Positions 1-64,000 of a stretch of 64,000 bases of DNA are shown here, in pieces. The notes under the pieces are model-generated. The model was not told the origin of the DNA. It was given only the letters and a program-made list of their open reading frames with translations, and made no database searches. Made by a program: the position numbers and the translations under genes. Each line of letters starts with the position of its first letter. The first letter of the stretch is position 1. The stretch covers positions 1 to 64,000 of the forward strand of contig JANYLR010000035.1 of the NCBI GenBank assembly GCA_025363715.1. The letters run 5' to 3'. The DNA is from Holophagaceae bacterium (GTDB lineage Bacteria; Acidobacteriota; Holophagae; Holophagales; Holophagaceae).

Positions 1-272
1 ACGATGATGCGGGTCTTCGAGGTGGATTCCTGAGGTGCCAGGTGGAACCGAATGCGACTATCGATGACGGGGATGATGAGACCACGCAGATTGATGACAC
101 CCAGGATGAAACTTGGGCTGCCCGGGACTGGGGTCACATCGGTGCGGTGGGTGATTTCCTGAACGCGGTCGATGTCCAGACCGAATTCCACACCATCCAG
201 GGTGAAGGTCACCAGCTGGCCCGATGGCACCAGCTCCGTGGCGAGGAGGGCCTGGGTGGACTGGGCGGCCAT
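1..272 (-). CDS. cheW: CheW-type chemotaxis coupling protein, 3' end outside the window
   Basis: The first ~90 residues of a CheW-like SH3-fold protein are visible; the rest lies beyond the left edge. CheW links chemoreceptors to the kinase CheA in the cytoplasmic signalling array. The diagnostic stretch is a core V-x-F-x-L-D-G-x-x-F-G-L-D-I-x-x-V-x-E-I followed by the family hallmark L-G-V-I-N-L-R-G-x-I-x-P-V-I-D. The ATG at 270-272 starts 3 bp after the stop of the upstream cheZ-like gene, so the two are probably co-transcribed with cheY and the PilZ gene. CheV also begins with a CheW domain, and because the C-terminus is missing a CheW-receiver fusion cannot be excluded. Confidence 0.88.
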   Translation of the reverse strand, partial: MAAQSTQALLATELVPSGQLVTFTLDGVEFGLDIDRVQEITHRTDVTPVPGSPSFILGVINLRGLIIPVIDSRIRFHLAPQESTSKTRII

Positions 273-275
273 GGC

Positions 276-866
276 TTACCCCTTCTTCTGCGACTTGAAG
301 GCCTCGATCACTGCATCCGCGTGGGCCTTGTTTTCGTCAGGCGTGGTTCCTGTCTGGGCAATGGTGTGGCTGATCGAAGGACGTTCTGTGTCGCTCTTCA
401 GGCCCGTGCCGAGCAGGTCCACGATGTAGTCATGAATTTGCCGCAGGTGATGGACGATCCGCTCCAGCTTCTGCCGGGTGATGTCCTGGAATTGCATCAA
501 GTCCATGGCTTCGAAGACCTTGTCCTGGATCTCCTTGCTGGCGCTCATGACTTCGTGAATGGCCTTCTGGACACCCGGGGACTGGGCGCCCTCGTGCCGC
601 ATCATGTCGGTGACAAGCTGCTGCTGCCGGGACACCAGCTGGCTGATCTGATCCAGCTGGTCCATGACCTTGTTGGATTCGCGCTCGGTAACCGAGGTGA
701 CCGTATCCAGCTCTGAGATCACATGGCCATTGCCATCCTGGTGTGGTTCGGAGGAGACGGTCGAGGCCGGGGCCGCAGCCACCGCCGGGCCCTTGGCGGC
801 CGTTTTGGCTTTCTTGGGGGTTTTTCCGCCTCCGGCGAGGAGGGCGTCGATTTCGGACTGGTCCAT
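276..866 (-). CDS. CheZ-like CheY-P phosphatase with FliM-type N-terminal peptide
   Basis: 196 residues. The central helical part (about 60-150) ends in F-Q-D-I-T-R-Q, matching the CheZ active-site helix; D128 and Q132 fit the catalytic D-x3-Q pair of the CheZ family. CheZ hydrolyses phospho-CheY in the cytoplasm. The first 11 residues, MDQSEIDALLA, resemble the N-terminal CheY-P-binding peptide of the flagellar switch protein FliM. A Lys/Ala/Pro-rich linker (about 13-45) joins the two parts. Here the CheY docking peptide would therefore be N-terminal, whereas E. coli CheZ docks through its C-terminus. The gene lies 10 bp after cheY and 3 bp before cheW. An SD-like GGGAG sits 6 bp before the ATG. 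Function is inferred from the active-site helix and the neighbours. Confidence 0.85.
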   Translation of the reverse strand: MDQSEIDALLAGGGKTPKKAKTAAKGPAVAAAPASTVSSEPHQDGNGHVISELDTVTSVTERESNKVMDQLDQISQLVSRQQQLVTDMMRHEGAQSPGVQKAIHEVMSASKEIQDKVFEAMDLMQFQDITRQKLERIVHHLRQIHDYIVDLLGTGLKSDTERPSISHTIAQTGTTPDENKAHADAVIEAFKSQKKG

Positions 867-876
867 GGCGTGCTCC

Positions 877-1233
877 CTACCCGAGGAGGGACTCGATCTT
901 TTCCTTGAGGGTCTCCGGGGTGAATGGCTTCACCACGTAGTTGTTCACGCCAGCCTGGAGGGCCTCGACGATGTCTTCTTTGGCGGCGTTGGTGGTCACC
1001 ATGAGGATCGGGATGGCCGCGTTCTGGCCACGCACAGTCTTCACGAACTCGAGGCCATCCATCTCCGGCATGTTCCAGTCGGTGATGATCATTTCCACCC
1101 CGCCCTGGCCGAGCTTCTCGAGCCCGCTCTTGCCGTTCTCACCCTCGACCACGTCGGTATAGCCGATGCGGGACAGGGTGTTGATGATGATGCGCCGCAT
1201 CGTCGAGGAATCGTCCACGATGAGGATCTTCAC
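877..1233 (-). CDS. cheY: CheY-type single-domain response regulator
   Basis: 118 residues, a lone receiver domain. Acidic pocket D7-D8, phospho-acceptor D52 (in I-I-T-D-W-N-M-P), T80 and K102 (in V-V-K-P-F) are all present; the M-P-E-M-D-G turn after D52 is typical of chemotaxis CheY. It would carry the phosphate from CheA to the flagellar switch, and the CheZ-like protein encoded next to it would remove it. The start codon is GTG (1231-1233) behind an AGGAGG motif five bases upstream. Downstream spacing to the cheZ-like gene is 10 bp, so they probably share a transcript. Confidence 0.94.
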   Translation of the reverse strand: MKILIVDDSSTMRRIIINTLSRIGYTDVVEGENGKSGLEKLGQGGVEMIITDWNMPEMDGLEFVKTVRGQNAAIPILMVTTNAAKEDIVEALQAGVNNYVVKPFTPETLKEKIESLLG

Positions 1234-1265
1234 GGGGGCCTCCTGGAAAAGGTGTTGAAACGGAT

Positions 1266-1661
1266 TCAGAGAGAGGGAGGAGGCGCGGTGGCCACCAGGA
1301 ACTTCACGAGGGCTTCAAGGTCATCGGGGTAGACGTTCTGGAACTTGACACCAAGCTCGTAGCCGCCGGAATCCATCTGCTCGACGCGGACGACCATCCC
1401 CAGGGCGACCAGGGGCCTGACTTCCGCATCCTGGACCGGGCCGAAATGGTTCTGATAGCGGCCCCAGCCTGGAACCCGGAGTTCCAGCTTGAGCAGGGTG
1501 CCCAGGGGGTAGGCCCGGGGGGAATCCACCAGGAGGCCGCCACCGGACACATCTTTATAGCTGCTCGTAGCGGCAGCCTCCCCCTTGTGGAAGCTCAGTT
1601 CCTGGAAGCTCAGGGAGGCTTCTAGGGGGATTCGTTGGTACTGTCGCCTTTCCTGGCTCAT
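1266..1661 (-). CDS. PilZ domain protein
   Basis: 131 residues from the chosen ATG. The c-di-GMP-binding signatures of PilZ domains are visible: R-Q-Y-Q-R near the N-terminus (R-x3-R) and D-V-S-G-G-G about 30 residues later (D/N-x-S-x-x-G). The rest is a single beta-barrel-sized domain ending with a helix. PilZ proteins transmit c-di-GMP levels to motility or surface machinery, which fits its place at the head of the cheY-cheZ-cheW cluster, 32 bp upstream of cheY. I chose the start at 1659-1661 because GAGGA lies six bases before it; an in-frame ATG 54 bp further upstream lacks this. Its specific target cannot be seen. Confidence 0.85.
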
Positions 1662-1804
1662 GGGCGTCCTCAAATGGGGCATCGGAGAGGGGGCATCCCG
1701 ACTTGAATCCTGCAAAAGCTGCCCTGGTACCCCCAGGTCGGCCCTGGGCTGGGCTAGACTGAAAACCGAGCGCGCGCTCCGCGAGGGCGCACCCCGGAGG
1801 ATCC

Positions 1805-2347
1805 ATGCCCGCTGCCCCAGGCCCTTGCCCCATGGACTCCGGCCAGCTGGAGGCCACCCTCTGCCGCCTGGCCACCGACCTGCAGGCCCGGCTTCAGCCC
1901 GAGGAAGAGCTGGTTCTTCTGGGCATCCGCTCCCGGGGCCTGCCCCTGGCCGAACGCTTGGCCACCCTGCTGCGGGCCGCCACCGGGGCCCCGGTGCCCG
2001 TGGGCGCCCTGGACATCACCCTCTACCGGGACGACCTGACGGAGATGGTGGGCAGCCCCATCGTGAGGCCGACCGAGATCCCCTTCACCCTGACGGACCG
2101 CACCGTCGTCCTGGTGGACGATGTCCTTTACACCGGCCGGACGGTCCGGGCCGCCCTGGACGCCCTCCTGGACCACGGGCGACCCCACCGGGTCATGCTC
2201 CTGGTCCTGGCGGACCGCAGCGGCCGGGAGCTGCCCATCCAGGCCGACCTGGCGGGTCTGCGCGTCGAGATCCCCCTGGGCCACCGGGTGGCCGTGCGGC
2301 TAAAAGAAATCGACGGCGAGGATGGTGTGACGGTGGAGGCCTGCTGA
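1805..2347 (+). CDS. pyrR: PyrR: pyrimidine operon regulator / uracil phosphoribosyltransferase
   Basis: 180 residues, a type I phosphoribosyltransferase fold. The PRPP loop [13 protein letters not shown] is nearly identical to the PyrR consensus, and [13 protein letters not shown] is the PyrR-specific motif. PyrR proteins bind pyr mRNA in a UMP-dependent way and also convert uracil plus PRPP to UMP. The ATG follows GGAGGATCC; an internal ATG at 1832 is a possible alternative. The stop overlaps the pyrB start (TGATG), as in the classic pyrRB order. I do not see a clear attenuator in the ~140-bp leader: only a 6-bp hairpin (1732-1748), without a U-tract. Confidence 0.93.
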
Positions 2348-3306
2348 TGCCTTCCACCCGCTACGTTTTCCCCCACAAGCACCTGCTCGGCATCCAGCCC
2401 CTCAGCGCCCAGGACATCACGGCCATCCTGGACCAGGCCCAGGCCTTCGAGGAGGTCTGCGAACGCCCCAATATCAAAATCGTCCCGGCCCTGCGCAAGA
2501 AGCTGGTGGTGAACCTCTTCTTCGAGAACAGCACCCGCACCCGGAACAGCTTCGAGATCGCCGAGAAGCGGCTCTCCGCCGAGATCATCAATTTCGACGC
2601 CGATACCAGCAGCTTGACCAAGGGCGAGACCCTCATCGACACGGCCATGAATCTGCAGGCCATGCACCCAGATCTCATCGTCATGCGCCATAGTGCCCCC
2701 GGCGCCCATGCCCTCCTGTCCCGGCACATGAAGGCCAGCATCATCAATGCCGGGGACGGCTCCCACGAGCATCCCACCCAGGCCCTCCTGGACGCCTACA
2801 CCCTGCGCAAGCGCTTCGGGAAGCTGGAGGGCCTGCGGGTGGCCATCGTGGGCGATATCCGCAACAGCCGCGTGGTGCGCTCCAACCTCTGGCTGCTCAC
2901 CCGCATGGGCGCCAAAGTCACGCTGGTGGGCCCCCCCACTCTCGTGCCCCAGGAGCTGAAGGCCACCTGGCCGGGCATCAGCATCAGCCACGACTTCGAC
3001 GCGGTGATCCCCGAGCAGGACGCCATCATGATGCTGCGGGCCCAGTTCGAGCGGGGCACCGGCGCCTACATCCCCGGCCAGGGCGAGTACAGCCGCTTCT
3101 ACCAGCTGAACCCGGCCCGCATGAAGCGCGCCAAGAAGGACGCGGTGGTGCTGCACCCCGGCCCCATCAACCGCGGTCTGGAGATCACCAGCGACGTGGC
3201 CGATGGCCCCAACAACCTGATCCTGGATCAGGTGACCAACGGCGTGCCCGTCCGCATGGCCGTGCTCTACCTGCTGTCAAACCTGCATGGAGAGCAGGTG
3301 CCTTGA
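2347..3306 (+). CDS. pyrB: Aspartate carbamoyltransferase catalytic subunit
   Basis: 319 residues, the usual length. It transfers the carbamoyl group of carbamoyl phosphate to aspartate, the committed step of pyrimidine synthesis. The carbamoyl-phosphate motif [12 protein letters not shown] is intact, as is the H-P-T-Q-A-L-L-D substrate motif and the C-terminal H-P-G-P-I-N-R-G. The start overlaps the pyrR stop by one base, implying translational coupling and control through PyrR. No pyrI (regulatory subunit) or pyrC follows; instead the operon continues into two ORF6N-like genes. Confidence 0.96.
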
Positions 3307-3674
3307 TGGCCGTCCCGGCTGAACGGATCCTGCATGCCATCCGTGTCCTAAGGGGCGAGCGGGTGCTGCTCGATGCCGACCTGGCCGCCCTCTACGAGGT
3401 CGAGACCCGGGTCCTGGTGCAGGCCGTGAAACGGAACCGGGATCGCTTCCCGGCTGATTTCATGTTCCAGCTCTCCGAGGCGGAGAGGACCGGCTCGAAA
3501 TCACAAACTGTGATCTCAAGTTCCTGGGGCGGCCGCCGCAGCGCGCCCTATGCCTTCACCGAGCTGAGCGTGGCCATGCTGTCGAGCGTCCTCAGCGGCG
3601 AGCGGGCCATCCGGGAGCTGATGGCACCTCCCGTCCCCGCCAAGAAGCCCATCGGCTTCCGCCCGAAGAGGTAG
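3306..3674 (+). CDS. ORF6N domain protein, short
   Basis: 122 residues. Residues ~5-105 match the ORF6N domain known from phage and accessory-island proteins: R-V-L-R-G[13 protein letters not shown], then V-K-R-N-R-D-R-F-P-x-D-F-M-F-Q-L and [18 protein letters not shown]6N is thought to bind DNA and is usually followed by a coiled-coil or antirepressor C-terminus; here almost nothing follows except P-I-G-F-R-P-K-R. The ATG overlaps the pyrB stop (TGATG), so it is read from the pyrimidine operon. A TTG one codon earlier is also possible. Role unknown; the position in a housekeeping operon is unusual. Confidence 0.75.
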
Positions 3675-3676
3675 CC

Positions 3677-4168
3677 TTGAGCGCCCCCGTCGAAGTCCTG
3701 TCCCGCCTGCTCTGGCTCCGCGATACGGCCGCCCTTCCCGATAGGGCCCTGGCATACCAACTGGGACTGGAGCCCGAGGCCCTGGCCGCCCTGGTGCAGA
3801 CCCACCCGGAACGCTTCCACGAATCCCTGGTTTTTCTCCTCACGGCCGAGGAACGGCAGAAGATCCCCGATGCGCCGGTACTCGCCTTCACCGAGGCCGG
3901 TGCGGCCCTGCTGACCGGGCTGCTGCCGGGGAAGGAGCCGGCCCTGCTGGCCCTCCTGCCGGCCTTCGTGGAAGCCCGCCACGTGCTGACCTCCCAGGCG
4001 GAACTGTCCGCCCGGGTCACGGCCCTGGAGCAGAAGCTGGAGGTCGTCCTGAAGGCCCTGCAAGGGGATGAAGAGGGCGAGCCACATATCGAACATCCCA
4101 TCGGCTTCGTGTCCGAGGACCTGCCCAAAGGATTGAAGGCCAAGCTGCGCACGGCGAAGAAGGGATGA
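3677..4168 (+). CDS. Degenerate ORF6N-like protein with coiled coil
   Basis: 163 residues starting at TTG (3677), two bases after the previous stop. It looks like a diverged copy of its neighbour: P-D-R-A-L-A-Y-Q-L-G-L, then H-P-E-R-F-H-E-S-L-V-F-L-L and V-L-A-F-T-E-A-G-A-A-L-L align with the ORF6N core, but the basic residues of the putative DNA-binding strand are largely lost. Residues ~110-135 form a short Leu-rich coiled coil, and the tail P-I-G-F echoes the upstream protein. The stop overlaps the gpmI start by four bases (ATGA). It could be a partner that dimerises with the upstream ORF6N protein; this is inference only. Confidence 0.6.
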   Translation: MSAPVEVLSRLLWLRDTAALPDRALAYQLGLEPEALAALVQTHPERFHESLVFLLTAEERQKIPDAPVLAFTEAGAALLTGLLPGKEPALLALLPAFVEARHVLTSQAELSARVTALEQKLEVVLKALQGDEEGEPHIEHPIGFVSEDLPKGLKAKLRTAKKG

Positions 4169-5706
4169 ACCACCCCATGATTCCAGGCCCAATAACCCTC
4201 CTCATCCTCGACGGCTTTGGAGACGGGCCCCGGAATGCCTTCGACGCCACCTTTCTGGCCGCCATGCCGCGCTTCAATTCTTTGCGGAGGACCTACGCCG
4301 CCACCCAGCTGTCCACCAGCGGCGAGGCTGTGGGTCTGCCCGAAGGCCAGTTCGGCAATTCCGAGGTAGGCCACATGAACCTCGGCGCTGGCCGGGTGGT
4401 GTGGCAGGAACTCACCCGCATCGACGCCGCCATCCGGCGGGGCGGCTTCCGGGAGAACCCGGCCATCGGCGCCCTGCTGAAGGACCTCAAAGCCTCAGGC
4501 AAGCGCCTGCACCTGCTGGGCCTGGTGAGCGACGGCGGCGTCCACAGCCACCAGAACCACCTGGTGGCCCTGGCCCAATGGGCCCAGGCCGAGGGCGTCT
4601 CCACCACCATCCACGCCATCACCGACGGCCGGGATACGGCCCAGAAAAGCGCGGATGGCTTCCTGCAGTGGCTCACCTTCCAGCTGCGCACCACGCCGCT
4701 CGTGACCATCGGCAGCGTTTGCGGGCGCTACACCGCCATGGACCGGGACAAGCGCTGGGAGCGCACCGAGCAGGCTTGGAAGCTCTATGTGGACGGTGAG
4801 ACCGCCCAGCAGGCCCCGGATGCCCTGGCGGCCATCGCCGCCGCCTACGCCCGGGGTGAGACCGACGAGTTCGTGGCGCCCACCCGGTTGGATGCCTTCC
4901 AGCCCATCGCCGATGGCGACGGAGTGCTGTTCTTCAACTTCCGCGCCGACCGGGCAAGGCAGCTGTGCCACGCCCTGGTGCACCCAGCCTTCGCCGGTTT
5001 CACGCCAAAGCATCGCCCCGCGGTGAAGCTGCTCACCTTCACGGCCTATGATGTGGAGCTGGAGCCCTATATCGCGGTGGCCTACCCGCCCCAGAGCCTG
5101 GACCTCATCCTCGGCGAGCTCATCAGCGCCCAGGGCTGGAAGCAGTTCCGCACCGCCGAGACCGAGAAATACGCCCACGTGACCTACTTTTTCAACGGCG
5201 GCCGGGAGAAGGCCTTCGAAGGCGAGGAGCGGCGCCTGGTGCCCTCGCCCAAGGTGGCCACCTATGACCTGCAACCTGAGATGAGCCTGGCGGACGTGAG
5301 CCAGGGCCTGGAGGCCGCCATCCGGTCCGGCACCCACCGGCTGCTGGTCTGCAACCTGGCCAACCCGGACATGATCGGCCACACGGGCGACCTGGCCGCG
5401 GCCATCACCGCCTGCGAGGCCGTGGACGCGGCCGTGGGCCGCATCGCGGACGCCACCCTGGCCATGGGGGGCGCCCTCTTCATCACCGCCGACCACGGCA
5501 ACTGCGAGTGCATGCGGGACGAGAGTGGCAATCCCCACACGGCCCACACCCTGAACCCCGTACCCGCCGTGCTGGTGGCGAAAGGCTTCGAGGCCCGCCA
5601 GCTCCGCCTGGGCGGGGCCCTCAGCGACGTGGCCCCCACCCTGCTCCAGCTCTTCGGGCTGGACCAGCCGGCGGTCATGGACGGCAAGAGCCTCTTCGTC
5701 AAATGA
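4165..5706 (+). CDS. gpmI: Cofactor-independent phosphoglycerate mutase
   Basis: 513 residues, normal for iPGM. It interconverts 3- and 2-phosphoglycerate using two Mn ions. Visible signatures are L-L-I-L-D-G-F-G at the N-terminus, the catalytic serine in G-Q-F-G-N-S-E-V-G-H, the D-G-R-D motif, and the C-terminal metal ligands in T-A-D-H-G-N-C-E and H-T-A-H-T. The start ATG overlaps the stop of the preceding gene, and its own stop overlaps the next start, so it is embedded in a tight polycistron running from pyrR to 6251. Confidence 0.96.
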   Translation: MNHPMIPGPITLLILDGFGDGPRNAFDATFLAAMPRFNSLRRTYAATQLSTSGEAVGLPEGQFGNSEVGHMNLGAGRVVWQELTRIDAAIRRGGFRENPAIGALLKDLKASGKRLHLLGLVSDGGVHSHQNHLVALAQWAQAEGVSTTIHAITDGRDTAQKSADGFLQWLTFQLRTTPLVTIGSVCGRYTAMDRDKRWERTEQAWKLYVDGETAQQAPDALAAIAAAYARGETDEFVAPTRLDAFQPIADGDGVLFFNFRADRARQLCHALVHPAFAGFTPKHRPAVKLLTFTAYDVELEPYIAVAYPPQSLDLILGELISAQGWKQFRTAETEKYAHVTYFFNGGREKAFEGEERRLVPSPKVATYDLQPEMSLADVSQGLEAAIRSGTHRLLVCNLANPDMIGHTGDLAAAITACEAVDAAVGRIADATLAMGGALFITADHGNCECMRDESGNPHTAHTLNPVPAVLVAKGFEARQLRLGGALSDVAPTLLQLFGLDQPAVMDGKSLFVK

Positions 5707-6251
5707 AAGTCGCATTCATCGGCACCCACGGCGTCGGCAAGACCACCCTCTGCTACGAGCTGGCGGCGGCCCTCAAGCGGGAGGGCATCCACGTGGACAT
5801 CGTGAAGGAGGTGGCCCGGCTCTCGCCCCTGCCCATCAACCAGAAGACCTCGCTCGAGGCCCAGACCTGGATCTTTCTCACCCAGATGGCCGAGGAGATC
5901 CGCTCGGGCAGCCAGCACGACGTCCTGGTCTGCGATCGCAGCGTGCTGGACAACTACGCCTACATGATGCTGGCCTGCGGCCGCCAGCTGCCCATCGAGC
6001 GCTTCATGCACCACTGGATGAAGAGCTACGACCTGCTCTTCAAGGTGCCCTTCGCCGGCCAGCTGGCCGCGGATGGCATCCGGGATACGGACACCTTCTT
6101 CGCCGAGGCCGTGGATCACCTGGTGGACCGGCTGCTTGAGGAACGGAACCTGCCCCACGAGCGGCTGGAGCCCGGGGCCCGTCCCACCTGGATCGAGCGT
6201 GTGAAACAGGTGGTACTGAACCACCCTAAAGGTCAGAAACGACTTATCTGA
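5703..6251 (+). CDS. Small P-loop ATPase (NadR/AAA_28-like)
   Basis: 182 residues. A Walker A motif G-T-H-G-V-G-K-T-T lies at residues ~7-15, and V-C-D-R-S-V-L-D-N-Y is the D-R/D-x-S lid motif seen in nucleoside-kinase-like AAA_28 proteins and in the kinase half of NadR. The gene begins with ATG overlapping the gpmI stop. A small-molecule kinase acting on a nucleoside or ribosylated substrate is plausible, but no residue I can see fixes the substrate. It closes the pyrR-gpmI operon; 98 bp separate it from the next gene. Confidence 0.75.
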   Translation: MKVAFIGTHGVGKTTLCYELAAALKREGIHVDIVKEVARLSPLPINQKTSLEAQTWIFLTQMAEEIRSGSQHDVLVCDRSVLDNYAYMMLACGRQLPIERFMHHWMKSYDLLFKVPFAGQLAADGIRDTDTFFAEAVDHLVDRLLEERNLPHERLEPGARPTWIERVKQVVLNHPKGQKRLI

Positions 6252-6349
6252 CCCATCGGTCCTCATTTGTGACGCAGTTCTCTAGAATAGGACTGGAGCC
6301 GTCCTGACTCCGGGTAGATGATGTCTGGGATGCTTGAACGGAGGTTCTC

Positions 6350-8101
6350 ATGGCCCAGGACGAGACCCAGCTGGTGCGTGGCGGCAGCTTCATGTTCCAC
6401 CCCGCCGGTTCCCTGCCCCAGGCCACCCCAGAGGAGAACAGTGAAGATGCCCTGGCCATTGCTGAGGCGGCCCGGGACTTCGTGAATGGCGAGATCCTGC
6501 CCCGGGACGAGGAGATCGATCACCTCGACCTGGAGCTCACCCGCGAGCTGCTGGCCAAGGCCGGCGACCTGGGCATCCTGGGCATCGAAGTTCCCGAGGC
6601 CTATGGCGGCCTGGACCTGGACAAGAAGACCGCCCTGCTGGTGCTGGAAGAGATGGCCAAGCAGGCCAGCTTCTCCACCAGCTACACCGCACACACCAGC
6701 ATCGGCACCATGCCCATCGTCTACTTCGGGAACCATGAGCAGAAGGCGAAGTACCTGCCCAAGCTGGCTTCCGGCGAATGGTGTGCGGCCTACGCCCTGA
6801 CCGAAGCGGGCAGCGGTTCCGACGCCCTGGGGGCCAAGGCCACGGCCGTGCTGCAGGATGGCCACTGGGTGCTGAACGGCACCAAGGCCTGGATCACCAA
6901 CGCCGGTTTTGCCGATGTCTTCGTGATCTTCGCCAAGATCAACGGCAGCCACCTCAGCGCCTTCATCGTCGAGAAGACGGACCCAGGGATCAGCACCGGG
7001 GCCGAGGAAAAGAAGCTGGGCATCAAGGGCAGCTCTACCCGCACCGTCATCCTGGAGAACTGCCGCATCCCCGAGGACCGCCTCCTGGGCGGCAAGGGCA
7101 AGGGCGCCCGCATCGCCCTGGGCATCCTCACGGTGGGTCGCTTCAAGCTCGGCGCCAGCTCCGTAGGCGCCGGCAAGCGGGTGCTGGAATACACCCTGAA
7201 GTACGCCGCCGAACGCACCCAGTTCGGCAAGCCCCTCAACGCCTTCGGCCTCATCCAGCAGAAGCTGGCGAACATGGCCATGCGGATCTTCGTGGGCGAA
7301 GCCATGGGCTTCCGCACCATCGGCTATCTGGACGAGGCCCTGGCCCTCACCAGCTGGGAGAGCGAAACCGGCGGCGCCGACAAGATGAAGGCCATCGACG
7401 AGTACGCCATGGAAGCCTCCATGTCCAAGGTCTGGGGCAGCGAGGCCCTGTTCGCGACTGCGGACGACGCTGTGCAGGTCTTCGGTGGCGCAGGCTTCAG
7501 CGCGGAGTATCCCCCCGAGAAGATCTATCGGGACTGCCGCATCAACCGCATCTTCGAGGGCACCAACGAGATCAACCGCCTGCTCATCGCCCAGACTTTC
7601 CTCAAGCGCTGCGGCGGGGCCGAAGGGCTGCCGCTGGCCGCGGGCGCGGCGGCTGCGCTGGACCTGCCCCAGGATGGCCTGCTTCGGACCGTGGCCCTGT
7701 CCAAGGCCCGGGCCCTCAAAGTGATCGCCCTGGCCCAGGCCGAACACGGACCGAAAATCCTAGACAACCAGGAGGCGGCCGCCCGCATCAGCAACCTGCT
7801 GCTGGAGATCTACGCCATGGAAGCCGCCGTGGTCCGCGCCCAGAAGATGAAGGCCTCGGACCATCGCTGGGCCGGGCTGGCCATGGATCTGGCCACGGTC
7901 TATGCCCAGGAAGCCTGGAACCGCATCCAGGGCGAAGCACGCATGCTGGCGGCGGAACTGGCTTCGGATTCGGTCCTGGACACCCTGGTGGCCGACCTCC
8001 TCGCCATGCAGGCCCCGGCCCCGGTGGCCCTGTCCATCCTCCGCCAGAGCATCGCCGCCGCGCTGGTGGATCAGGGGCGGTATCCGATCTCCGCCGTGTG
8101 A
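6350..8101 (+). CDS. Acyl-CoA dehydrogenase, long (VLCAD/ACAD9-like)
   Basis: 583 residues, longer than the ~380-residue short-chain enzymes because of a C-terminal helical extension of about 180 residues, the layout of VLCAD/ACAD9. It would oxidise acyl-CoA to enoyl-CoA with FAD. Visible: Y-A-L-T-E-A-G-S-G-S-D (FAD/substrate motif), W-I-T-N-A motif, R-T-Q-F-G-K, Q-V-F-G-G-A-G-F and I-F-E-G-T-N-E-I-N-R, whose Glu occupies the catalytic-base position. An upstream GGAGG precedes the ATG. It is highly similar over its whole length to the enzyme at 8968-10752. A small hairpin (AGGAC/GTCCT) lies in the 98-bp leader. Confidence 0.93.
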   Translation: MAQDETQLVRGGSFMFHPAGSLPQATPEENSEDALAIAEAARDFVNGEILPRDEEIDHLDLELTRELLAKAGDLGILGIEVPEAYGGLDLDKKTALLVLEEMAKQASFSTSYTAHTSIGTMPIVYFGNHEQKAKYLPKLASGEWCAAYALTEAGSGSDALGAKATAVLQDGHWVLNGTKAWITNAGFADVFVIFAKINGSHLSAFIVEKTDPGISTGAEEKKLGIKGSSTRTVILENCRIPEDRLLGGKGKGARIALGILTVGRFKLGASSVGAGKRVLEYTLKYAAERTQFGKPLNAFGLIQQKLANMAMRIFVGEAMGFRTIGYLDEALALTSWESETGGADKMKAIDEYAMEASMSKVWGSEALFATADDAVQVFGGAGFSAEYPPEKIYRDCRINRIFEGTNEINRLLIAQTFLKRCGGAEGLPLAAGAAAALDLPQDGLLRTVALSKARALKVIALAQAEHGPKILDNQEAAARISNLLLEIYAMEAAVVRAQKMKASDHRWAGLAMDLATVYAQEAWNRIQGEARMLAAELASDSVLDTLVADLLAMQAPAPVALSILRQSIAAALVDQGRYPISAV

Positions 8102-8141
8102 TTGGTGAATTTATTATTTTGAAAATTGGTTATTTGAACGA

Positions 8142-8834
8142 CTACTTCACACCGACATGCAGGGCCACGATACCGCCCGTGAGGTTCGTCCAGTGGACCT
8201 CTCGGAAACCCGCGGCCTCCAGCTCCGCCGCGAGGGATCGCTGGTCCGGGAAGGTGCGGATGCTTTCCGGCAGATAGGTGTAGGCGGAGCCATCCCCGCT
8301 GATCCAGGCACCGATGCGGGGCAGGACCCGGAGGCTGTACCAGTCGTAAAAGGCCTTGAGCCCGGGGAACACCGGGGTGCTGAACTCCAGGATCGTGAGC
8401 CTGCCGCCGGGGCGCAGCACCCGCAGAAACTCGGCATAGGCCAAGGGGCGATTCTCCACGTTGCGGATGCCGTAGCAGATGGTGAGGCCGTCGAAACTCG
8501 CCTCGCGAAAAGGGAGATACTGGGCATCGGCATCGCTAGAGGCCCAGATTCGATCGGCCAGTCCCTTGCGGCGGAACTTGGCGGGGCCTAGGCGCAGCAT
8601 GGCGTGGGTGAAGTCTGTGCTGACCACGTCGACACCCCGGCGGGCCAGGGCCAGGCTGGAGTCGCCGGTGCCGGCAGCCACGTCCAGAAACCGCTGGCCA
8701 GGTGCGGCCCCACTGGCCCTGGCCATGCGCCACCACCACCAGAAGTCCGCCCCCCCCGAAAGCACGTGGTTCAAGACATCGTACTTCCCGGCGATGGCCG
8801 AAAACATCTGCTGCACTTGTCGACCTTCCGGCAT
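8142..8834 (-). CDS. ubiE: Demethylmenaquinone/ubiquinone C-methyltransferase family
   Basis: 230 residues. It performs the SAM-dependent ring C-methylation that completes menaquinone (MenG) or an intermediate of ubiquinone. The UbiE signatures are present: Y-D-x-L-N-x-x-L-S near the N-terminus, SAM loop F-L-D-V-A-A-G-T-G-D, and I-C-Y-G-I-R-N-V-E-N-R followed by L-R-P-G-G-R-L-x-I-L-E-F-S. The start at 8832-8834 has GGAGG six bases upstream; a longer frame upstream lacks support. The gene is convergent with the first acyl-CoA dehydrogenase (38 AT-rich bp between) and divergent from the second. Given the menaquinol-type cytochromes elsewhere in the window, menaquinone is the likelier product. 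Confidence 0.9.
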   Translation of the reverse strand: MPEGRQVQQMFSAIAGKYDVLNHVLSGGADFWWWWRMARASGAAPGQRFLDVAAGTGDSSLALARRGVDVVSTDFTHAMLRLGPAKFRRKGLADRIWASSDADAQYLPFREASFDGLTICYGIRNVENRPLAYAEFLRVLRPGGRLTILEFSTPVFPGLKAFYDWYSLRVLPRIGAWISGDGSAYTYLPESIRTFPDQRSLAAELEAAGFREVHWTNLTGGIVALHVGVK

Positions 8835-8967
8835 CCAACCTCCGCGGGACTCTCCATTGAACCAGACGCCGGCGTCTACCCGAAGTATCCCCGTTGACCA
8901 GAGGTAGAGGCTAGCCAAGAGCCGCCTGGCCCCCCATCTTGATCCCTACCCAATCCGGAGGACAGAG

Positions 8968-10752
8968 ATGAGCACGACGACCGCTGAGCAGGTCAAGGGG
9001 GGCAGTTTCCTGATGACTCCCATCGGGGCCATGCCCCAGTTCACCCCCGAAGAATTCGGTGAGGACGCCAAGGAATTCGCCCGAGCCGCCAGGGACTTCA
9101 TGCACGGTGAGGTGTTGCCCAGGGATGAGGCGATCGACAAGCTGGACCTTCCCCTCACCATCGAGCTCATGAAGAAGGCGGGTGAGGTCGGGCTGCTGAG
9201 CCTGGACATCCCCGAGGCCTACGATGGCATGGACGTGGACAAGCGCACCGCCATGCTCGTGCTGGAGGAGATGAGCAAGCAGGGCAGCTTCGCCGTGACC
9301 TACAGCGCCAATACGGGGATCGGAACCCTGCCCATCGTCTACTTCGGGACCGAGGCCCAGAAGCAGGCCTACCTGCCCAAGCTCGGCACGGGCGAGTGGC
9401 TGGCGGCCTACGCCCTCACGGAAGCCGGCAGCGGATCGGACGCCATGGGCGCCAAGGCCACGGCCGTGCTCGAGGGTGATCACTGGGTGCTGAACGGCAC
9501 CAAGATGTGGATCACCAATGCCGGTTTCGCCGATGTCTTCATCATTTTCGCCAAAGTGGACGGCCAGCACTTCAGCACCTTCATTGTCGAAAAGACCGAC
9601 CCTGGCATCAGCACGGGTGCGGAAGAAAAGAAGCTCGGCATCAAGGGCAGCTCCACCCGGACCGTCATTCTTGAAAACTGCCGCATCCCCAAGGACCGGC
9701 TCCTGGGCGAGGTCGGCAAGGGCCACAAGATCGCCTTCGGCATTCTCAATGTGGGCCGCTTCAAACTGGGCGTCGGTAGCCAGGGCGGCATGAAGCAAAT
9801 CCTCGAGTACACCCTCCGCTACACCTCCGAACGCTTCCAGTTCGGCAAGGCCATCAATTCCTTCGGCCTCATCCAGCAGAAGCTGGCGGACATGGCCACC
9901 AAGATCTTCGTGTGCGAATCCCTGAATTTCCGTACGGTTGGCTACATCGATGATGCCCTCCATGGCACCAGCTGGGATAGCCCCACTGCCGGCGCCGACA
10001 AGATGGCCGCCATCGACGAGTTCACCATCGAGTGCAGCATCTCCAAGGTCTGGGGCAGCGAGGCCCTCTTCTTCGTGGCGGACGAGGCCGTCCAGGCCTA
10101 CGGCGGCTATGGCTTCAGCGCCGAGTACCCGCCGGAGAAGGCCCTGCGCGACTGCCGCATCAACCGCATCTTCGAGGGCACCAACGAGATCAACCGCCTG
10201 CTCATCGCCGGCACCCTGCTGAAGCGGGCCATGAAGGGCGAGCTGCCCCTCATGCAGTTCGGGCAGCAGGTGGCCAAGGAGATCTCCAACCCCATCAAGG
10301 CCGAGGCCTTCACGGGGCCGCTGGCCCGCCTGAAGCATGGCGTGGAATTAAGCAAGCGCCAGTGCATGCTCGCGGCCGGTCTGGCCGTGCAGGTACTGGG
10401 CCAGAAGCTGGTGGACAACCAGGAAGTCATGGCCCGCATGAGCGACATGCTCATGGAGATCTACGCCATGGAAAGTGCCGTGGTCCGGGCCGAGCGCATG
10501 CTGGAGGCCGGCCACCGCTGGGCCCAGATCGCCCGGGACATGACCGAGCTCTATGTGAACGAGAGCTGGCACAAGGTCCACGGCAACGCCCGCATGCTCT
10601 GCGCCGACGTGGTCGAAGGCGAGGCTCTGCGCCATGCGCTGGCCGGCGTGAAGGCCTTCACCGAGTTCCATCCCACCAGCAGCGCCCGGCTGCGGGGACG
10701 GATCGCGAGCGAGTTGATCCAGAAGGGGATTTACCCCATTGAAGTAGCCTGA
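8968..10752 (+). CDS. Acyl-CoA dehydrogenase, long (paralogue)
   Basis: 594 residues and collinear with the enzyme at 6350-8101; long identical runs around the active site (for example the G-I-S-T-G-A-E-E-K-K-L-G-I-K-G-S-S motif) show a fairly recent duplication. The catalytic Glu lies in I-F-E-G-T-N-E-I-N-R, and the C-terminal extension is also present. GGAGGACAGAG precedes the ATG. Differences cluster in the C-terminal ~150 residues, so the two may differ in chain length or partner. A strong hairpin terminator follows at 10783. Confidence 0.93.
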   Translation: MSTTTAEQVKGGSFLMTPIGAMPQFTPEEFGEDAKEFARAARDFMHGEVLPRDEAIDKLDLPLTIELMKKAGEVGLLSLDIPEAYDGMDVDKRTAMLVLEEMSKQGSFAVTYSANTGIGTLPIVYFGTEAQKQAYLPKLGTGEWLAAYALTEAGSGSDAMGAKATAVLEGDHWVLNGTKMWITNAGFADVFIIFAKVDGQHFSTFIVEKTDPGISTGAEEKKLGIKGSSTRTVILENCRIPKDRLLGEVGKGHKIAFGILNVGRFKLGVGSQGGMKQILEYTLRYTSERFQFGKAINSFGLIQQKLADMATKIFVCESLNFRTVGYIDDALHGTSWDSPTAGADKMAAIDEFTIECSISKVWGSEALFFVADEAVQAYGGYGFSAEYPPEKALRDCRINRIFEGTNEINRLLIAGTLLKRAMKGELPLMQFGQQVAKEISNPIKAEAFTGPLARLKHGVELSKRQCMLAAGLAVQVLGQKLVDNQEVMARMSDMLMEIYAMESAVVRAERMLEAGHRWAQIARDMTELYVNESWHKVHGNARMLCADVVEGEALRHALAGVKAFTEFHPTSSARLRGRIASELIQKGIYPIEVA

Positions 10753-10782
10753 ACAGGCGCCGCCGCGTAGCGGCGGCGATAG

Positions 10783-10810
10783 AAACAGGGCCCCGGATGG
10801 GGCCCTGTTT
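10783..10810. terminator. Bidirectional rho-independent terminator
   Basis: A perfect 12-bp stem (AAACAGGGCCCC / GGGGCCCTGTTT) with a GGAT loop, flanked by A-rich and T-rich ends, sits between the convergent acyl-CoA dehydrogenase and FecR-domain genes and can serve both. A second GC hairpin (CGCCGCCGC/GCGGCGGCG, 10759-10779) lies just before it. Confidence 0.85.
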
Positions 10811-10829
10811 CTTGTTCCGAGATGAGACT

Positions 10830-12827
10830 TCAGCGCCAAGCCTGGACGCCGGTGCTCTTCTTTTCCTCCCGGGGCTTTTCCTTGGGCGGCTCTGGTTTTG
10901 GCGCCGGCCGGTTGTCCCGCTCAACCTTGGCAGGTGGTTCGGGCCGGCGTTCGGCCTCTGGGCGCGGCCTTGGTTCCGTGGGCCGGGCCCAAGGGGCGGG
11001 CTCGGGCCGCCGTTCCTCGACCCTGGGCCGGGGTTCCATGGGACGCTCCCTGGGCATCGGTTCAGGACGGCGCTCCTCGGCCCTGGGGCGCGGCTCCACA
11101 GGACGCTCCCTGGGTGCTGGATCTGGTCGACGTTCTTCAATCCTCGGCTTCGGTTCCATCGGGCGCTCCCGGGGCACCACATCAGGCCGTCGCACTTCAA
11201 CCTGGGGCCGGGGTTCCATCGGACGCTCCCTGGGTGCTGGATCCGGCCGGCGTTCCTCGACCCTCGGCCTCGGTTCCATGGGGCGCTCCCGGGGCACCAC
11301 GTCAGGCCGTCGCACTTCGGCCTGGGGCCGGGGTTCCATCGGACGTTCCCGGGGTACGAGGTGTTCCGGGGTGCCGGCACGGCCGCGGTCCTCGAAGGGC
11401 CGACGAACGGATCCGCCGCCCTGGGGAGGCAGACCCGCGCCCGTGGGCGGGGTCAGGTCACGCCGGAGAATGACCCGGCCCGTGGTGGTCTGGGCCTGGC
11501 GCTCGTAGGCCCCCATCCGCTCCCGGTGCACGTCCCGCTGGAAGGCCGTGTGGATCTCGGTGGGGTTGCGGAATTCCCGGGTCGAAACGATCAGCGGACT
11601 GCGCTGCCAGGGGGCGTTGAGATCCCGGTCGCCACCGGTCCAGGCCCGGCCGCCGGGGCCGCTGTTGAAGGTCCGGATGACGTGGATATCCGAGTGCATC
11701 CGCCGATGGATCTGGGGCTCGTTGATGAAGTTGATGGAGACCACGTTCCAGGCGTAGCCGCCGCCCCAGGCGCCGTAGCCCCAGTGGCAGGGCGTGTTGT
11801 AGTAGCCGAGGGGTGCCCACCCGCAATAGCCGGGCGTGTTGTTCCAGGCCACCCAGGCGGGGCTGTAGTGAACGCCGGGAATCCAGCACCAGCCCAGGCC
11901 CACGCCCCAATTCCAGCGACCATGATGGTAGGCGACGTAGGCCCAGGGTTCCTCCGACACCCAGGTCATGCCGCCAGCGTAGGGCGCCCAGCGGCCCTGG
12001 TAGTAGGGCCGCCAGTCCTCGGCGACGCCAGCGGGCTGCCAGACATCGCCGAACTCCTCCGTGTGGATCCAGCGGCCGTGGCCGTCGAGTTCATCGGCGT
12101 AGTAGCGGAGTTCGGAAGGAACCCGGTCCCAGCTCTCGCCCCGCTGGACCACCATGGCCCGATCACTCCAGCGGTCGAAGTCATCGCCGTCATAGGTGTT
12201 GTAGCTGCGCACGCGATCCAGGCCGTCCTGGGGGCTATACACCGTCAGCCGCTCGCCGGCACTCACCCGGGCCTCATCCCGCTCGTTGGCGAAGGCCACC
12301 CGGCCGGTCTGGACCTTGAGGCGCACCAGCCGGTCCCGCTCGGCCTCGACGGTGAAGGACCCCTTGTTGAAGCAGGTGGCGGTGCCCGAAGGCGTGTCCA
12401 CCCGGAAGCGGGCCTCGGACTGTCCCCCCAGCACGACGCGCAGGCGGCCATAGTCGAGGCGGAGCAGGACCTGCTTCTCGCCCTTCCGGTCGGTGAAGAG
12501 GGTCGCCACCGTGAACCGGGTGGCGCCGCCAAACGCGACGCGGGTGCCATCGCCCAGTTGCAGAACACCACGGCCGCGGCTTTCCACAACATCGCCCTCG
12601 GCGATGGGTGTGCCCCGGCTGAGCCGTTCATCCAACTCGCCCTTGCGAACTTGGACCTCACCCTCCAGGGCCCGCACCATGGCGTAACGCTCGGGCGCCT
12701 CGCCCTGGTAGGAGTCCTCGTCGTAGGAGCCGGGGGCGCTGGTAGGCGGGGCCTGGGGGGCGGCCATGAGGACCACCGCGGGACAAAGCAGCGCGGCCAA
12801 TCGGGAGTGGGAATAGAGCGCGTTCAT
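10830..12827 (-). CDS. Secreted FecR/DUF6600-type protein with tandem repeat tail
   Basis: 665 residues. N-terminal signal peptide (about 1-22); residues ~45-190 form a FecR-like beta-rich domain (R-A-L-E-G-E-V-Q-V-R, V-D-T-P-S-G-T-A, T-G-R-V-A-F); residues ~235-370 are extremely Trp/Tyr/Gly-rich and match the DUF6600 style. After about residue 490 the chain becomes seven head-to-tail 20-residue units built on P-R-E-R-P-M-E-P-R-P, then a Pro/Lys/Glu tail. It is probably exported and surface- or wall-associated; no enzymatic motif is seen. The start at 12825-12827 has GGAGG nearby. FecR domains in periplasmic proteins without a sigma partner are common; no sigma gene adjoins this one. Confidence 0.8.
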   Translation of the reverse strand: MNALYSHSRLAALLCPAVVLMAAPQAPPTSAPGSYDEDSYQGEAPERYAMVRALEGEVQVRKGELDERLSRGTPIAEGDVVESRGRGVLQLGDGTRVAFGGATRFTVATLFTDRKGEKQVLLRLDYGRLRVVLGGQSEARFRVDTPSGTATCFNKGSFTVEAERDRLVRLKVQTGRVAFANERDEARVSAGERLTVYSPQDGLDRVRSYNTYDGDDFDRWSDRAMVVQRGESWDRVPSELRYYADELDGHGRWIHTEEFGDVWQPAGVAEDWRPYYQGRWAPYAGGMTWVSEEPWAYVAYHHGRWNWGVGLGWCWIPGVHYSPAWVAWNNTPGYCGWAPLGYYNTPCHWGYGAWGGGYAWNVVSINFINEPQIHRRMHSDIHVIRTFNSGPGGRAWTGGDRDLNAPWQRSPLIVSTREFRNPTEIHTAFQRDVHRERMGAYERQAQTTTGRVILRRDLTPPTGAGLPPQGGGSVRRPFEDRGRAGTPEHLVPRERPMEPRPQAEVRRPDVVPRERPMEPRPRVEERRPDPAPRERPMEPRPQVEVRRPDVVPRERPMEPKPRIEERRPDPAPRERPVEPRPRAEERRPEPMPRERPMEPRPRVEERRPEPAPWARPTEPRPRPEAERRPEPPAKVERDNRPAPKPEPPKEKPREEKKSTGVQAWR
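10938..11357 (-). repeat. Seven tandem 60-bp coding repeats
   Basis: Seven in-frame 60-bp units encode the 20-residue repeats of the FecR-domain protein. Units alternate between two subtypes, one ending E-V-R-R-P-D-V and one ending E-E-R-R-P-D/E-P, which suggests duplication of a 120-bp pair. Copy number is likely to vary between strains. Confidence 0.9.
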
Positions 12828-12919
12828 GGGCCCTCCGCGGAAGTGGATGCCGAATCCCAGGGGATCGGTTCCACGGGGCAGTACAGCCAGGGCCGTGCCA
12901 AAGGGCGGGCTCCATGCTC

Positions 12920-12940
12920 CAGGCTTCAGGCTCCTGGCTT
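12920..12940. repeat. 7-bp repeat (CAGGCTT family), copy 1
   Basis: Three imperfect heptamers, CAGGCTT, CAGGCTC and CTGGCTT, lie seven bases beyond the stop codon of the gene at 12947. The same unit occurs at 43135-43176 and 51363-51390, each time at the stop codon of a minus-strand gene. Confidence 0.7.
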
Positions 12941-12946
12941 CGATGC

Positions 12947-13618
12947 TCATTCCTTGGGGAAGGGCGCGAGGGCGGTGCCGACCTTGAGGGGATTCGGATG
13001 GGGCCCCAGGGCCGCCAACCGGGGCAGGAGGCCCATCCAGGGAATGGACCACAGGCGAGGGGCGCCCCGATCCACCTCCCCTGCGGCCACCTCCAGGCGA
13101 TCCGGCAGGAATCTCAGCTGGAGATCCCGCCCCGGTGGCAACGGCAGGTGGATCACCCGGGCCGTGGCAGGGTGGACCACACTGAGAAACCCCTCGCCAT
13201 CCTCCAGGATCCAGAGCAGGCCCCGCAGGAAGGGACGGAAGTCCTCGGCCACCCACCGGAGCCCGCCCAGCCCTTGGCTCAGGGGCGAATTCGCCGGGAA
13301 GGACCAGGTGCCCGCCGGCGAGGACAGCGGCAAGCCCCCATCCCGCCAGGCCTTCATGGGCCGCCCCGGCAAACCGGTCTTCAGGCGGATGATTCCCCGG
13401 CCATCCCGGATGCTGAGGGTGCCATCGCCCGTCAGCTGGGCCGCCAGGTCGCCGGTGGAAGGCTCAAGACCGGAGGGCGTCTCGCTCCGCGAGGAAGCGG
13501 CACCAACCTGCCAGTCCAGCGGGGGCTGGCGCTCCCAGGCCAGGGCCGGATGGCCCTGGGCAGCGAGAGGCAGAGCGGCCAGGGCCGCGCCGCTCAGGAG
13601 GAGGGCGCCCAGCCGCAT
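12947..13618 (-). CDS. Secreted protein of unknown function
   Basis: 223 residues. The first ~20 residues are a clear signal peptide ending A-L-P-L-A-A-Q-G, so the product is exported. The remainder is rich in Gly, Leu and Pro with Trp residues, and has no Cys and no motif I recognise; the beta-strand-like spacing suggests a compact beta domain. Its start overlaps the 3' end of tatD by 25 bp, so the two are co-transcribed and probably translationally coupled. Function unknown. Confidence 0.7.
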   Translation of the reverse strand: MRLGALLLSGAALAALPLAAQGHPALAWERQPPLDWQVGAASSRSETPSGLEPSTGDLAAQLTGDGTLSIRDGRGIIRLKTGLPGRPMKAWRDGGLPLSSPAGTWSFPANSPLSQGLGGLRWVAEDFRPFLRGLLWILEDGEGFLSVVHPATARVIHLPLPPGRDLQLRFLPDRLEVAAGEVDRGAPRLWSIPWMGLLPRLAALGPHPNPLKVGTALAPFPKE

Positions 13619-14373
13619 AGGGCCTCCAGATTGCGGGTGGTGAGTTCAGCCAGCTTCAGCGAGGGAATGCCCCGCAGCTCCGCCACCGCCTCGGCGGTGA
13701 AGCGCACGTAACCGGGTTCATTGGGTTTCCCGCGATAGGGCACCGGCGCCAGGAAGGGGGCATCGGTCTCCACCAGGATGCGATCCTCCGGGGCCCAGGC
13801 CGCCACGTCGCGGACGGCTTCGGCCTTTTTGAAGGTGGTGATGCCCGAGAAGCTCAGGTAGAAGCCCAGGTCCAGGGCCCCTTGGGCGAAGGCGCGGTCC
13901 TCGCTGAAGCAGTGGATGATGCCGCGTACCGCGTCGGCGCCCTCCTCCGCCAGGATGCGAAGGGTGGCCTCGGGGGCCGAGCGCGTGTGGATCATCAAGG
14001 GTTTCCCGATGGCCTTGGCCAGGCGGATCTGGGCCCGGAAGGCCGCCTCCTGCACATCCCTCGGGCTCAGGTCGTAGTGCCAATCGAGCCCAGTCTCACC
14101 CACGAAGCGCACCGCGGGATCCACCAGCAGGCTGCCGAGGCCCGCCGCCACCTCCGGCGACCAGCTCTTGGCCTCGTGGGGATGCACGCCCAGGCTGGCC
14201 TGGACACCGGGAATCCGGCCGGCCAGCTCCAGCACCACCCGGGAATCCTCCAGGTCCGTGCCCACGGCGATAAAACCCGTCACTCCCTGGCTCCGGGCCC
14301 GCAGCAGCGTGGCCTCCACCTGGTCGGGAGCCAGGTAAGAACCGGTGAGATGGCAATGGGCGTCTACGAGCAT
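13594..14373 (-). CDS. TatD family metal-dependent hydrolase/DNase
   Basis: 259 residues, the normal length. TatD proteins are TIM-barrel metal-dependent nucleases of the cytoplasm. Metal ligands are visible in order: D-A-H-C-H at the N-terminus, G-E-T-G-L-D-W, I-H-T-R-S-A, I-H-C-F-S and E-T-D-A-P-F-L-A-P. The ATG at 14371-14373 is the only reasonable start. The gene is divergent from moaA, with ~200 bp between. Confidence 0.93.
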   Translation of the reverse strand: MLVDAHCHLTGSYLAPDQVEATLLRARSQGVTGFIAVGTDLEDSRVVLELAGRIPGVQASLGVHPHEAKSWSPEVAAGLGSLLVDPAVRFVGETGLDWHYDLSPRDVQEAAFRAQIRLAKAIGKPLMIHTRSAPEATLRILAEEGADAVRGIIHCFSEDRAFAQGALDLGFYLSFSGITTFKKAEAVRDVAAWAPEDRILVETDAPFLAPVPYRGKPNEPGYVRFTAEAVAELRGIPSLKLAELTTRNLEALCGWAPSS

Positions 14374-14575
14374 GGCTCCATGGTCTCACGGGCAGCCGGG
14401 GCGACTGCTGACCCGCCGAAGGGTGGCCTCCCGGCCCTGGATCACACCTCCTCCCTCGCCCTGTGACCTTGGGCACGAACCCCGCTCCCCAGGCTTCAAT
14501 GCCCGCATCCTGGAAGGGCCTGGAGCCGCTTTGTCCGACCTCTTTCCCGCCGAATCCCCGTCGCAGCAGCCCCGC

Positions 14576-15577
14576 ATGCTGCGGGTGAAGGATGGACTGA
14601 AGGACGGCCTGGGCCGGGGCATCACCTACCTCCGCGTATCCGTCACCGAACAGTGCAACCTGGCCTGCGTCTACTGCAAGCCCCGGACGGGCAACCTGCA
14701 GCGGATGGAGGCCCCGGCCATGAGCCGCAACGAGGTGGTCGCGCTGGTGAAGGTGTTCACCAGCCTCGGCATCCGGAAGGTCCGGCTCACGGGGGGCGAG
14801 CCCCTGCTGCGACGGGACCTGGAGACCATTATCGCCGGCATCAGCCCCGAGGTCGAAGGCCGGGTCCACCTCACCACCAATGGCATCCACCTGGCGCGCC
14901 GGGCCCGGGCCCTGCGGGATGCGGGGCTCGCCGGCGTCAATGTCAGCCTCGATGCGGCGGATCGGAAGGCCTTCGAGCGCCTGACCCTGAAGAACGGCCT
15001 GGACAAGGTGCTGGCCGGGCTGGAGGCGGCCCGGGGCGCGGGCCTGAAGGCCAAGCTCAACACCGTGGTCCTGCGGGGCTGGAACGGGGACCAGATCCTT
15101 CCGTTGGCCCGCCTGGCTCAGCGGGAAGGACTGCAGGTGCGCTTCATCGAGTTCATGCCCTACCTGGGCAATGGCTGGGACAAGGAGCAGTTCATGCCCG
15201 CGGCCGAGATCCTGCAGACCATTCAGGAGGGCCTTGGCCTCGAGCTCGAAGAGGAGCCCCCGGTGGGCCTGGAGGAAGGCCCCGCGCGGCTCTTCCGCAT
15301 TCCCGGGAGCCAGGGGAAGGTGGGGGTCATCTCCACACTCAGTGCGGACTTCTGCGACCGCTGCAACCGGGTGCGCCTCACCAGCCGCGGCGAAATGCAG
15401 GCCTGCCTCTTCGGCAGTCGGCCCATGGATCTCCTCGAACCCCTGCGCAACCACGCTTCCCACGAGGATCTCGTCAACCTCATCCGGCAGACGCTCATCG
15501 AGAAGCTGGATTGCCACCCCATGCGCCGGGGCGACCAGCCGAAGCTCGCCGACGGCATGTGGCAGGTGGGCGGGTGA
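14576..15577 (+). CDS. moaA: GTP 3',8-cyclase (molybdenum cofactor biosynthesis)
   Basis: 333 residues. This radical-SAM enzyme rearranges GTP in the first step of molybdopterin synthesis. The N-terminal cluster motif C-N-L-A-C-V-Y-C and the C-terminal second-cluster cysteines F-C-D-R-C-N ... A-C-L-F are present, as is the terminal G-G. I chose ATG 14576, which gives the usual ~15 residues before I-T-Y-L-R-V-S-V-T; a TTG at 14531 with a GGAG-like upstream sequence is an alternative. The stop overlaps mobA. It lies just upstream of a Mo-bisMGD reductase operon, which explains its presence here. Confidence 0.94.
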   Translation: MLRVKDGLKDGLGRGITYLRVSVTEQCNLACVYCKPRTGNLQRMEAPAMSRNEVVALVKVFTSLGIRKVRLTGGEPLLRRDLETIIAGISPEVEGRVHLTTNGIHLARRARALRDAGLAGVNVSLDAADRKAFERLTLKNGLDKVLAGLEAARGAGLKAKLNTVVLRGWNGDQILPLARLAQREGLQVRFIEFMPYLGNGWDKEQFMPAAEILQTIQEGLGLELEEEPPVGLEEGPARLFRIPGSQGKVGVISTLSADFCDRCNRVRLTSRGEMQACLFGSRPMDLLEPLRNHASHEDLVNLIRQTLIEKLDCHPMRRGDQPKLADGMWQVGG

Positions 15578-16161
15578 AGCGAGGCCTGCTGCTGCTGAGC
15601 GGCGGCGCGGGCACCCGCATGGGCGCGCCGAAGCACGCCCTGGACCATCCCGAGGGAGGTTCCTGGGGGGGCCATCTGGTGCGGGTCTTCGAGGCGGTGT
15701 TTCCCGGCGCGCCCATCCAGGTACTGGGCGAGGCCCTGCCCGACCGGCCCGACCTGCCCCGCCTGGATGACCCCCGTGAGGGCCCGGCCGTGGCGCTGCG
15801 GGCCTGGGCCAGCGCGAATGTGCCGCCCGTCGAAGTCTGGTGGGTAGTGGCCTGCGATCAGGTGCGCTGGACGATCGAGCGCCTCGCAGAATGGGCGGCC
15901 GTTTGCGAATCCACCGATCCCGCTCACACATACTGGATCATGGCTCTCCACGAAGGACACTTGCAGCCCCTGGGCGGCTGGCTGTCCGATGTCCTCCGCC
16001 CGGCCCTGGTAGCATCCTCGGCCCGTTCCCTGATGGCCCTGGCGACCTCTCTGCCCTATCTGGCTCTGCCCAGGGACGGTGAGGAGTGGGTGGATGTGGA
16101 TACGCCGGAAGAGCGGGACGCGTTCGAACGACATCGTTCATCAGGAAATACAAAAGGATAA
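15574..16161 (+). CDS. mobA: MobA-like molybdenum cofactor guanylyltransferase
   Basis: 195 residues starting at GTG, overlapping the moaA stop. It would attach GMP to molybdopterin to make the MGD form used by DMSO-reductase-family enzymes such as the one at 19201. The nucleotide-binding motif L-S-G-G-A-G-T-R-M-G is at residues ~8-17, followed by P-K-H-A-L; the C-terminal W-V-D-V-D-T-P-E-E-R corresponds to the usual end motif. The middle part is more divergent than in typical MobA. The stop codon is the first triplet of an inverted repeat element. Confidence 0.82.
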   Translation: MKRGLLLLSGGAGTRMGAPKHALDHPEGGSWGGHLVRVFEAVFPGAPIQVLGEALPDRPDLPRLDDPREGPAVALRAWASANVPPVEVWWVVACDQVRWTIERLAEWAAVCESTDPAHTYWIMALHEGHLQPLGGWLSDVLRPALVASSARSLMALATSLPYLALPRDGEEWVDVDTPEERDAFERHRSSGNTKG

Positions 16162-16345
16162 AAAGCGGAACACAGAAGACACAGAAATCCCACAGAGGAC
16201 ACAGAGAAAAGCGGAAGTGCTTTCATCCTGTGGTTCACGGGGACGGGCTAATCCTTGGATGTCCACAGGGCCTATCAAAGGCACCTGTCAGTGGCAGTTC
16301 TCTGCGTCCTCTGCGGCTCTCTGTGCCTTCTGTGTTCCTGCTTTT
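16161..16345. repeat. Inverted intergenic element with CACAGAG-type units
   Basis: Two ~47-bp arms (16161-16207 and 16298-16345) are inverted copies of each other with about six mismatches and one gap. Each arm consists of short imperfect units of the type ACACAGAAG/CACAGAGGA. About 90 unrelated bases separate the arms. It begins exactly at the mobA stop codon and ends 26 bp before the convergent ferredoxin stop. No open frame inside looks real. A related half element lies at 37709. Confidence 0.85.
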
Positions 16346-16371
16346 CCCGAATACCAGGAGTTACCAGAAAG

Positions 16372-16749
16372 CTAGCCCAGCCGCTTCCGCACCAGCCGCT
16401 CGACGGGCACGCCGCCCTTCAGGTGGCTTTCGATGATCTCGGGCACGTCCTCCGGCGTAACATGGGCGTACCAGATGCCGTCGGGATAGACCAGCACGGC
16501 CGGACCGATGGCGCAGAAGCCCACGGACCCGCAGGTGATGCACTGGATGTCGCCCGAGCGGTTGCCCTTGTAGAAGAGTAGATTCTCGGCGATCAGCTGG
16601 GCCTTGAAGGCCTCCAGCACCGCCTCGGAGCCGTTGGCCGTGCAGCTTTTCGAGGTGCACACCAGCACCTGCCGCTGCAGGGCGTGGCCCATGATGGGGG
16701 TCAGGGCGGCATCCTCTTCGGGCGTGGGTAGGGGCTTGGATTCATCCAT
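16372..16749 (-). CDS. Thioredoxin-like (2Fe-2S) ferredoxin
   Basis: 125 residues. The C-terminal ~95 residues match the thioredoxin-fold [2Fe-2S] ferredoxin family (also the N-terminal part of some NuoF/HydB proteins): V-C-T-S-K-S-C at 30-36, G-F-C-A-I-G-P-A-V at 77-85, then V-Y-P-D-G-I-W-Y and V-P-E-I-I-E-S-H-L. Five Cys are present (31, 36, 70, 73, 79). The usual C-x3-C before G-P would put a ligand at 75, which is Ser; C73 or C70 may substitute. The gene is convergent with mobA. Its electron partner is not evident from the neighbours. Confidence 0.82.
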   Translation of the reverse strand: MDESKPLPTPEEDAALTPIMGHALQRQVLVCTSKSCTANGSEAVLEAFKAQLIAENLLFYKGNRSGDIQCITCGSVGFCAIGPAVLVYPDGIWYAHVTPEDVPEIIESHLKGGVPVERLVRKRLG

Positions 16750-16863
16750 GCAGGCGCCTCAGGTTCTCAAGATAGCAGCCTTCCCTCCACCGAGCTGGAG
16801 GGCTCCAGATCCATGCCAATGGCTGGTTTGAAATCAAATTACTGTGTGGTTATTTAATTAATA

Positions 16864-16877
16864 GTGATCATAGTCAC
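16864..16877. promoter_or_regulatory. Candidate CRP/FNR-family operator
   Basis: GTGA-N6-TCAC is a perfect palindrome in an otherwise AT-rich patch (about 16830-16880) of the 288-bp region upstream of the cytochrome/reductase locus. It has the form of a CRP-family site. TTGACC follows at 16885, but I see no good -10 at the right distance. The position, about 160 bp before the cytochrome ATG, suits redox- or cAMP-type control of the island. The rest of 16750-17037 shows nothing else. Confidence 0.45.
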
Positions 16878-17037
16878 GAAGTACTTGACCTCCCTTCTTA
16901 CCCGATCATCCTCAATGGCGAGACCCATCCGCACGCGCTCCCGCTTTGGGACCTGCGGATCCCAAGACCCAGGCTCCTCCCCCACCGGGATGGCATTGCC
17001 CTGCCCCCACTTCCCCCTTTCAGAAAGGATGTGCTCC

Positions 17038-17358
17038 ATGCCGAACACGCTGAAACTCCTCGCCCTGATCGCCGCGCTCACGGTGCCCCTGGCCGCCCAG
17101 GGCGGCAGCGACACCAAGGGCAAGTTCTTCTTCAAGAAGTCTTGCAAGTCCTGCCATGCCACTGGCGGCAGCGCCAAGGAGGTCACGCCCCTCTCCAAGA
17201 CCCAGGCCCAATGGAAGGCCTACTTCGCCGCCGGCAAGCACAAGAAGGGCGCCGAGAAGCTCGATTCCATCGTGAAGCCCGAGCAGATCAAGGATGTCCA
17301 GACCTTCCTGGTGAACCACGCTTCGGATTCCCCGCAGCCCGAAACCTGCGGCGGCTGA
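17038..17358 (+). CDS. Small periplasmic monohaem cytochrome c
   Basis: 106 residues. Signal peptide (1-20, ending L-A-A-Q), then one haem-attachment site C-K-S-C-H. The mature protein is Lys-rich and contains no Met, so the sixth haem ligand cannot be the usual Met; a downstream His (in G-K-H-K-K-G or V-N-H-A) is possible. It ends in C-G-G. The ATG at 17038 has AGAAAGGA upstream; an ATG three codons earlier is also in frame. It is the first gene of the respiratory island, 51 bp before the porin, and probably shuttles electrons in the periplasm. Confidence 0.85.
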   Translation: MPNTLKLLALIAALTVPLAAQGGSDTKGKFFFKKSCKSCHATGGSAKEVTPLSKTQAQWKAYFAAGKHKKGAEKLDSIVKPEQIKDVQTFLVNHASDSPQPETCGG

Positions 17359-17409
17359 GCCTCCCCTTCCCTTCCCCTCCCCCACCCCCAACTTCGAGGA
17401 GAACACCCC

Positions 17410-19137
17410 ATGAACTCCCGCATCACCCTGGCCCTGGTGGCCATGCTGGCGCCCACGGCCCTGAGCGCCCAGTCCAATGAGGATCTGCAGAAGCAAATCG
17501 AGCAACTGAAAGTCCAGTTGAAAGCCGTCGAGGAAAAGGCCGCCGCGGTGCAGGAAGTCGATACCCGCCTGGTGAAGGTCGAGACCAAGGTGGCCGGCGA
17601 CAACATCCAGTGGGGCGGCGATCTGCGCACCCGCTTTGAAAGCGCCAAGTGGAGCTTCAAGCCCTACCAGCAGTTCATGGGCTTCGCCCAGAGCGCGGGC
17701 TACCCCGGTCCTCTGCCCCCCGGCTACCCCTATCCCTTCGTGGCCCTCACCCAGGGAGTGCCGGCCCAGGACTACACCAACGACGTGCAGTGGTCCACCC
17801 GCCTGCGTCTCAAGCTGGGCATCACCATCAACGAGCACGCCAAGATCATGGGCCGCCTGGCCATGTACAAGGTCCATGGGGGCGGAGACGTGCCCGTGTT
17901 CAACGGCTCACCCAATACCGTCGCCAACTCCTTTACCAGCGCCAAGGTGCCGGGCACGGACGTGCTCCGCGTCGAACGCGCCAGCCTGGTCTATGACTTC
18001 CCCGTGGGCATCCTGTCCATCGGCCGCCAGAACACCTCCGACGGCCCGCCCCTCGAAGTGCGTGAAGGCGGCGAGCGCCAGGCCACCCCGCAGGCCCTGG
18101 CGGTGAACGCCCAGGTGGATGGTGTCGGCTTCAAGTTCCAGCTCGACAAGATCGGCATGCCCGAAGGCACGCTGTTGGGCCTCTGCTACGGCGTGGGTTA
18201 CGAGTCGGGCTTCGGTGGCGGCGGCAACGTCAAGGCCAACGCGGCCCCCGTGGGCTTCAACTTCACCAACGTGAACTGGACCGCCCAGGGCCCTAATGCC
18301 GCCGCGGCCACCATGCAGGTGAACAGCATCGGGCCCCTCAAGGACACCACCGTCCTGGGCGCCATGTTCGACATGCCCCTGCTGTTCCAGCTGGGCGAGA
18401 GCGTCCAGAGCGCGAACTTCTACCTGGGCTTCAACCGCATGGGCAACATGACGGATATCCCGTACGGCAGCACCAACAACTTCCCCGTGCCGGCCATGGC
18501 GGGCATGGGTGGCATGCCTTCCACTCAGTACGTGACCGCCACCAACAACCTGGGCGATATCGATCAGTGGACCGCCACCTGGAAGCACAAGATCGGCGAC
18601 ACCTTCACCTACTTCGCCAGCTACGGCTACATCAAGAGCAATCCCAACGGGAAATCGAGCCAGTACGGCGCCTACTGGACCATGCCCCCGGCCTTCGGGG
18701 GCCAGACCCAGCAGCTCGCCGGCTTCGGTGGCCTGCTCGGCGATGCCGCCAAGAGCCAGACCGCCAGCGCCTACTATGTGGGCGTGCGCTGGGACCCGAC
18801 CGAGAAGTTCGGAGTCGGCCTCGAGTTCAACCACGGCTCCCCGCGGTGGTGGACCTACAGCCCCGCTACCGGCGAAGCCACCGAAAAGCTCGGCACCCGC
18901 GGCGATGTCATGGAGGGCTACATCCACTGGCAGTTCGCCAAGAACGCCGCCTTCCGCCTGGGCTACCTCGACTACAAGTACAGCCACGCCTTCAGCGGCT
19001 GGCACATCTCCCCTGGCCCCGCCAACCCGGCCCAGAGCTGGGAAGATGCCTACGACCTGAGCAAGAACCCGATGCTGCAGTACGGCTTCCCCGCCACGGT
19101 GAAGACCATGTACGCCTCAATCGAAGTCAAGTTCTGA
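17410..19137 (+). CDS. Outer-membrane porin-like protein (DUF3373 type)
   Basis: 575 residues. Signal peptide (ends A-L-S-A-Q), a short coiled coil at ~24-52 with Glu/Lys heptads, then a beta-barrel-type sequence of alternating hydrophobic strands closing with M-Y-A-S-I-E-V-K-F, the aromatic C-terminus expected for Bam-dependent insertion. The layout resembles the DUF3373 porin-like proteins common in metal-reducing bacteria. Being cotranscribed with a cytochrome suggests a channel or scaffold for the same respiratory process. No haem motifs are present. A strong terminator follows. Confidence 0.82.
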   Translation: MNSRITLALVAMLAPTALSAQSNEDLQKQIEQLKVQLKAVEEKAAAVQEVDTRLVKVETKVAGDNIQWGGDLRTRFESAKWSFKPYQQFMGFAQSAGYPGPLPPGYPYPFVALTQGVPAQDYTNDVQWSTRLRLKLGITINEHAKIMGRLAMYKVHGGGDVPVFNGSPNTVANSFTSAKVPGTDVLRVERASLVYDFPVGILSIGRQNTSDGPPLEVREGGERQATPQALAVNAQVDGVGFKFQLDKIGMPEGTLLGLCYGVGYESGFGGGGNVKANAAPVGFNFTNVNWTAQGPNAAAATMQVNSIGPLKDTTVLGAMFDMPLLFQLGESVQSANFYLGFNRMGNMTDIPYGSTNNFPVPAMAGMGGMPSTQYVTATNNLGDIDQWTATWKHKIGDTFTYFASYGYIKSNPNGKSSQYGAYWTMPPAFGGQTQQLAGFGGLLGDAAKSQTASAYYVGVRWDPTEKFGVGLEFNHGSPRWWTYSPATGEATEKLGTRGDVMEGYIHWQFAKNAAFRLGYLDYKYSHAFSGWHISPGPANPAQSWEDAYDLSKNPMLQYGFPATVKTMYASIEVKF

Positions 19138-19146
19138 CCATGACGC

Positions 19147-19180
19147 AAAAAAGGCCGGAGGCTTTCCTCCGGCCTTTTTT
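19147..19180 (+). terminator. Rho-independent terminator after the porin gene
   Basis: A 15-bp perfect stem (AAAAAAGGCCGGAGG / CCTCCGGCCTTTTTT) with a CTTT loop ends in six T. It lies only 20 bp before the start of the molybdoenzyme gene, with no room for a separate promoter outside it, so read-through probably sets the ratio of porin to reductase. Confidence 0.88.
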
Positions 19181-19200
19181 GCGCTAGCAGGGAGATTAAA

Positions 19201-21387
19201 ATGGGAACCAAGCTCATGGATCGCCGCCTGTTCTTGAAGGCGACCGGCGCCACTGCCGGAGCGGCCGCTTCGCTCCAGGTGGGCTGCCTCAGCTACTTCA
19301 AAAAGGGCCGGAGCGGGCCCGTCGACCGCCGGGAGGTTCCCACCACCTGCGAGCTCTGCCCCAACAAGTGCTCGGCCATCGCCGTGGTCGAATACGGCCT
19401 CGTGAAGAAGCTGAACCCCAATCCCGAGAATCCCAAATCCCGGGACATGCTCTGCGCCCGGGGCAACGCGGCCATCAAGCAGGTCTACGATCCCGACCGC
19501 CTGAAGCAGCCCATGATCCGCGTGGGTGCCCGGGGCGAAGGCAAGTGGAAGCCCGTGAGCTGGGACGAGGCCTTCGATTTCGCCGCGAAAAAGCTCGCCG
19601 AGGTGAAGGAGAAGCACGGCCCCCAGGCCTCGCTGTGGTCCTCCACGGAGGGCTTCCAGGAAGTCTTCTTCAAGAATTTGGGCCTGGCCTTTGGCTCGCC
19701 CAACACCGTCCGACACCCCACACTTTGCTTGGCGTCCGTGAACTTGGCCTACAGCATGACCTTCGGCACCGTGCCCAGCTTCGACCTGCTGAACAGCCGC
19801 TACGTCATCATGTCCGGCGCCAACCGCTTCGAAAGTATCATCACGCCCGACACCATGGATCTCATCGGCGGCGTCATGGAACGGAAGGCCAAGCTGATCT
19901 ACCTGGATCCCCGCTTCACCGTGACCGCTTCCAAGGCTGACGAGTGGTACCCCATCAAGCCCGGCACCGACCTGGCTTTCATCCTCGCCATGATCCACGT
20001 GATCATCAAGGAGAACCGCCACAGCAAGGACTTCGTCGCCGCCTACACCACGGGCTTCGATCAGCTAGTCGAGCACGTCAAACCCTACACACCGGAGTGG
20101 GCCGAGAAGGAAACGGAGATTCCGGCCAAGGATATCCTCCGCATCGCCCGCGAGTTCGCCGACGCCGCGCCCCGCTCCCTCTACTACGCCGGCCGGCGCT
20201 CCTCCTGGTACCAGAACGATTTCCAGATGCGCCGGGCCCAGGCCATCCTCAACGCCATCGTGGGCAACTGGGACCAGGTGGGCGGCATGGTGCCCAATGC
20301 CAAGCTGCCCAAGGGGGAATTCCTCTTCATGCCCTGGGACGAGCCCAAGGCTCCCCGGGTGGACGAGATCGACAAGCATTTCCCCCTGGCCGCCAAAGGC
20401 GATGGCGTCTACTTGAAGCTGCGCGAGAACGTCCTCGCCGGGACGCCCTATCCCATCAAGGCGTGGATGGTCTACAAGCAGGATCCGATGAATGCCATGC
20501 CTGACCAGGCCAAGACCCTGAAGATGATCGAGGGGATGGACTTCATCGCCGTGATCGATGTCGCGATGAGCGACATGGCCTGGTACGCGGACGTGGTCTT
20601 CCCCGAGAGCGCCTACCTGGAGCGCACGGATCCTGTCGAGGTGATGGCCGGCATCTGGCCCGCCGTGGTCTACCGCCAGCAGGTGGTGAAGCCCATCCAC
20701 GACACCAAACCCAACCTGGAGATCGTACAGGGGCTGGCCAAGCGCCTGGGGCTGTCCGACTACTTCGATTTCACCATCGAGCAGTGGGTCGACGCAGAGT
20801 TCAAGGAGCTGCCCATCCCCATGGCCGCCGAGCATATGAAGAAGCACGGTGTGTGGGCCGCCAGCGGCCAGCCCAGCTATGGAAAGACGCTCACCCCCGA
20901 CCACCGCTTCGTCACCAAGACCGGCAAGATCGAGATCTTCTCTGAACGGTTGAAGGAGGCGGGCCAGGATCCCCTGCCGGTCTACGCCAGCCCCGTGCAG
21001 CCGCCCAATGACCGCTTCCGGCTCATCCTGGGCCGCGTGGGCTACTTCACCCACGCCAACCAGTCCAACAACGTCTGGCTGAACGAGTTCATGAAGGAGA
21101 ACGACCTCTGGATCAACCCCAAGCCCGCGGCCAGGCTGGGCATCGCGAACGGGTCCACCGTGAGCGTCACCAGCAGCGTGGGCACTGTGAAGCTCAAGGC
21201 CCGGGTTACGGAGGAGATCCGCCCCGACTGCGTGTTCATGCTCCACGGCTTCGGCAAAAAGTCGAAGATGCAGAGCCTGGTCTACAACGTGGGCGCCAGC
21301 GACGCAGTGATCCTCGAGACGGCCTGGGACAAGGTTTCCGGCAACGCCGCCTTCCACGAAACCTTCGTCAAAGTCACGAACGCCTGA
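19201..21387 (+). CDS. Mo-bisMGD oxidoreductase catalytic subunit (PsrA/PhsA-like)
   Basis: 728 residues. Twin-arginine signal D-R-R-L-F-L-K-A-T-G; [4Fe-4S] ligands C50, C53, C57 and C85; a probable Mo-ligand Cys at 176 in R-H-P-T-L-C-L-A-S, as in polysulfide/thiosulfate reductases; C-terminal molybdopterin-dinucleotide domain with T-H-A-N-Q-S-N-N. It acts in the periplasm with the iron-sulfur and NrfD subunits encoded next. Family membership is secure; the substrate is not. Polysulfide, thiosulfate, tetrathionate, arsenate and selenate reductases share this layout. GGGAG precedes the ATG. Confidence 0.88.
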   Translation: MGTKLMDRRLFLKATGATAGAAASLQVGCLSYFKKGRSGPVDRREVPTTCELCPNKCSAIAVVEYGLVKKLNPNPENPKSRDMLCARGNAAIKQVYDPDRLKQPMIRVGARGEGKWKPVSWDEAFDFAAKKLAEVKEKHGPQASLWSSTEGFQEVFFKNLGLAFGSPNTVRHPTLCLASVNLAYSMTFGTVPSFDLLNSRYVIMSGANRFESIITPDTMDLIGGVMERKAKLIYLDPRFTVTASKADEWYPIKPGTDLAFILAMIHVIIKENRHSKDFVAAYTTGFDQLVEHVKPYTPEWAEKETEIPAKDILRIAREFADAAPRSLYYAGRRSSWYQNDFQMRRAQAILNAIVGNWDQVGGMVPNAKLPKGEFLFMPWDEPKAPRVDEIDKHFPLAAKGDGVYLKLRENVLAGTPYPIKAWMVYKQDPMNAMPDQAKTLKMIEGMDFIAVIDVAMSDMAWYADVVFPESAYLERTDPVEVMAGIWPAVVYRQQVVKPIHDTKPNLEIVQGLAKRLGLSDYFDFTIEQWVDAEFKELPIPMAAEHMKKHGVWAASGQPSYGKTLTPDHRFVTKTGKIEIFSERLKEAGQDPLPVYASPVQPPNDRFRLILGRVGYFTHANQSNNVWLNEFMKENDLWINPKPAARLGIANGSTVSVTSSVGTVKLKARVTEEIRPDCVFMLHGFGKKSKMQSLVYNVGASDAVILETAWDKVSGNAAFHETFVKVTNA

Positions 21388-21399
21388 GGAGGGTGGACC

Positions 21400-21951
21400 A
21401 TGGACATCAGGAAGCGGCGCTACGCCCTCGTCATCGATTCCAGGAAATGCATCAACTGCAAGGCCTGCGTCGTCGCCTGCAAGGCTGAGAATGGCGTGCC
21501 CATCGGCAACTTCCGCAACTGGATCACCGCGGACCGACAGGGCGAGTACCCCAAGCTCCGCATCGACTTCGAGCCCGAGCAGTGCCACCACTGCGAGCAT
21601 CCCTCCTGCGTGCGGGTCTGCCCCACCGGCGCCTCCTGGCAGCGCAAGGACGGTGTCGTGCTCGTCTACGCCGACGACTGCATCGGCTGCCGCTACTGCA
21701 TGGTGGCCTGCCCCTACGATGCCCGCTACTTCCACGAAGAGAGCGGCACGGTCCACAAGTGCACGCTCTGCAGCCACCGGGTGGACAAGGGCGAGGTCCC
21801 GGCCTGCGTGGAGACCTGTCCTTCCAAGGTGCGGGTCTTCGGCGACCTGGAGGATCCCTCCAGCCGGCTCCATGAGCTGCTGGCCACCCGGCGCCACCAC
21901 GTCAAGGAACCCCAGACGGGCAACGGCCCTCAGCTCTACTACCTGCTTTAG
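21400..21951 (+). CDS. Four-cluster ferredoxin-type subunit (PsrB/PhsB-like)
   Basis: 183 residues with four Cys-rich groups: C-I-N-C-K-A-C-x3-C, C-H-H-C-x4-C-x3-C, C-I-G-C-R-Y-C-x3-C and C-T-L-C ... C-x3-C, the standard four [4Fe-4S] pattern of DMSO-reductase-family B subunits. It relays electrons between the NrfD membrane subunit and the molybdoenzyme. It has no signal peptide of its own, so it would be co-exported with the Tat-dependent A subunit. It starts 12 bp after the A subunit gene. Confidence 0.94.
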   Translation: MDIRKRRYALVIDSRKCINCKACVVACKAENGVPIGNFRNWITADRQGEYPKLRIDFEPEQCHHCEHPSCVRVCPTGASWQRKDGVVLVYADDCIGCRYCMVACPYDARYFHEESGTVHKCTLCSHRVDKGEVPACVETCPSKVRVFGDLEDPSSRLHELLATRRHHVKEPQTGNGPQLYYLL

Positions 21952-21960
21952 GAGACTGCG

Positions 21961-22941
21961 ATGCACGAACTCAACTGGGGTCTCCTCATCGTTGTCTACC
22001 TCTTCCTGGGTGGACTGTCTGCCGGACTCTTTTTCGCCGCGGGCCTGGCCAACTACCTGGAAGTGGATGGCCAGCCAGCCTATCCCCGGATCGCCCGCAT
22101 GGGCGCCCTGCTGGCCCCCTGGCCCGTGGCCCTGGGCTCGGCGCTCCTCATCCTCGACCTGGGCAACTGGTACCGCTTCTACAAGCTGTTCACCCACTTC
22201 CGGTGGGAGAGCCCCATGTCCATCGGCTCCTGGCTGTTGACGCTCTTCACGGTCATCGCCTTCGTCTACGCCTTCGCCTGGCTGCCGGAGGAGTGGCGGA
22301 GGTCGCTGTTCGCCAAGGTGCCGGCCACGTGGAAGCAGGTGCATCGCCTGAACGTCGACCTTGCCCCCCACCGCAAGACCCTGGCCATGATCGGCTTCCC
22401 CTTCTCCATCGGCGTGGGCATCTACACCGGCGTGCTGCTGGGCGCCGTGTCGGCCCGGCCTTTTTGGAACACCAACCTGGTGGCCCAGATGTTCCTGTTC
22501 TCGGCCCTCTCCAGCGGCGCGGCGGCCCTGCTGCTGGCCATGGTGCTCGACAAGCGGAACCCCATCGAGACCCATGAGACCAAGTTCCTCATCACCCTGG
22601 ACATCGTGTTCATCTCGCTGGAGCTCTTCATTATCCTGCCCTACCTTATCCATGGCCAGCTCTCCGTCCTGGCCGTGAAACAGGCCCTGTGGCTCATCCT
22701 GGGCGGCCCCTACACCGTGGTGTTCTGGGTCTTCTTCCTGGGACTGGGACTGCTGACGCCCCTGGCCATCGAGGTCTACGAACTGGCCCCCAGCCTGCTC
22801 AAAGACCGGGTCTTCCACGGCAACCGCAGCCTGGCCCTGGCCGCCTCGAGCCTGGTCCTGGTGGGTGGCTTCCTGCTGCGCTACATCTTCGTCTACGCTG
22901 GTCAGCTGAGTAGCTTCCACAAGCTGGGGATGCTGCGCTGA
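21961..22941 (+). CDS. NrfD/PsrC-type quinol-interacting membrane subunit
   Basis: 326 residues, mostly hydrophobic, with eight to nine predictable membrane segments. The first carries Y-L-F-L-G-G-L-S-A-G, the NrfD/PsrC start motif. These proteins bind menaquinol and pass electrons (and sometimes protons) to the B subunit; they carry no haem. The gene follows the B subunit by 9 bp. An inverted repeat element lies 28 bp after the stop. Confidence 0.92.
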   Translation: MHELNWGLLIVVYLFLGGLSAGLFFAAGLANYLEVDGQPAYPRIARMGALLAPWPVALGSALLILDLGNWYRFYKLFTHFRWESPMSIGSWLLTLFTVIAFVYAFAWLPEEWRRSLFAKVPATWKQVHRLNVDLAPHRKTLAMIGFPFSIGVGIYTGVLLGAVSARPFWNTNLVAQMFLFSALSSGAAALLLAMVLDKRNPIETHETKFLITLDIVFISLELFIILPYLIHGQLSVLAVKQALWLILGGPYTVVFWVFFLGLGLLTPLAIEVYELAPSLLKDRVFHGNRSLALAASSLVLVGGFLLRYIFVYAGQLSSFHKLGMLR

Positions 22942-22968
22942 TATGGGTCTTCTGGAAAGGCTGAATTG

Positions 22969-23061
22969 ATCACCACCAAGACACCAAGACACCAAGAAAA
23001 GAAGAGAAACTGCTTTTGCAGTTCTTGGTGCCTGGGTGCCCTGGTGCCGCGGTGGTGAGAT
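22969..23061. repeat. Inverted intergenic element with ACACCAAG units, copy 1
   Basis: Left arm 22969-22998 is built of three head-to-tail 8-bp units of the type ACACCAAG; the right arm 23022-23061 carries four degenerate inverted units. A perfect small hairpin CTGC-TTTT-GCAG (23010-23021) occupies the centre. It separates nrfD from the chaperone gene. A shorter copy is at 35085-35150. Confidence 0.85.
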
Positions 23062-23100
23062 TTTTCTTTATAGACTGCTGTACGCCATGAGGTGTTAGAA

Positions 23101-23688
23101 ATGACGCTCGCGCTGCTGGCGGACCTCGCCCAGATCCTCGCTGAAACCTTCCTGGAACCTGATGCTGATTTGAAGGAAGGTCTGGAGGAGCTGCTGAACG
23201 ACCTTCCCAGTCCAGCTCTGGCAGAGCCCCTGCGTCAGATGGTGGAAACCACCCTTTCAGCCGAAGAGCAGCCCGTGGAATACGCCCGTTTGTTCCTCCA
23301 CGCCAAAGACACGGACACGGCCCACCTCTTCGAATCGGTGCAGGCCCGGGGGCATCAGATGGCCCCGGAGGTGCTCGGGCCTCTCCAGGCCATCTATGAC
23401 GAGGCCGATATCAGCGTCCAGGAAGACCTAATGGTCCCGCCCGATCACCTGGGGCTGGAGCTGGCCTGCCTGAGCTACCTGCTGGGCCAGGTCATCGAGG
23501 GCGACCTGGCCGAGCGGCAACGCTTCGTGGAACTGGCCCAGCGCCTGATCCGGGAGCACCTGCGGCCCTTCACCCTCGTGGTGGCCGGGCAGCTCCCCAA
23601 GGTCGCCGCCCACCCCTACTACCTCGCCACCACGGGGCTGGCCGATGCCCTGCTGTCAGAAGTCGAGAAGGAACTCGCAATAATCTAG
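23101..23688 (+). CDS. TorD/DmsD-family chaperone
   Basis: 195 residues, all-alpha and acidic, without a signal peptide. The mid-region E-Y-A-R-L-F-L matches the TorD-type E-Y-x-R-L-F motif, and the pattern L-A-C-L-S-Y-L-L and the C-terminal helix fit the family. Such chaperones hold the Tat-targeted molybdoenzyme until cofactor insertion, which matches the upstream A subunit. I chose ATG 23101 because GAGG lies eight bases before it; GTG 23092 is in frame but lacks one. The ACACCAAG element lies between it and nrfD. Confidence 0.8.
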   Translation: MTLALLADLAQILAETFLEPDADLKEGLEELLNDLPSPALAEPLRQMVETTLSAEEQPVEYARLFLHAKDTDTAHLFESVQARGHQMAPEVLGPLQAIYDEADISVQEDLMVPPDHLGLELACLSYLLGQVIEGDLAERQRFVELAQRLIREHLRPFTLVVAGQLPKVAAHPYYLATTGLADALLSEVEKELAII

Positions 23689-23735
23689 CCAACCCACTGC
23701 TGGACAAAGGCTTGCCCCGGGACCAGCATGGATCC

Positions 23736-25115
23736 ATGCGCACTCCCTCAACCATCCTGCTGGTGGACGACGAGCCGGGCATCCGGCGGTCCCTGGGCGA
23801 AGCCCTGAAGGACGAGGGCTACCACGTGGTGAAGGCCGAGCGGGGTGAGCAGGCCATCGACCTGCTGCACAACCCCGATGGCGAGGGCCTCCAGCTCATG
23901 CTGCTGGACGTCTGGCTGCCGGGCCAGGATGGCCTGGAGACCCTGAAGCAGGCCAAGCAGCTCCGGCCCGACCTGCCGGTGGTGATGATCTCGGGCCACG
24001 CCAGCATCGACACGGCCCTGCAGGCCACCAAGCTGGGCGCCTTCGATTTCCTGGAAAAGCCTATCGACCTGGATCGCCTGCTCCTGGTGGTGGGCAATGC
24101 CCTGCGCCAGTCCAAGCTGGAGCAGGAGAATCAGCGGCTCCTGGCCGCGGTGGAGGGCGGCCGCTTCTTCCTGGCGGACAGCCCCGCCATGAAACGGCTC
24201 ATGGCCGATGTGGCCCTGGTGGCGCCGACCGAAGGCCGCGTCCTGGTCACGGGCGAGAACGGCAGCGGCAAGGAGGAGGTGGCCCGCCTCATCCATCTGC
24301 AGAGCCCCCGCAAGGACGGTCCCTTCATCGAGGTGAACTGCGCCGCCATCCCCGAGGAGCTCATCGAAAGTGAGCTCTTTGGCCACCAGAAGGGTGCCTT
24401 CACCGGCGCCGTGCGGGACCAGAAGGGCAAGTTCCGCGAGGCCGACGGTGGCACCCTCTTCCTGGACGAAGTGGGCGACATGTCGCTCAAGACCCAGGCC
24501 AAGGTCCTCCGCGCCCTCCAGGAGGGCCGGGTGGAGCCCGTGGGCGGGGGCGGCGTTGTGGGGGTGGATGTCCGCGTCATCACGGCCACCAACAAGGATC
24601 TGGCCGGCGAGATCACCCGAGGCCGCTTCCGGGAGGATCTCTACTTCCGCCTGGCCGTGGTGCCTCTGCGCATCCCCGCCCTGCGGGAGCGCCCCGAGGA
24701 CATCCTGCCCCTGGCCGAGGCCTTCATCAGCCGCATCGCCAAGCAGTACGGGCGACCGCCCCGGCACCTGGGGCCCGAAGCCAAGGACACCCTGCTACGC
24801 CACGACTGGCCGGGCAACGTGCGCGAGCTGAAAAACCTCATGGAACGCGCCGTCATCCTGGGGCGCGGCAGCGAGATCGGCCCCCGGGATCTGGGGCCCC
24901 TGGCGGCCCGCAACCTGGCCGACCAGGACCCCTTCTCCTTCCCCGAGTTCGGCAGCCTGAAGGATGCCAAGGACTGGTTCGAGGCCCAGTACCTGCAGCG
25001 CGAGATGCGCATCCAGAACGGCAACATGACCCGGGTCGCCGAGCGCGTGGGCATGGACCGTTCCAACCTCTACAAGCGCCTCAAAGCCCTGGGCATCGAG
25101 CCCAGGGAGAGCTAG
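23736..25115 (+). CDS. Sigma-54-dependent response regulator, NtrX-like
   Basis: 459 residues. Receiver domain (1-120; D11-D12, phospho-site D58, K-P near 109), AAA+ sigma-54 activator domain (about 140-375; Walker A G-E-N-G-S-G-K-E, the G-A-F-T-G-A loop, L-F-L-D-E-V-G-D Walker B), and a Fis-type helix-turn-helix at the C-terminus (V-A-E-R-V-G-M-D-R-S-N-L-Y-K-R-L). The C-terminal style resembles NtrX. No kinase lies next to it; the NtrY-like kinase at 43164 is a candidate partner. Start: ATG 23736; a TTG 24 bp upstream is the alternative. Confidence 0.9.
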   Translation: MRTPSTILLVDDEPGIRRSLGEALKDEGYHVVKAERGEQAIDLLHNPDGEGLQLMLLDVWLPGQDGLETLKQAKQLRPDLPVVMISGHASIDTALQATKLGAFDFLEKPIDLDRLLLVVGNALRQSKLEQENQRLLAAVEGGRFFLADSPAMKRLMADVALVAPTEGRVLVTGENGSGKEEVARLIHLQSPRKDGPFIEVNCAAIPEELIESELFGHQKGAFTGAVRDQKGKFREADGGTLFLDEVGDMSLKTQAKVLRALQEGRVEPVGGGGVVGVDVRVITATNKDLAGEITRGRFREDLYFRLAVVPLRIPALRERPEDILPLAEAFISRIAKQYGRPPRHLGPEAKDTLLRHDWPGNVRELKNLMERAVILGRGSEIGPRDLGPLAARNLADQDPFSFPEFGSLKDAKDWFEAQYLQREMRIQNGNMTRVAERVGMDRSNLYKRLKALGIEPRES

Positions 25116-25126
25116 GCAGTCCTCCG

Positions 25127-25528
25127 ATGAGCGACAAGAAATGGTTCAAGATTGGTGAAGCCGCCCAAATGGTCGGTGTCGGCCCCAAGGATCTGCGCTA
25201 CTGGGAAGACGTCATCTCGGATATCAAGCCCCGGCGCAGCAAGGGCAACCTCCGCTACTACCACGTGGATGAGCTCCCGCGCCTCAGGCGCATCAAGGCC
25301 TGGCTGGGCGAGGGCCTCACCGTGGCCGACTGCGCCGAGCTGCTGGCCCACGGCCACCTGGTCCAGCGCCTCGACTTGGGCCTCGAAGCCGACGAGCTGC
25401 CCGCCGCCCCGGTCCAGAAACCCAAGCCCGCCTTCCCCCGCCTCCTCCGCACCAGCAGCGACCTCCAACCCATCCTCAAGTCCGTGCGGGCTCTGCACGA
25501 ACGCCTGTCCGCGCCACCCAAGCCTTGA
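25127..25528 (+). CDS. MerR-family transcription regulator
   Basis: 133 residues. The N-terminal ~70 residues form a MerR winged helix-turn-helix: K-I-G-E-A-A-Q-M-V-G-V, D-L-R-Y-W-E, then R-R-S-K-G-N-L-R-Y-Y and L-R-R-I-K-A-W-L. The remaining residues are a short Pro-rich linker and helix with no Cys, so no metal-sensing site is visible. The gene lies 11 bp after the sigma-54 regulator; together they may be a two-gene operon. The style resembles the small MerR proteins (HspR/YcgE-like) whose effector is unknown. Confidence 0.85.
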   Translation: MSDKKWFKIGEAAQMVGVGPKDLRYWEDVISDIKPRRSKGNLRYYHVDELPRLRRIKAWLGEGLTVADCAELLAHGHLVQRLDLGLEADELPAAPVQKPKPAFPRLLRTSSDLQPILKSVRALHERLSAPPKP

Positions 25529-25563
25529 CCTGAATCCCCAGCCGTTCTAAAGTAAAAGGTTCA

Positions 25564-25640
<77 letters not shown>

Positions 25641-25683
25641 AAACACCAGAAGGGCCCTCGAAAGAGGGCCTTTCTGGTGTTTT
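25641..25683 (+). terminator. Terminator of the tRNA-Pro gene
   Basis: A 19-bp stem (AAACACCAGAAGGGCCCTC, one G-T pair) with a GAAA loop and a trailing TTT lies directly after the CCA end of the tRNA. Confidence 0.85.
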
Positions 25684-26241
25684 GAACTGATGTTGAGGAT
25701 TCGAACCTCCGAGTGGGATCGTGGAGACGCCACTAGATGTGGCGTCGGAACGAGACCGGGGACGGCGAAGCCGGACCAGTTCGAATCCCCGCCCTGGTGT
25801 GACGGCGCTGAATACGGAGAACGGCCCGACTCACTCCAGCATGATGCTCAGGCCGGGGGTTCCCGGCTCGGCAGGCGCCGCGTATGCGTCTGCACCCACC
25901 ACCCCCTTGGCCTTCGGCCGAGTGGGCTTGGCCAGGCGCGACCCTCCGCCTGACACACCCTGCCCTGCGGGGTGCTCCCACTCGCCCTTCGGTCTCGCGG
26001 AGTCGGAGCCTATGTCACGCCGAACAAGACCGGCACACGGAGAAGCCGGGTACGTTCGAATCCCAGCCCCGTCGTGGCGGCGCTGAAAAGGAAGAACGGC
26101 CCGCCCCATCCGACATTTCCCCAAGGGCTTTCGTCACCAATAATTCTGGCTATTGGCCTTCGGTCTTGGTAAAAATGAGGCATTCCAATCCGCTTATTAT
26201 TCTGAATCAAGACTCCTGGGCTAGCTCTTCCCAAGGAAACC
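25684..26241. repeat. Gene-free region with tRNA-arm inverted copy and 97-bp direct repeats
   Basis: No convincing gene lies in these 558 bases. A 17-bp stretch (25695-25711) is a perfect inverted copy of the T-arm of the tRNA-Pro gene (25612-25628). Two diverged ~97-bp direct repeats (25741-25837 and 26014-26111, roughly three quarters identical) each contain AAGCCGG, GTTCGAATCCC, GGCGCTGAA and GAACGGCCCG in the same order. GTTCGAATCCC resembles a T-loop, but the flanking bases cannot form a T-stem. The last ~120 bases are AT-richer and probably hold the promoter of the kinase gene. Confidence 0.65.
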
Positions 26242-28650
<2,409 letters not shown>

Positions 28651-28781
28651 TCAGAACGGAGGCTAGCCGAAGTGGGACTGGCCACTGCTACTCTCTTCCC
28701 CAATCCGACTTGCAGAGGGAACATGACCGTCACTCCCCGCACCCGCTTCGGCACCCGTGAGAGCCACCTGCCGCCAAGCCT

Positions 28782-29594
28782 TTGCGAGGCGCGGAGGACC
28801 TTCCGCCCTTCCACACTCAACGCTCGGCTGGACCCAAGTTGAGCAGCCTCGATCCTGTATATACCCAGTGGTGGTTCCCCACGCTGGCTTTGGCCTCCCT
28901 GGTTGGGCTGAGCTGGATGGTCTACCGCAACCGGCTCCGACACCTGCTGGAAGTCGAGCGCATCCGCACCCGCATCGCCGCTGACCTCCACGACGACATC
29001 GGCGCCAGCCTCTCCCGCATCTCGATCCTGAGCGAGGTGGTGAAGTCCCGGTTGCCGGAAGGAGAGGCCGAGACTGCAGCCTTCCTGACGGAAATCGCGG
29101 ATTCATCCAGGGAACTGGTGGATTCCATGAGTGAAATCGTCTGGTCCATCGACCCTCGGCGGGACAACCTCAGGCACCTGCTGGCTCGAGTGGGCCAGTT
29201 CGCCCAGGGGGTGCTCGCGGCAAAGAGCATTCGCTGGTCGATGAACATTCCTCCCGATCCAGCGCGGATCAAGCTGACCCCCGAGCAGCGCCGCAGCATG
29301 TACCTCATCTTGAAGGAGGCCATCAACAACGCCATGAAGCATTCGGGCTGCCATTCGGTGAACCTCCACGTAGAAGCAAGCGGCGGCCTGCTCGTGGCCC
29401 AGATTCAGGATGACGGCTCCGGGTTGCCATCGGATTCGCCCACTTTGGAAACCTCCACCACCCGGCGTGGGCGCGGCCTCATCAACATGCATGTCCGGGC
29501 CAAGGCCGTGGAAGGCCGCATCGAGATCACCTCTAGTGCAGAGGGCACCATCGTTCGCCTCGAAATCCCCCATCGAGCCCTGCGGGGAGCATGA
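28782..29594 (+). CDS. Histidine kinase (HisKA_3) lacking a sensor domain
   Basis: About 270 residues if the TTG at 28782 is used. One membrane helix (32-48), then the NarL/DesK-type dimerisation motif A-D-L-H-D-D-I-G-A-S-L-S with phospho-His 70, and an ATPase domain with K-E-A-I-N-N-A-M-K-H and G-R-G-L-I-N-M. The helix with a preceding Y-T-Q-W-W-F-P is how large Reg_prop/Y_Y_Y-sensor kinases cross the membrane, but the expected several-hundred-residue propeller is absent and no ATG or RBS precedes the helix; TTG 28839 is another possible start. It may be a truncated remnant or a minimal kinase. The adjacent NarL-type regulator is the likely partner. Confidence 0.75.
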   Translation: MRGAEDLPPFHTQRSAGPKLSSLDPVYTQWWFPTLALASLVGLSWMVYRNRLRHLLEVERIRTRIAADLHDDIGASLSRISILSEVVKSRLPEGEAETAAFLTEIADSSRELVDSMSEIVWSIDPRRDNLRHLLARVGQFAQGVLAAKSIRWSMNIPPDPARIKLTPEQRRSMYLILKEAINNAMKHSGCHSVNLHVEASGGLLVAQIQDDGSGLPSDSPTLETSTTRRGRGLINMHVRAKAVEGRIEITSSAEGTIVRLEIPHRALRGA

Positions 29595-29657
29595 TCATGC
29601 CATCCCCCGCCAGTGCCTGATCCCCTACCTTGAACCCTCACCACCCATGAGCCTTGG

Positions 29658-30308
29658 ATGAATGACCGGACGGCAATCAAGGTGGCCCTCGTCGAAGATG
29701 ACCACTCGACCCGGGAGGGGCTCCGCCTCTTGATCCACGGAAGCCCCGGGTTCCAATGCACCGGTGCCTATGACTCCGTGGAGGCGGCCCTGCCAGCCTT
29801 GGCCAAAGACACCCCAGACGTGTTGCTGATGGACATCAACCTGCCCGGGATGTCAGGCCGCGAAGGTGTCCTGATCATCAAGGAACGCTGGCCATCCATT
29901 GAAGTCCTCATGCTCTCGGTCTATGGAGAACAGGAAAGCGTCTTCGAATCGATCTGCAATGGCGCCGCGGGTTACCTGCTGAAGAAAACACCTCCGGCCC
30001 GACTGCTCGAAGCCATCCAGGAGGCCCGTGATGGCGGGTCACCCATGTCGCCCGAGATCGCGCGGAAGGTGGTGGTGCTCTTCCGGAAGACACCCAGGCC
30101 CAACTCGGCCGATCGGCAGCTCACGCCCCGGGAGCTGCAGCTCCTGTCGCTCCTGGCCGAGGGCCATGGCTACGCAGAAGCGGCAGACCTTCTGACCATC
30201 AGCGAAAACACCGTCCGCAACTACATCCGGAGCATCTACGAGAAACTGCACGTGCATTCCAAATCCGAGGCCGTGAGCAAGGCACTGCGCCAGGGTTTGA
30301 TCACCTGA
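29658..30308 (+). CDS. NarL/FixJ-type response regulator
   Basis: 216 residues. Receiver domain with D14-D15, phospho-site D59 (L-L-M-D-I-N-L-P-G-M) and K-K-T near 108; C-terminal LuxR helix-turn-helix L-T-P-R-E-L-Q-L-L-S-L-L-A-E-G ... I-S-E-N-T-V-R-N-Y-I-R-S-I-Y-E-K-L. It follows the HisKA_3 kinase by 63 bp and is the expected partner. Target genes are unknown; the downstream small membrane genes are candidates. Confidence 0.92.
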   Translation: MNDRTAIKVALVEDDHSTREGLRLLIHGSPGFQCTGAYDSVEAALPALAKDTPDVLLMDINLPGMSGREGVLIIKERWPSIEVLMLSVYGEQESVFESICNGAAGYLLKKTPPARLLEAIQEARDGGSPMSPEIARKVVVLFRKTPRPNSADRQLTPRELQLLSLLAEGHGYAEAADLLTISENTVRNYIRSIYEKLHVHSKSEAVSKALRQGLIT

Positions 30309-30451
30309 GTGCCCCTTGCTTCCCTGGATTTTCACGAAATAAACGCACGATCATGCTCTGCCGCCGAATCATCGCTGAGATCAACCTTCCCCAATCAGAG
30401 ATTCGATCTGCCGATGGTCGGCAATCCTGAACCTCTGGCGGGAGGTTCCCC

Positions 30452-30688
30452 ATGCGAATCCTCACTGAACCATCATCCCCACCCCGAAACGCCTACGATC
30501 TGCTCGTGAGGCTTGCCAACTCCACGACGGCCATGCTCTGCCTTATCCTGGTCGTGACCAGTGGTGCCGCAGCCTTGGCCGTGTCCGAGTTCCCGCTAAC
30601 TCCGGTGGAGCGACCCACCTTGGAGGCCTGCCAGGCTTGCGTGTTGGATCTCTGGTTCACCCCAGCTGAATCGTCGGTGGATCGATGA
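30452..30688 (+). CDS. Small membrane protein, unknown
   Basis: 78 residues with one strong hydrophobic helix (about 26-47, A-M-L-C-L-I-L-V-V-T-S-G-A-A-A-L-A-V) and a C-A-C-motif-like C-Q-A-C in the C-terminal half (E-A-C-Q-A-C-V-L). GGGAGG six bases before the ATG is a near-ideal ribosome site, which argues for a real gene. The stop overlaps the next start (ATGA). No family recognised. Confidence 0.5.
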   Translation: MRILTEPSSPPRNAYDLLVRLANSTTAMLCLILVVTSGAAALAVSEFPLTPVERPTLEACQACVLDLWFTPAESSVDR

Positions 30689-30903
30689 ACCCCCTCTCGA
30701 AATTGACCTTCCCCGCAGCGGATCTGACGAACGACGCATCTGTACACACCAACACGGTCATTGCCGCGATCTCGCCCAGGCAGAAAACAGCAGGATCCTT
30801 TTTCTTCCGATCCCTGCGGCGAATCCGGCAGTATTTCACCTCCATCAGATCCAGGACCACGCTGATCCGGGACCCTTTCTCCCCGGAACAGACCCGGGAC
30901 TAG
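30685..30903 (+). CDS. Small basic protein, unknown
   Basis: 72 residues, Arg-rich C-terminal half, no helix long enough for a membrane and no known motif. The ATG overlaps the stop of the upstream small membrane gene (ATGA), suggesting coupling; it has no good ribosome site of its own. Low certainty. Confidence 0.3.
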   Translation: MNPLSKLTFPAADLTNDASVHTNTVIAAISPRQKTAGSFFFRSLRRIRQYFTSIRSRTTLIRDPFSPEQTRD

Positions 30904-30942
30904 GGTAGGAGAGCCCCGGACCACGCCCGGAGGGAGATGGCA

Positions 30943-31266
30943 ATGCCTGGTTTCATTGAAGTGATCAGCTGGCTGTTTGTCGTCACCAATGCCTTCCGCT
31001 TGCTGGCTTACTTGCCGCAGATTCGGGCGGCGCTGAAGTGCCCGAATGGCGCCAGCGCTATCTCCCGAACGACCTGGAGTTATTTTGCCTTGGCACACCT
31101 GACTGGCCACTTCTACAGCCGACTGGTGCTCCACGACCCGAAGATGGCCATGGTGCTGCTGGGCAACTTCCTGGCTTGTTCCACCCTGGTGGGCATTGTC
31201 ACCTGGAAGAAGGTTCGCCATCGCGCCGTTCATGGGGCGGTGATGGCGCCGGCCGCTGAAGGCTGA
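30943..31266 (+). CDS. PQ-loop-like small membrane protein
   Basis: 107 residues, three membrane helices. The sequence L-A-Y-L-P-Q-I-R-A-A-L, followed by S-A-I-S-R-T-T-W-S-Y-F, has the Pro-Gln loop and spacing of PQ-loop/SemiSWEET proteins, small dimeric transporters. ATG 30943 lies 8 bases after GGAGG; an ATG two codons earlier (30937) is too close to it. The substrate cannot be inferred. Confidence 0.6.
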   Translation: MPGFIEVISWLFVVTNAFRLLAYLPQIRAALKCPNGASAISRTTWSYFALAHLTGHFYSRLVLHDPKMAMVLLGNFLACSTLVGIVTWKKVRHRAVHGAVMAPAAEG

Positions 31267-31307
31267 TGCCCGGGAGCGGGTTCATAAGGCCTGTTTCGCC
31301 TTCATTT

Positions 31308-32012
31308 CTATCGCACCATCGGCACGAACCGCACCGGCAGAACCTCCTTCTTCTCCAGGCCCATGGGGGTCTTGCGAAGAAGGATCAATTCCTGGGCCCC
31401 CCACTGGGAACCCACGGGGATGATCATCCGCCCACCCACCTTCAGCTGGTCCACGAGGGCCTGAGGCACCTGCTCCGGGGCACAGGTGACGATGATCGCG
31501 TCAAAGGGAGCCGCCTCGGGCCAACCGAGGTACCCGTCCCCGGCGCGAACCTTCACGTTCCCGTAGCCGAGGCGCTGGAGGTCGGCCGCGGCGCGTTGGG
31601 CCAAGGGCACCACAATCTCGAGGCTGTAGACCTCCGCCACCAGGCCGGACAGTACCGCCGCCTGGTAACCCGAGCCCGTGCCGATCTCCAGCACTCGATC
31701 CGAGGGTTTCGGATCCAGGGCCGCAGTCATGAAGGCCACGATGTAGGGCTGGGAAATGGTCTGGCCGTGGCCGATGGGCAGGGGCCCGTCCTCATAGGCC
31801 AGACGCCGCTGGGAGGCGGGCACGAAGGCGTGGCGGGGCACCCGGAGCATGGCCCCCAGCACCCGGGCATCGGTGACACCCCGGGCGGCAAGTTGCTCGT
31901 GCACCATGCGGGCCCGGGCCGCCGCGAAGGCCGCCTCCTCGGGAGGCAGCGGCGAAGGTGATTCGAAGCCACCCAGGGCGAGCATCAAGGCCACTCCCGC
32001 ATGCCAGCGCAT
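31308..32012 (-). CDS. pcm: Protein-L-isoaspartate O-methyltransferase, exported
   Basis: 234 residues. It repairs isoaspartyl residues using SAM. Signature motifs: R-V-P-R-H-A-F-V-P, G-H-G-Q-T-I-S-Q-P, V-L-E-I-G-T-G-S-G-Y-Q and G-G-R-M-I-I-P-V-G. From the ATG at 32010-32012 the first ~20 residues are hydrophobic and signal-like (M-R-W-H-A-G-V-A-L-M-L-A-L-G-G), suggesting a periplasmic form, which some bacteria have. No good ribosome site is visible, so the start is uncertain; longer in-frame starts exist upstream. It is divergent from the lipoprotein gene. Confidence 0.88.
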   Translation of the reverse strand: MRWHAGVALMLALGGFESPSPLPPEEAAFAAARARMVHEQLAARGVTDARVLGAMLRVPRHAFVPASQRRLAYEDGPLPIGHGQTISQPYIVAFMTAALDPKPSDRVLEIGTGSGYQAAVLSGLVAEVYSLEIVVPLAQRAAADLQRLGYGNVKVRAGDGYLGWPEAAPFDAIIVTCAPEQVPQALVDQLKVGGRMIIPVGSQWGAQELILLRKTPMGLEKKEVLPVRFVPMVR

Positions 32013-32145
32013 GGGTACGAGGATAGGTCCATCCCCACCCCGCGCCAGCCGCCAGGCCACCATCGACATCCTGGCCCAAACCGACCGGCGGGAAATCATG
32101 CACCGGAATCGTCCCACCGAAAAGATGGCACACAAGGGGGTTCAC

Positions 32146-35034
32146 ATGCCCAGCCTTCGATTCGTGCTCCAGGCAATTCCAAGTCATCTGCATCGGAGGC
32201 GACCCCGGCGAATCCGGGGCGTCCTTGTCGCTGGCGCCGCGCTGCTGCTCAATGGCTGCCACATCTTCGACTCCTCGAGTTCATCCACCGCTCCAACCCC
32301 GCCTCCACCCCATCCTCAGCCTGCGCCAAGCCAGGCGCTGCTGATCACCAGCCCCAGCGGCGGCGCGGGTGGCCTCGGCCAGTGGAACCTGTACGATCCG
32401 GCCACCCTGGCAAAGGGGTCCACCCTGGCGGAGGCGAAGGGCACGCCAGCCCCCGCTTGCGACTTGCTGAGCGATGCCAATGGCGAAACCGGCTACCGCG
32501 GCGGCTTCACCTACAATGCCGTGGACCACAAGTTCTACGCAGCGCTGGACCGGGCCGGCATGCAGGCCTTCACGGCCGAGGGGCCCGTGGCAGAGGACCC
32601 ACCCGGGATCCTCGCGAGCTTCGATCCAGAGACGGACAAGCTGGAGTGCCTGGCCACGATCCCCCTGATCACCACCTATGGCACGAACAATCCCCTCAGC
32701 GGGTTCCTCACCAGCCCCGTGGTCAGCCCGGACGGGAAGGCCATCATCCTGGTGGCCCAGGGGGGCGGCGAGTCCATGCCCGGCCCTGATGGCAGTGTGG
32801 TGCCGGGGGGTGGGGTGGTCCATGTGGACATCGATCCGGCCAGCCCCACCTTCAAGCGGTTCACCCCGGTCTACAACTTCGCCGACTACGGACGGGCCTT
32901 GCCCTTTGACCAGCAGATGGTGAAGGTGGACGGCAAGCCCCGCCTGGTGAAGTCCGGGGGCGCGGACATGATCTTCCTCGTCACCAACCAGGTGAACTAC
33001 AACATCCAGGGACATGGGAGCAGCAACAGGTCCAAGCAGATGCTCCTGAGGCCCAGGACCCCCTCCAGCTGGGCAGGCCCCTGGGAGATCCTCTCAACGG
33101 CCACCACCGGGCCTGGCCTGGAGCAGCTCCTGCAGCCCTGGTGGGATGAGTTCAGTGACAGCTACTGGTATGGGGCCAATGACAATCAGACCAATTCCGC
33201 GTTTTGGCAAATCAAGTCCAAGGTGGGTTTCACTGGCCAGGAAAACTATTTTTTCCCCCCGTCGACGTTCCTTGGCATGCGGAGCCCCATAAGCATTTTC
33301 ACGGTGATTGGCCATAACGGTGCCTTCGTGATCAACGCGGGGGTGGACGCCGCGGACACGGACCTGAATTCGATGAAGATCATCGAGATCAGCACCAACC
33401 CCACCACCGATCCGATCGAGCGGAAGCGTCTGTCCAGCTACGAAACCGGCACCACGCAGCGCCTGCGACCCGCGGGCGTGGGTGTCAGTCCCACGACCGG
33501 CCTGGTCTTCATGACCGGCACCTCGCAACCGGGTGCGCAGCAGATCGGGGACAGCATGTCCTCGACCCTCGGGGCACTGGCTTTGACCACCAGCACGCCT
33601 TCGACCGCTCCCTACCACAGCCTGCCGCTGGAGACCTTCTACCGCGGCGGCCCCGGGGTCAGTTACGCCGACGCGGATGGCCCCTTGCCGAGCAGCCTTG
33701 ATGTCATCGACATGGCCAACTTCGCGATGTACAACCTCGTCCGGGGCAGTGCAGCGCTGGGCTGGGTCTTCGTGGGCGCGCCTGCCCTAGGCGGTCGCGC
33801 CAGCGAGCCCATCGCGGACCGCTACATCGTCACGCTGGCCCTCTACGGCGGTGCCAACGGCAGCGGCGCGGTGATCAAGTACGATCGGCTCACCGGCAAG
33901 GCCACTTCGGTGCCCCTGGGGGCCACTACCACCGGCGAGCCCGTGGGGAAGCCGCTCAAGCTGACCTCGGGCCTGCTGCTCGGCGGAACGAACACCCGCG
34001 CCGCCGCGGGGCTCACGCCGACGCGGAGCTATGAAGGCATCTACACGCTCGACCCGGCGACGGGCACGATGCGGGATTACCCCTTGCCCTTCACGGACCT
34101 CGTCGCCTACGGGAAACCCCAGTACACCGCCCCGTGGCAGGCTCCCCGCTCGTTCGCCCAGGCCGCGAACGGCACCGTCTGGGCCATGGAGCCCTACCGT
34201 CCTTACCTGTTCCCGGCGTTGGGCAATGTGTATACCGGAGGCCTCGTCGCCCTCCACGCCACCACCGGCGCGCCCACCGGCGAGCTCCACTGCTTCAGCT
34301 TTTCCCGGATCTCGGCGGGACCTGCGGCAGGCCTTCAGGGCTACCTGTCGCCCCTGGCCGCGAAGGGCAATGTGCTGGTGTTCGTGACGCCGACGGCGGA
34401 GGAGGATCCGGGTGATGGCAGCCGCATCTGGTGTGTCGATGTCGCCAACCGCGATGCGAACAACCGCCCATTGAACGCCTTCGCCGTCCTGGCCCCCGGC
34501 GGCGCCGCTGGCGTGGCCTGGTGGCCGCGCTTCGGCCCCACGCTGGCCACCAGGACCAATCAGCTTTACCTGATGACGACGGCCATTGGACCCACGGCCA
34601 GTCCCACCCGCGAAGTGCGCATCCTCAAGATGCAGCTCGGCAGCCCGGTCACGGCTGCTCCGACGTTCACCCCCGTCCTCACGGTTGCGGGCACCGTGGA
34701 CCTGCCGGGCACGGCGATGTTTGAAGCCTCGGATGGCAACCTCTACTACGGCACTGTGGCCGGCAAGCTGATGAAGTTCGATCCGATCGCCCAGGCGGTG
34801 ACGATGGCGGCGGACCTGGCGGTCACGCCGGGCATCACGACCGATTGCCGCGGATTCCTCAGTGAGGCAAATGGGGGTGCCCTGATGGGCATCGTTGCGG
34901 ATCAGAACAGCACGGGCACCCAGACGGCCCGCAGATCATTCCGCTACATCCTCGGCACCGGGGCCATGAGCTCCACAGTCGTGGAGGCGAGCGACCGGGA
35001 TCCCTACCCCGGCGTCACGCCGATCCTGCGCTGA
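32146..35034 (+). CDS. Large lipoprotein, probable beta-propeller-like repeat structure
   Basis: 962 residues. A basic N-terminus and hydrophobic core end in the lipobox L-L-N-G-C (Cys ~42), so it is a lipid-anchored exported protein. A Ser- and Pro-rich linker follows, then ~880 residues of Gly/Thr/Ser/Asp-rich beta strands with recurring patterns such as Y-D-P-A-T, F-D-P-E-T, Y-D-R-L-T-G-K and L-D-P-A-T-G-T, typical of propeller blades. No catalytic motif seen. ATG 32146 has AAGGGGG seven bases before it; ATG 32125 is also in frame. Likely a surface or periplasmic binding protein of unknown ligand. Confidence 0.7.
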   Translation: MPSLRFVLQAIPSHLHRRRPRRIRGVLVAGAALLLNGCHIFDSSSSSTAPTPPPPHPQPAPSQALLITSPSGGAGGLGQWNLYDPATLAKGSTLAEAKGTPAPACDLLSDANGETGYRGGFTYNAVDHKFYAALDRAGMQAFTAEGPVAEDPPGILASFDPETDKLECLATIPLITTYGTNNPLSGFLTSPVVSPDGKAIILVAQGGGESMPGPDGSVVPGGGVVHVDIDPASPTFKRFTPVYNFADYGRALPFDQQMVKVDGKPRLVKSGGADMIFLVTNQVNYNIQGHGSSNRSKQMLLRPRTPSSWAGPWEILSTATTGPGLEQLLQPWWDEFSDSYWYGANDNQTNSAFWQIKSKVGFTGQENYFFPPSTFLGMRSPISIFTVIGHNGAFVINAGVDAADTDLNSMKIIEISTNPTTDPIERKRLSSYETGTTQRLRPAGVGVSPTTGLVFMTGTSQPGAQQIGDSMSSTLGALALTTSTPSTAPYHSLPLETFYRGGPGVSYADADGPLPSSLDVIDMANFAMYNLVRGSAALGWVFVGAPALGGRASEPIADRYIVTLALYGGANGSGAVIKYDRLTGKATSVPLGATTTGEPVGKPLKLTSGLLLGGTNTRAAAGLTPTRSYEGIYTLDPATGTMRDYPLPFTDLVAYGKPQYTAPWQAPRSFAQAANGTVWAMEPYRPYLFPALGNVYTGGLVALHATTGAPTGELHCFSFSRISAGPAAGLQGYLSPLAAKGNVLVFVTPTAEEDPGDGSRIWCVDVANRDANNRPLNAFAVLAPGGAAGVAWWPRFGPTLATRTNQLYLMTTAIGPTASPTREVRILKMQLGSPVTAAPTFTPVLTVAGTVDLPGTAMFEASDGNLYYGTVAGKLMKFDPIAQAVTMAADLAVTPGITTDCRGFLSEANGGALMGIVADQNSTGTQTARRSFRYILGTGAMSSTVVEASDRDPYPGVTPILR

Positions 35035-35084
35035 CGGGCCATTCCATCGAAGCTCCGCGCATCTTCCTGGGTAGAAGCTGAAGG

Positions 35085-35150
35085 AATCACCACCAAGACA
35101 CCAAGAAAAACATAGCCAATGGCCATGCAGTTCCTGGTGCCTTGGTGGTT
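35085..35150. repeat. Inverted intergenic element with ACACCAAG units, copy 2
   Basis: Shorter relative of the element at 22969: left arm 35085-35110 with two units (CACCACCAAG, ACACCAAG), right arm 35131-35150 with the inverted pair, and a 20-bp centre. It lies between the convergent lipoprotein and VIT/vWA genes. Confidence 0.8.
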
Positions 35151-35194
35151 CAAATGCCTTTTGTTTTCACGGTAGCGCCGCTGCCATGTGGCCT

Positions 35195-37591
35195 TCAGCC
35201 CAGTGTGAACTCCAGGCTCCCGGCGAGGCCGCCGGTCCAGCTGCGCAGGCGCCAGACTGTGATCAGGGTTTTGGCCTTGGCGGCACCGGGGAAGGTCTGG
35301 CTGAAGGTGACCAAAACCACCTGGCCGGAACCGTCCACCTTCAGTTGCAGGGTCGAGCCGGAAGGCAGCCCTGACAGCGCCGCGGCGAGGGCGGGATCCA
35401 TCAGGCGGGCTTCCACCTCACGCCGGAGGGCCGCCGGGTCCGAGGTGCCGGTAAGGCCGGAGAAGGACCGGATGCGGAGGCTTGAAGGCCTAGCGGGAAC
35501 CTGCTTCGCCTTCTCCTTCCGTTCCTCCCTGTCCTGGGCCACGGTCTCCAGGGCGGCCTGGCCATGGGCCGACTTCATCATCGGCGCCGCGGGCGCATAG
35601 GCCAGGGAACTGCGGTTCATCACCCCACCGGCCAGGCCACCCATCACGCCGCCGGAAGCGCCCACGGCCGCATCGGACACGCCCTCGGGCAGGGGCAGGG
35701 GCTGGGTGACGGTGGTGGAGCCGCCGGTGTTGCGCACCTGAGTGTCCACCGCGATGAACGAGGTGTAGGCGGTGAGCAGGTTGTAGGCGAGCCCCAGCCG
35801 CGTGACCTCGGCCTTGCGATCCCGATCCTGGCCGAACTGATCGTAGTCCGACAGCATCTGGATGCGCTGGCGGGCCCAGAGCTGGCGCAGGGCGCCGTGA
35901 TTCCGGTCCTTCACCTTGCCCACCTCGAAGGTCTGGCTCCAGGGGCCACTGCCACTGATTCCCGAAAGGGTCACGCTTCCCTTGGCCTCGCCGGTCCACT
36001 TGCCCAGGCAGATGACGGGCCGCTCCGCCAGCACGTCCGGCAGCTGGATGGGCTCGAGATCCTGTACCTGGAAGCCGTTGGTGGTGAGCTTGAGGTTGGT
36101 GAGTACCGGGGAGGACACATAGGCGCGGAAGCGCTCGGCCTCGGCGGCGGCCTGCTCAGGCTTGGTGATGACGAAGGCCTCGCCCTGCCCCGCGTGAGCC
36201 ATGCCTTCGATGAGGTGGCGATTCACGGAGGAGCCGATGCCGAAGGTGAAGAGATTGGCCGAGCCTAGGTTCTTGCGGATGATATCGAAGACCTGGCCGT
36301 CGGCGCTGATGTAGCCATCCGTGGACACCACGAAGGTGCGCGAGATGCCGGGCACCCGGGGCAGACCCAGGGCCCGCCGCATGGCGCTGCCCAGCTCCGT
36401 GCCGCCACCACCGTTCTGGGAGCGCACGAAGGCCAGGGCCGCCTGCGCGTTCTCGGGTGTGGCGTGCTGGGAGGCGGGCGACCAGAGGGCCGAGCTGCCT
36501 TCGAAGACCATGACGTTGAAGAGGTCCTGGGGTCGCAGGCCCTGGATCATCTCTTTCATGAGCACCTTCGACACTTCGATCGGAAAGCCCATCTGGCTGC
36601 CGGAGATATCCATGATGAACACGAATTCCCGGGGCGGCAGATCCTTGGGCGCCACGCGCTTGGGGGGCTGGGCCATGAGCAGGAAGGTGTTTTCCTCCCT
36701 GCCCTGATTCAGCAGCAGGCCGGACTGCACGGCGCCGCCCGCCAGCTGGTACTTCACGATGACATCGCGGTTGCCGCCCTGGGCTTCGCTGGGATCCAGC
36801 TTCAACGTGGCTTCGGCCTTGGCATCGTAGGCGATGGAAGTCTTGTGGGTATCGCAGCTCATGCGCTGGATAGGGAGGCCCGCCGAGAGCCGTACCTCCA
36901 GATCGAAGGTGGTGGCGGGTTTCTCACCGGCGTGGGTGTAGGGATTGGCCACCCACGGCTCGCCCGTGCTGGACTCCGTGCCCGCCCGGCCTGCGTAGCG
37001 CGGCCCCACCACCGTGGGATAGACGAAGCTGTAGGTTCCCTCCGTGGGCACCAGCAGCTCGGTGTAGCAAAGCTCCACCCGGATCTCGTCCCCCGGCAAG
37101 ATGTTCGCCACGTTCATCTGGAAGACGTTGGGTCGCTGCTGTTCCAGGAGCGACGCGCTGCGACCCTGCGCCTTGGCCTGCTCGTAGTCGGCCCGGGCCT
37201 GGCCCCGTTCCTTGATCTGGGCCTTCAGCACCCGCTCACCGATGGTCATGGTCATGCCGTAGACCGCCGAGCGCGTGGAGCCCGGAAACACGTAGATGGC
37301 CTCGATGGCCTTGGTGCCGGTGTTGCGGTAGACCTGGGTCACCTGTACATCCGCGATGACGCCCGCGATGGCCACCTTGGCCGAGGTTGATTTCAGGGGC
37401 AGCTGGTCCAAGGCACTGTCGCCACCCTGCACAAAGAAGTAGGGGGAGAGCGTCCGGTCGACATCGCCCTCCGCCGATGGAATCTGGCGAGTCGACATGG
37501 GCCGACTGCGGGCCTGGACCTCCCCTTGGAAGGAGACGGCCAGTCCCGCACAGCAGGCGAAGAGGGCAGTGGTGGATCGGCGCAGCGACAT
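35195..37591 (-). CDS. Exported VIT/von Willebrand A domain protein
   Basis: 798 residues. Signal peptide (1-27); VIT domain at ~55-180 (V-Y-R-N-T-G-T-K-A-I-E-A-I-Y-V-F-P-G, then M-T-M-T-I-G-E-R); von Willebrand A domain at ~325-500 starting F-V-F-I-M-D-I-S-G-S-Q-M, which contains the MIDAS D-x-S-x-S metal site; a long C-terminal region with a Gly/Met-rich linker. VIT-vWA proteins are cell-surface or periplasmic binding proteins. GGAGGAAC precedes the ATG at 37589-37591. It is the last gene of the sigma / anti-sigma unit, separated from it by the repeat region at 37709. Confidence 0.87.
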   Translation of the reverse strand: MSLRRSTTALFACCAGLAVSFQGEVQARSRPMSTRQIPSAEGDVDRTLSPYFFVQGGDSALDQLPLKSTSAKVAIAGVIADVQVTQVYRNTGTKAIEAIYVFPGSTRSAVYGMTMTIGERVLKAQIKERGQARADYEQAKAQGRSASLLEQQRPNVFQMNVANILPGDEIRVELCYTELLVPTEGTYSFVYPTVVGPRYAGRAGTESSTGEPWVANPYTHAGEKPATTFDLEVRLSAGLPIQRMSCDTHKTSIAYDAKAEATLKLDPSEAQGGNRDVIVKYQLAGGAVQSGLLLNQGREENTFLLMAQPPKRVAPKDLPPREFVFIMDISGSQMGFPIEVSKVLMKEMIQGLRPQDLFNVMVFEGSSALWSPASQHATPENAQAALAFVRSQNGGGGTELGSAMRRALGLPRVPGISRTFVVSTDGYISADGQVFDIIRKNLGSANLFTFGIGSSVNRHLIEGMAHAGQGEAFVITKPEQAAAEAERFRAYVSSPVLTNLKLTTNGFQVQDLEPIQLPDVLAERPVICLGKWTGEAKGSVTLSGISGSGPWSQTFEVGKVKDRNHGALRQLWARQRIQMLSDYDQFGQDRDRKAEVTRLGLAYNLLTAYTSFIAVDTQVRNTGGSTTVTQPLPLPEGVSDAAVGASGGVMGGLAGGVMNRSSLAYAPAAPMMKSAHGQAALETVAQDREERKEKAKQVPARPSSLRIRSFSGLTGTSDPAALRREVEARLMDPALAAALSGLPSGSTLQLKVDGSGQVVLVTFSQTFPGAAKAKTLITVWRLRSWTGGLAGSLEFTLG

Positions 37592-37708
37592 GGGTTCCTC
37601 CGGTCGGTGCCGCGCCGGCATGGCGCGGTTCAGGAGGGAATGCCGTAGGGAGGAGGTCCCTTTCATTCCGCCGCGATTTATTTCGGTTCATCGGAGGATT
37701 CAGGGGCA

Positions 37709-37792
37709 AGAAATGCGGAACACAGAGGACACAGAGCAAAGCGCTGGTCGCGGAAGCCACGGAAGAATGCCGGAAGACACGGAAAAAAGGCA
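37709..37792. repeat. Half element: CACAGAG- and CGGAAG-type unit runs
   Basis: Two short-period tracts lie side by side: GCGGAACACAGAGGACACAG at 37715-37734, matching an arm of the element at 16161, and a second tract of CGGAAG/CACGGAA units at 37751-37784. No inverted partner arm is present. The tract occupies the 264-bp gap between the VIT/vWA and anti-sigma genes. Confidence 0.7.
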
Positions 37793-37855
37793 GGGGCGTC
37801 CGTGACCAGCCCCTCTTGAAGGCGGACGACCCTTTTCTTTTGAATCCAGAAGGAG

Positions 37856-38998
37856 CTACTTCACGGCCGGGAAGATCCTCGCCCGGAACCCATCCACGGG
37901 CCCCGTTTCCGGCAGCTTGGCGGGCTCGGCCGCGGGGGCGTACAGCAGGTAGAGGTCCAGCGCATCGCCCGGAGCCAGCCGGAGGTCGGCCTGCCAGCTG
38001 GTCAGATCGCCACTCCGCCCGAGCACCTTGAGGGCCAGCACGTCGACACCGCTGGCCCGGCGCCGCAGCAGCACGGCCTGCGTGCCCGCGGCGGCCATCA
38101 CGGTGATCCGGGTCGAGCCGTCTGGCCGGGTTTCCAGCGTCCAGGCGGGCGCCAGGATGGCCGCGGCCTTCCACTCGGTCCGCCGGGCGGGCGTGGGGGC
38201 GGCTGGCGGTGGCGCCGCGTCCCGCAAGCGTCCGTCCTGGGTGGTCCCCGGTACCTTGGAGGCGAGACCGCTCACCACACCTCCAGCCACGCCAGCCGGT
38301 GAGATGTTCTGGGACTCGGCGCTGACCTTCTGCTTATCGGCCCTGGGCGCGGGTGCCACCTCCATCAGGGCGGCCGCGGGCCGGGGCGCTTCGGCCTTCT
38401 TGGCCGCCAGGTCCTGGGCCTCCACCCGGCGGTACTGTTCCTGTTCCTTGGCCCTCGACTCGGCTTCCATCCGGGGAGCCCCGGCCCCCGCGGCCAAGGC
38501 GGCGGGCATGGGCTTGGCAAGGGCAGCGGCCGGGGCCTTGGCCCGTTCGGCCGGAGGCGGAACGGATGCCTGGGCAGGTGCGGCGGGCAGGGCTTTCTCT
38601 ACCGGCGCAGCGGGCGTCTGCCCCGGGGCTGGGGCCTCCGCGACCTTGGCCTTCTGGGCTGAACCAACCTCCTGTTCCAATGTTGGCGGCACCTGCTGGG
38701 GGCTGCGCAGGTAGGCCAGCCCCGCGATGGAGGCCAACATCAGGCTGGCGGCGGCGCCCAGGATGCCGGGTCGCCGCCAGAAGGGCACGACCTTCGGGGC
38801 CGGGGGTGCCAGAGCCGCCAGCAGCTGGGCCTTGGCGGCGGGATCCGCCAGCAATTCCCGCAGGGCTTCCTCATCCATCAGGGCATCGAAGATGGCCTGA
38901 TGGCCCAGGGCCGCGGCAAACAGCGTCCGCCGTTCCTCTTCGGTGAGCGTGCCAGTCGCGTAGCCACCCAGCAGCCTGCCAGCCTCGGCCTGCTTCAT
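37856..38998 (-). CDS. Probable membrane anti-sigma factor
   Basis: 380 residues. A cytoplasmic N-terminal ~70 residues (L-L-G-G-Y-A-T-G-T-L-T-E-E-E-R), one membrane helix at ~77-97, then a long Ala/Pro/Lys-rich extracytoplasmic region and a compact C-terminal domain (~265-380). The N-terminal start, overlapping the sigma gene by four bases (ATGA), and the single helix fit an anti-sigma factor, although the zinc-type H-x3-C-x2-C motif is absent. Signal and release mechanism are unknown. Confidence 0.72.
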   Translation of the reverse strand: MKQAEAGRLLGGYATGTLTEEERRTLFAAALGHQAIFDALMDEEALRELLADPAAKAQLLAALAPPAPKVVPFWRRPGILGAAASLMLASIAGLAYLRSPQQVPPTLEQEVGSAQKAKVAEAPAPGQTPAAPVEKALPAAPAQASVPPPAERAKAPAAALAKPMPAALAAGAGAPRMEAESRAKEQEQYRRVEAQDLAAKKAEAPRPAAALMEVAPAPRADKQKVSAESQNISPAGVAGGVVSGLASKVPGTTQDGRLRDAAPPPAAPTPARRTEWKAAAILAPAWTLETRPDGSTRITVMAAAGTQAVLLRRRASGVDVLALKVLGRSGDLTSWQADLRLAPGDALDLYLLYAPAAEPAKLPETGPVDGFRARIFPAVK

Positions 38999-39576
38999 GG
39001 CGCCCCCCTTCCGGCGGCTTCCCAGCTGCCGCCCAGGGCTTCCAGCAGCTGTTTGCGGCAGCGGTGATCCCAGGTGTAGACAGTATTGAGGCTGGCCGCG
39101 CCCAGGAGTCCCTGGATCTCGGCGAAGCTGCGCCCCTGCAGCTTGAGGCGGAACAGCTCGCGGCAGCGGTCGCCCATCTTCGCGATGCCGCCCATGAGCT
39201 TGGCCAGCAGCTCCTTGCGCTCCAGCACCGTGGCCGGATCCGGTGCGTCCGATACCGGTGGGAAGACTTCCACATCCACGGCGTCGTACTCGCCCCGGCG
39301 CGCGGCCTTGCGGCGGAAGGCGGCCAGCTTGAAGCGCAGGATCTGGAAGGCCAGCGGCACCAGGTCCTCTGCGCGGTCGAGGTGGCCGTACTTCTCATGG
39401 AGCAACACCAGCACCTCCTGCGCCAGGTCCTCCGCATGGGCGCCTGCAGAACGGGATGCCGCGAAGGCCACGATCCTTTCACGCAGATGGGCCAGGATGG
39501 CGGCGCGGTCAGCCACGGCCCTTTCCTCCCCGAGGGGGGGCGGCAGGGCGGAGGTTGTGGGCTGGTCGGGATTCAT
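38995..39576 (-). CDS. ECF-type RNA polymerase sigma factor
   Basis: 193 residues. Region 2: H-A-E-D-L-A-Q-E-V-L-V-L-L and the following L-V-P-L-A-F-Q-I-L-R-F; region 4: C-R-E-L-F-R-L-K-L-Q-G-R-S-F-A-E-I-Q, then N-T-V-Y-T-W-D-H-R-C-R-K-Q-L. It would direct RNA polymerase to a regulon that probably includes its own operon. The overlap with the downstream anti-sigma gene is typical. Start at 39574-39576 with only a weak ribosome site; surE is divergent 66 bp away. Confidence 0.87.
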   Translation of the reverse strand: MNPDQPTTSALPPPLGEERAVADRAAILAHLRERIVAFAASRSAGAHAEDLAQEVLVLLHEKYGHLDRAEDLVPLAFQILRFKLAAFRRKAARRGEYDAVDVEVFPPVSDAPDPATVLERKELLAKLMGGIAKMGDRCRELFRLKLQGRSFAEIQGLLGAASLNTVYTWDHRCRKQLLEALGGSWEAAGRGAP

Positions 39577-39642
39577 GGGACTTCGGAGTGAATTCCATCC
39601 TGGCAGCGAATGGCGGTCCTTGGCACCGGGTACACTGGCCCC

Positions 39643-40392
39643 ATGCCCGAACGCCTGATCCTGCTCACCAACGACGATGGCCTCTGGGCCCCGGGCATCG
39701 CCGCGCTGGCCCGGGCCGCTTCGCGGTTCGGCAAGGTGGTCACCGTGGCCCCGGACCGCAACCGATCGGCCATCTCCTCGGCCCTGAGCCTGCACAACAT
39801 CCTGCGGCTGAACGAAGTGGGGCCGGACCGGTTCGCCTGCGACGGTACCCCCGTGGACTGCGTGCTGCTGGGGGTCTGCGAAGTGCTGGGCCGCAAGCCC
39901 GATTGGGTGCTCTCCGGGGTCAACCACGGCTTCAACCTGGGCGAGGATGTCTTCTACTCCGGCACCGTGGGCGCGGCCTTCGAGGGCCGCCTGCAGGGGG
40001 CCCGGGCCGCGGCCTTCTCGAATCATCCCGGGGGTTCGCTGGAGCTGGTGGAGCCCTGGATCACGCGCTTCCTGGAACGCTGGGAGGCCATGGAGCTGCC
40101 CGCCAATCGCATCTGGAACATCAACTTTCCCAAGGGCGAGCCCAAGGGCTTCCACCTCACGGGCCAGGACAGCCGCGCCTACCACGACCTGGTGGAGCGC
40201 CGGGTGGATCCCCGCAACACGCCCTACTTCTGGATCGGCGGCGACGCGGGCCCCACCTACGCCAAGACCCCCGGCAGCGACGCGGAGGCGGTCTTCCACG
40301 GCTTCGCCAGCGTGACGCCCCTGCGCCTGGATCTGGGCTGCCCCGAGACTCTGGCCCGGCAGGCGGACTTCGACGCCGCCTTCAAGCGGTAG
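39643..40392 (+). CDS. surE: 5'-nucleotidase SurE
   Basis: 249 residues. Nucleotidase of the SurE family, a metal-dependent phosphatase acting on nucleoside monophosphates, cytoplasmic. Motifs: L-L-T-N-D-D-G (metal site), A-P-D-R-N-R-S-A, V-L-S-G-V-N-H-G-F-N and Y-S-G-T-V-G-A-A. The ATG at 39643 follows immediately on a GC-rich leader; an in-frame ATG 33 bp upstream is less likely. It forms a three-gene run with acyP and apt. Confidence 0.95.
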   Translation: MPERLILLTNDDGLWAPGIAALARAASRFGKVVTVAPDRNRSAISSALSLHNILRLNEVGPDRFACDGTPVDCVLLGVCEVLGRKPDWVLSGVNHGFNLGEDVFYSGTVGAAFEGRLQGARAAAFSNHPGGSLELVEPWITRFLERWEAMELPANRIWNINFPKGEPKGFHLTGQDSRAYHDLVERRVDPRNTPYFWIGGDAGPTYAKTPGSDAEAVFHGFASVTPLRLDLGCPETLARQADFDAAFKR

Positions 40393-40396
40393 CCAA

Positions 40397-40669
40397 ATGC
40401 AGATCGCCTTCCGGGTCCATGGCGAGGTCCAGGGGGTGGGCTACCGCCGCTTCGCCCAGCGCGAGGCCCAGGCCCTGGGCTTGGCGGGCTGGGTGCGGAA
40501 CGAGGCCGCGGGAACCGTGGCCGGGGAGGTGGAAGGGCCTGAGGGCAGCCTGGCCACCCTCCGGGCGAGGCTCACCCAGGGGCCTGCCTTCGCCACCGTC
40601 TCCCGGCTGGACTGGGAGCCGCTGGATGTGCGATCCTCCCTTCCCCATCCATTCGAGATTCACAGGTAG
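40397..40669 (+). CDS. acyP: Acylphosphatase
   Basis: 90 residues, the usual size. It hydrolyses acyl phosphates such as carbamoyl phosphate. Catalytic Arg in G-V-G-Y-R-R-F-A (R17 region) and Asn in G-W-V-R-N are present in the standard order, with F-E-I-H-R at the end close to the family Y-x-x-F-x-I. Only 4 bp after surE and 2 bp before apt. Confidence 0.93.
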   Translation: MQIAFRVHGEVQGVGYRRFAQREAQALGLAGWVRNEAAGTVAGEVEGPEGSLATLRARLTQGPAFATVSRLDWEPLDVRSSLPHPFEIHR

Positions 40670-40671
40670 CC

Positions 40672-41196
40672 ATGCCCACGACCTCCCCCTTCAGCGCCTT
40701 CGTCCGCGACGTGCCGGACTTCCCCAAAGCGGGCATCCTGTTCCGCGACATCACGCCCCTGCTGGCCAATGCCGAGGCCTTCGGCGAGGCCGTGGCGGCC
40801 ATGGCCGAGCCCGTGCTGAACCTGCAGCCCACCCATGTGCTGGGGCTGGAATCCCGGGGCTTCATCTTCGGCAGCGCCCTGGCCCAGAAGCTGGGCGTGG
40901 GCTTCGTGCCCGCCCGCAAGCCCGGCAAGCTGCCCATGCCCACCCACAGCGAACCCTACGGCCTGGAGTACGGCACGGATGCCCTGGAGATCCACACGGA
41001 CGCCTTCGGTGCGGGCGACCGGGTGCTCATCGTGGACGATGTCATGGCCACCGGCGGCACCGCGGCGGCCGCCCAGCGGCTGGTGCGGACCACCGGCGCC
41101 CTGCCCGTGGCCCTCACGGTCTTCATCGAGCTCACCTCCCTGCCCGGCCGGGAGAAGGTGGAAGGCCTGCCGGTCTTCAGCGTCATCCGCTACTGA
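40672..41196 (+). CDS. apt: Adenine phosphoribosyltransferase
   Basis: 174 residues. It salvages adenine to AMP with PRPP. Motifs: V-P-D-F-P-K-A-G-I-L-F-R-D-I-T-P-L at the N-terminus, E-S-R-G-F-I-F-G, and the PRPP loop V-L-I-V-D-D-V-M-A-T-G-G-T. Third gene of the surE-acyP-apt run, linking it to nucleotide metabolism. Confidence 0.96.
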   Translation: MPTTSPFSAFVRDVPDFPKAGILFRDITPLLANAEAFGEAVAAMAEPVLNLQPTHVLGLESRGFIFGSALAQKLGVGFVPARKPGKLPMPTHSEPYGLEYGTDALEIHTDAFGAGDRVLIVDDVMATGGTAAAAQRLVRTTGALPVALTVFIELTSLPGREKVEGLPVFSVIRY

Positions 41197-41233
41197 CACC
41201 CTCCAGGGGCAGGTCCGCCCCGCCGAGCCGGAA

Positions 41234-42757
41234 TCATCCGGGTTGTCCAGCCCGGCTCAAGTCCATTCTGGAGAGGATGGCGACGACCTCGCGGGAGGTC
41301 GCCGTGAAGGTGGAGGCCAGCACCCGCTCAGCCTGGTCGCGCTGCCCGCCCAGATGGAGGCGCAGCACCTCCGCCGCCAGGCGGTGGAACTCCCGGTGCT
41401 TGGCTTTCAACGGGGGGAAATCCGGCAGGTGCCCGCAGCACTGCTGGCCGGGTCCATGCACCCACTTCCCCAGCACACACTGGTCATCCCGCTCCACGGC
41501 GGCCGGATCGTAGACTTCCTGGCTCTTTCCGGCCAGCACGTTCTTCAGGCGGCCAGCCCAAGCCTGGTGGGCCGCCACTGCGCCGCCCACATCCAGGTTG
41601 CCGTCGGTGGTCTTCGTCTGGAAGGCTGAGGCCTCCATGGCCAGGCCGTCCGATACCGTCACCAGGGTTTCCAGGTTCTTGCCAGTCTCCTGGACCGTGG
41701 CCGCAAGCTCGATCGCGCCCGCGGCATTTTGCTCGCTGGTGGTCCGGATCGCTTCCGTCCGCTGCGTGATCTCGGTGCTGGCCCTGGCCTGTTCCCGGGT
41801 CGCCGTGCCGATCTCCTCCACCTGGCGGGCCAGCACCGAGACTTCCTCCAGGATCCGGCCAAGGGAAGCGGAGGTCCCGGCGACCTTGTTGGCGCCGTTG
41901 CCCACGATTTCATGGGTCTGCGTGATGAGGGTCTCGATCTCCAAGGCGGCGGTGGCACTCCGTTCCGCCAGTTTCCGCACCTCCTCGGCCACGACGGCGA
42001 AGCCCTTGCCCTGGCTGCCGGCCTTGGCGGCCTCGATCGCGGCATTCAGGCTGAGCAGGTTGGTCTGGCGGGCGATCTCCTGGATGACCTGGACGGCGGA
42101 CACGATCCGGCTGGTGGCGCCTTCGATCCCTTCCATGGCCTGGGCCGTTTCCCGTCCGTACCCCGCGCCTTCCTCTGCCTGGGCCCGGGCCGAGGACGCC
42201 TTCAGGAGCGCCGTCTCGACGGTGCGCGCCACCTGCTCGATCGAGGCCGACAGCTGGTGGATGGCCGCGGAAACCTGCCCCGTGGCCTCCCGCTGGGTCT
42301 CGCTGCCCCGGGCCACCAGGTCGGTGGCGTGCTGAGTTTCCCCCGCTCCCGAGACCAGGTGTGCCGAGAGGGTGGCGACCTTGGCCGCAGATTGCTGGAC
42401 TGACGTGAAAGACTGGCCAACCTTTTCCTGGTAGGCGGTGATGGCGGAGGCCAGAAGCTGCAGCTCGGGCTTCGAATTCTTCCCCGCGCCTGGTCTTTGC
42501 TCCAGGAGCGCCGCCAGGGAGACCAGGGCCCGCCTCAGGTCCCTGGCGGCCCAAAGCGCCAGCAGGGTCCCCAGGATCATGGCCACCGTGAAGCTTCCCA
42601 GGGCGAATGCCCCGGTGAGGCCCTTCCAGCCGAGGCTCCAGGCCGCCCATCCCACCGCGATCATCAGCAGAGCGGGTGTCTGGCACAGCAGGAACCTCTG
42701 GAGCAGGCTGAGAGAGCCTGACAGATTCCCCCGGGTTTCTTGGGAGAGCTTGATCAT
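41234..42757 (-). CDS. Methyl-accepting chemotaxis protein with CZB domain
   Basis: 507 residues. Two membrane helices close together near the N-terminus (about 30-75) with almost no periplasmic loop, then the receptor signalling domain with its hairpin tip motif [18 protein letters not shown], and at the C-terminus a chemoreceptor zinc-binding (CZB) domain: A-H-Q-A-W near 400, C-V-L-G-K-W and H-R-E-F-H, the His/Cys zinc ligands. CZB receptors sense zinc or hypochlorite in the cytoplasm. ATG 42755-42757 has AGAGG seven bases upstream; a GTG one codon earlier is in frame. Confidence 0.92.
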   Translation of the reverse strand: MIKLSQETRGNLSGSLSLLQRFLLCQTPALLMIAVGWAAWSLGWKGLTGAFALGSFTVAMILGTLLALWAARDLRRALVSLAALLEQRPGAGKNSKPELQLLASAITAYQEKVGQSFTSVQQSAAKVATLSAHLVSGAGETQHATDLVARGSETQREATGQVSAAIHQLSASIEQVARTVETALLKASSARAQAEEGAGYGRETAQAMEGIEGATSRIVSAVQVIQEIARQTNLLSLNAAIEAAKAGSQGKGFAVVAEEVRKLAERSATAALEIETLITQTHEIVGNGANKVAGTSASLGRILEEVSVLARQVEEIGTATREQARASTEITQRTEAIRTTSEQNAAGAIELAATVQETGKNLETLVTVSDGLAMEASAFQTKTTDGNLDVGGAVAAHQAWAGRLKNVLAGKSQEVYDPAAVERDDQCVLGKWVHGPGQQCCGHLPDFPPLKAKHREFHRLAAEVLRLHLGGQRDQAERVLASTFTATSREVVAILSRMDLSRAGQPG

Positions 42758-43047
42758 CACAGTACCTCTCGCGTCGATGTCCGTTTTGTAATAAGTGATG
42801 CAGGCAGGCCCTGGATGAACCGTCCCCAGGCATTACCTGATTCATATGTCGGCTGTGTCTCGACCGCGCTTGAATCAGGACTACAAGGTCACAATTGCAT
42901 CCTATGGCCATTCCTGGGGCCTCGCCCAGAGGCCAGCAGGCTGGCTTGGTTCGGACCCTTCCTGGTCCCGGTCACCACCTGGCCGGCATAGCCGTCTTGG
43001 CCATGAGAGGCTGATGAGGGCTCTGGCCCCGATTCAGAGGAGCGCCC
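42758..43047. other. Gene-free stretch upstream of the CZB receptor
   Basis: About 290 bases with no convincing gene or hairpin. The part near 42785-42810 (TTTTGTAATAAGTGATG) is AT-richer and may carry the receptor promoter on the minus strand, but I cannot assign -35/-10 boxes with confidence. Confidence 0.4.
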
Positions 43048-43146
43048 CTGTCCCCCCTCTTCAAGCTCGTGCTGCTGGCCTGGCTGGTGCTGGGGCCGCT
43101 GGGCCTATGGCTGCGGCGCCGCAGCCGCCTGAACCCTAGAGCCTGA
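43048..43146 (+). CDS. Possible 32-residue membrane peptide
   Basis: A short frame opens at CTG 43048 after GAGGAGC and encodes L-S-P-L-F-K-L-V-L-L-A-W-L-V-L-G-P-L-G-L, then W-L-R-R-R-S-R, a textbook single-helix peptide with a positive end. There is no ATG, GTG or TTG at the right place, so a CTG start would be needed. The stop lies in the 14-bp repeat that follows. Speculative. Confidence 0.22.
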   Translation: MSPLFKLVLLAWLVLGPLGLWLRRRSRLNPRA

Positions 43147-43176
43147 AGCCTAGAGCCTGAATCCTAGAGCCTGGAG
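43135..43176. repeat. 7/14-bp repeat (CAGGCTT family), copy 2
   Basis: Three head-to-tail 14-bp units, CCTAGAGCCTGAAG and two near-identical copies, each two heptamers of the form CCTAGAG/CCTGAAG. The stop codon (TAG) of the NtrY-like gene lies inside the third unit. Confidence 0.85.
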
Positions 43177-45275
43177 CCGCCAGCCCTCGGCAGCACCAGG
43201 CTGAAGCGGCTGCCGTTGGACAGGGGTTCGTAGCGGACATCGCCGCCGTGATCCTGGGCGATGCGGCGGACGATGGCCAGGCCCAGGCCCGTGCCCTTGC
43301 GTTTGGTGGAGAAGTAGGGCTCGAAGAGCCGCTCCCGATCCGCCTCGGGCACCCCGGAGCCGTCATCCACCACCTCGAAGCGCAGGCTATCCAGCTCCTG
43401 GGCCAGGGACAGCCGGACGAGGCCCCGGCCCCCCTCCTCGGCCCGGGCGCCCCGGCCCTCTAGGGCCGCCAGGGCATTGTCCACGTAGTTGATGAGGGCC
43501 CGCTTCACCATGTCCCCGTCCCAGAGGGCCGAGACCGGTGCCTCCGGCAGCTGCAGCTCCCAGTGGATCTCCGGGTGGTTGGGGCCGTACAGGGCGGCCA
43601 CCTGGCGCAGCAGGTCCGCCGGATCGCAGGGCGAGAACTGAGGCACAGGCAGCCGGGCGAAGCGGCTGAAGCTATCCACCAGCCGGGACAGGCTGGCCAC
43701 CTCCCCGAGGATGATCTCGGCCCCCTCCTGCACGGCGGCCGGATCCAGGCGGCCCTCCCGGCTGCGGCGCAGCAGGCGCTGGGCCGTGAGCTGGATGGGC
43801 GTCAGGGGGTTCTTCACCTCGTGGGCCATGCGCCGGGCCACTTCCTGCCAGGCGGCCCGCTTCTCCGCCTGGGCCAGCAGGGAGAGATCCTCCAGCACCG
43901 CCAGCACGCCGCCTCCCTGGAGGGGTTCGAGGATGGCCCGCACGGGCCGGCCCTCGCCCTCGCTGCCCAGGCGTAGCTCCTCCAGCACGCCCCGCTGGGT
44001 ATCGCGGACGGCCGCCAGCAGCGCCGGCAGGCGGCCCAGGCGCGGCAGCGCGGCCACCGTCTCCCAGCGGGCCTCGGTGGGATCGAAGGCTTCCAGCCCC
44101 AGCCAGGACCGGGCGGCGGCGTTGAAGGTGCGCAGCTCGCCATCGGCCCGCCAGCTCATGACCCCCACCGGCAGCGCCGCCAGCAGCTGGTCCAGGTAGG
44201 CCCGCTGCTGCTCCAGGCGGCTGGCCTGGGCTTCGATGGCCGCCCGGTTGGTCTTCAGATCCCGGGTCATGGCATTGAAGGTCTGGGCCAGGAAGGCCAG
44301 CTCGTCCTCCCCCATCACCGGCAGCTCCACGTCGAGGTCGCCGCTGCCCACCCGCTGGGCGGCCTTGGCCAGGGCCCGGATGGGCTCGCTCAGCGACTTC
44401 GCCAGGGCCAGACCCGACCACACCGCGAAGAAGAGCGTCAGCAGCGTCAGGAACAGGAAGGTGCTCTGGGGCAGGGTCTCCAGGGTGTCCCGGTTGGCCC
44501 GGATCTGCTGGTTCTCCTTGAAGCGCTGCTCCAGCGCCAGCACCCGGTCCAGCTTCTCCCGGGGCATGAAGACGCCGATGGCCCAGGCACCATCCCCCCG
44601 GGGCACCACCCGCAGCAGCCATAGCCCCTCCGGGCGTTCCTGCTGGCTGTCCCCGGCGAGGGCCTCGAGGTTCGGCGGCGGGCAGTCCGGGCAAAGATCC
44701 AGGGCCTTGACGCCAGCCTCGCCGCGTCCACCAAAGGTAGCCACGAGATCCAGCCCCGCGGCGCTGCGGATGGCCTGGGGTTCCGCCGAGGCGGAGTCCG
44801 ACAGGCGTCCGGCCCCGAAGTCCAGGCGCGCCTTGGCGGCGGCCCGCAGATCCTCGGCCATCTTCTGGCCATCGCGGATGGCGACTTCCGTTTCCGGGCT
44901 GAACCAGCGCTCCACGTTCTTGTTGATGAAGTTCCGGCCCACCATGAACAGGATCAGGCTGGGCACGATGCCCACGATGAAGAGCGTCAGTACCATGCGG
45001 GTGCGCAGCCGGGAGCCCAGGAGGCCGCTCTTGCGCTCAAAGTAGAGCTTGGCGATGCTGCGGGCCACGATGAAGAGCAGGGTGCCGATGGCCAGCACGT
45101 TGGACAGGCCCAGGGCCACCAGGGCCCAGCGGGAGGGCGCGTCCAGACCCCCTTCGGCGATGCGGTTCCCCACGGTCTTGTAGGCCAGGATGATCATGAG
45201 GATCAGCACGCCCAGGCCCACGGCCACATAGAGGCGCGTCAGCTCGGGGTGGCGCTTGACTGGAGGTTTCGGCAT
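43164..45275 (-). CDS. NtrY-like membrane sensor histidine kinase
   Basis: 703 residues. Three N-terminal membrane helices (about 12-32, 50-72, 95-115), an extracytoplasmic stretch, a fourth helix (~270-292), HAMP, a PAS-like domain (~360-450), dimerisation motif [12 protein letters not shown] with the phospho-His, and ATPase motifs N-Y-V-D-N-A-L, D-D-G-S-G-V-P and G-T-G-L-G-L-A. This is the NtrY layout; NtrY works with NtrX in nitrogen or redox control, and the regulator at 23736 is a candidate partner. Start at 45273-45275, divergent from the methyltransferase with 43 bp between. Confidence 0.9.
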
Positions 45276-45318
45276 CCCCAGCAGGCTATCCTGGAACCTT
45301 GCGGAAGGGCAGAAACGG

Positions 45319-46578
45319 ATGACGACGGAAGGTGCGGAGGCGGTGCGGCGGTCCTTCCTGTCGGGCTTCATCCCTAGCGGCGGCCAGCCCCTCGGCGAAC
45401 CGCCCCCGCCGGAAGCGGCCTGGGATGCTGTGCAGGCTGAGGGCGCCGAGTACCCGCGCCTGTCCCTGGAGTTCTGGACTTCGAAGCAGCGCCAGGCCGC
45501 GAACCTCCACGAGATCTCGTACCGCGCCTGCTACAAGCCGCAGCTGCCCCGCCACTTCATCGAGCGCCTGACCCGGCCCGGCGAGCGGGTCTACGACCCC
45601 TTCAGCGGCCGGGGTACCACGGCCCTGGAAGCGGCCCTGCTGGGGCGCCGGGTGGCCGCCAACGATGTGAATCCCCTGGCCCGGATGCTGGCGGAACCCC
45701 GCCTCACTCCGCCGGAACCCGCCGCGGTGGAGGCGCGACTTCAGGCGATCCCGCACCAGGGCACCCGGGACGACCTCGACCTGGGGATGTTCTTCCATCC
45801 CGATACGGAGGCTGAGATCCGGGGGCTGCGCAACTGGTTCCTGAACCGGGCGGCGGCGGGCGAGCTGGATGATCTCGACACCTGGATCCGCATGGTGGCC
45901 ACCAACCGGCTCACGGGCCACAGCCCCGGGTTCTTCTCGGTCTACACCCTGCCCCCCAACCAGGCCCTCACGGCGGACAAGCAGCGGCAGATCAACGCCC
46001 AGCGGGCGCAGGTCCCCACCTACCGGGATACCCACGCCCTGATCCTGAAGAAGACCCGCCAGCTGCTCTCCGGTCTGGAGCCGGAGCAGCGGCGCAACCT
46101 GGCCTTCGCCGCCCAGGATGCCCGGTTCCTCACCGGCGATGTCCGGGAGACCGCCAGCCTGCTGGACGGTTGCATGACCCTCACGGTCACCTCGCCGCCC
46201 TTCCTGGATGTGGTGGACTACACCGGCGACAACTGGCTGCGTTGCTGGTTCACGGGGCTGGATGCGGAGGCCATCGGCCGGGGTATCAGCACGCCGCGCA
46301 CCGTGGCGGCCTGGTCCGAGACCATGGGTGCCGTCTTCGAGGAGCTGCATCGGCTCACCCGGCCCGGCGGCTTCGTGGCCTTCGAAGTGGGGGAGATCCG
46401 GAAGGGAAAACTGCGGCTCGACGAGGTGGTGCTGCCCCTGGGCCTCCGGGCCGGCTTCAAGGCCCATGGCGTCCTCGTGAACCGCCAGACCTTCACCAAG
46501 ACCGCCCACATCTGGGGCGTGGGCAACAACGACATGGGCACCAACAGCAACCGCGTGGTGCTGTTCGAACGGGCCTGA
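45319..46578 (+). CDS. Orphan DNA methyltransferase (N4/N6 type)
   Basis: 419 residues. Motif I reads Y-D-P-F-S-G-R-G-T-T-A-L-E (SAM pocket) and the catalytic motif IV reads V-T-S-P-P-F; the order I-then-IV and the S-P-P form suggest a beta-group amino-methyltransferase, N4-cytosine or N6-adenine. The region between (~150-280) would include target recognition. No restriction endonuclease gene adjoins, so it may act alone in epigenetic control. ATG 45319 was chosen; an upstream in-frame ATG overlaps the divergent kinase start. Confidence 0.82.
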   Translation: MTTEGAEAVRRSFLSGFIPSGGQPLGEPPPPEAAWDAVQAEGAEYPRLSLEFWTSKQRQAANLHEISYRACYKPQLPRHFIERLTRPGERVYDPFSGRGTTALEAALLGRRVAANDVNPLARMLAEPRLTPPEPAAVEARLQAIPHQGTRDDLDLGMFFHPDTEAEIRGLRNWFLNRAAAGELDDLDTWIRMVATNRLTGHSPGFFSVYTLPPNQALTADKQRQINAQRAQVPTYRDTHALILKKTRQLLSGLEPEQRRNLAFAAQDARFLTGDVRETASLLDGCMTLTVTSPPFLDVVDYTGDNWLRCWFTGLDAEAIGRGISTPRTVAAWSETMGAVFEELHRLTRPGGFVAFEVGEIRKGKLRLDEVVLPLGLRAGFKAHGVLVNRQTFTKTAHIWGVGNNDMGTNSNRVVLFERA

Positions 46579-46859
46579 GGTGATCCGGGGTCCTACGCTG
46601 GCGCGCCTCCATCTGACGCGGCGCAAGGCGCCGCTCCCACCCGCCCCCCAGGGGCTCATGGAGATGGTGCCTCCACCCGGCCCCCCACGCAGAGGTCTGG
46701 AGCCCGTCTTGGGAATCAAGCTTGTTCCCAGTAAAAACAGGACGCTATTGGTATAAAACAGTCATTTAAATTATTTTTTGATTGATTGACTTGATCCAAA
46801 AAAGGCCCATCCTGGTCTGTCGAGAAAGAAACCAATCACCTAAACCTGTGGAGGAGTCC
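46579..46859. other. Intergenic region with palindrome and AT-rich promoter zone
   Basis: The first ~130 bases are GC-rich and featureless. TGGGAA-T-CAAG/CTTG-TTCCCA (46710-46730) is an almost perfect palindrome with one bulged base. Bases 46735-46800 are strikingly AT-rich (TTGGTATAAAAC, TTTAAATTATTTTTT) and probably hold the promoter of the DUF4242/haloperoxidase pair. Confidence 0.45.
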
Positions 46860-47246
46860 ATGCACGTTCGAACCACCGCTTTGCGCCTGCTCGCAGCCCT
46901 CGCCCTGCTGCCCTCGAGTCTTGGAGCCAGCACCCCCAAGGCCGGTTCCGCAGATACCGCCCCGGCCGTGCAGGCTCCCAAGGCAGGCATGCACCGCTAC
47001 ATGGTCGTGCGGACCTTCCCGGCAGGCGCCTTGGCCGGCCTCGATGCAGCGGGCAAGAAGGCGGTCAACGCCTGCAACTCCACCCATGGAGTGAAGTGGG
47101 TCTATTCCTACGCCAACGCGGACAAGACGAAGACCTTCTGCATCTATGATGGCCCCAGCGAGCAGGCGATCCGGGACGCCGCGACCTCGAACAAGATCCC
47201 CGTGGATGACATCATCGAGATCCCGGTGGTGCTGATGCCCAAGTAG
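46860..47246 (+). CDS. Exported DUF4242-like protein
   Basis: 128 residues. Signal peptide (1-22); residues ~45-128 match the DUF4242 style: Y-M-V-V-R-T-F, G-V-K-W-V-Y-S-Y, F-C-I-Y-D-G-P-S-E and I-P-V-D-D-I-I-E-I-P. One family member (the SCO4226 type) binds nickel; whether this one does is unknown. GGAGGAGTCC precedes the ATG. It is 42 bp ahead of the haloperoxidase-like gene and probably co-transcribed with it. Confidence 0.78.
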   Translation: MHVRTTALRLLAALALLPSSLGASTPKAGSADTAPAVQAPKAGMHRYMVVRTFPAGALAGLDAAGKKAVNACNSTHGVKWVYSYANADKTKTFCIYDGPSEQAIRDAATSNKIPVDDIIEIPVVLMPK

Positions 47247-47288
47247 CCTCGGCCCACGGCTTCCGAAGGCCTAGCCAAGGAGCCCACC

Positions 47289-48518
47289 ATGAACAAGACC
47301 GGGGCAGCACCCCTGGCGTGGCTGATCGCTCTCCTCTCATCGCTCGCAGGTCCGCAGCTCCGGGCGGATGCAGTCACCGAATGGAATATCAAGGCGGGTG
47401 CGATCGTCACCGAGGCCAGGGGCAACGCCCAGGTCGCCGCTCGAGTCTTGGCAATCATGCACACGGCGGCCTACGAGGCCACCAACGCCATCACGCAGCG
47501 CTATGCCACCGGGATGAAGATTGAGGCAGCGCCCGGGGCCTCGGTCGACGCCGCGGTGGCGGCGGCCAGCCGCACTACGCTTCTGAGGCTCCTGCCTGCC
47601 CAGCGGACTTCCATCGAAGCCGCCTACGAGGCCGCCCTCGGCAAGGTACCGAAAGGCGCACCCAAGGCCGCCGGAGTCGCGATCGGGGAGCAGGCTGCGG
47701 CGGCCGTCCTGGCGATGCGCAGTGACGATGGCGCGGCGGCGGGCGAGACCTATCGGCCCCAGGCCACCCCCGGGGTCTACGTGCCCACGGCCATGCCAGC
47801 GGTCCCGCAGTGGCCGGGGCGCAGGCCCTGGCTGATGAAGAGCGCGGATCAGTTCCGTCCCGGACCGCCGCCCCGGCTGGACAGCGAAGTCTGGACTCGT
47901 GACTTCCGTGAGGTCAAGGAGCTGGGCGCCAAGAGCAGCACCCGGCGCACGGCCGAGCAGACCGAGATCGCCCGGTTCTGGGAGGCCACCCTACCCCCCA
48001 TCTACCACGGCGTGGTGCGGTCCATTGCCAAGGATCCGAAGCGCGAAGTGACCCAGAACGCCCGCCTCTTCGCCGCAGTGACCCAGGCCACCGACGACGC
48101 GTTCATCTCGGTCTTCGACGCCAAGTACCACTACGCCTTCTGGCGGCCCATCACGGCCATCCGCAACGGCGACCTGGACGGCAACGACGCTACCGAGCGG
48201 GACCCCTCCTGGCTGCCCTTCATCGACACCCCCATGCACCCCGAATACCCCTGCGCCCACTGCATCATTGCGAGCACCGTGGCCACCGTGCTGCGCGCCG
48301 AAATTGGCAGCGGGCCGATGCCGACCCTGACCACCACCAGCCCGACCGCCGGCGGCGTCGCGCGAAGCTGGAAAAGCCTCGACGACTTCGTACGCGAGGT
48401 GTCGGAGGCGCGCATCTACGACGGTGTGCACTATCGCCACTCGACCGAGGTAGCCGTCGCCATGGGCCAGCGCATCGGGGAACTGGCCGTGGTCAAGGTG
48501 CTGCGTGCGGGCGAGTAG
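47289..48518 (+). CDS. Exported vanadium-haloperoxidase/PAP2-superfamily protein
   Basis: 409 residues. Signal peptide (1-27), then the three oxyanion-site motifs of the PAP2/vanadium haloperoxidase fold: K-Y-H-Y-A-F-W-R-P (K-x6-R-P), H-P-E-Y-P-C-A-H-C (normally P-S-G-H) and R-I-Y-D-G-V-H-Y-R-H (R-x5-H). The Ser-Gly of P-S-G-H is replaced by Cys-Ala. These sites bind vanadate (peroxidase) or phosphate (acid phosphatase); which applies here is unclear. Secreted members are common near stress genes. A strong terminator follows. Confidence 0.82.
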   Translation: MNKTGAAPLAWLIALLSSLAGPQLRADAVTEWNIKAGAIVTEARGNAQVAARVLAIMHTAAYEATNAITQRYATGMKIEAAPGASVDAAVAAASRTTLLRLLPAQRTSIEAAYEAALGKVPKGAPKAAGVAIGEQAAAAVLAMRSDDGAAAGETYRPQATPGVYVPTAMPAVPQWPGRRPWLMKSADQFRPGPPPRLDSEVWTRDFREVKELGAKSSTRRTAEQTEIARFWEATLPPIYHGVVRSIAKDPKREVTQNARLFAAVTQATDDAFISVFDAKYHYAFWRPITAIRNGDLDGNDATERDPSWLPFIDTPMHPEYPCAHCIIASTVATVLRAEIGSGPMPTLTTTSPTAGGVARSWKSLDDFVREVSEARIYDGVHYRHSTEVAVAMGQRIGELAVVKVLRAGE

Positions 48519-48555
48519 CGCGCCTGAATGCCTTCAGACTGGAGGGTGTAGACAA

Positions 48556-48584
48556 GAACAGGCCCGGCTTTGCCGGGCCTGTTC
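48556..48584. terminator. Terminator between haloperoxidase and ompW genes
   Basis: Perfect 13-bp stem GAACAGGCCCGGC/GCCGGGCCTGTTC with a TTT loop; no long T-tract follows, but the position between convergent genes supports it. A second hairpin GCACGC-GAA-GCGTGC (48634-48648) lies in the remaining ~100 GC-rich bases. Confidence 0.7.
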
Positions 48585-48686
48585 GCGGGGGTCCGGGGGG
48601 GAGGCTCCGCCTCTGAGAGCTTGCGAGTAGGAGCACGCGAAGCGTGCATCAGGCGGAGGCGCGCAGCGAGGAACCCCTGGAGGACA

Positions 48687-49298
48687 TCAGAACCGGTAGC
48701 CAATCCCGAGACCATAGAGCATGGGATCCACCTTCACGGTGGTGACCTTGGCGCCGGTGGCGGCGACCTTCACGTCGCTCTTGATCTGCACGTACTTGAC
48801 GTCGAGGTTGAGGTACCAGTTCGGAGCCACCTTGAAGTCCACGCCCGCCTGTGCGGCCAGGCCAACGCTGGTCTTGTCCAGATCCAGCGCGCCGCTGGCC
48901 AGCTTCACGTCCGAGATGAGCGTCAGGTTCAGGCCCGCGCCCACATAGGGATTCACGGTGCCACCCGGGAGGAAGCGCCACTGGGCCGTGAGGGTCGGGG
49001 GCAGGTGCTTGAAGGTGCCGATCTTCGTGCCCGACAGGGTGACATCGTGCTCCTGCGGCACCGTGAGGACCAGCTCTGCCGAGAAATTCGGCGTGAAAAA
49101 ATAGCTGAAGTCCAAATCGGGAATGGTCTTGTTGCTCACGTGGATGGCATCGGCGGGAATGCCCGGGGCGGCGTCGGACTTGTTGGCGGGCTGGAGTGCC
49201 ACGGCGCGGAGGCGCACCATCCAGGGGCCTTCTTCGGCGCAGAGCGAGGGCGCCGCCAGGGCGGCGGCGAGCAGGGTGAGGGAAGTGAGCTTCTTCAT
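48687..49298 (-). CDS. ompW: OmpW-family outer-membrane protein
   Basis: 203 residues. Signal peptide (ends S-L-C-A), then an eight-strand barrel-type sequence: W-M-V-R-L-R-A-V-A-L-Q, T-L-T-A-Q-W-R-F, P-Y-V-G-A-G-L-N-L and the C-terminal G-L-G-I-G-Y-R-F, the final Phe being the Bam signal. OmpW proteins form small hydrophobic channels. ATG 49298 is preceded by a weak ribosome site; an ATG three codons earlier is possible. The 84-bp tandem repeats lie immediately upstream. Confidence 0.87.
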   Translation of the reverse strand: MKKLTSLTLLAAALAAPSLCAEEGPWMVRLRAVALQPANKSDAAPGIPADAIHVSNKTIPDLDFSYFFTPNFSAELVLTVPQEHDVTLSGTKIGTFKHLPPTLTAQWRFLPGGTVNPYVGAGLNLTLISDVKLASGALDLDKTSVGLAAQAGVDFKVAPNWYLNLDVKYVQIKSDVKVAATGAKVTTVKVDPMLYGLGIGYRF

Positions 49299-49344
49299 GG
49301 CATGCATCCAGAAAAGACCCCCGGGATCTCCCGGGAGCGGGTGG

Positions 49345-49595
49345 GAAGGCAGAGGAACTCCCGCCGGGCGCGGCCGGATGACTTGGGAGGTTGGGGACCC
49401 GGCACGGACGGGGCCTGGAATGACCGTGCGAAGGCAGAGAAACTCCCACCGGCGCCGCCGGAAGACAGGGGAGATGGGTGGCCCGGCGGCGCCGGGAGCA
49501 GGAACCTAGGCGTGAAGGCAAAAACCATCCGACCGGCTCAAAACCGGTGGGTCTGGGGGTTGGGAGGGGCCCGGCGTCGCCGGGAGGGGGGAAGG
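49345..49595. repeat. Three degenerate ~84-bp tandem repeats
   Basis: Units begin GAAGGC at 49345, 49430 and 49514. Each contains GAAGGCA, then AACTCCC or ACCATCC, a CCGGC-rich block, then GGGAG/TGGG and CCCGGC in the same order. They fill the space between ompW and the first Rrf2 gene. 49299-49344 holds part of a possible fourth unit (CTCCCGGGAG). Confidence 0.75.
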
Positions 49596-50063
49596 TCAGG
49601 TCCGGGTTGGCTGCAGGGCCTCGCCGGCGCGTTGGAGGTGGGCTTGCTGGTGGTCCGGGGATTCGCCCACCAAGGTGTCGAAGGTCACGGTCGCGAGGTG
49701 GCGCTGCAGCAGGTCGGTGGCGTGGCCCCAGGCCCGCTGGACCAGGCAGCCGCCCCCGAAGATGCAGGGCTTTCCGCCTTCCAGGCAGGCGTTCAGCACC
49801 ACGCCCCCCTCCACCGCGTTGAGGATGTCCAGCAGCGAGATCTGCGAGGCGGGCCGGGCGAGGCTGATGCCGCCGCCGGTGCCGCGGAGGGTGCTGAGGA
49901 TGCCCGCCTTCACCAGATCGCCCACGATGCGCCGGGTGAAGGGTGCGGGCAGCAGCCGGGTCTTCGAGATCTCCGGGATGGACACCCGGGTGCCAGGCGC
50001 CAGACAGGCGAGGTGCAGCACCAATCGGGCCGCGTAATCCGACTGCCTGGAAATACCGATCAT
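49596..50063 (-). CDS. Rrf2-family regulator with three-Cys motif (1)
   Basis: 155 residues. Winged helix-turn-helix of the Rrf2 family (S-D-Y-A-A-R-L-V-L-H-L-A, then R-G-T-G-G-G-I-S-L-A-R-P) and the cluster-binding motif C-x6-C-x5-C (C-L-E-G-G-K-P-C ... G-C), close to the C-x5-C-x5-C of IscR and NsrR. Such proteins sense NO, oxidation or iron-sulfur status with a [2Fe-2S] or [4Fe-4S] cluster. ATG 50061-50063 follows GAGGGTCC. A promoter with a palindrome overlapping it is at 50090, consistent with autoregulation. Confidence 0.88.
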   Translation of the reverse strand: MIGISRQSDYAARLVLHLACLAPGTRVSIPEISKTRLLPAPFTRRIVGDLVKAGILSTLRGTGGGISLARPASQISLLDILNAVEGGVVLNACLEGGKPCIFGGGCLVQRAWGHATDLLQRHLATVTFDTLVGESPDHQQAHLQRAGEALQPTRT

Positions 50064-50089
50064 GGACCCTCGGGGTTGTCTGGTTCCCA

Positions 50090-50117
50090 ACATTACTCTT
50101 TTCGTAATCTTGGTCAA
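50090..50117 (-). promoter_or_regulatory. Promoter and palindromic operator of the first Rrf2 gene
   Basis: On the minus strand TTGACC (50112-50117) and TAATGT (50090-50095) are separated by 16 bp. Between and over them lies ATTAC-N7-GTAAT (50092-50108), a perfect inverted repeat that would place a bound regulator on the -10 box. The start site would be near 50083, about 20 bp before the ATG. Confidence 0.7.
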
Positions 50118-50406
50118 GACCCTCGAGTCGTGAATTTAAATTACCTATCGGGAATGAACCCACCCACCGAGAACAGGGGAGGGGGAGCTGAGGTCCGCCG
50201 GGGAGTGGCTGCAGTGGACCCTCACAAGGATTCCAAGTCCGAGGGCATCCATCCTTCTTCCAAGGCTTCCGTGACCAGCGTTTTTCAATCTTTGCAAACC
50301 GGTGGAATCTGTGGACCCAATGGCTTTTCAGGACTGCTGGGGTTCAAGGCTTTTCCAACTTGATTGCGGCCGATGGTCGGATGGCCCTGGTGATGATCCC
50401 GATTCC
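50118..50406. other. Gene-free stretch between the two Rrf2 genes
   Basis: About 290 bases downstream of the second Rrf2 gene and upstream of the promoter of the first. No convincing gene, hairpin terminator or repeat was found. Confidence 0.4.
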
Positions 50407-50904
50407 CTAGGCCAGCCGCGTCTTCGGCTCGGAGTCGCGGTTGGCGCCGCGCACGCGGCCGGTGGCCTGCACCCGCAGGTGGGCGGGCTGGTGGGCCTCG
50501 CTGCGCCGGGCCAGGGTATCGAAGCGCACGGAGGCCAGGTACTCATCCAGCACCTGGGTGGCATCCACCCACACGGACTGCACCGGGCAGGCCGACGCCA
50601 GCGGGCAGACCCGGCGGTCGCTCACGCAGTGGTTGAGGGCGATGCCGCCCTCCATGGCATGGACCACCTCGCCCAGGGAAAGGTCCGCCGCGGGCCGGGC
50701 CAGGCTCACGCCGCCGCCGGAGCCCCGGGTGGTGGCCAGGATGCCCGCCTTCACCAGCTCGCCCACGATGCGCCGGACGAATTCCAGTGGCAGCATCCGG
50801 TGCTTGGCGATATCGGCGATGGGCACCCGGGCCCCGGGGGCCAGGCAGGCCAGGTGCAGCACCACGCGGGCCGCGTAATCCGTCTGTCTGGAGATGCCGA
50901 GCAT
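50407..50904 (-). CDS. Rrf2-family regulator with three-Cys motif (2)
   Basis: 165 residues; clearly a paralogue of the upstream protein (both start M-x-G-I-S-R-Q-x-D-Y-A-A-R). Winged helix motif R-G-S-G-G-G-V-S-L-A-R-P and cluster ligands C-V-S-D-R-R-V-C-P-L-A-S-A-C (C-x6-C-x5-C). The C-terminal ~35 residues are basic and unlike copy 1. It has its own promoter (50928) and probably senses the same kind of signal but binds a different operator. Confidence 0.88.
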   Translation of the reverse strand: MLGISRQTDYAARVVLHLACLAPGARVPIADIAKHRMLPLEFVRRIVGELVKAGILATTRGSGGGVSLARPAADLSLGEVVHAMEGGIALNHCVSDRRVCPLASACPVQSVWVDATQVLDEYLASVRFDTLARRSEAHQPAHLRVQATGRVRGANRDSEPKTRLA

Positions 50905-50927
50905 GGGTCACCGATGGGAAGATCCCA

Positions 50928-50956
50928 AATATGAGTGGCTGAGTCCTGTTGGTCAA
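50928..50956 (-). promoter_or_regulatory. Promoter of the second Rrf2 gene
   Basis: TTGACC (50951-50956) and CATATT (50928-50933) on the minus strand, 17 bp apart, 23 bp before the ATG. The -35 context GTCTTGACCAA is the same as in the promoter of copy 1, but the ATTAC palindrome is missing; instead ACTCAGCC-ACTCA forms a direct repeat in the spacer. Confidence 0.6.
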
Positions 50957-50970
50957 GACAACTCGGTCAC

Positions 50971-51339
50971 CTATGGGCACACATGGCGGAAGAGGGCCGC
51001 GTCCTCACCATCGGGGTAGTAGCCGGACCGCAGGCCGCAGCGCCGCCAGCCGCAGGCTCCATAGAGCCGGATGGCCGCGGCGTTGGACACCCGCACCTCC
51101 AGGTAGAGGGTCTCCAGCCCCCGCCGGGCCAGCTCGTCCTGGCAGGCCTCCAGCAAGCGGCGCCCCAGGCCCCCGCCCCGGTGAGCCGGATCCACGGCGA
51201 TGCGCAGCAGCTCCGCCTCGCCCGCGGCGGGAATGCAGGCCCAGCGGGCGAAGGCCACTTCAGGGATCAGCCACAGGGCCTCGTGCTCCGCCGGGGCCTT
51301 CCAGGCCACCCCGAAGGCCGTGCGATCCAGCCGCAGCAC
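50971..51339 (-). pseudogene. rimI: rimI (ribosomal protein acetyltransferase), start apparently disrupted
   Basis: The C-terminal ~120 residues are an intact GNAT domain: L-L-R-I-A-V-D-P-A-H-R-G-G-G-L-G-R-R-L-L (acetyl-CoA loop), then R-V-S-N-A-A-A-I-R-L-Y and S-G-Y-Y-P-D-G, the usual RimI end. The only in-frame start is GTG 51339, which lacks a ribosome site and would drop the first beta strand and helix. Upstream, the same frame continues open as R-L-Q-E-A-G-E-A-L-P-D-W-V-L-R-L-D, a proper GNAT N-terminus, up to three CAGGCTT heptamers; the ATG that overlaps the tsaB stop is out of frame by two bases. With one heptamer instead of three the ATG would be in frame and give a normal RimI of ~141 residues. 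Confidence 0.75.
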
Positions 51340-51362
51340 CCAGTCCGGGAGCGCCTCGCCCG

Positions 51363-51390
51363 CCTCCTGAAGCCTGAAGCCTGAAGCCTG
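51363..51390 (-). repeat. 7-bp repeat (CAGGCTT family), copy 3, in the rimI start region
   Basis: Three exact CAGGCTT heptamers plus CAGGAGG on the minus strand, starting two bases after the ATG that overlaps the tsaB stop. Because 7 is not a multiple of 3, gain or loss of units shifts the rimI frame. Confidence 0.9.
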
Positions 51391-51391
51391 G

Positions 51392-52102
51392 TCATCGCGC
51401 CACGCCCTTCCGCAGCGCCTCGGACAGGTGGGCGGCAGCCAGGGGGAAGTTCACCGCGGCGTCCGTCTCCCGCAGGTAGAAGGGCACCAGGGGGGCCTCC
51501 GGTGGTCGTTCAGATACGCGCCGCGCCAGGGCCACCAGGCCCGCCAGGGTGGCCCCGCCTTCATCCGCCAGGGTGATCCGCCGGTGCCCGGGAAGAACGG
51601 CTTCCACCCTGGGCGCGAAAGCTTCCGGCGCCCACCAGGGCTCGGCGCCGATGCGCTCCCCCAGGGTCGCCAGCGGCTGCTTGGCGGCAGGCTCGGTCGG
51701 GCCCGCTTCCCAGCGCTGGTGGAAGGCCTCGCCGCGCTGGCCATCCAACAGGATCCAGAACGGCCCCGCCACGCCCGCCTGGCCCCTGACTTGGTATAGC
51801 GCCTCGGCCCGCAGCTCGAAGGCCGAGAAGCCCCAGGTGGGCAGGCCCGCGAGGCCGAAGCCCTCCGCCGTGGCCACGCCGATGCGCAGGCTGGTGAAGC
51901 CCCCCGGGCCCAGACAGGCCGCCACGCCGGAGAGCTGCCGCGGGGTGCCTCCCGCCTCCAGCATCAGCTCGTTCAGGGTGGGGAGCAGCCGCTCGCTGTG
52001 CCCCCGGCCCACGCCCGATAGCACCCGCCGCGCCCAGACCCGCTCGCCCTGGAGCAGCGCCAGGTGCAGGATCTCCGTGGTGGTGTCGAGGGCCAGCAGC
52101 AT
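51392..52102 (-). CDS. tsaB: TsaB: tRNA threonylcarbamoyladenosine modification factor
   Basis: 236 residues. Partner of TsaD in making t6A37 on ANN-decoding tRNAs. Motifs: L-L-A-L-D-T-T-T-E at the N-terminus, [10 protein letters not shown] (the TsaB His-Ser-Glu), and [13 protein letters not shown]. Start at 52100-52102. The stop TGA overlaps a would-be ATG of rimI, the classic tsaB-rimI order. Confidence 0.93.
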
Positions 52103-52211
52103 GGGGCCAGTGTATCGGGGCGCCGGGCGGGGTCCCTGGCCCCGGATGGAATTCATCCAGCCGGGCGGGCTCGCCGATAATTACGGTGTTGGGATTCTTT
52201 CGAGGTTTTTT

Positions 52212-53783
52212 ATGTTCAGCCGCTTGTCCGTGTCACGAAAGATCCAAGTGCTCGGCCTGGTCCCCCTGGCCCTCTTCCTCCTGCTTTTCTTTGCCTACCT
52301 GCTGCCTGCCTTCGGCACCCGCTTCATGGACGCGAAGAAGGAGGGGGCCAAGAATGTGGTCGACCTGGGCTATCACCTGCTCGCTGGCCTGGAGTCGCGG
52401 GTGAAGAAGGGGGAGCTGAGCCTGGAACAGGCCCAGGCCCAGGGCCGCGCGGGAATCATGTCGATGCGCTACGAGGACAACAACTATCTGTGGATCGCCT
52501 CGCCCGGGGCCCGCATCGTGGCCCACCCCATCAAACCCGAACTGGCCGGAAAGGACATGAGCGCCAGCAAGGATGCCAGCGGAAAGCTCCACTGGCAGGC
52601 CATGGACCAGCTGGCCCAGAAGCCCACGGGCGGCTTCGTCGACTACGACCAGCAGCTCCCCGACGGCAAAGTGCGGTCGAAGGTCAGCTTCATCCGCCGC
52701 TTCCAGCCCTGGGGCTGGGATCTCGCCACCGGCGTCTACGTGGATGACGTGCGGGCGCAGATCCGCGCCCTGGCCTGGTCCACGGGCATTCCCCTCGCCG
52801 TGCTGGCGGTCCTCATCATCGTCGTGAGCCTGTCGGTGGCCCACGGCATCTCCCGGCCCATCGTGGCCCTGGCCCAGGGGCTCCGGGCCTCGGACCTGAC
52901 CCTGCGCCTGCCGGTGCTCACCCAGGATGAGGTGGGCGAGGTGGCCCAGGCTTTCAACACCTACAATGCGCATCTCCACGAAACCGTGAAGGAATTCGCG
53001 AAGTACAGCGAGCGGGTGGCCGCGGGCTCCACAGAGCTGGCGGCGTCCTCCGAGGAGATGTCCCGGGCCGTGGCCCAGATCGCCCAGGTGAGCGAGAACC
53101 TGCGGGCCTCGGGGGAACAGGTGACGGGGGCCATGGGGCACCTCACAGGCCGCTCGACCGATGTATCGACCCATCTGGAGGCCTCGGCGCAGGAGACCCA
53201 GGGCGCCGTGACGGCCACGGAGCAGAGCAGCCAGGCTGGCCAGGCGGCCGTCACCGGCATTTCCGACATCCGCCAGGCCACCGGTCAGATGGTCAAGGCC
53301 GTCACCGTCATCCAGGAAATCGCCCGCCAGACCAACCTGCTCAGCCTGAACGCCGCCATCGAGGCCGCCAAGGCCGGGAACATGGGCAAGGGCTTCGCCG
53401 TGGTGGCCGAAGAGGTCCGCAAGCTGGCCGACCGCTCCCGGCAGGCCGCCGGGGAGATCGAGCAGCTTATCCAGCGCACCCAGGAGGCCGTCGAGGCCGG
53501 GGTTCAGGGGGTGGACACGACCCTGCAGAGCCTGGAGGACATCCGGGCGCGGATCGCCGACGTGGCTGGCCGCTTCCAGCAGATCGGCGCGGCGGCCCGG
53601 GCCCAGACCGAAACGAGCCGCGAGGTGAATGTCCTGGTGGACGAGAACCACGCCCAGCTGATCCAGAACGCTTCGGCCACCCAGGAGCTTTCGGCGACCG
53701 TGGTGGAGATCACCCGTACCGCCTCGGATCTGGCCCAGGTGGCCGAAGGCCTCCGTACCGCCGTGGAAGGCTTCAAGCTCTAG
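52212..53783 (+). CDS. Methyl-accepting chemotaxis protein with Cache_2 sensor
   Basis: 523 residues. Helix 1 at ~10-32; periplasmic ~35-180 with the single-Cache signature Y-E-D-N-N-Y-L-W-I ... I-V-A-H-P and G-G-F-V-D-Y; helix 2 at ~190-212; HAMP; and the signalling domain with [18 protein letters not shown] at the hairpin tip. Cache_2 receptors typically bind small organic acids. GAGG lies six bases before the ATG. A strong terminator follows. Confidence 0.92.
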
Positions 53784-53825
53784 CGGGCATTGAGGAGCAT
53801 GGGGGAAGGCTGGAGTCCGGACTAG

Positions 53826-53869
53826 CGAACGCAAAACGGCGGCCCGCAGGGGCCGCCGTTTTGCGTTCG
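53826..53869. terminator. Bidirectional terminator between chemoreceptor and rpmB
   Basis: A perfect 20-bp stem (CGAACGCAAAACGGCGGCCC and its complement) with a GCAG loop between convergent genes. A and T runs inside the stem suit either direction. Confidence 0.87.
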
Positions 53870-53877
53870 CACCTGAC

Positions 53878-54069
53878 TTAGCAGGCCTTGAGGACCTTGC
53901 CGGCCTGGATGCAGGAGGTGCAGACCCGCATGCGCTTCGCGGCGCCGTTCACCAGGGCGCGCACGCGCTGGATGTTGGGATTCCACCGGCGCTTGGTGAT
54001 GTTGTTGGAGTGGGAGACATTGTTCCCGAACTGGGGCTTCTTACCGCAAATTTCGCACTGACGGGACAT
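53878..54069 (-). CDS. rpmB: 50S ribosomal protein L28
   Basis: 63 residues. L28 signature [12 protein letters not shown] at the start, [17 protein letters not shown] and a C-terminal C-T-S-C. The two C-x2-C pairs show the zinc-binding (C+) form. ATG 54067-54069 has GAGG upstream. No rpmG follows. Confidence 0.96.
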
Positions 54070-54159
54070 GGGAACCTCACGAGCCAAGGTGAAAACAGCC
54101 AAGAGAATTAGTGTAGCCAGGCACGGGCATTTCGCAAGGAGTAAAGGGCAAAAGGCCGT

Positions 54160-54247
54160 AACCGCAGATGACGCCGATGGCCGCAGATGGAAAGCGACGC
54201 CCTACATCGGCACTTCATCTGCGTGAATCTGCGCCATCTGCGGTTTC
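54160..54247. repeat. Inverted intergenic element with CGCAGATG units
   Basis: Arms 54160-54194 and 54213-54247 are inverted copies, each about three units of the type CCGCAGATG(G/A). An 18-bp centre separates them. It lies between the divergent rpmB and dprA genes and so within any upstream control region. Confidence 0.85.
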
Positions 54248-54308
54248 AAAAGCCATTCTTCCGAGAATTAACGATCCCGGGAATCAGCGAGTCCTTGCGC
54301 CCAACCGG

Positions 54309-55169
54309 ATGTCCAACCCAGGATTAAGGCTCCCCCCTGGAACCCCCGTGGATCAGCGCCTTTGGGCCCTCGCCTTCACCGTACTGGACTGGACTGAGCG
54401 CCAGAAGGCCGAGTGCTGGGCGGCGCTGCAGGCGGACTGCCGGCCCGCCCTGACCCCGGCCCAGGCCGCTTCCCTGGCCATGCTCGAAGCCGACCTGCCC
54501 CGCCGCCAGGCCGAGGCTGCGGATCGAGGGGCTCGCCTGCTGCTGCCCGGCGATGACGGCGTGGATGCCCTGCTGGAGCCCCTGCCCTACCCCGTGGCCC
54601 TGTGGGTGCGGGGCAGCCTGCCCCCGGTGGGGCCCCGCCTCGCCATCGTCGGCAGCCGCCAAGCCAGCGCCCGGGGCAAGGCCCGCGCCCGGGCCTGGGC
54701 GAAGGCGCTCACGGAAGCGGGCGTGGTGGTCCTTTCCGGCCTGGCCCGGGGCATCGACGGCGCGGCCCATACCGGGGCCCTCGAAGCCCAGGGCGGCACC
54801 CCGGGGAAGGCGGCCACCTGGGGCGTGCTGGGCTCGGGCCTGGACCATCCCTATCCGCCCGAACACCGGCCCCTCATGGACCGCCTGGTGGCCGCCGGGG
54901 GCGGGTTGATCACACCTTTTCCTCCCGAGGCCCCGCCCCGGAAGTGGCACTTCCCCCGGCGGAACTGGCTCCTGGCGGCCTGGGTGGACGCGGTGCTGGT
55001 CATGGAGGCCGCGCCCCGTTCCGGCAGCCTGGTCACCGCCAAGCTGGCCCTGGACCTGGGCAAGGAACTGTTCGTGGTGCCCGGCTCCGAGGGCACCGAC
55101 GCCCTCCTGGAAGAAGGCGCCGCCCACCCCTGCACCGAGGTGGGCGACCTGCTGTCCTTCCAGACCTAG
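54309..55169 (+). CDS. dprA: DprA/Smf-like DNA processing protein
   Basis: 286 residues, shorter than the usual ~360 because both the N-terminal SAM-like region and the C-terminal winged helix seem reduced. The Rossmann-like DNA-binding core is complete: L-A-I-V-G-S-R-Q-A-S, S-G-L-A-R-G-I-D-G-A-A-H, G-S-G-L-D-H-P-Y-P-P-E, F-P-R-R-N-W-L and S-G-S-L-V-T-A. DprA loads RecA on single strands during transformation. ATG 54309; longer frames upstream would run into the repeat element. Its stop overlaps that of the convergent cytochrome gene. Confidence 0.85.
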   Translation: MSNPGLRLPPGTPVDQRLWALAFTVLDWTERQKAECWAALQADCRPALTPAQAASLAMLEADLPRRQAEAADRGARLLLPGDDGVDALLEPLPYPVALWVRGSLPPVGPRLAIVGSRQASARGKARARAWAKALTEAGVVVLSGLARGIDGAAHTGALEAQGGTPGKAATWGVLGSGLDHPYPPEHRPLMDRLVAAGGGLITPFPPEAPPRKWHFPRRNWLLAAWVDAVLVMEAAPRSGSLVTAKLALDLGKELFVVPGSEGTDALLEEGAAHPCTEVGDLLSFQT

Positions 55170-55657
55170 CTCGCCGGCGGTGCGTCGGTCCGCTTGAGGG
55201 TGCGGAGGTAGCCCACCACCTGGTCGATCTGGTCGGCGGTGAGGGTCTTCCCCCAGGGGGGCATCATGGGCGACAGGCCCACGCCCACCCCACCGCGGCG
55301 GACGGTGTCCTTCAGGTCCGCATCGGCCTTGGCCTTCTGGAAGGCCGGGTCCCCCAGGTCCCGGGGATGGGGCTCGACGTTAAAGGCGTTGAAGCCGTCG
55401 CCGGCGCCGGTCTCGCCATGGCAGGTCAGGCAGTAGTGCTGGAAGACCTGCCTGCCCAGGCGCAGTTCATAAGAGAGCGGCGGTCCAGTCTGGGCGGCGG
55501 CTTCGGCTGGGGTTGCGGTAGCTGGAGCGACCTCGGCGGCCGGTGGGGTCGCCGCCGCGGCCGGTGCCACAGCCTCCTTGCGCCGAGAACAGCCGCTGGC
55601 CGCCACCAGGGCCAGCGCCAGGCCCCAGGCAAGGCGGGAAAGCAACGAGAGCTTCAT
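55166..55657 (-). CDS. Monohaem cytochrome c lipoprotein
   Basis: 163 residues. Lipoprotein signal with lipobox V-A-A-S-G-C (Cys 23), then an Ala/Pro linker and one class-I cytochrome c domain: haem site C-L-T-C-H with G-E-T-G-A-G-D-G, and M-M-P-P-W-G as the axial-Met region. Last gene of the Rieske/b operon; its start overlaps the octahaem gene stop (ATGA). It may deliver electrons from the complex to periplasmic partners. Confidence 0.9.
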   Translation of the reverse strand: MKLSLLSRLAWGLALALVAASGCSRRKEAVAPAAAATPPAAEVAPATATPAEAAAQTGPPLSYELRLGRQVFQHYCLTCHGETGAGDGFNAFNVEPHPRDLGDPAFQKAKADADLKDTVRRGGVGVGLSPMMPPWGKTLTADQIDQVVGYLRTLKRTDAPPAS

Positions 55658-57666
55658 CGCCCACCTCCCTTGGCGGTCTTGAGCGCGGCGGGTTTCTGCA
55701 CCAGGGTCTGGAGGAACGAGGTCAGCTTCAGGGCATCCGCGTCCGTGAGCCCATAGTTCGGGCAACGCACATCAGCCCGCCACTGCTGGGGCCCCTTCAA
55801 CCACTTGTAAGTCCAGCCGGGCTTCAGGCGCCGTCCGGCCTCATTGAGCGGAGGCCCGAAGTAGCCGCCCTTGTCGCCCTGGATGTGGCAGGCCTTGCAG
55901 CCCAGGGTGTCGAAGATGTGTTTGCCTTCCACAGGATCGCGGCTGGTGGCGGGCTGGCCTGCAAAGGGATCCTCGGGGATGGATGGATCGAGATAAAAGG
56001 TCTCGAAGGCCTGGGCGAGGGTGGTGGCCTCCTCCTTCGTCATCCGGAAGACCGGCATGCGGTCCGTGAGGATGGGCCGGATGGTGTAGGACAGCACCAG
56101 GTAGTCGATCACCCAGTCCTTCTGTACCTTGCTGCCTTCAGCCGTCAGTGGCGCGGTGGAGATATCAGCCCCCCTGTCGCCGATCTGGTGGCAGGAGAGG
56201 CAGCGGTAGCGGTCGAACAGGGCGCCCACGCCGCCGCCGGGCACCAGGGAGGCCCGCTGGGCCGGCTGGTGCTGGTAGCGGTCGGGCACCGGGTCCGCGC
56301 CGAGGGCCAGCAGGGCCGTGACCATCGCCCGGTTGTCCTCCGGCGTGAAGCCGTACGAAGGCATCTTTAGGCCCGCACCGAGGGAGCGCGGATCCTCCAG
56401 CTTGGCCTGCAGCCAGGCGGGCAGGGTGTGCTTCACGTCCGTCCGCTTGCCGAAGTCCAGCGAAGCGGCCCGCTTGTCCCCGATGCGGTTGAGCTCGGGG
56501 CCGATGCGATCGGCGGCGCCGCCAACCGCATGACAGGCCGTGCAGCCCAGCTGCCGGAAGAGCTTCTGCCCCTTCTCGGCCAGGGACTGGTTGACGTGGA
56601 CCGGGTCCAGCATCTCCTTCGGGGCCTCGAAGTCCTTGAACTCCGTCACCATGTAGGCCACCACGTCCCGGGTGTCGGCCTCGCTGAAACCGAAGCGGGG
56701 CATGCGGGTGCGGGGGTTGAAGGCCTGGGGATCCCGCAGGAAGGCCAGCAGCCAGGGTTGGGTATTCCTTGAGGCGACCTTGGACAGCTCGGGCGCGGTG
56801 CCGTTCCCCTTGCCCTCGACGGTGTGGCAGGAGATGCAGCGGGCCTCGGCGAAGATCTTCTTGCCGTTGATGGGATCGCCCAGTTTCTCCTCACCAGCCG
56901 TGCGGATCTTCTCAGACAGGGTGCGAGAGGGGACCGTGTTGAAGATGAAGTGTGTCAGGGCCTCGATATCGGCATCGGCGAGGTGGAAGTTCGGCATGGA
57001 AGCGTTGGTGTCCAGTCCCTTGGGATCCTTGAGCCAGCGCTTGAGGGCTTCGCCGCCGGTCTTGAGGGCGACGGATTCCAGGGGCGGCGCCTCGGAGCGG
57101 AAGCCCTCGTGGCCTTTCACCAGATGGCAGGCGAAGCAGCCGGCCTTCTCCATCAGCTTCCGGCCCCGGGAGAGGATGGCCGCGCCAGCCACCTGCTCGG
57201 CCTGGTGGCAGCGGCCGCAGCCGGATTCGATGAAGGGCAGCGGCGTCATGGGCGTGCCGGCATTTTCAGCGTGGCCGTGGGCGTCCTCTTCGAGGGTGGC
57301 CAGGCCCTGGCCGCCGTGGCAGGAGGTGCAGCCGAAGCGGTCGAAGTCCTTGGGCGTATGGAAGCTGCGGGAGTGGAGCCGGAACACGCCGGGGGCACCG
57401 GCCATGGTCTCGTCCTGCACGCCCAGGTGGCAGGTGGTGCAGCGGTCCACCCGATTCTGGAGCCCGGGCAGCCAGATCTGCTGGATTGAGACGGGCCGGG
57501 CCTGGTAGGCCTGGGCCAGCTTCTGGCTCTTGGCCCGGGCGGCACCCAGCTTGGCGTACTCGCGCTGAATGGCCCGGTAGGGCCGCAGGGCGTTCTTCAG
57601 GGGCGAGATGGCCAGGACCGCGAAGAACAGGATGCTGGTGATGGCGAAGAGGCGTCGCAGCGGCAC
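55654..57666 (-). CDS. Octahaem membrane-anchored cytochrome c
   Basis: 670 residues from GTG 57666, which has GGAG five bases upstream; an in-frame ATG 60 bp earlier lacks one. One membrane anchor at ~8-24, then eight C-x2-C-H sites at about residues 76, 113, 150, 177, 277, 375, 489 and 590, spread over several cytochrome c folds (the last four domain-like blocks each have an M-P-x-F/Y-x-axial-Met-type motif). It would take electrons from the Rieske/b core and pass them along a haem wire on the periplasmic side. Multihaem cytochromes of this kind replace cytochrome c1 in some menaquinol-oxidising bc complexes. Confidence 0.88.
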   Translation of the reverse strand: MPLRRLFAITSILFFAVLAISPLKNALRPYRAIQREYAKLGAARAKSQKLAQAYQARPVSIQQIWLPGLQNRVDRCTTCHLGVQDETMAGAPGVFRLHSRSFHTPKDFDRFGCTSCHGGQGLATLEEDAHGHAENAGTPMTPLPFIESGCGRCHQAEQVAGAAILSRGRKLMEKAGCFACHLVKGHEGFRSEAPPLESVALKTGGEALKRWLKDPKGLDTNASMPNFHLADADIEALTHFIFNTVPSRTLSEKIRTAGEEKLGDPINGKKIFAEARCISCHTVEGKGNGTAPELSKVASRNTQPWLLAFLRDPQAFNPRTRMPRFGFSEADTRDVVAYMVTEFKDFEAPKEMLDPVHVNQSLAEKGQKLFRQLGCTACHAVGGAADRIGPELNRIGDKRAASLDFGKRTDVKHTLPAWLQAKLEDPRSLGAGLKMPSYGFTPEDNRAMVTALLALGADPVPDRYQHQPAQRASLVPGGGVGALFDRYRCLSCHQIGDRGADISTAPLTAEGSKVQKDWVIDYLVLSYTIRPILTDRMPVFRMTKEEATTLAQAFETFYLDPSIPEDPFAGQPATSRDPVEGKHIFDTLGCKACHIQGDKGGYFGPPLNEAGRRLKPGWTYKWLKGPQQWRADVRCPNYGLTDADALKLTSFLQTLVQKPAALKTAKGGGR

Positions 57667-57779
57667 GGTTACTCCGTCAGGCCGTCGTTCGGAAACGACT
57701 GCATGGTCCAATGGCAGGAACGGCATAAGGGGCCGTAAAAAAATGACCAGAAAAGGTGCTGTTCATTTCTCAACGGCTC

Positions 57780-58493
57780 CTAAGCGGGGGGATACATGTT
57801 CCAGGGCCAGACCAGGGACCAGCCTGGGCCACGGAAGAAGGTGCCGATGATGGTCAGGATGGCGGCCACGAGCACGAACCAGGTCATGACCCATTCAGGC
57901 AGCGTGACCAGGGTGAGGAAGCGCCGGAAAGGCTTCCCTTTCCCCTCGCTGCGGGCCACGAACATCGCGGCGGCCACGAGCACGGAAGGCACCACGATGG
58001 CCCAGCACTGGAAGGCAGAGAAGAGGATCACGAGGACACCCGTGACGGCGGCGATACCTGTGGCGAGGCGCTTCCGGTCGCCGGACCAGAGGGGGCCTGC
58101 CACGAGGTTGATCCGCGCATAGGGAATCACCACCAGCGCCGTCACCACCAGGCCCGGGATCACCACCCCGGCCACCACGGGCGGGAAGTAGTGCAGGAGT
58201 TCCTGCAGGCCCAGGAAGTACCAAGGGGCCTTCGAAGGGTTGGGCGTCAGCAGGGGATTCGCCAGGTCTTCCAGGGGCGCGTTGAACAGCAGGGCGATGA
58301 CGGACAGGCCGATGACCACCAGCATGAACATGATCACCTCGCGGATGATCAGGTGCGGAAAGGTCATCACCCACTTTTCTTCGCTCTGGCGCAGGGTGGG
58401 CCGGGTATCGGGGCGCACCATGGCCACCCGCTTGGGGACCGTGATGGGGTCGTTGCTTTCCACGGGGGTGAGGGGTTGCGGAGCCTGGCTCAT
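57780..58493 (-). CDS. Cytochrome b subunit IV-like (PetD/QcrC C-terminal half)
   Basis: 237 residues with three to four membrane helices plus a C-terminal extension. The Qo-site region reads [15 protein letters not shown], so the P-E-W-Y motif of bc1 complexes appears as A-P-W-Y, as in menaquinol-type split cytochromes b. It follows the cytochrome b6 gene with a 4-bp overlap. A 113-bp gap without features separates it from the octahaem gene. Confidence 0.9.
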
Positions 58494-59254
58494 GGTTCCA
58501 CCTCCTCGCTGGCGTCCTTCTCCGGCGGGCCCTGCACGCCGCCATCCTTCCGGATGCGCCAGATGTGCACCGACAGGAAGAGGATCAGCACCACGGGCAG
58601 CACGACGCAGTGCAGCACGTAGAAGCGGAGCAGGGCGTTCTCGGACACGATGTTGCCGCCCAGCAGCAGGAAGCGGAGGGGCTTGCCGATGAGGGGAGCC
58701 TCCTTGGCCATGTTGGTGCCCACGGACACGCCCCAGAAGGCCAGCTGGTCCCAGGGCAGCAGGTAGCCGGTGTAGGACAGCAGCAGCGTGATCAGCAGCA
58801 AGATGACACCCACCACCCAGTTGAACTGGCGGGGCGGCCGGTAGGCCCGGTGGTAGAACACCCGCAGCATGTGCAGCATGGCGCCCAGCACCATCAGGTG
58901 AGCGGCCCAGCGGTGCATGTTGCGGTAGAACACGCCGTTGTCCACCACGAACTTCAGCTCCTTCATGTCCTGGTAGGCCTGCGGCACGGAGGGGTGGTAG
59001 TAGAACATCAGCAGGATGCCCGTGGCGAAGAGCACGAAGCTGGCGACCATGGTGATGCCGCCCAGCCAGTAGGTATGCGAGAACTTGAGCGTCTTCTCCC
59101 GCACCTTGACCGGGTGGACGTGGAGGAACAGGTTTTCGAAGATGATCAACGACCGGTTGCGGTTCGTGTCGGCCACGCCGTGGCGGACGATGGAGCGCCA
59201 GACCGCGGAGCTGCGGATCCAGGTCGAGAGGGTGGCCAGCTGGAATGTGCTCAT
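58490..59254 (-). CDS. Cytochrome b6-like subunit
   Basis: 254 residues, four membrane helices. Haem ligands: H114 and H128 in helix B (H-x13-H) and H215 and H230 in helix D (H-x14-H), the spacing of cytochrome b6 rather than bc1. An N-terminal ~60 residues extend on the cytoplasmic side. No Cys near residue 40, so no covalent haem ci is expected. It oxidises quinol at the Qo site together with subunit IV and the Rieske protein, whose gene overlaps it by 4 bp. Confidence 0.93.
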
Positions 59255-59742
59255 GCCTTCAGCGCCTTTCCGTGCGGGATCACCACACTGGTGTCCACGG
59301 TCAAGTTCCCCGTGGCGTCGGCCCTCACTTCGAACCAGGGCAGCGGATGGGGCGCGGGTCCGTGAGTCACGTTGCCCTCCAGATCGAACTTGCTGCCGTG
59401 ACAGGGACAGGCGATGCCGCCCTCACTGGCGGCGGGCCGCGTGATGCAGCCCAGATGCGTGCAGACGGCAGACATGGCAAACACACCGGCGGCCCCGCCG
59501 ACGATGTAGACCTTCTGTTCCTCGTTGAAGCGGACCGTGCCTTCGGGAAAGTCCGAGACGTTGCCAGCCCGGAAACTGGTCGGGGGCTCGAACAGAACCT
59601 TGGGTTCCAGGAAGTCGGCCACGGTGAGGGCGGCCCCCAGACCCGTCAGGGCGCAGGCGCCCAGGCCCAGCTTTGTGAGGAACTGACGCCGGCCTTCCTC
59701 GTCGGGGGTCATGCCCAGGTTGTCTGCGGTCTCGCTAAGCAC
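59251..59742 (-). CDS. Rieske iron-sulfur protein
   Basis: 163 residues. A twin-arginine signal anchor ([12 protein letters not shown], then a hydrophobic stretch) and the [2Fe-2S] motifs C-T-H-L-G-C and C-P-C-H-G-S-K-F. I chose GTG 59742 because AAGGAG lies seven bases before it; ATG 59712 has no ribosome site. The start overlaps the end of the FAD-protein gene by 8 bp. It accepts the first electron from quinol at the positive membrane face. Confidence 0.92.
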
Positions 59743-61564
59743 AGGGATGCTCCTTGGTATCGAAGCTCTGCATGGTGATGGTCCCCACGGGGCAGCGCAG
59801 GGCGCAGAGGCCACAGCGGATGCAGGCTTCCTCGTCCTTGAGGAAGACCGAGCCCCTCAGGTCCGCGCGGCTCAGCAGCGGCACTAATTCACCGGCCGAG
59901 GCCGGAATGTTCACGAACCGCGCCGAGGGCACGATCTCGATGCAGTCCTCGGGGCACACGTCCTGGCAGCCGCCGCAGAGGATGCACTCGGTGCCGTCCA
60001 GGGCGCTTTGAGTGAAGATCGTGTTCGTCCAGCAGTGCAGGCAGCGGGCGCCTTCAAGGCGGGCCGCTTCCTCGCCGTAGCATTCCTCCACCTCGGCGAA
60101 TCCCACCCGGCGCAGGGTGGGCCGCATGGGCGGCTTCTGCCGGGGGATGCCTTCGAAATCCCAGGTGCGCTCGTAGCGGTCTTCGACCTCGATCTCGACG
60201 CTGATCTCCGTCTCCGGCGTGGGCCGGCCCCGCAGGAACTCGTCGATGGAGCGGGCCGCCTTCTTGCCGTCGGCGATGGCACTGATGGCGATGCGCGGCC
60301 CGAAGGCGGCGTCCCCGCCGGTGAAGACATCCGGGGCGCTGGTGGCCAGGGTGTCGGGGTCGATGAGGATCCGGCCCTGGCGCGTCTCCACGCTGTCCTC
60401 GGGCCGGAGGAAGGAGAAATCCCCGGTCTGGCCGATGGCCACGATCACCGTGTCCGCCTCGATCACGGTTTCGGAGCCTTCGATGAACTGCGGAGCGAAG
60501 CGTCCGTTCTCGTCGAAGACCCGAGAGACCGCCGTGAATTCGATGCCTGTGGCCGAACCGTCCTTGCCCAGGATCTGCTTGGGGCCCAGCCGGTAGCAGA
60601 ACTTGATGCCCTCGTGCAGGGCCTCCTCGACCTCTTCCACCGCCGCCGGCATCTCGGCCTCGGATTCCAGGCAGCAGACCGTGACGTCGCGGCCCCCAAA
60701 GCGGATGGCGCTGCGGGCCACGTCCAGGGCCTGGACGATGGAGAGGCTGCGTTCCGTGTTGGCCTGGTCCCCGCCGCGGGCGGCGGTGCGGGCCACGTCC
60801 AGGGCCACGTTGCCGCCGCCGATCACCACGACGCGCTTGCCCATCTCCACCTTGTAGCCGAGGTTCAGGTTCAGCAGGTAGTCGATGCCCCGCAGCACGC
60901 CATCCAGCTCGATGCCCGGGATGCCCAGGGTGCGGCTCTGCATGGCACCCACGCCCAGGAAGATCGATGAAAACCCCCGGGCCCGCAGGTCCGAAAGGGT
61001 GAAATCCCGGCCCAGCCGCGCGTTGCACTGCAACTCCACGCCCAGGGACAGGATGGCGTTCACCTCGAGCTGGATGAGGGCCCGGGGGAGGCGGTATTCA
61101 GGCACGCCCAGGCGCAGCATGCCCCCGGCCACCGGCGCCGATTCGAAGATGGTGACCGGATAACCCAGCAGGGCCAGATCGTGGGCGCAGGCCAGGCCCG
61201 CGGGGCCGGAGCCGATGACCGCCACCTTTTCCTTGTAGCGATCCTTGCGGTGGCCGTAGATCTCGGAGAGTACCGAGAAATCCATCATGCTCTCGACCCC
61301 GAACTTTTCGGTGACGAAGCGCTTCAGGGCGCGAATCGACACAGGCGAGTCGATCTCGCCCCGCCGGCACGCGGGTTCGCAGGGGGCCGCGCAGATCCGC
61401 CCGCAGATGGAGGCGAGCGGGTTCGGGCGGCGGGCCACGGCGTAGGCCTCCCGGAACTTCCCTTGCGCGATGAGCGTCACGTACTTGCCCGATTCCGTAT
61501 GGACCGGGCACGCCCACTTGCAGGGGAAGTTTCGTTCAAGCCATTCCTGGCTGACCTCTTCCAT
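59735..61564 (-). CDS. GltD-like FAD/NAD(P)H oxidoreductase with Fe-S domains
   Basis: 609 residues. N-terminal Fer4_20-type domain with six Cys (15, 19, 54, 58, 62, 66); FAD-binding G-S-G-P-A-G (118-123); NAD(P)-binding G-G-G-N-V-A (249-254); ~100-residue insertion with extra Cys; a C-terminal pair of [4Fe-4S] sites, C-I-L-C-G-G-C-x3-C (527-537) and C-I-R-C-G-L-C-x3-C (581-591). This is the glutamate-synthase small-subunit plan, but no GltB is present; instead it overlaps the Rieske gene by 8 bp. It would be the cytoplasmic electron entry or exit of the complex, linking NAD(P)H to quinone. It has no membrane helix. Confidence 0.9.
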   Translation of the reverse strand: MEEVSQEWLERNFPCKWACPVHTESGKYVTLIAQGKFREAYAVARRPNPLASICGRICAAPCEPACRRGEIDSPVSIRALKRFVTEKFGVESMMDFSVLSEIYGHRKDRYKEKVAVIGSGPAGLACAHDLALLGYPVTIFESAPVAGGMLRLGVPEYRLPRALIQLEVNAILSLGVELQCNARLGRDFTLSDLRARGFSSIFLGVGAMQSRTLGIPGIELDGVLRGIDYLLNLNLGYKVEMGKRVVVIGGGNVALDVARTAARGGDQANTERSLSIVQALDVARSAIRFGGRDVTVCCLESEAEMPAAVEEVEEALHEGIKFCYRLGPKQILGKDGSATGIEFTAVSRVFDENGRFAPQFIEGSETVIEADTVIVAIGQTGDFSFLRPEDSVETRQGRILIDPDTLATSAPDVFTGGDAAFGPRIAISAIADGKKAARSIDEFLRGRPTPETEISVEIEVEDRYERTWDFEGIPRQKPPMRPTLRRVGFAEVEECYGEEAARLEGARCLHCWTNTIFTQSALDGTECILCGGCQDVCPEDCIEIVPSARFVNIPASAGELVPLLSRADLRGSVFLKDEEACIRCGLCALRCPVGTITMQSFDTKEHPCA

Positions 61565-61568
61565 GGGA

Positions 61569-62150
61569 CTACTTCGCGATCTCGAAGGCAGCCTGGGTGG
61601 CGCCGGCAACGGCCACGGTCTTCTGGGTGGCCTTCAGCTTGGGGTGCCACACCTTCACGGTGTACGAGCCGTCCGGCACGTTCGGGATGGTGTAGTTCCC
61701 GTCCGCCTTGGTGACGGCGTAGTAAGGCGTGGGACAGGCCACCACGAAGGCTTCCATTTCGGGGTGGACCTTGCACAGCAGGGTGGCCGCGCATTCCTTC
61801 TTGAAGGTGAAGCTCTTGGACTGGCCCTGGGGCCAGGTGCCGAGGTTGAACTTGTCGCAGCAGGCGTCCGGGGAGAACACGTTGTGCAGCACGGCGTCCG
61901 AGTTCAGGTAGTCCACGGTGGTACCCACCAGGACGGGCATCACATGGGGGATGAAGACCAGGTTCTTCTGGTCCATCTTGGCGTGCGCCGCCGGCGGCGC
62001 GAAGGTCTTACCAGGGACGGCGGCGACGTAGACAACGGCATCCGCGCTATCCCGGACACCCTTGCAGGTGACCTTCCCGTGGATATCGCCCGCCTGGACG
62101 CAAAGCGCCGCGCCGAGTCCGAGAGCCGTGAAGAGGATGATTTTGGACAT
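61569..62150 (-). CDS. Periplasmic cupredoxin-like protein
   Basis: 193 residues. Signal peptide (1-20); a cupredoxin-type fold with likely type-1 copper ligands H89 (L-H-N-V), C126, H129 and M132 (L-C-K-V-H-P-E-M); C-terminal ~45 residues resemble a carboxypeptidase-regulatory-like beta sandwich (D-G-N-Y-T-I-P-N-V-P-D-G-S-Y). It would carry electrons in the periplasm between the complex and the outer-membrane porin. It lies 4 bp before the FAD gene and 23 bp after the porin gene. Confidence 0.85.
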   Translation of the reverse strand: MSKIILFTALGLGAALCVQAGDIHGKVTCKGVRDSADAVVYVAAVPGKTFAPPAAHAKMDQKNLVFIPHVMPVLVGTTVDYLNSDAVLHNVFSPDACCDKFNLGTWPQGQSKSFTFKKECAATLLCKVHPEMEAFVVACPTPYYAVTKADGNYTIPNVPDGSYTVKVWHPKLKATQKTVAVAGATQAAFEIAK

Positions 62151-62173
62151 ATCTCGCTCCTTGAAGAATCGGA

Positions 62174-63664
62174 TCAGAACGCGGCCCGGATGACGGTGTT
62201 GATCGATTTGTTGGTGCCGACCCCGGCCTGTTCCGCCTTGTTGTACTCGAGCATGAACTTCACGTTGGCGGCGGCGAGGTAGCTGAAGTTGAGGTTGGAG
62301 ACCTTGAGGGGCTGCACGGTGGTGTCGCCAGGGGTGAGCCGCTCGAAGCGGGCCGAGACGTGGAAGGGCGGGGCGATCACGTAGTCGGCCTGGACGAAGT
62401 AGGCCTTGTAGGTGCGGTCATTGGTGCTGACCAGGGTCAAGTTGTCGGCGCTGCGAAGCTCCAGGGTGTCCTTGCCGTTCAGGTAGACGCCGAACACGTT
62501 CAGGTCTGAGAAGGTCCAGGACGCGAAGAGGCCCGTACGGGTATAGCTGGTGTCCTGCTGGTGGTAGGGGTTGGTTCCATCGATGGGATCAATGACCGGG
62601 CCATTGGCATCCGCCGCCAGGAAGTCCACGCCGGTGGCATTGCCCTTGAGGGCGAGTACGCCGACCCGGAAGGAGTTCTCGCGCCAGTTCTCGGGCGGCA
62701 GCTTGACGCCGTCGGTGTCGCCGTCCAGGCCCATGCCGCCGAACTTGTAGTCGAACCGGACGTAGACGTCCTTGTGGGTGGTGTTGTTGAAGTTTCCGTT
62801 GGGCGAGCCGGTGCTGTTCAAGGCCTCGGCGCCGGAGACCGGAGCGTTGGCGCCCGGGGCGATCTTGCTCATGGCGCCAAAGGTGTAGAAGAACCGGTGG
62901 TTCAGGACGCCGTAGGCTTCGATGCCGCGCACCCGGGCCGGGAGGGAGACCACGCCTGCCGCGTCATCGAGCAGGCCGATGCCGCCCTTGAAGCCGACGG
63001 GATTGTAGTTGAACAGCGAATCCACGCCGTTATCAGTCATGAGCCACATTTCCTGGAACCCGGCGTAGAGGTTCGGCGCGAACTTCCCGATCCGGATGTT
63101 GAAGGCGTGGTCGGGGCCCAGGAGGCTTTCGAAGCCCAGACGGGCGTGCTCGATCTCCGTGCCGGAGCTGCCATCCGCATTCTCCGCGTGGGTCAGCTCG
63201 GCCATGAAGCTCATGTGCTCGCCCAGGGTGCCCGCCGCGAAGAGGTTCACTTCCTGGGGGAACTGGAAGTCGTTATGGACGGTCGTCTTGGCTCCGCTGG
63301 CGTCGGTGCTGGAGGTGTAGACGTTCGCCATCTTCACGTTCACGGCCACGGGGGCGTTGCCGGGCAGCTCATTGGGCCACACCGCATCGGGCCAGACCTT
63401 CTTGTAGGCCTCGGAGCCCAGGGACACGGGTTTCTGCTTGATCAGGTCCTCGGTCTCCTTGGGCAGCCGGTAGCCGTTCAGGCGGAAGGCCTCGCCCATG
63501 GCGTTCAGCTTCGGGTAGATCGTGTGGCAGGTCACGCAGGAGGTCTGGTACTTCCGCGCGAAGATCGGGAAGGCGCCGGCGGGGGCCGCCAGGCCCAGGA
63601 AGATGGCCAGCAGGATGAGGCCGCGGAGCAGGGCGCCGGACCTCGGGTGGGCGGTTGGGTGCAT
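62174..63664 (-). CDS. Outer-membrane porin with N-terminal c-type haem site
   Basis: 496 residues. Signal peptide (ends A-P-A-G-A-F), then S-C-V-T-C-H within the first 20 mature residues followed by P-K-L-N-A-M-G-E-A-F-R, a single haem site, and then a ~430-residue beta-barrel-type sequence ending V-I-R-A-A-F. Porins with one N-terminal haem occur in several metal-respiring and nitrite-oxidising lineages. It starts the operon and could let the haem reach across the outer membrane. GGAG eight bases before the ATG is inside a hairpin (63668-63700). Confidence 0.87.
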   Translation of the reverse strand: MHPTAHPRSGALLRGLILLAIFLGLAAPAGAFPIFARKYQTSCVTCHTIYPKLNAMGEAFRLNGYRLPKETEDLIKQKPVSLGSEAYKKVWPDAVWPNELPGNAPVAVNVKMANVYTSSTDASGAKTTVHNDFQFPQEVNLFAAGTLGEHMSFMAELTHAENADGSSGTEIEHARLGFESLLGPDHAFNIRIGKFAPNLYAGFQEMWLMTDNGVDSLFNYNPVGFKGGIGLLDDAAGVVSLPARVRGIEAYGVLNHRFFYTFGAMSKIAPGANAPVSGAEALNSTGSPNGNFNNTTHKDVYVRFDYKFGGMGLDGDTDGVKLPPENWRENSFRVGVLALKGNATGVDFLAADANGPVIDPIDGTNPYHQQDTSYTRTGLFASWTFSDLNVFGVYLNGKDTLELRSADNLTLVSTNDRTYKAYFVQADYVIAPPFHVSARFERLTPGDTTVQPLKVSNLNFSYLAAANVKFMLEYNKAEQAGVGTNKSINTVIRAAF

Positions 63665-63667
63665 GGG

Positions 63668-63700
63668 CTTCTCCAGGTTTGGGGGGTTGACTTGGAGAAG
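63668..63700 (-). promoter_or_regulatory. SD-sequestering hairpin before the porin-cytochrome gene
   Basis: CTTCTCCA and TGGAGAAG form a perfect 8-bp stem with a 17-base loop; the 3' arm contains the GGAG used as ribosome site. Upstream, CTACCC-N21-GGGTAG (63725-63757) could be a regulator site; the LuxR-type gene lies just beyond it. Confidence 0.45.
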
Positions 63701-63774
63701 CGTGTTCCGACAGCCAGGCAAACACTACCCGGCAAACGCATCAATCTGTCTGGGTAGGTCGCATCAGTACGGCC

Positions 63775-64000
63775 CTACACCAGGTGTTTCTGGAAGGCGA
63801 ATGCCACGGCCTCGGCCTTGGAGTGGACCTCCAGCTTGTCCAGGATGTTCTGGGTGTGGTTCCGTACGGTCAAGGTCGATATGTGCAGCAATGAAGCAAT
63901 TTCCGCCGAGGTCCGGCCCGCGGCCACCAGCCCGAGGATCTCCACCTCCCGCTGGGTGAGCTTCCGGACGCGGGCATCCGGGGATTCCCGGGCGGTGACC
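63775..64000 (-). CDS. LuxR/NarL-type regulator, N-terminus outside the window
   Basis: The visible 74 residues are a LuxR helix-turn-helix: L-T-Q-R-E-V-E-I-L-G-L-V-A-A-G-R-T, then L-H-I-S-T-L-T-V-R-N-H-T-Q-N-I-L-D-K-L-E. It probably has an N-terminal receiver beyond the right edge. Being just upstream of the Rieske/b operon on the same strand, it is a candidate controller of that operon. Confidence 0.85.
   Translation of the reverse strand, partial: VTARESPDARVRKLTQREVEILGLVAAGRTSAEIASLLHISTLTVRNHTQNILDKLEVHSKAEAVAFAFQKHLV

Follow-up and report, generated by a model that had tools for sequence, protein, structure and literature searches.

The GGGAATC and GGGGAYT heptamers of Xanthomonas and Nostoc are dispersed, mostly intergenic repeats that occur singly or as inverted pairs, vary in unit number, and follow stop codons on the coding strand or precede start codons on the non-coding strand (PMC4692102). 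Their authors judged the Xanthomonas heptamers unlikely to be involved in phase variation (PMC4692102). In Beggiatoaceae and cyanobacteria, direct repeats of TAACTGA form many short intergenic heptamer arrays, some of which overlap ORF ends, and are found upstream of starts, with stop codons in all frames (PMC4679880). Heptanucleotide tracts are also known from contingency loci of Haemophilus influenzae, in the hmw1A/hmw2A promoters and, as an AACAACC tract, in a TonB-dependent receptor (PMC2651432). Known tracts of this contingency type comprise approximately 6–38 units, are variable between strains, and mostly affect surface proteins (PMC2651432).

Here, we describe a family of heptamer arrays in the genome of a Geothrix-like Holophagaceae bacterium from soil or sediment (G000; 84%-complete draft in 121 contigs, and the single genome of its species sampled), which belongs to a genus whose named members include Geothrix limicola and Geothrix rubra. 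The heptamer CAGGCTT has 141 overlapping matches in this genome, compared with 3 for the reversed control, and forms at least 35 separate arrays. Among 47 genomes of the genus, many CAGGCTT copies were found only in G000, G009, and G014, with some in G036; most of the remaining species have few or none. Array positions were sampled in 20 stretches of G000 plus the 64,000-nucleotide stretch of contig under study (hereafter the window), with genes called by a home-made gene caller (88.7% coding). All 32 period-7 arrays in the sampled own-genome stretches were located outside called genes. Many arrays adjoin stop codons or starts, and many form inverted pairs flanking a terminator-like core; of the 21 perfect arrays, 19 have CAGGCTT pointing away from the gene closest to them. 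At four orthologous array sites, both unit sequence and array length vary between species, and different units are used in other species; G017 and G029, for example, have GGAGTCT, likewise in inverted pairs.

Heptamer arrays of CAGGCTT and its variants are present at further gene ends in the window (12909–12939 and 43127–43185) and in the other G000 stretches (L120–L139), often as inverted pairs around a terminator-like hairpin. Long arrays were also observed at contig ends, namely the end of G000 contig C3 (L121) and the start of G009 contig C7; the family thus interrupts assembly, and the number of longer arrays is probably underestimated. Decamer arrays, CACGGATGAA and CGGTGATGCA among them, recur in other species of the genus, namely G019, G001, G020, and G015 (L156, L157, L163, and L165). 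Those in L156 and L163 are inverted pairs lying close together, and the decamer arrays seem to be elements of the same type built on a 10-bp unit. Elsewhere in the window, a tandem array with a 60/120-bp unit (2.9–5.8 copies) spans 11005–11355.

The CAGGCTT family acts like the Xanthomonas/Nostoc heptamers in that its arrays are dispersed, over-represented outside genes, and fixed in orientation, with the 5′ side nearest the ORF (the 19 of 21 arrays above). However, it has GG doublets only and does not belong to the G-quadruplex type, the sequence of its unit drifts from species to species, and one of its arrays lies in a coding leader, where it shifts the reading frame. Without GGG tracts, we do not count it as a member of the GGGAATC type. 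CAGGCTT likewise resembles TAACTGA in forming many short intergenic arrays, but the unit differs and CAGGCTT has no stop codon in any frame, and is therefore translatable.

The array in the coding leader is located at the tsaB/rimI junction, where the minus strand reads ATG ACC AGGCTTCAGGCTTCAGGCTTCAGGAGGCGGGC. The tsaB gene (51392–52156, minus strand; TIGR03725, 114.7 bits against a cut-off of 69.3) ends in TGA, which overlaps an ATG (ATGA; 51393–51395, minus strand). Right behind this stop, and within the RimI leader, three CAGGCTT units plus CAGG (3.57 perfect units; 51366–51390, minus strand) point away from tsaB, following the orientation rule of the family. A search of the window found exact CAGGCTTCAGGCTT at the rimI array only; with up to two mismatches, there were seven matches against 0.58 expected, a number reached by 0 of 100 shuffles. 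The initial annotation had proposed that three CAGGCTT units behind the tsaB-overlapping ATG leave RimI out of frame, and this was borne out: the distance from ATG 51395 to GTG 51339 is 56 nt, placing the ATG frame two phases off the RimI frame. In the three-unit state, the ATG opens an out-of-frame ORF of 42 aa (51267–51395, minus strand). The RimI frame itself is already open ahead of the array, and from array to stop (50971–51390, minus strand) it encodes 139 residues that include β1 and the whole GNAT core. It contains no ATG, GTG, or TTG from the array-upstream sequence to GTG 51339, which leaves this GTG as the sole in-frame common start, for an ORF of 122 aa (50971–51339, minus strand) that would be without β1.

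Comparison with 33 Geothrix/Holophagaceae relatives with a readable tsaB/rimI junction identified the overlapping ATG as the ancestral RimI start: in all 33, the ATG or GTG that overlaps tsaB shares the RimI frame. Measured from this start to a conserved Trp, the leader has a length divisible by three in every relative, being 60 nt in 22 of the 33 and 48, 51, 54, 57, 75, 102, or 117 nt in the remainder, and selection holds it in frame. In G000, the leader is 53 nt, exactly one heptamer below the common length. Regarding the repeat numbers suggested to restore the frame, the four-unit state (leader of 60 nt) fits the relatives, whereas the one-unit state (39 nt) would be shorter than the shortest leader observed (48 nt). 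Significant period-7 sequence made of other heptamers is present in the rimI leaders of G002, G032, G004, and G024, in frame each time. Three near relatives carry in-frame insertions of 42–57 bp in the RimI leader that contain a palindrome, CGGGAAACGCAGGCGTTTCCCG in G009 and G014 and a diverged form of it in G012. The palindrome was rejected as the marker of one dispersed element, with only a handful of related sites and none in G000.

Outside the leader, rimI of G000 is intact, with 0 changes at 69 columns conserved at ≥90%. Old decay was rejected on this basis, in support of the proposal that any decay would be very recent. Pairwise dN/dS of rimI is approximately 0.3–0.5. With the same outgroups, dN of the G000 gene is modestly above that of its neighbors (0.16–0.17 vs. 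~0.11), which could reflect an older relaxation instead of a very recent event. The open frame is the best RimI candidate in its own genome, and all 25 aligned orthologues match TIGR01575 with E below 0.001. Since its own score of 79.4 bits falls just below the curated cut-off of 86.4, the name RimI is based on the fold, on orthology, and on synteny with tsaB. An AlphaFold2 model of the 139-aa open frame (mean pLDDT 90.7) is a complete GNAT, and its top Foldseek matches are 5isv (E. coli RimI; the best) and 2cnm, with a probability of 1.00 and TM of ~0.8. In this model, β1 (residues 6–8) is encoded just behind the array, α1 comprises residues 16–26, and GTG 51339 corresponds to residue 18. We infer that this RimI would acetylate the N terminus of ribosomal protein S18. 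Downstream of rimI are two adjacent similar genes (49596–50117 and 50407–50904) that cross-match in relatives and appear, by eye, to encode Rrf2-type regulators.

Taken together, we consider it reasonably probable that an array of a mutable repeat family lies in the RimI leader and that the genome consensus represents a one-unit-short, RimI-off allele. A dispersed, fast-evolving heptamer family that usually occupies gene boundaries would have placed an array directly behind the tsaB stop, and because rimI starts at the ATG overlapping that stop, the array would be translated as the N-terminal leader of RimI. The rimI array is, in other words, an ordinary member of an intergenic family sitting where intergenic space is absent, so that it is read as protein. 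With one unit fewer, ribosomes reinitiating at the ATG would, judging from the sequence, produce the out-of-frame peptide of 42 aa, with full-length RimI scarce or absent. The likely route would be a recent loss of one unit via slippage, now fixed or common in the sampled population. Adding back one unit would recreate the common leader length, so that the allele should be revertible in principle. The frame break is probably a recent slip and not a tuned genetic switch.

The initial annotation had offered a phase-variable or broken start, and reversible phase variation of rimI is possible from the sequence. In its full form, rimI would be a true contingency gene in which frequent gain and loss of units maintains both on cells (1, 4, or 7 units) and off cells within a single population. 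One feature of SSR loci is indeed present, namely a repeat tract in the reading frame, close to the start, with a unit length indivisible by three; moreover, the body of the gene is undamaged and the repeat family has proved mutable from species to species. As in the H. influenzae loci, the number of heptamer units can set reading frame or expression. However, the tract has 3.6 units compared with ~6–38 in H. influenzae heptanucleotide tracts (PMC2651432), is known from one genome, and concerns a ribosomal-protein acetyltransferase, a housekeeping modifier and not a surface structure. The leaders of relatives are always in frame, with no off state sampled, and the Xanthomonas heptamers were judged unlikely to serve phase variation (PMC4692102). 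We regard a true contingency gene as unlikely, and a literature search found no report of rimI phase variation. The ancestral ATG, a leader exactly one heptamer short, and the intact gene body support part of the original proposal, while the three-unit tract is short and CAGGCTT occurs genome-wide and is not a device specific to rimI.

An assembly or consensus artefact, in which the true sequence would contain four units and keep RimI in frame, appears quite unlikely. It would account for a RimI protein without decay, and long arrays of this family do break contigs, as at the end of C3 and the start of C7 mentioned above; nonetheless, individual reads from any of the common platforms cover a tract of 25–32 bp. 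General indel error is ruled out, as no further frameshift was found in the genes compared with relatives across ~23 kb of syntenic window sequence, and this absence of other indels also argues against an artefact at rimI. Of similarly low probability is the suggestion that the heptamer family has been co-opted into the RimI leader as a slow, reversible on/off switch for modifying ribosomes, in which case the in-frame heptamer-bearing leaders in other species of Geothrix may be locked-on versions.

Very unlikely, in our estimation, is translation of RimI from GTG 51339, with the leader dispensed with and the array a harmless 5′ sequence. This GTG is the first in-frame start and has GAGG and AGGAGG 14 and 23 nt upstream, respectively, but initiation there would, according to the predicted structure, delete β1 and the first residues of α1, and all relatives retain the longer start. 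Most relatives likewise have this GTG as a Val codon, behind a similar upstream sequence, and nothing marks it as a start. Ribosomal −1 frameshifting inside the array or at AGG AGG, linking the ATG frame to RimI, is highly implausible despite the tandem AGG codons and Shine–Dalgarno-like AGGAGG just behind the array, as no X-XXY-YYZ slippery heptamer was seen in the stretch and AGGAGG derives from sequence common to in-frame relatives (GGAGGCGGGCGAGG).

With the one-unit-short, RimI-off allele as the preferred reading, the junction illustrates how mobile-looking microsatellites from between genes can come to lie within coding sequence where genes overlap, and how a single heptamer unit can turn off a housekeeping ribosome modifier. 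The wider repeat family is a more solid new finding than phase variation. Our literature search found no report of heptamer arrays in Geothrix, and the family is apparently undescribed. It follows the same positional rules as the Xanthomonas/Nostoc repeats, which suggests that they spread in a common way or have a common role at gene ends.
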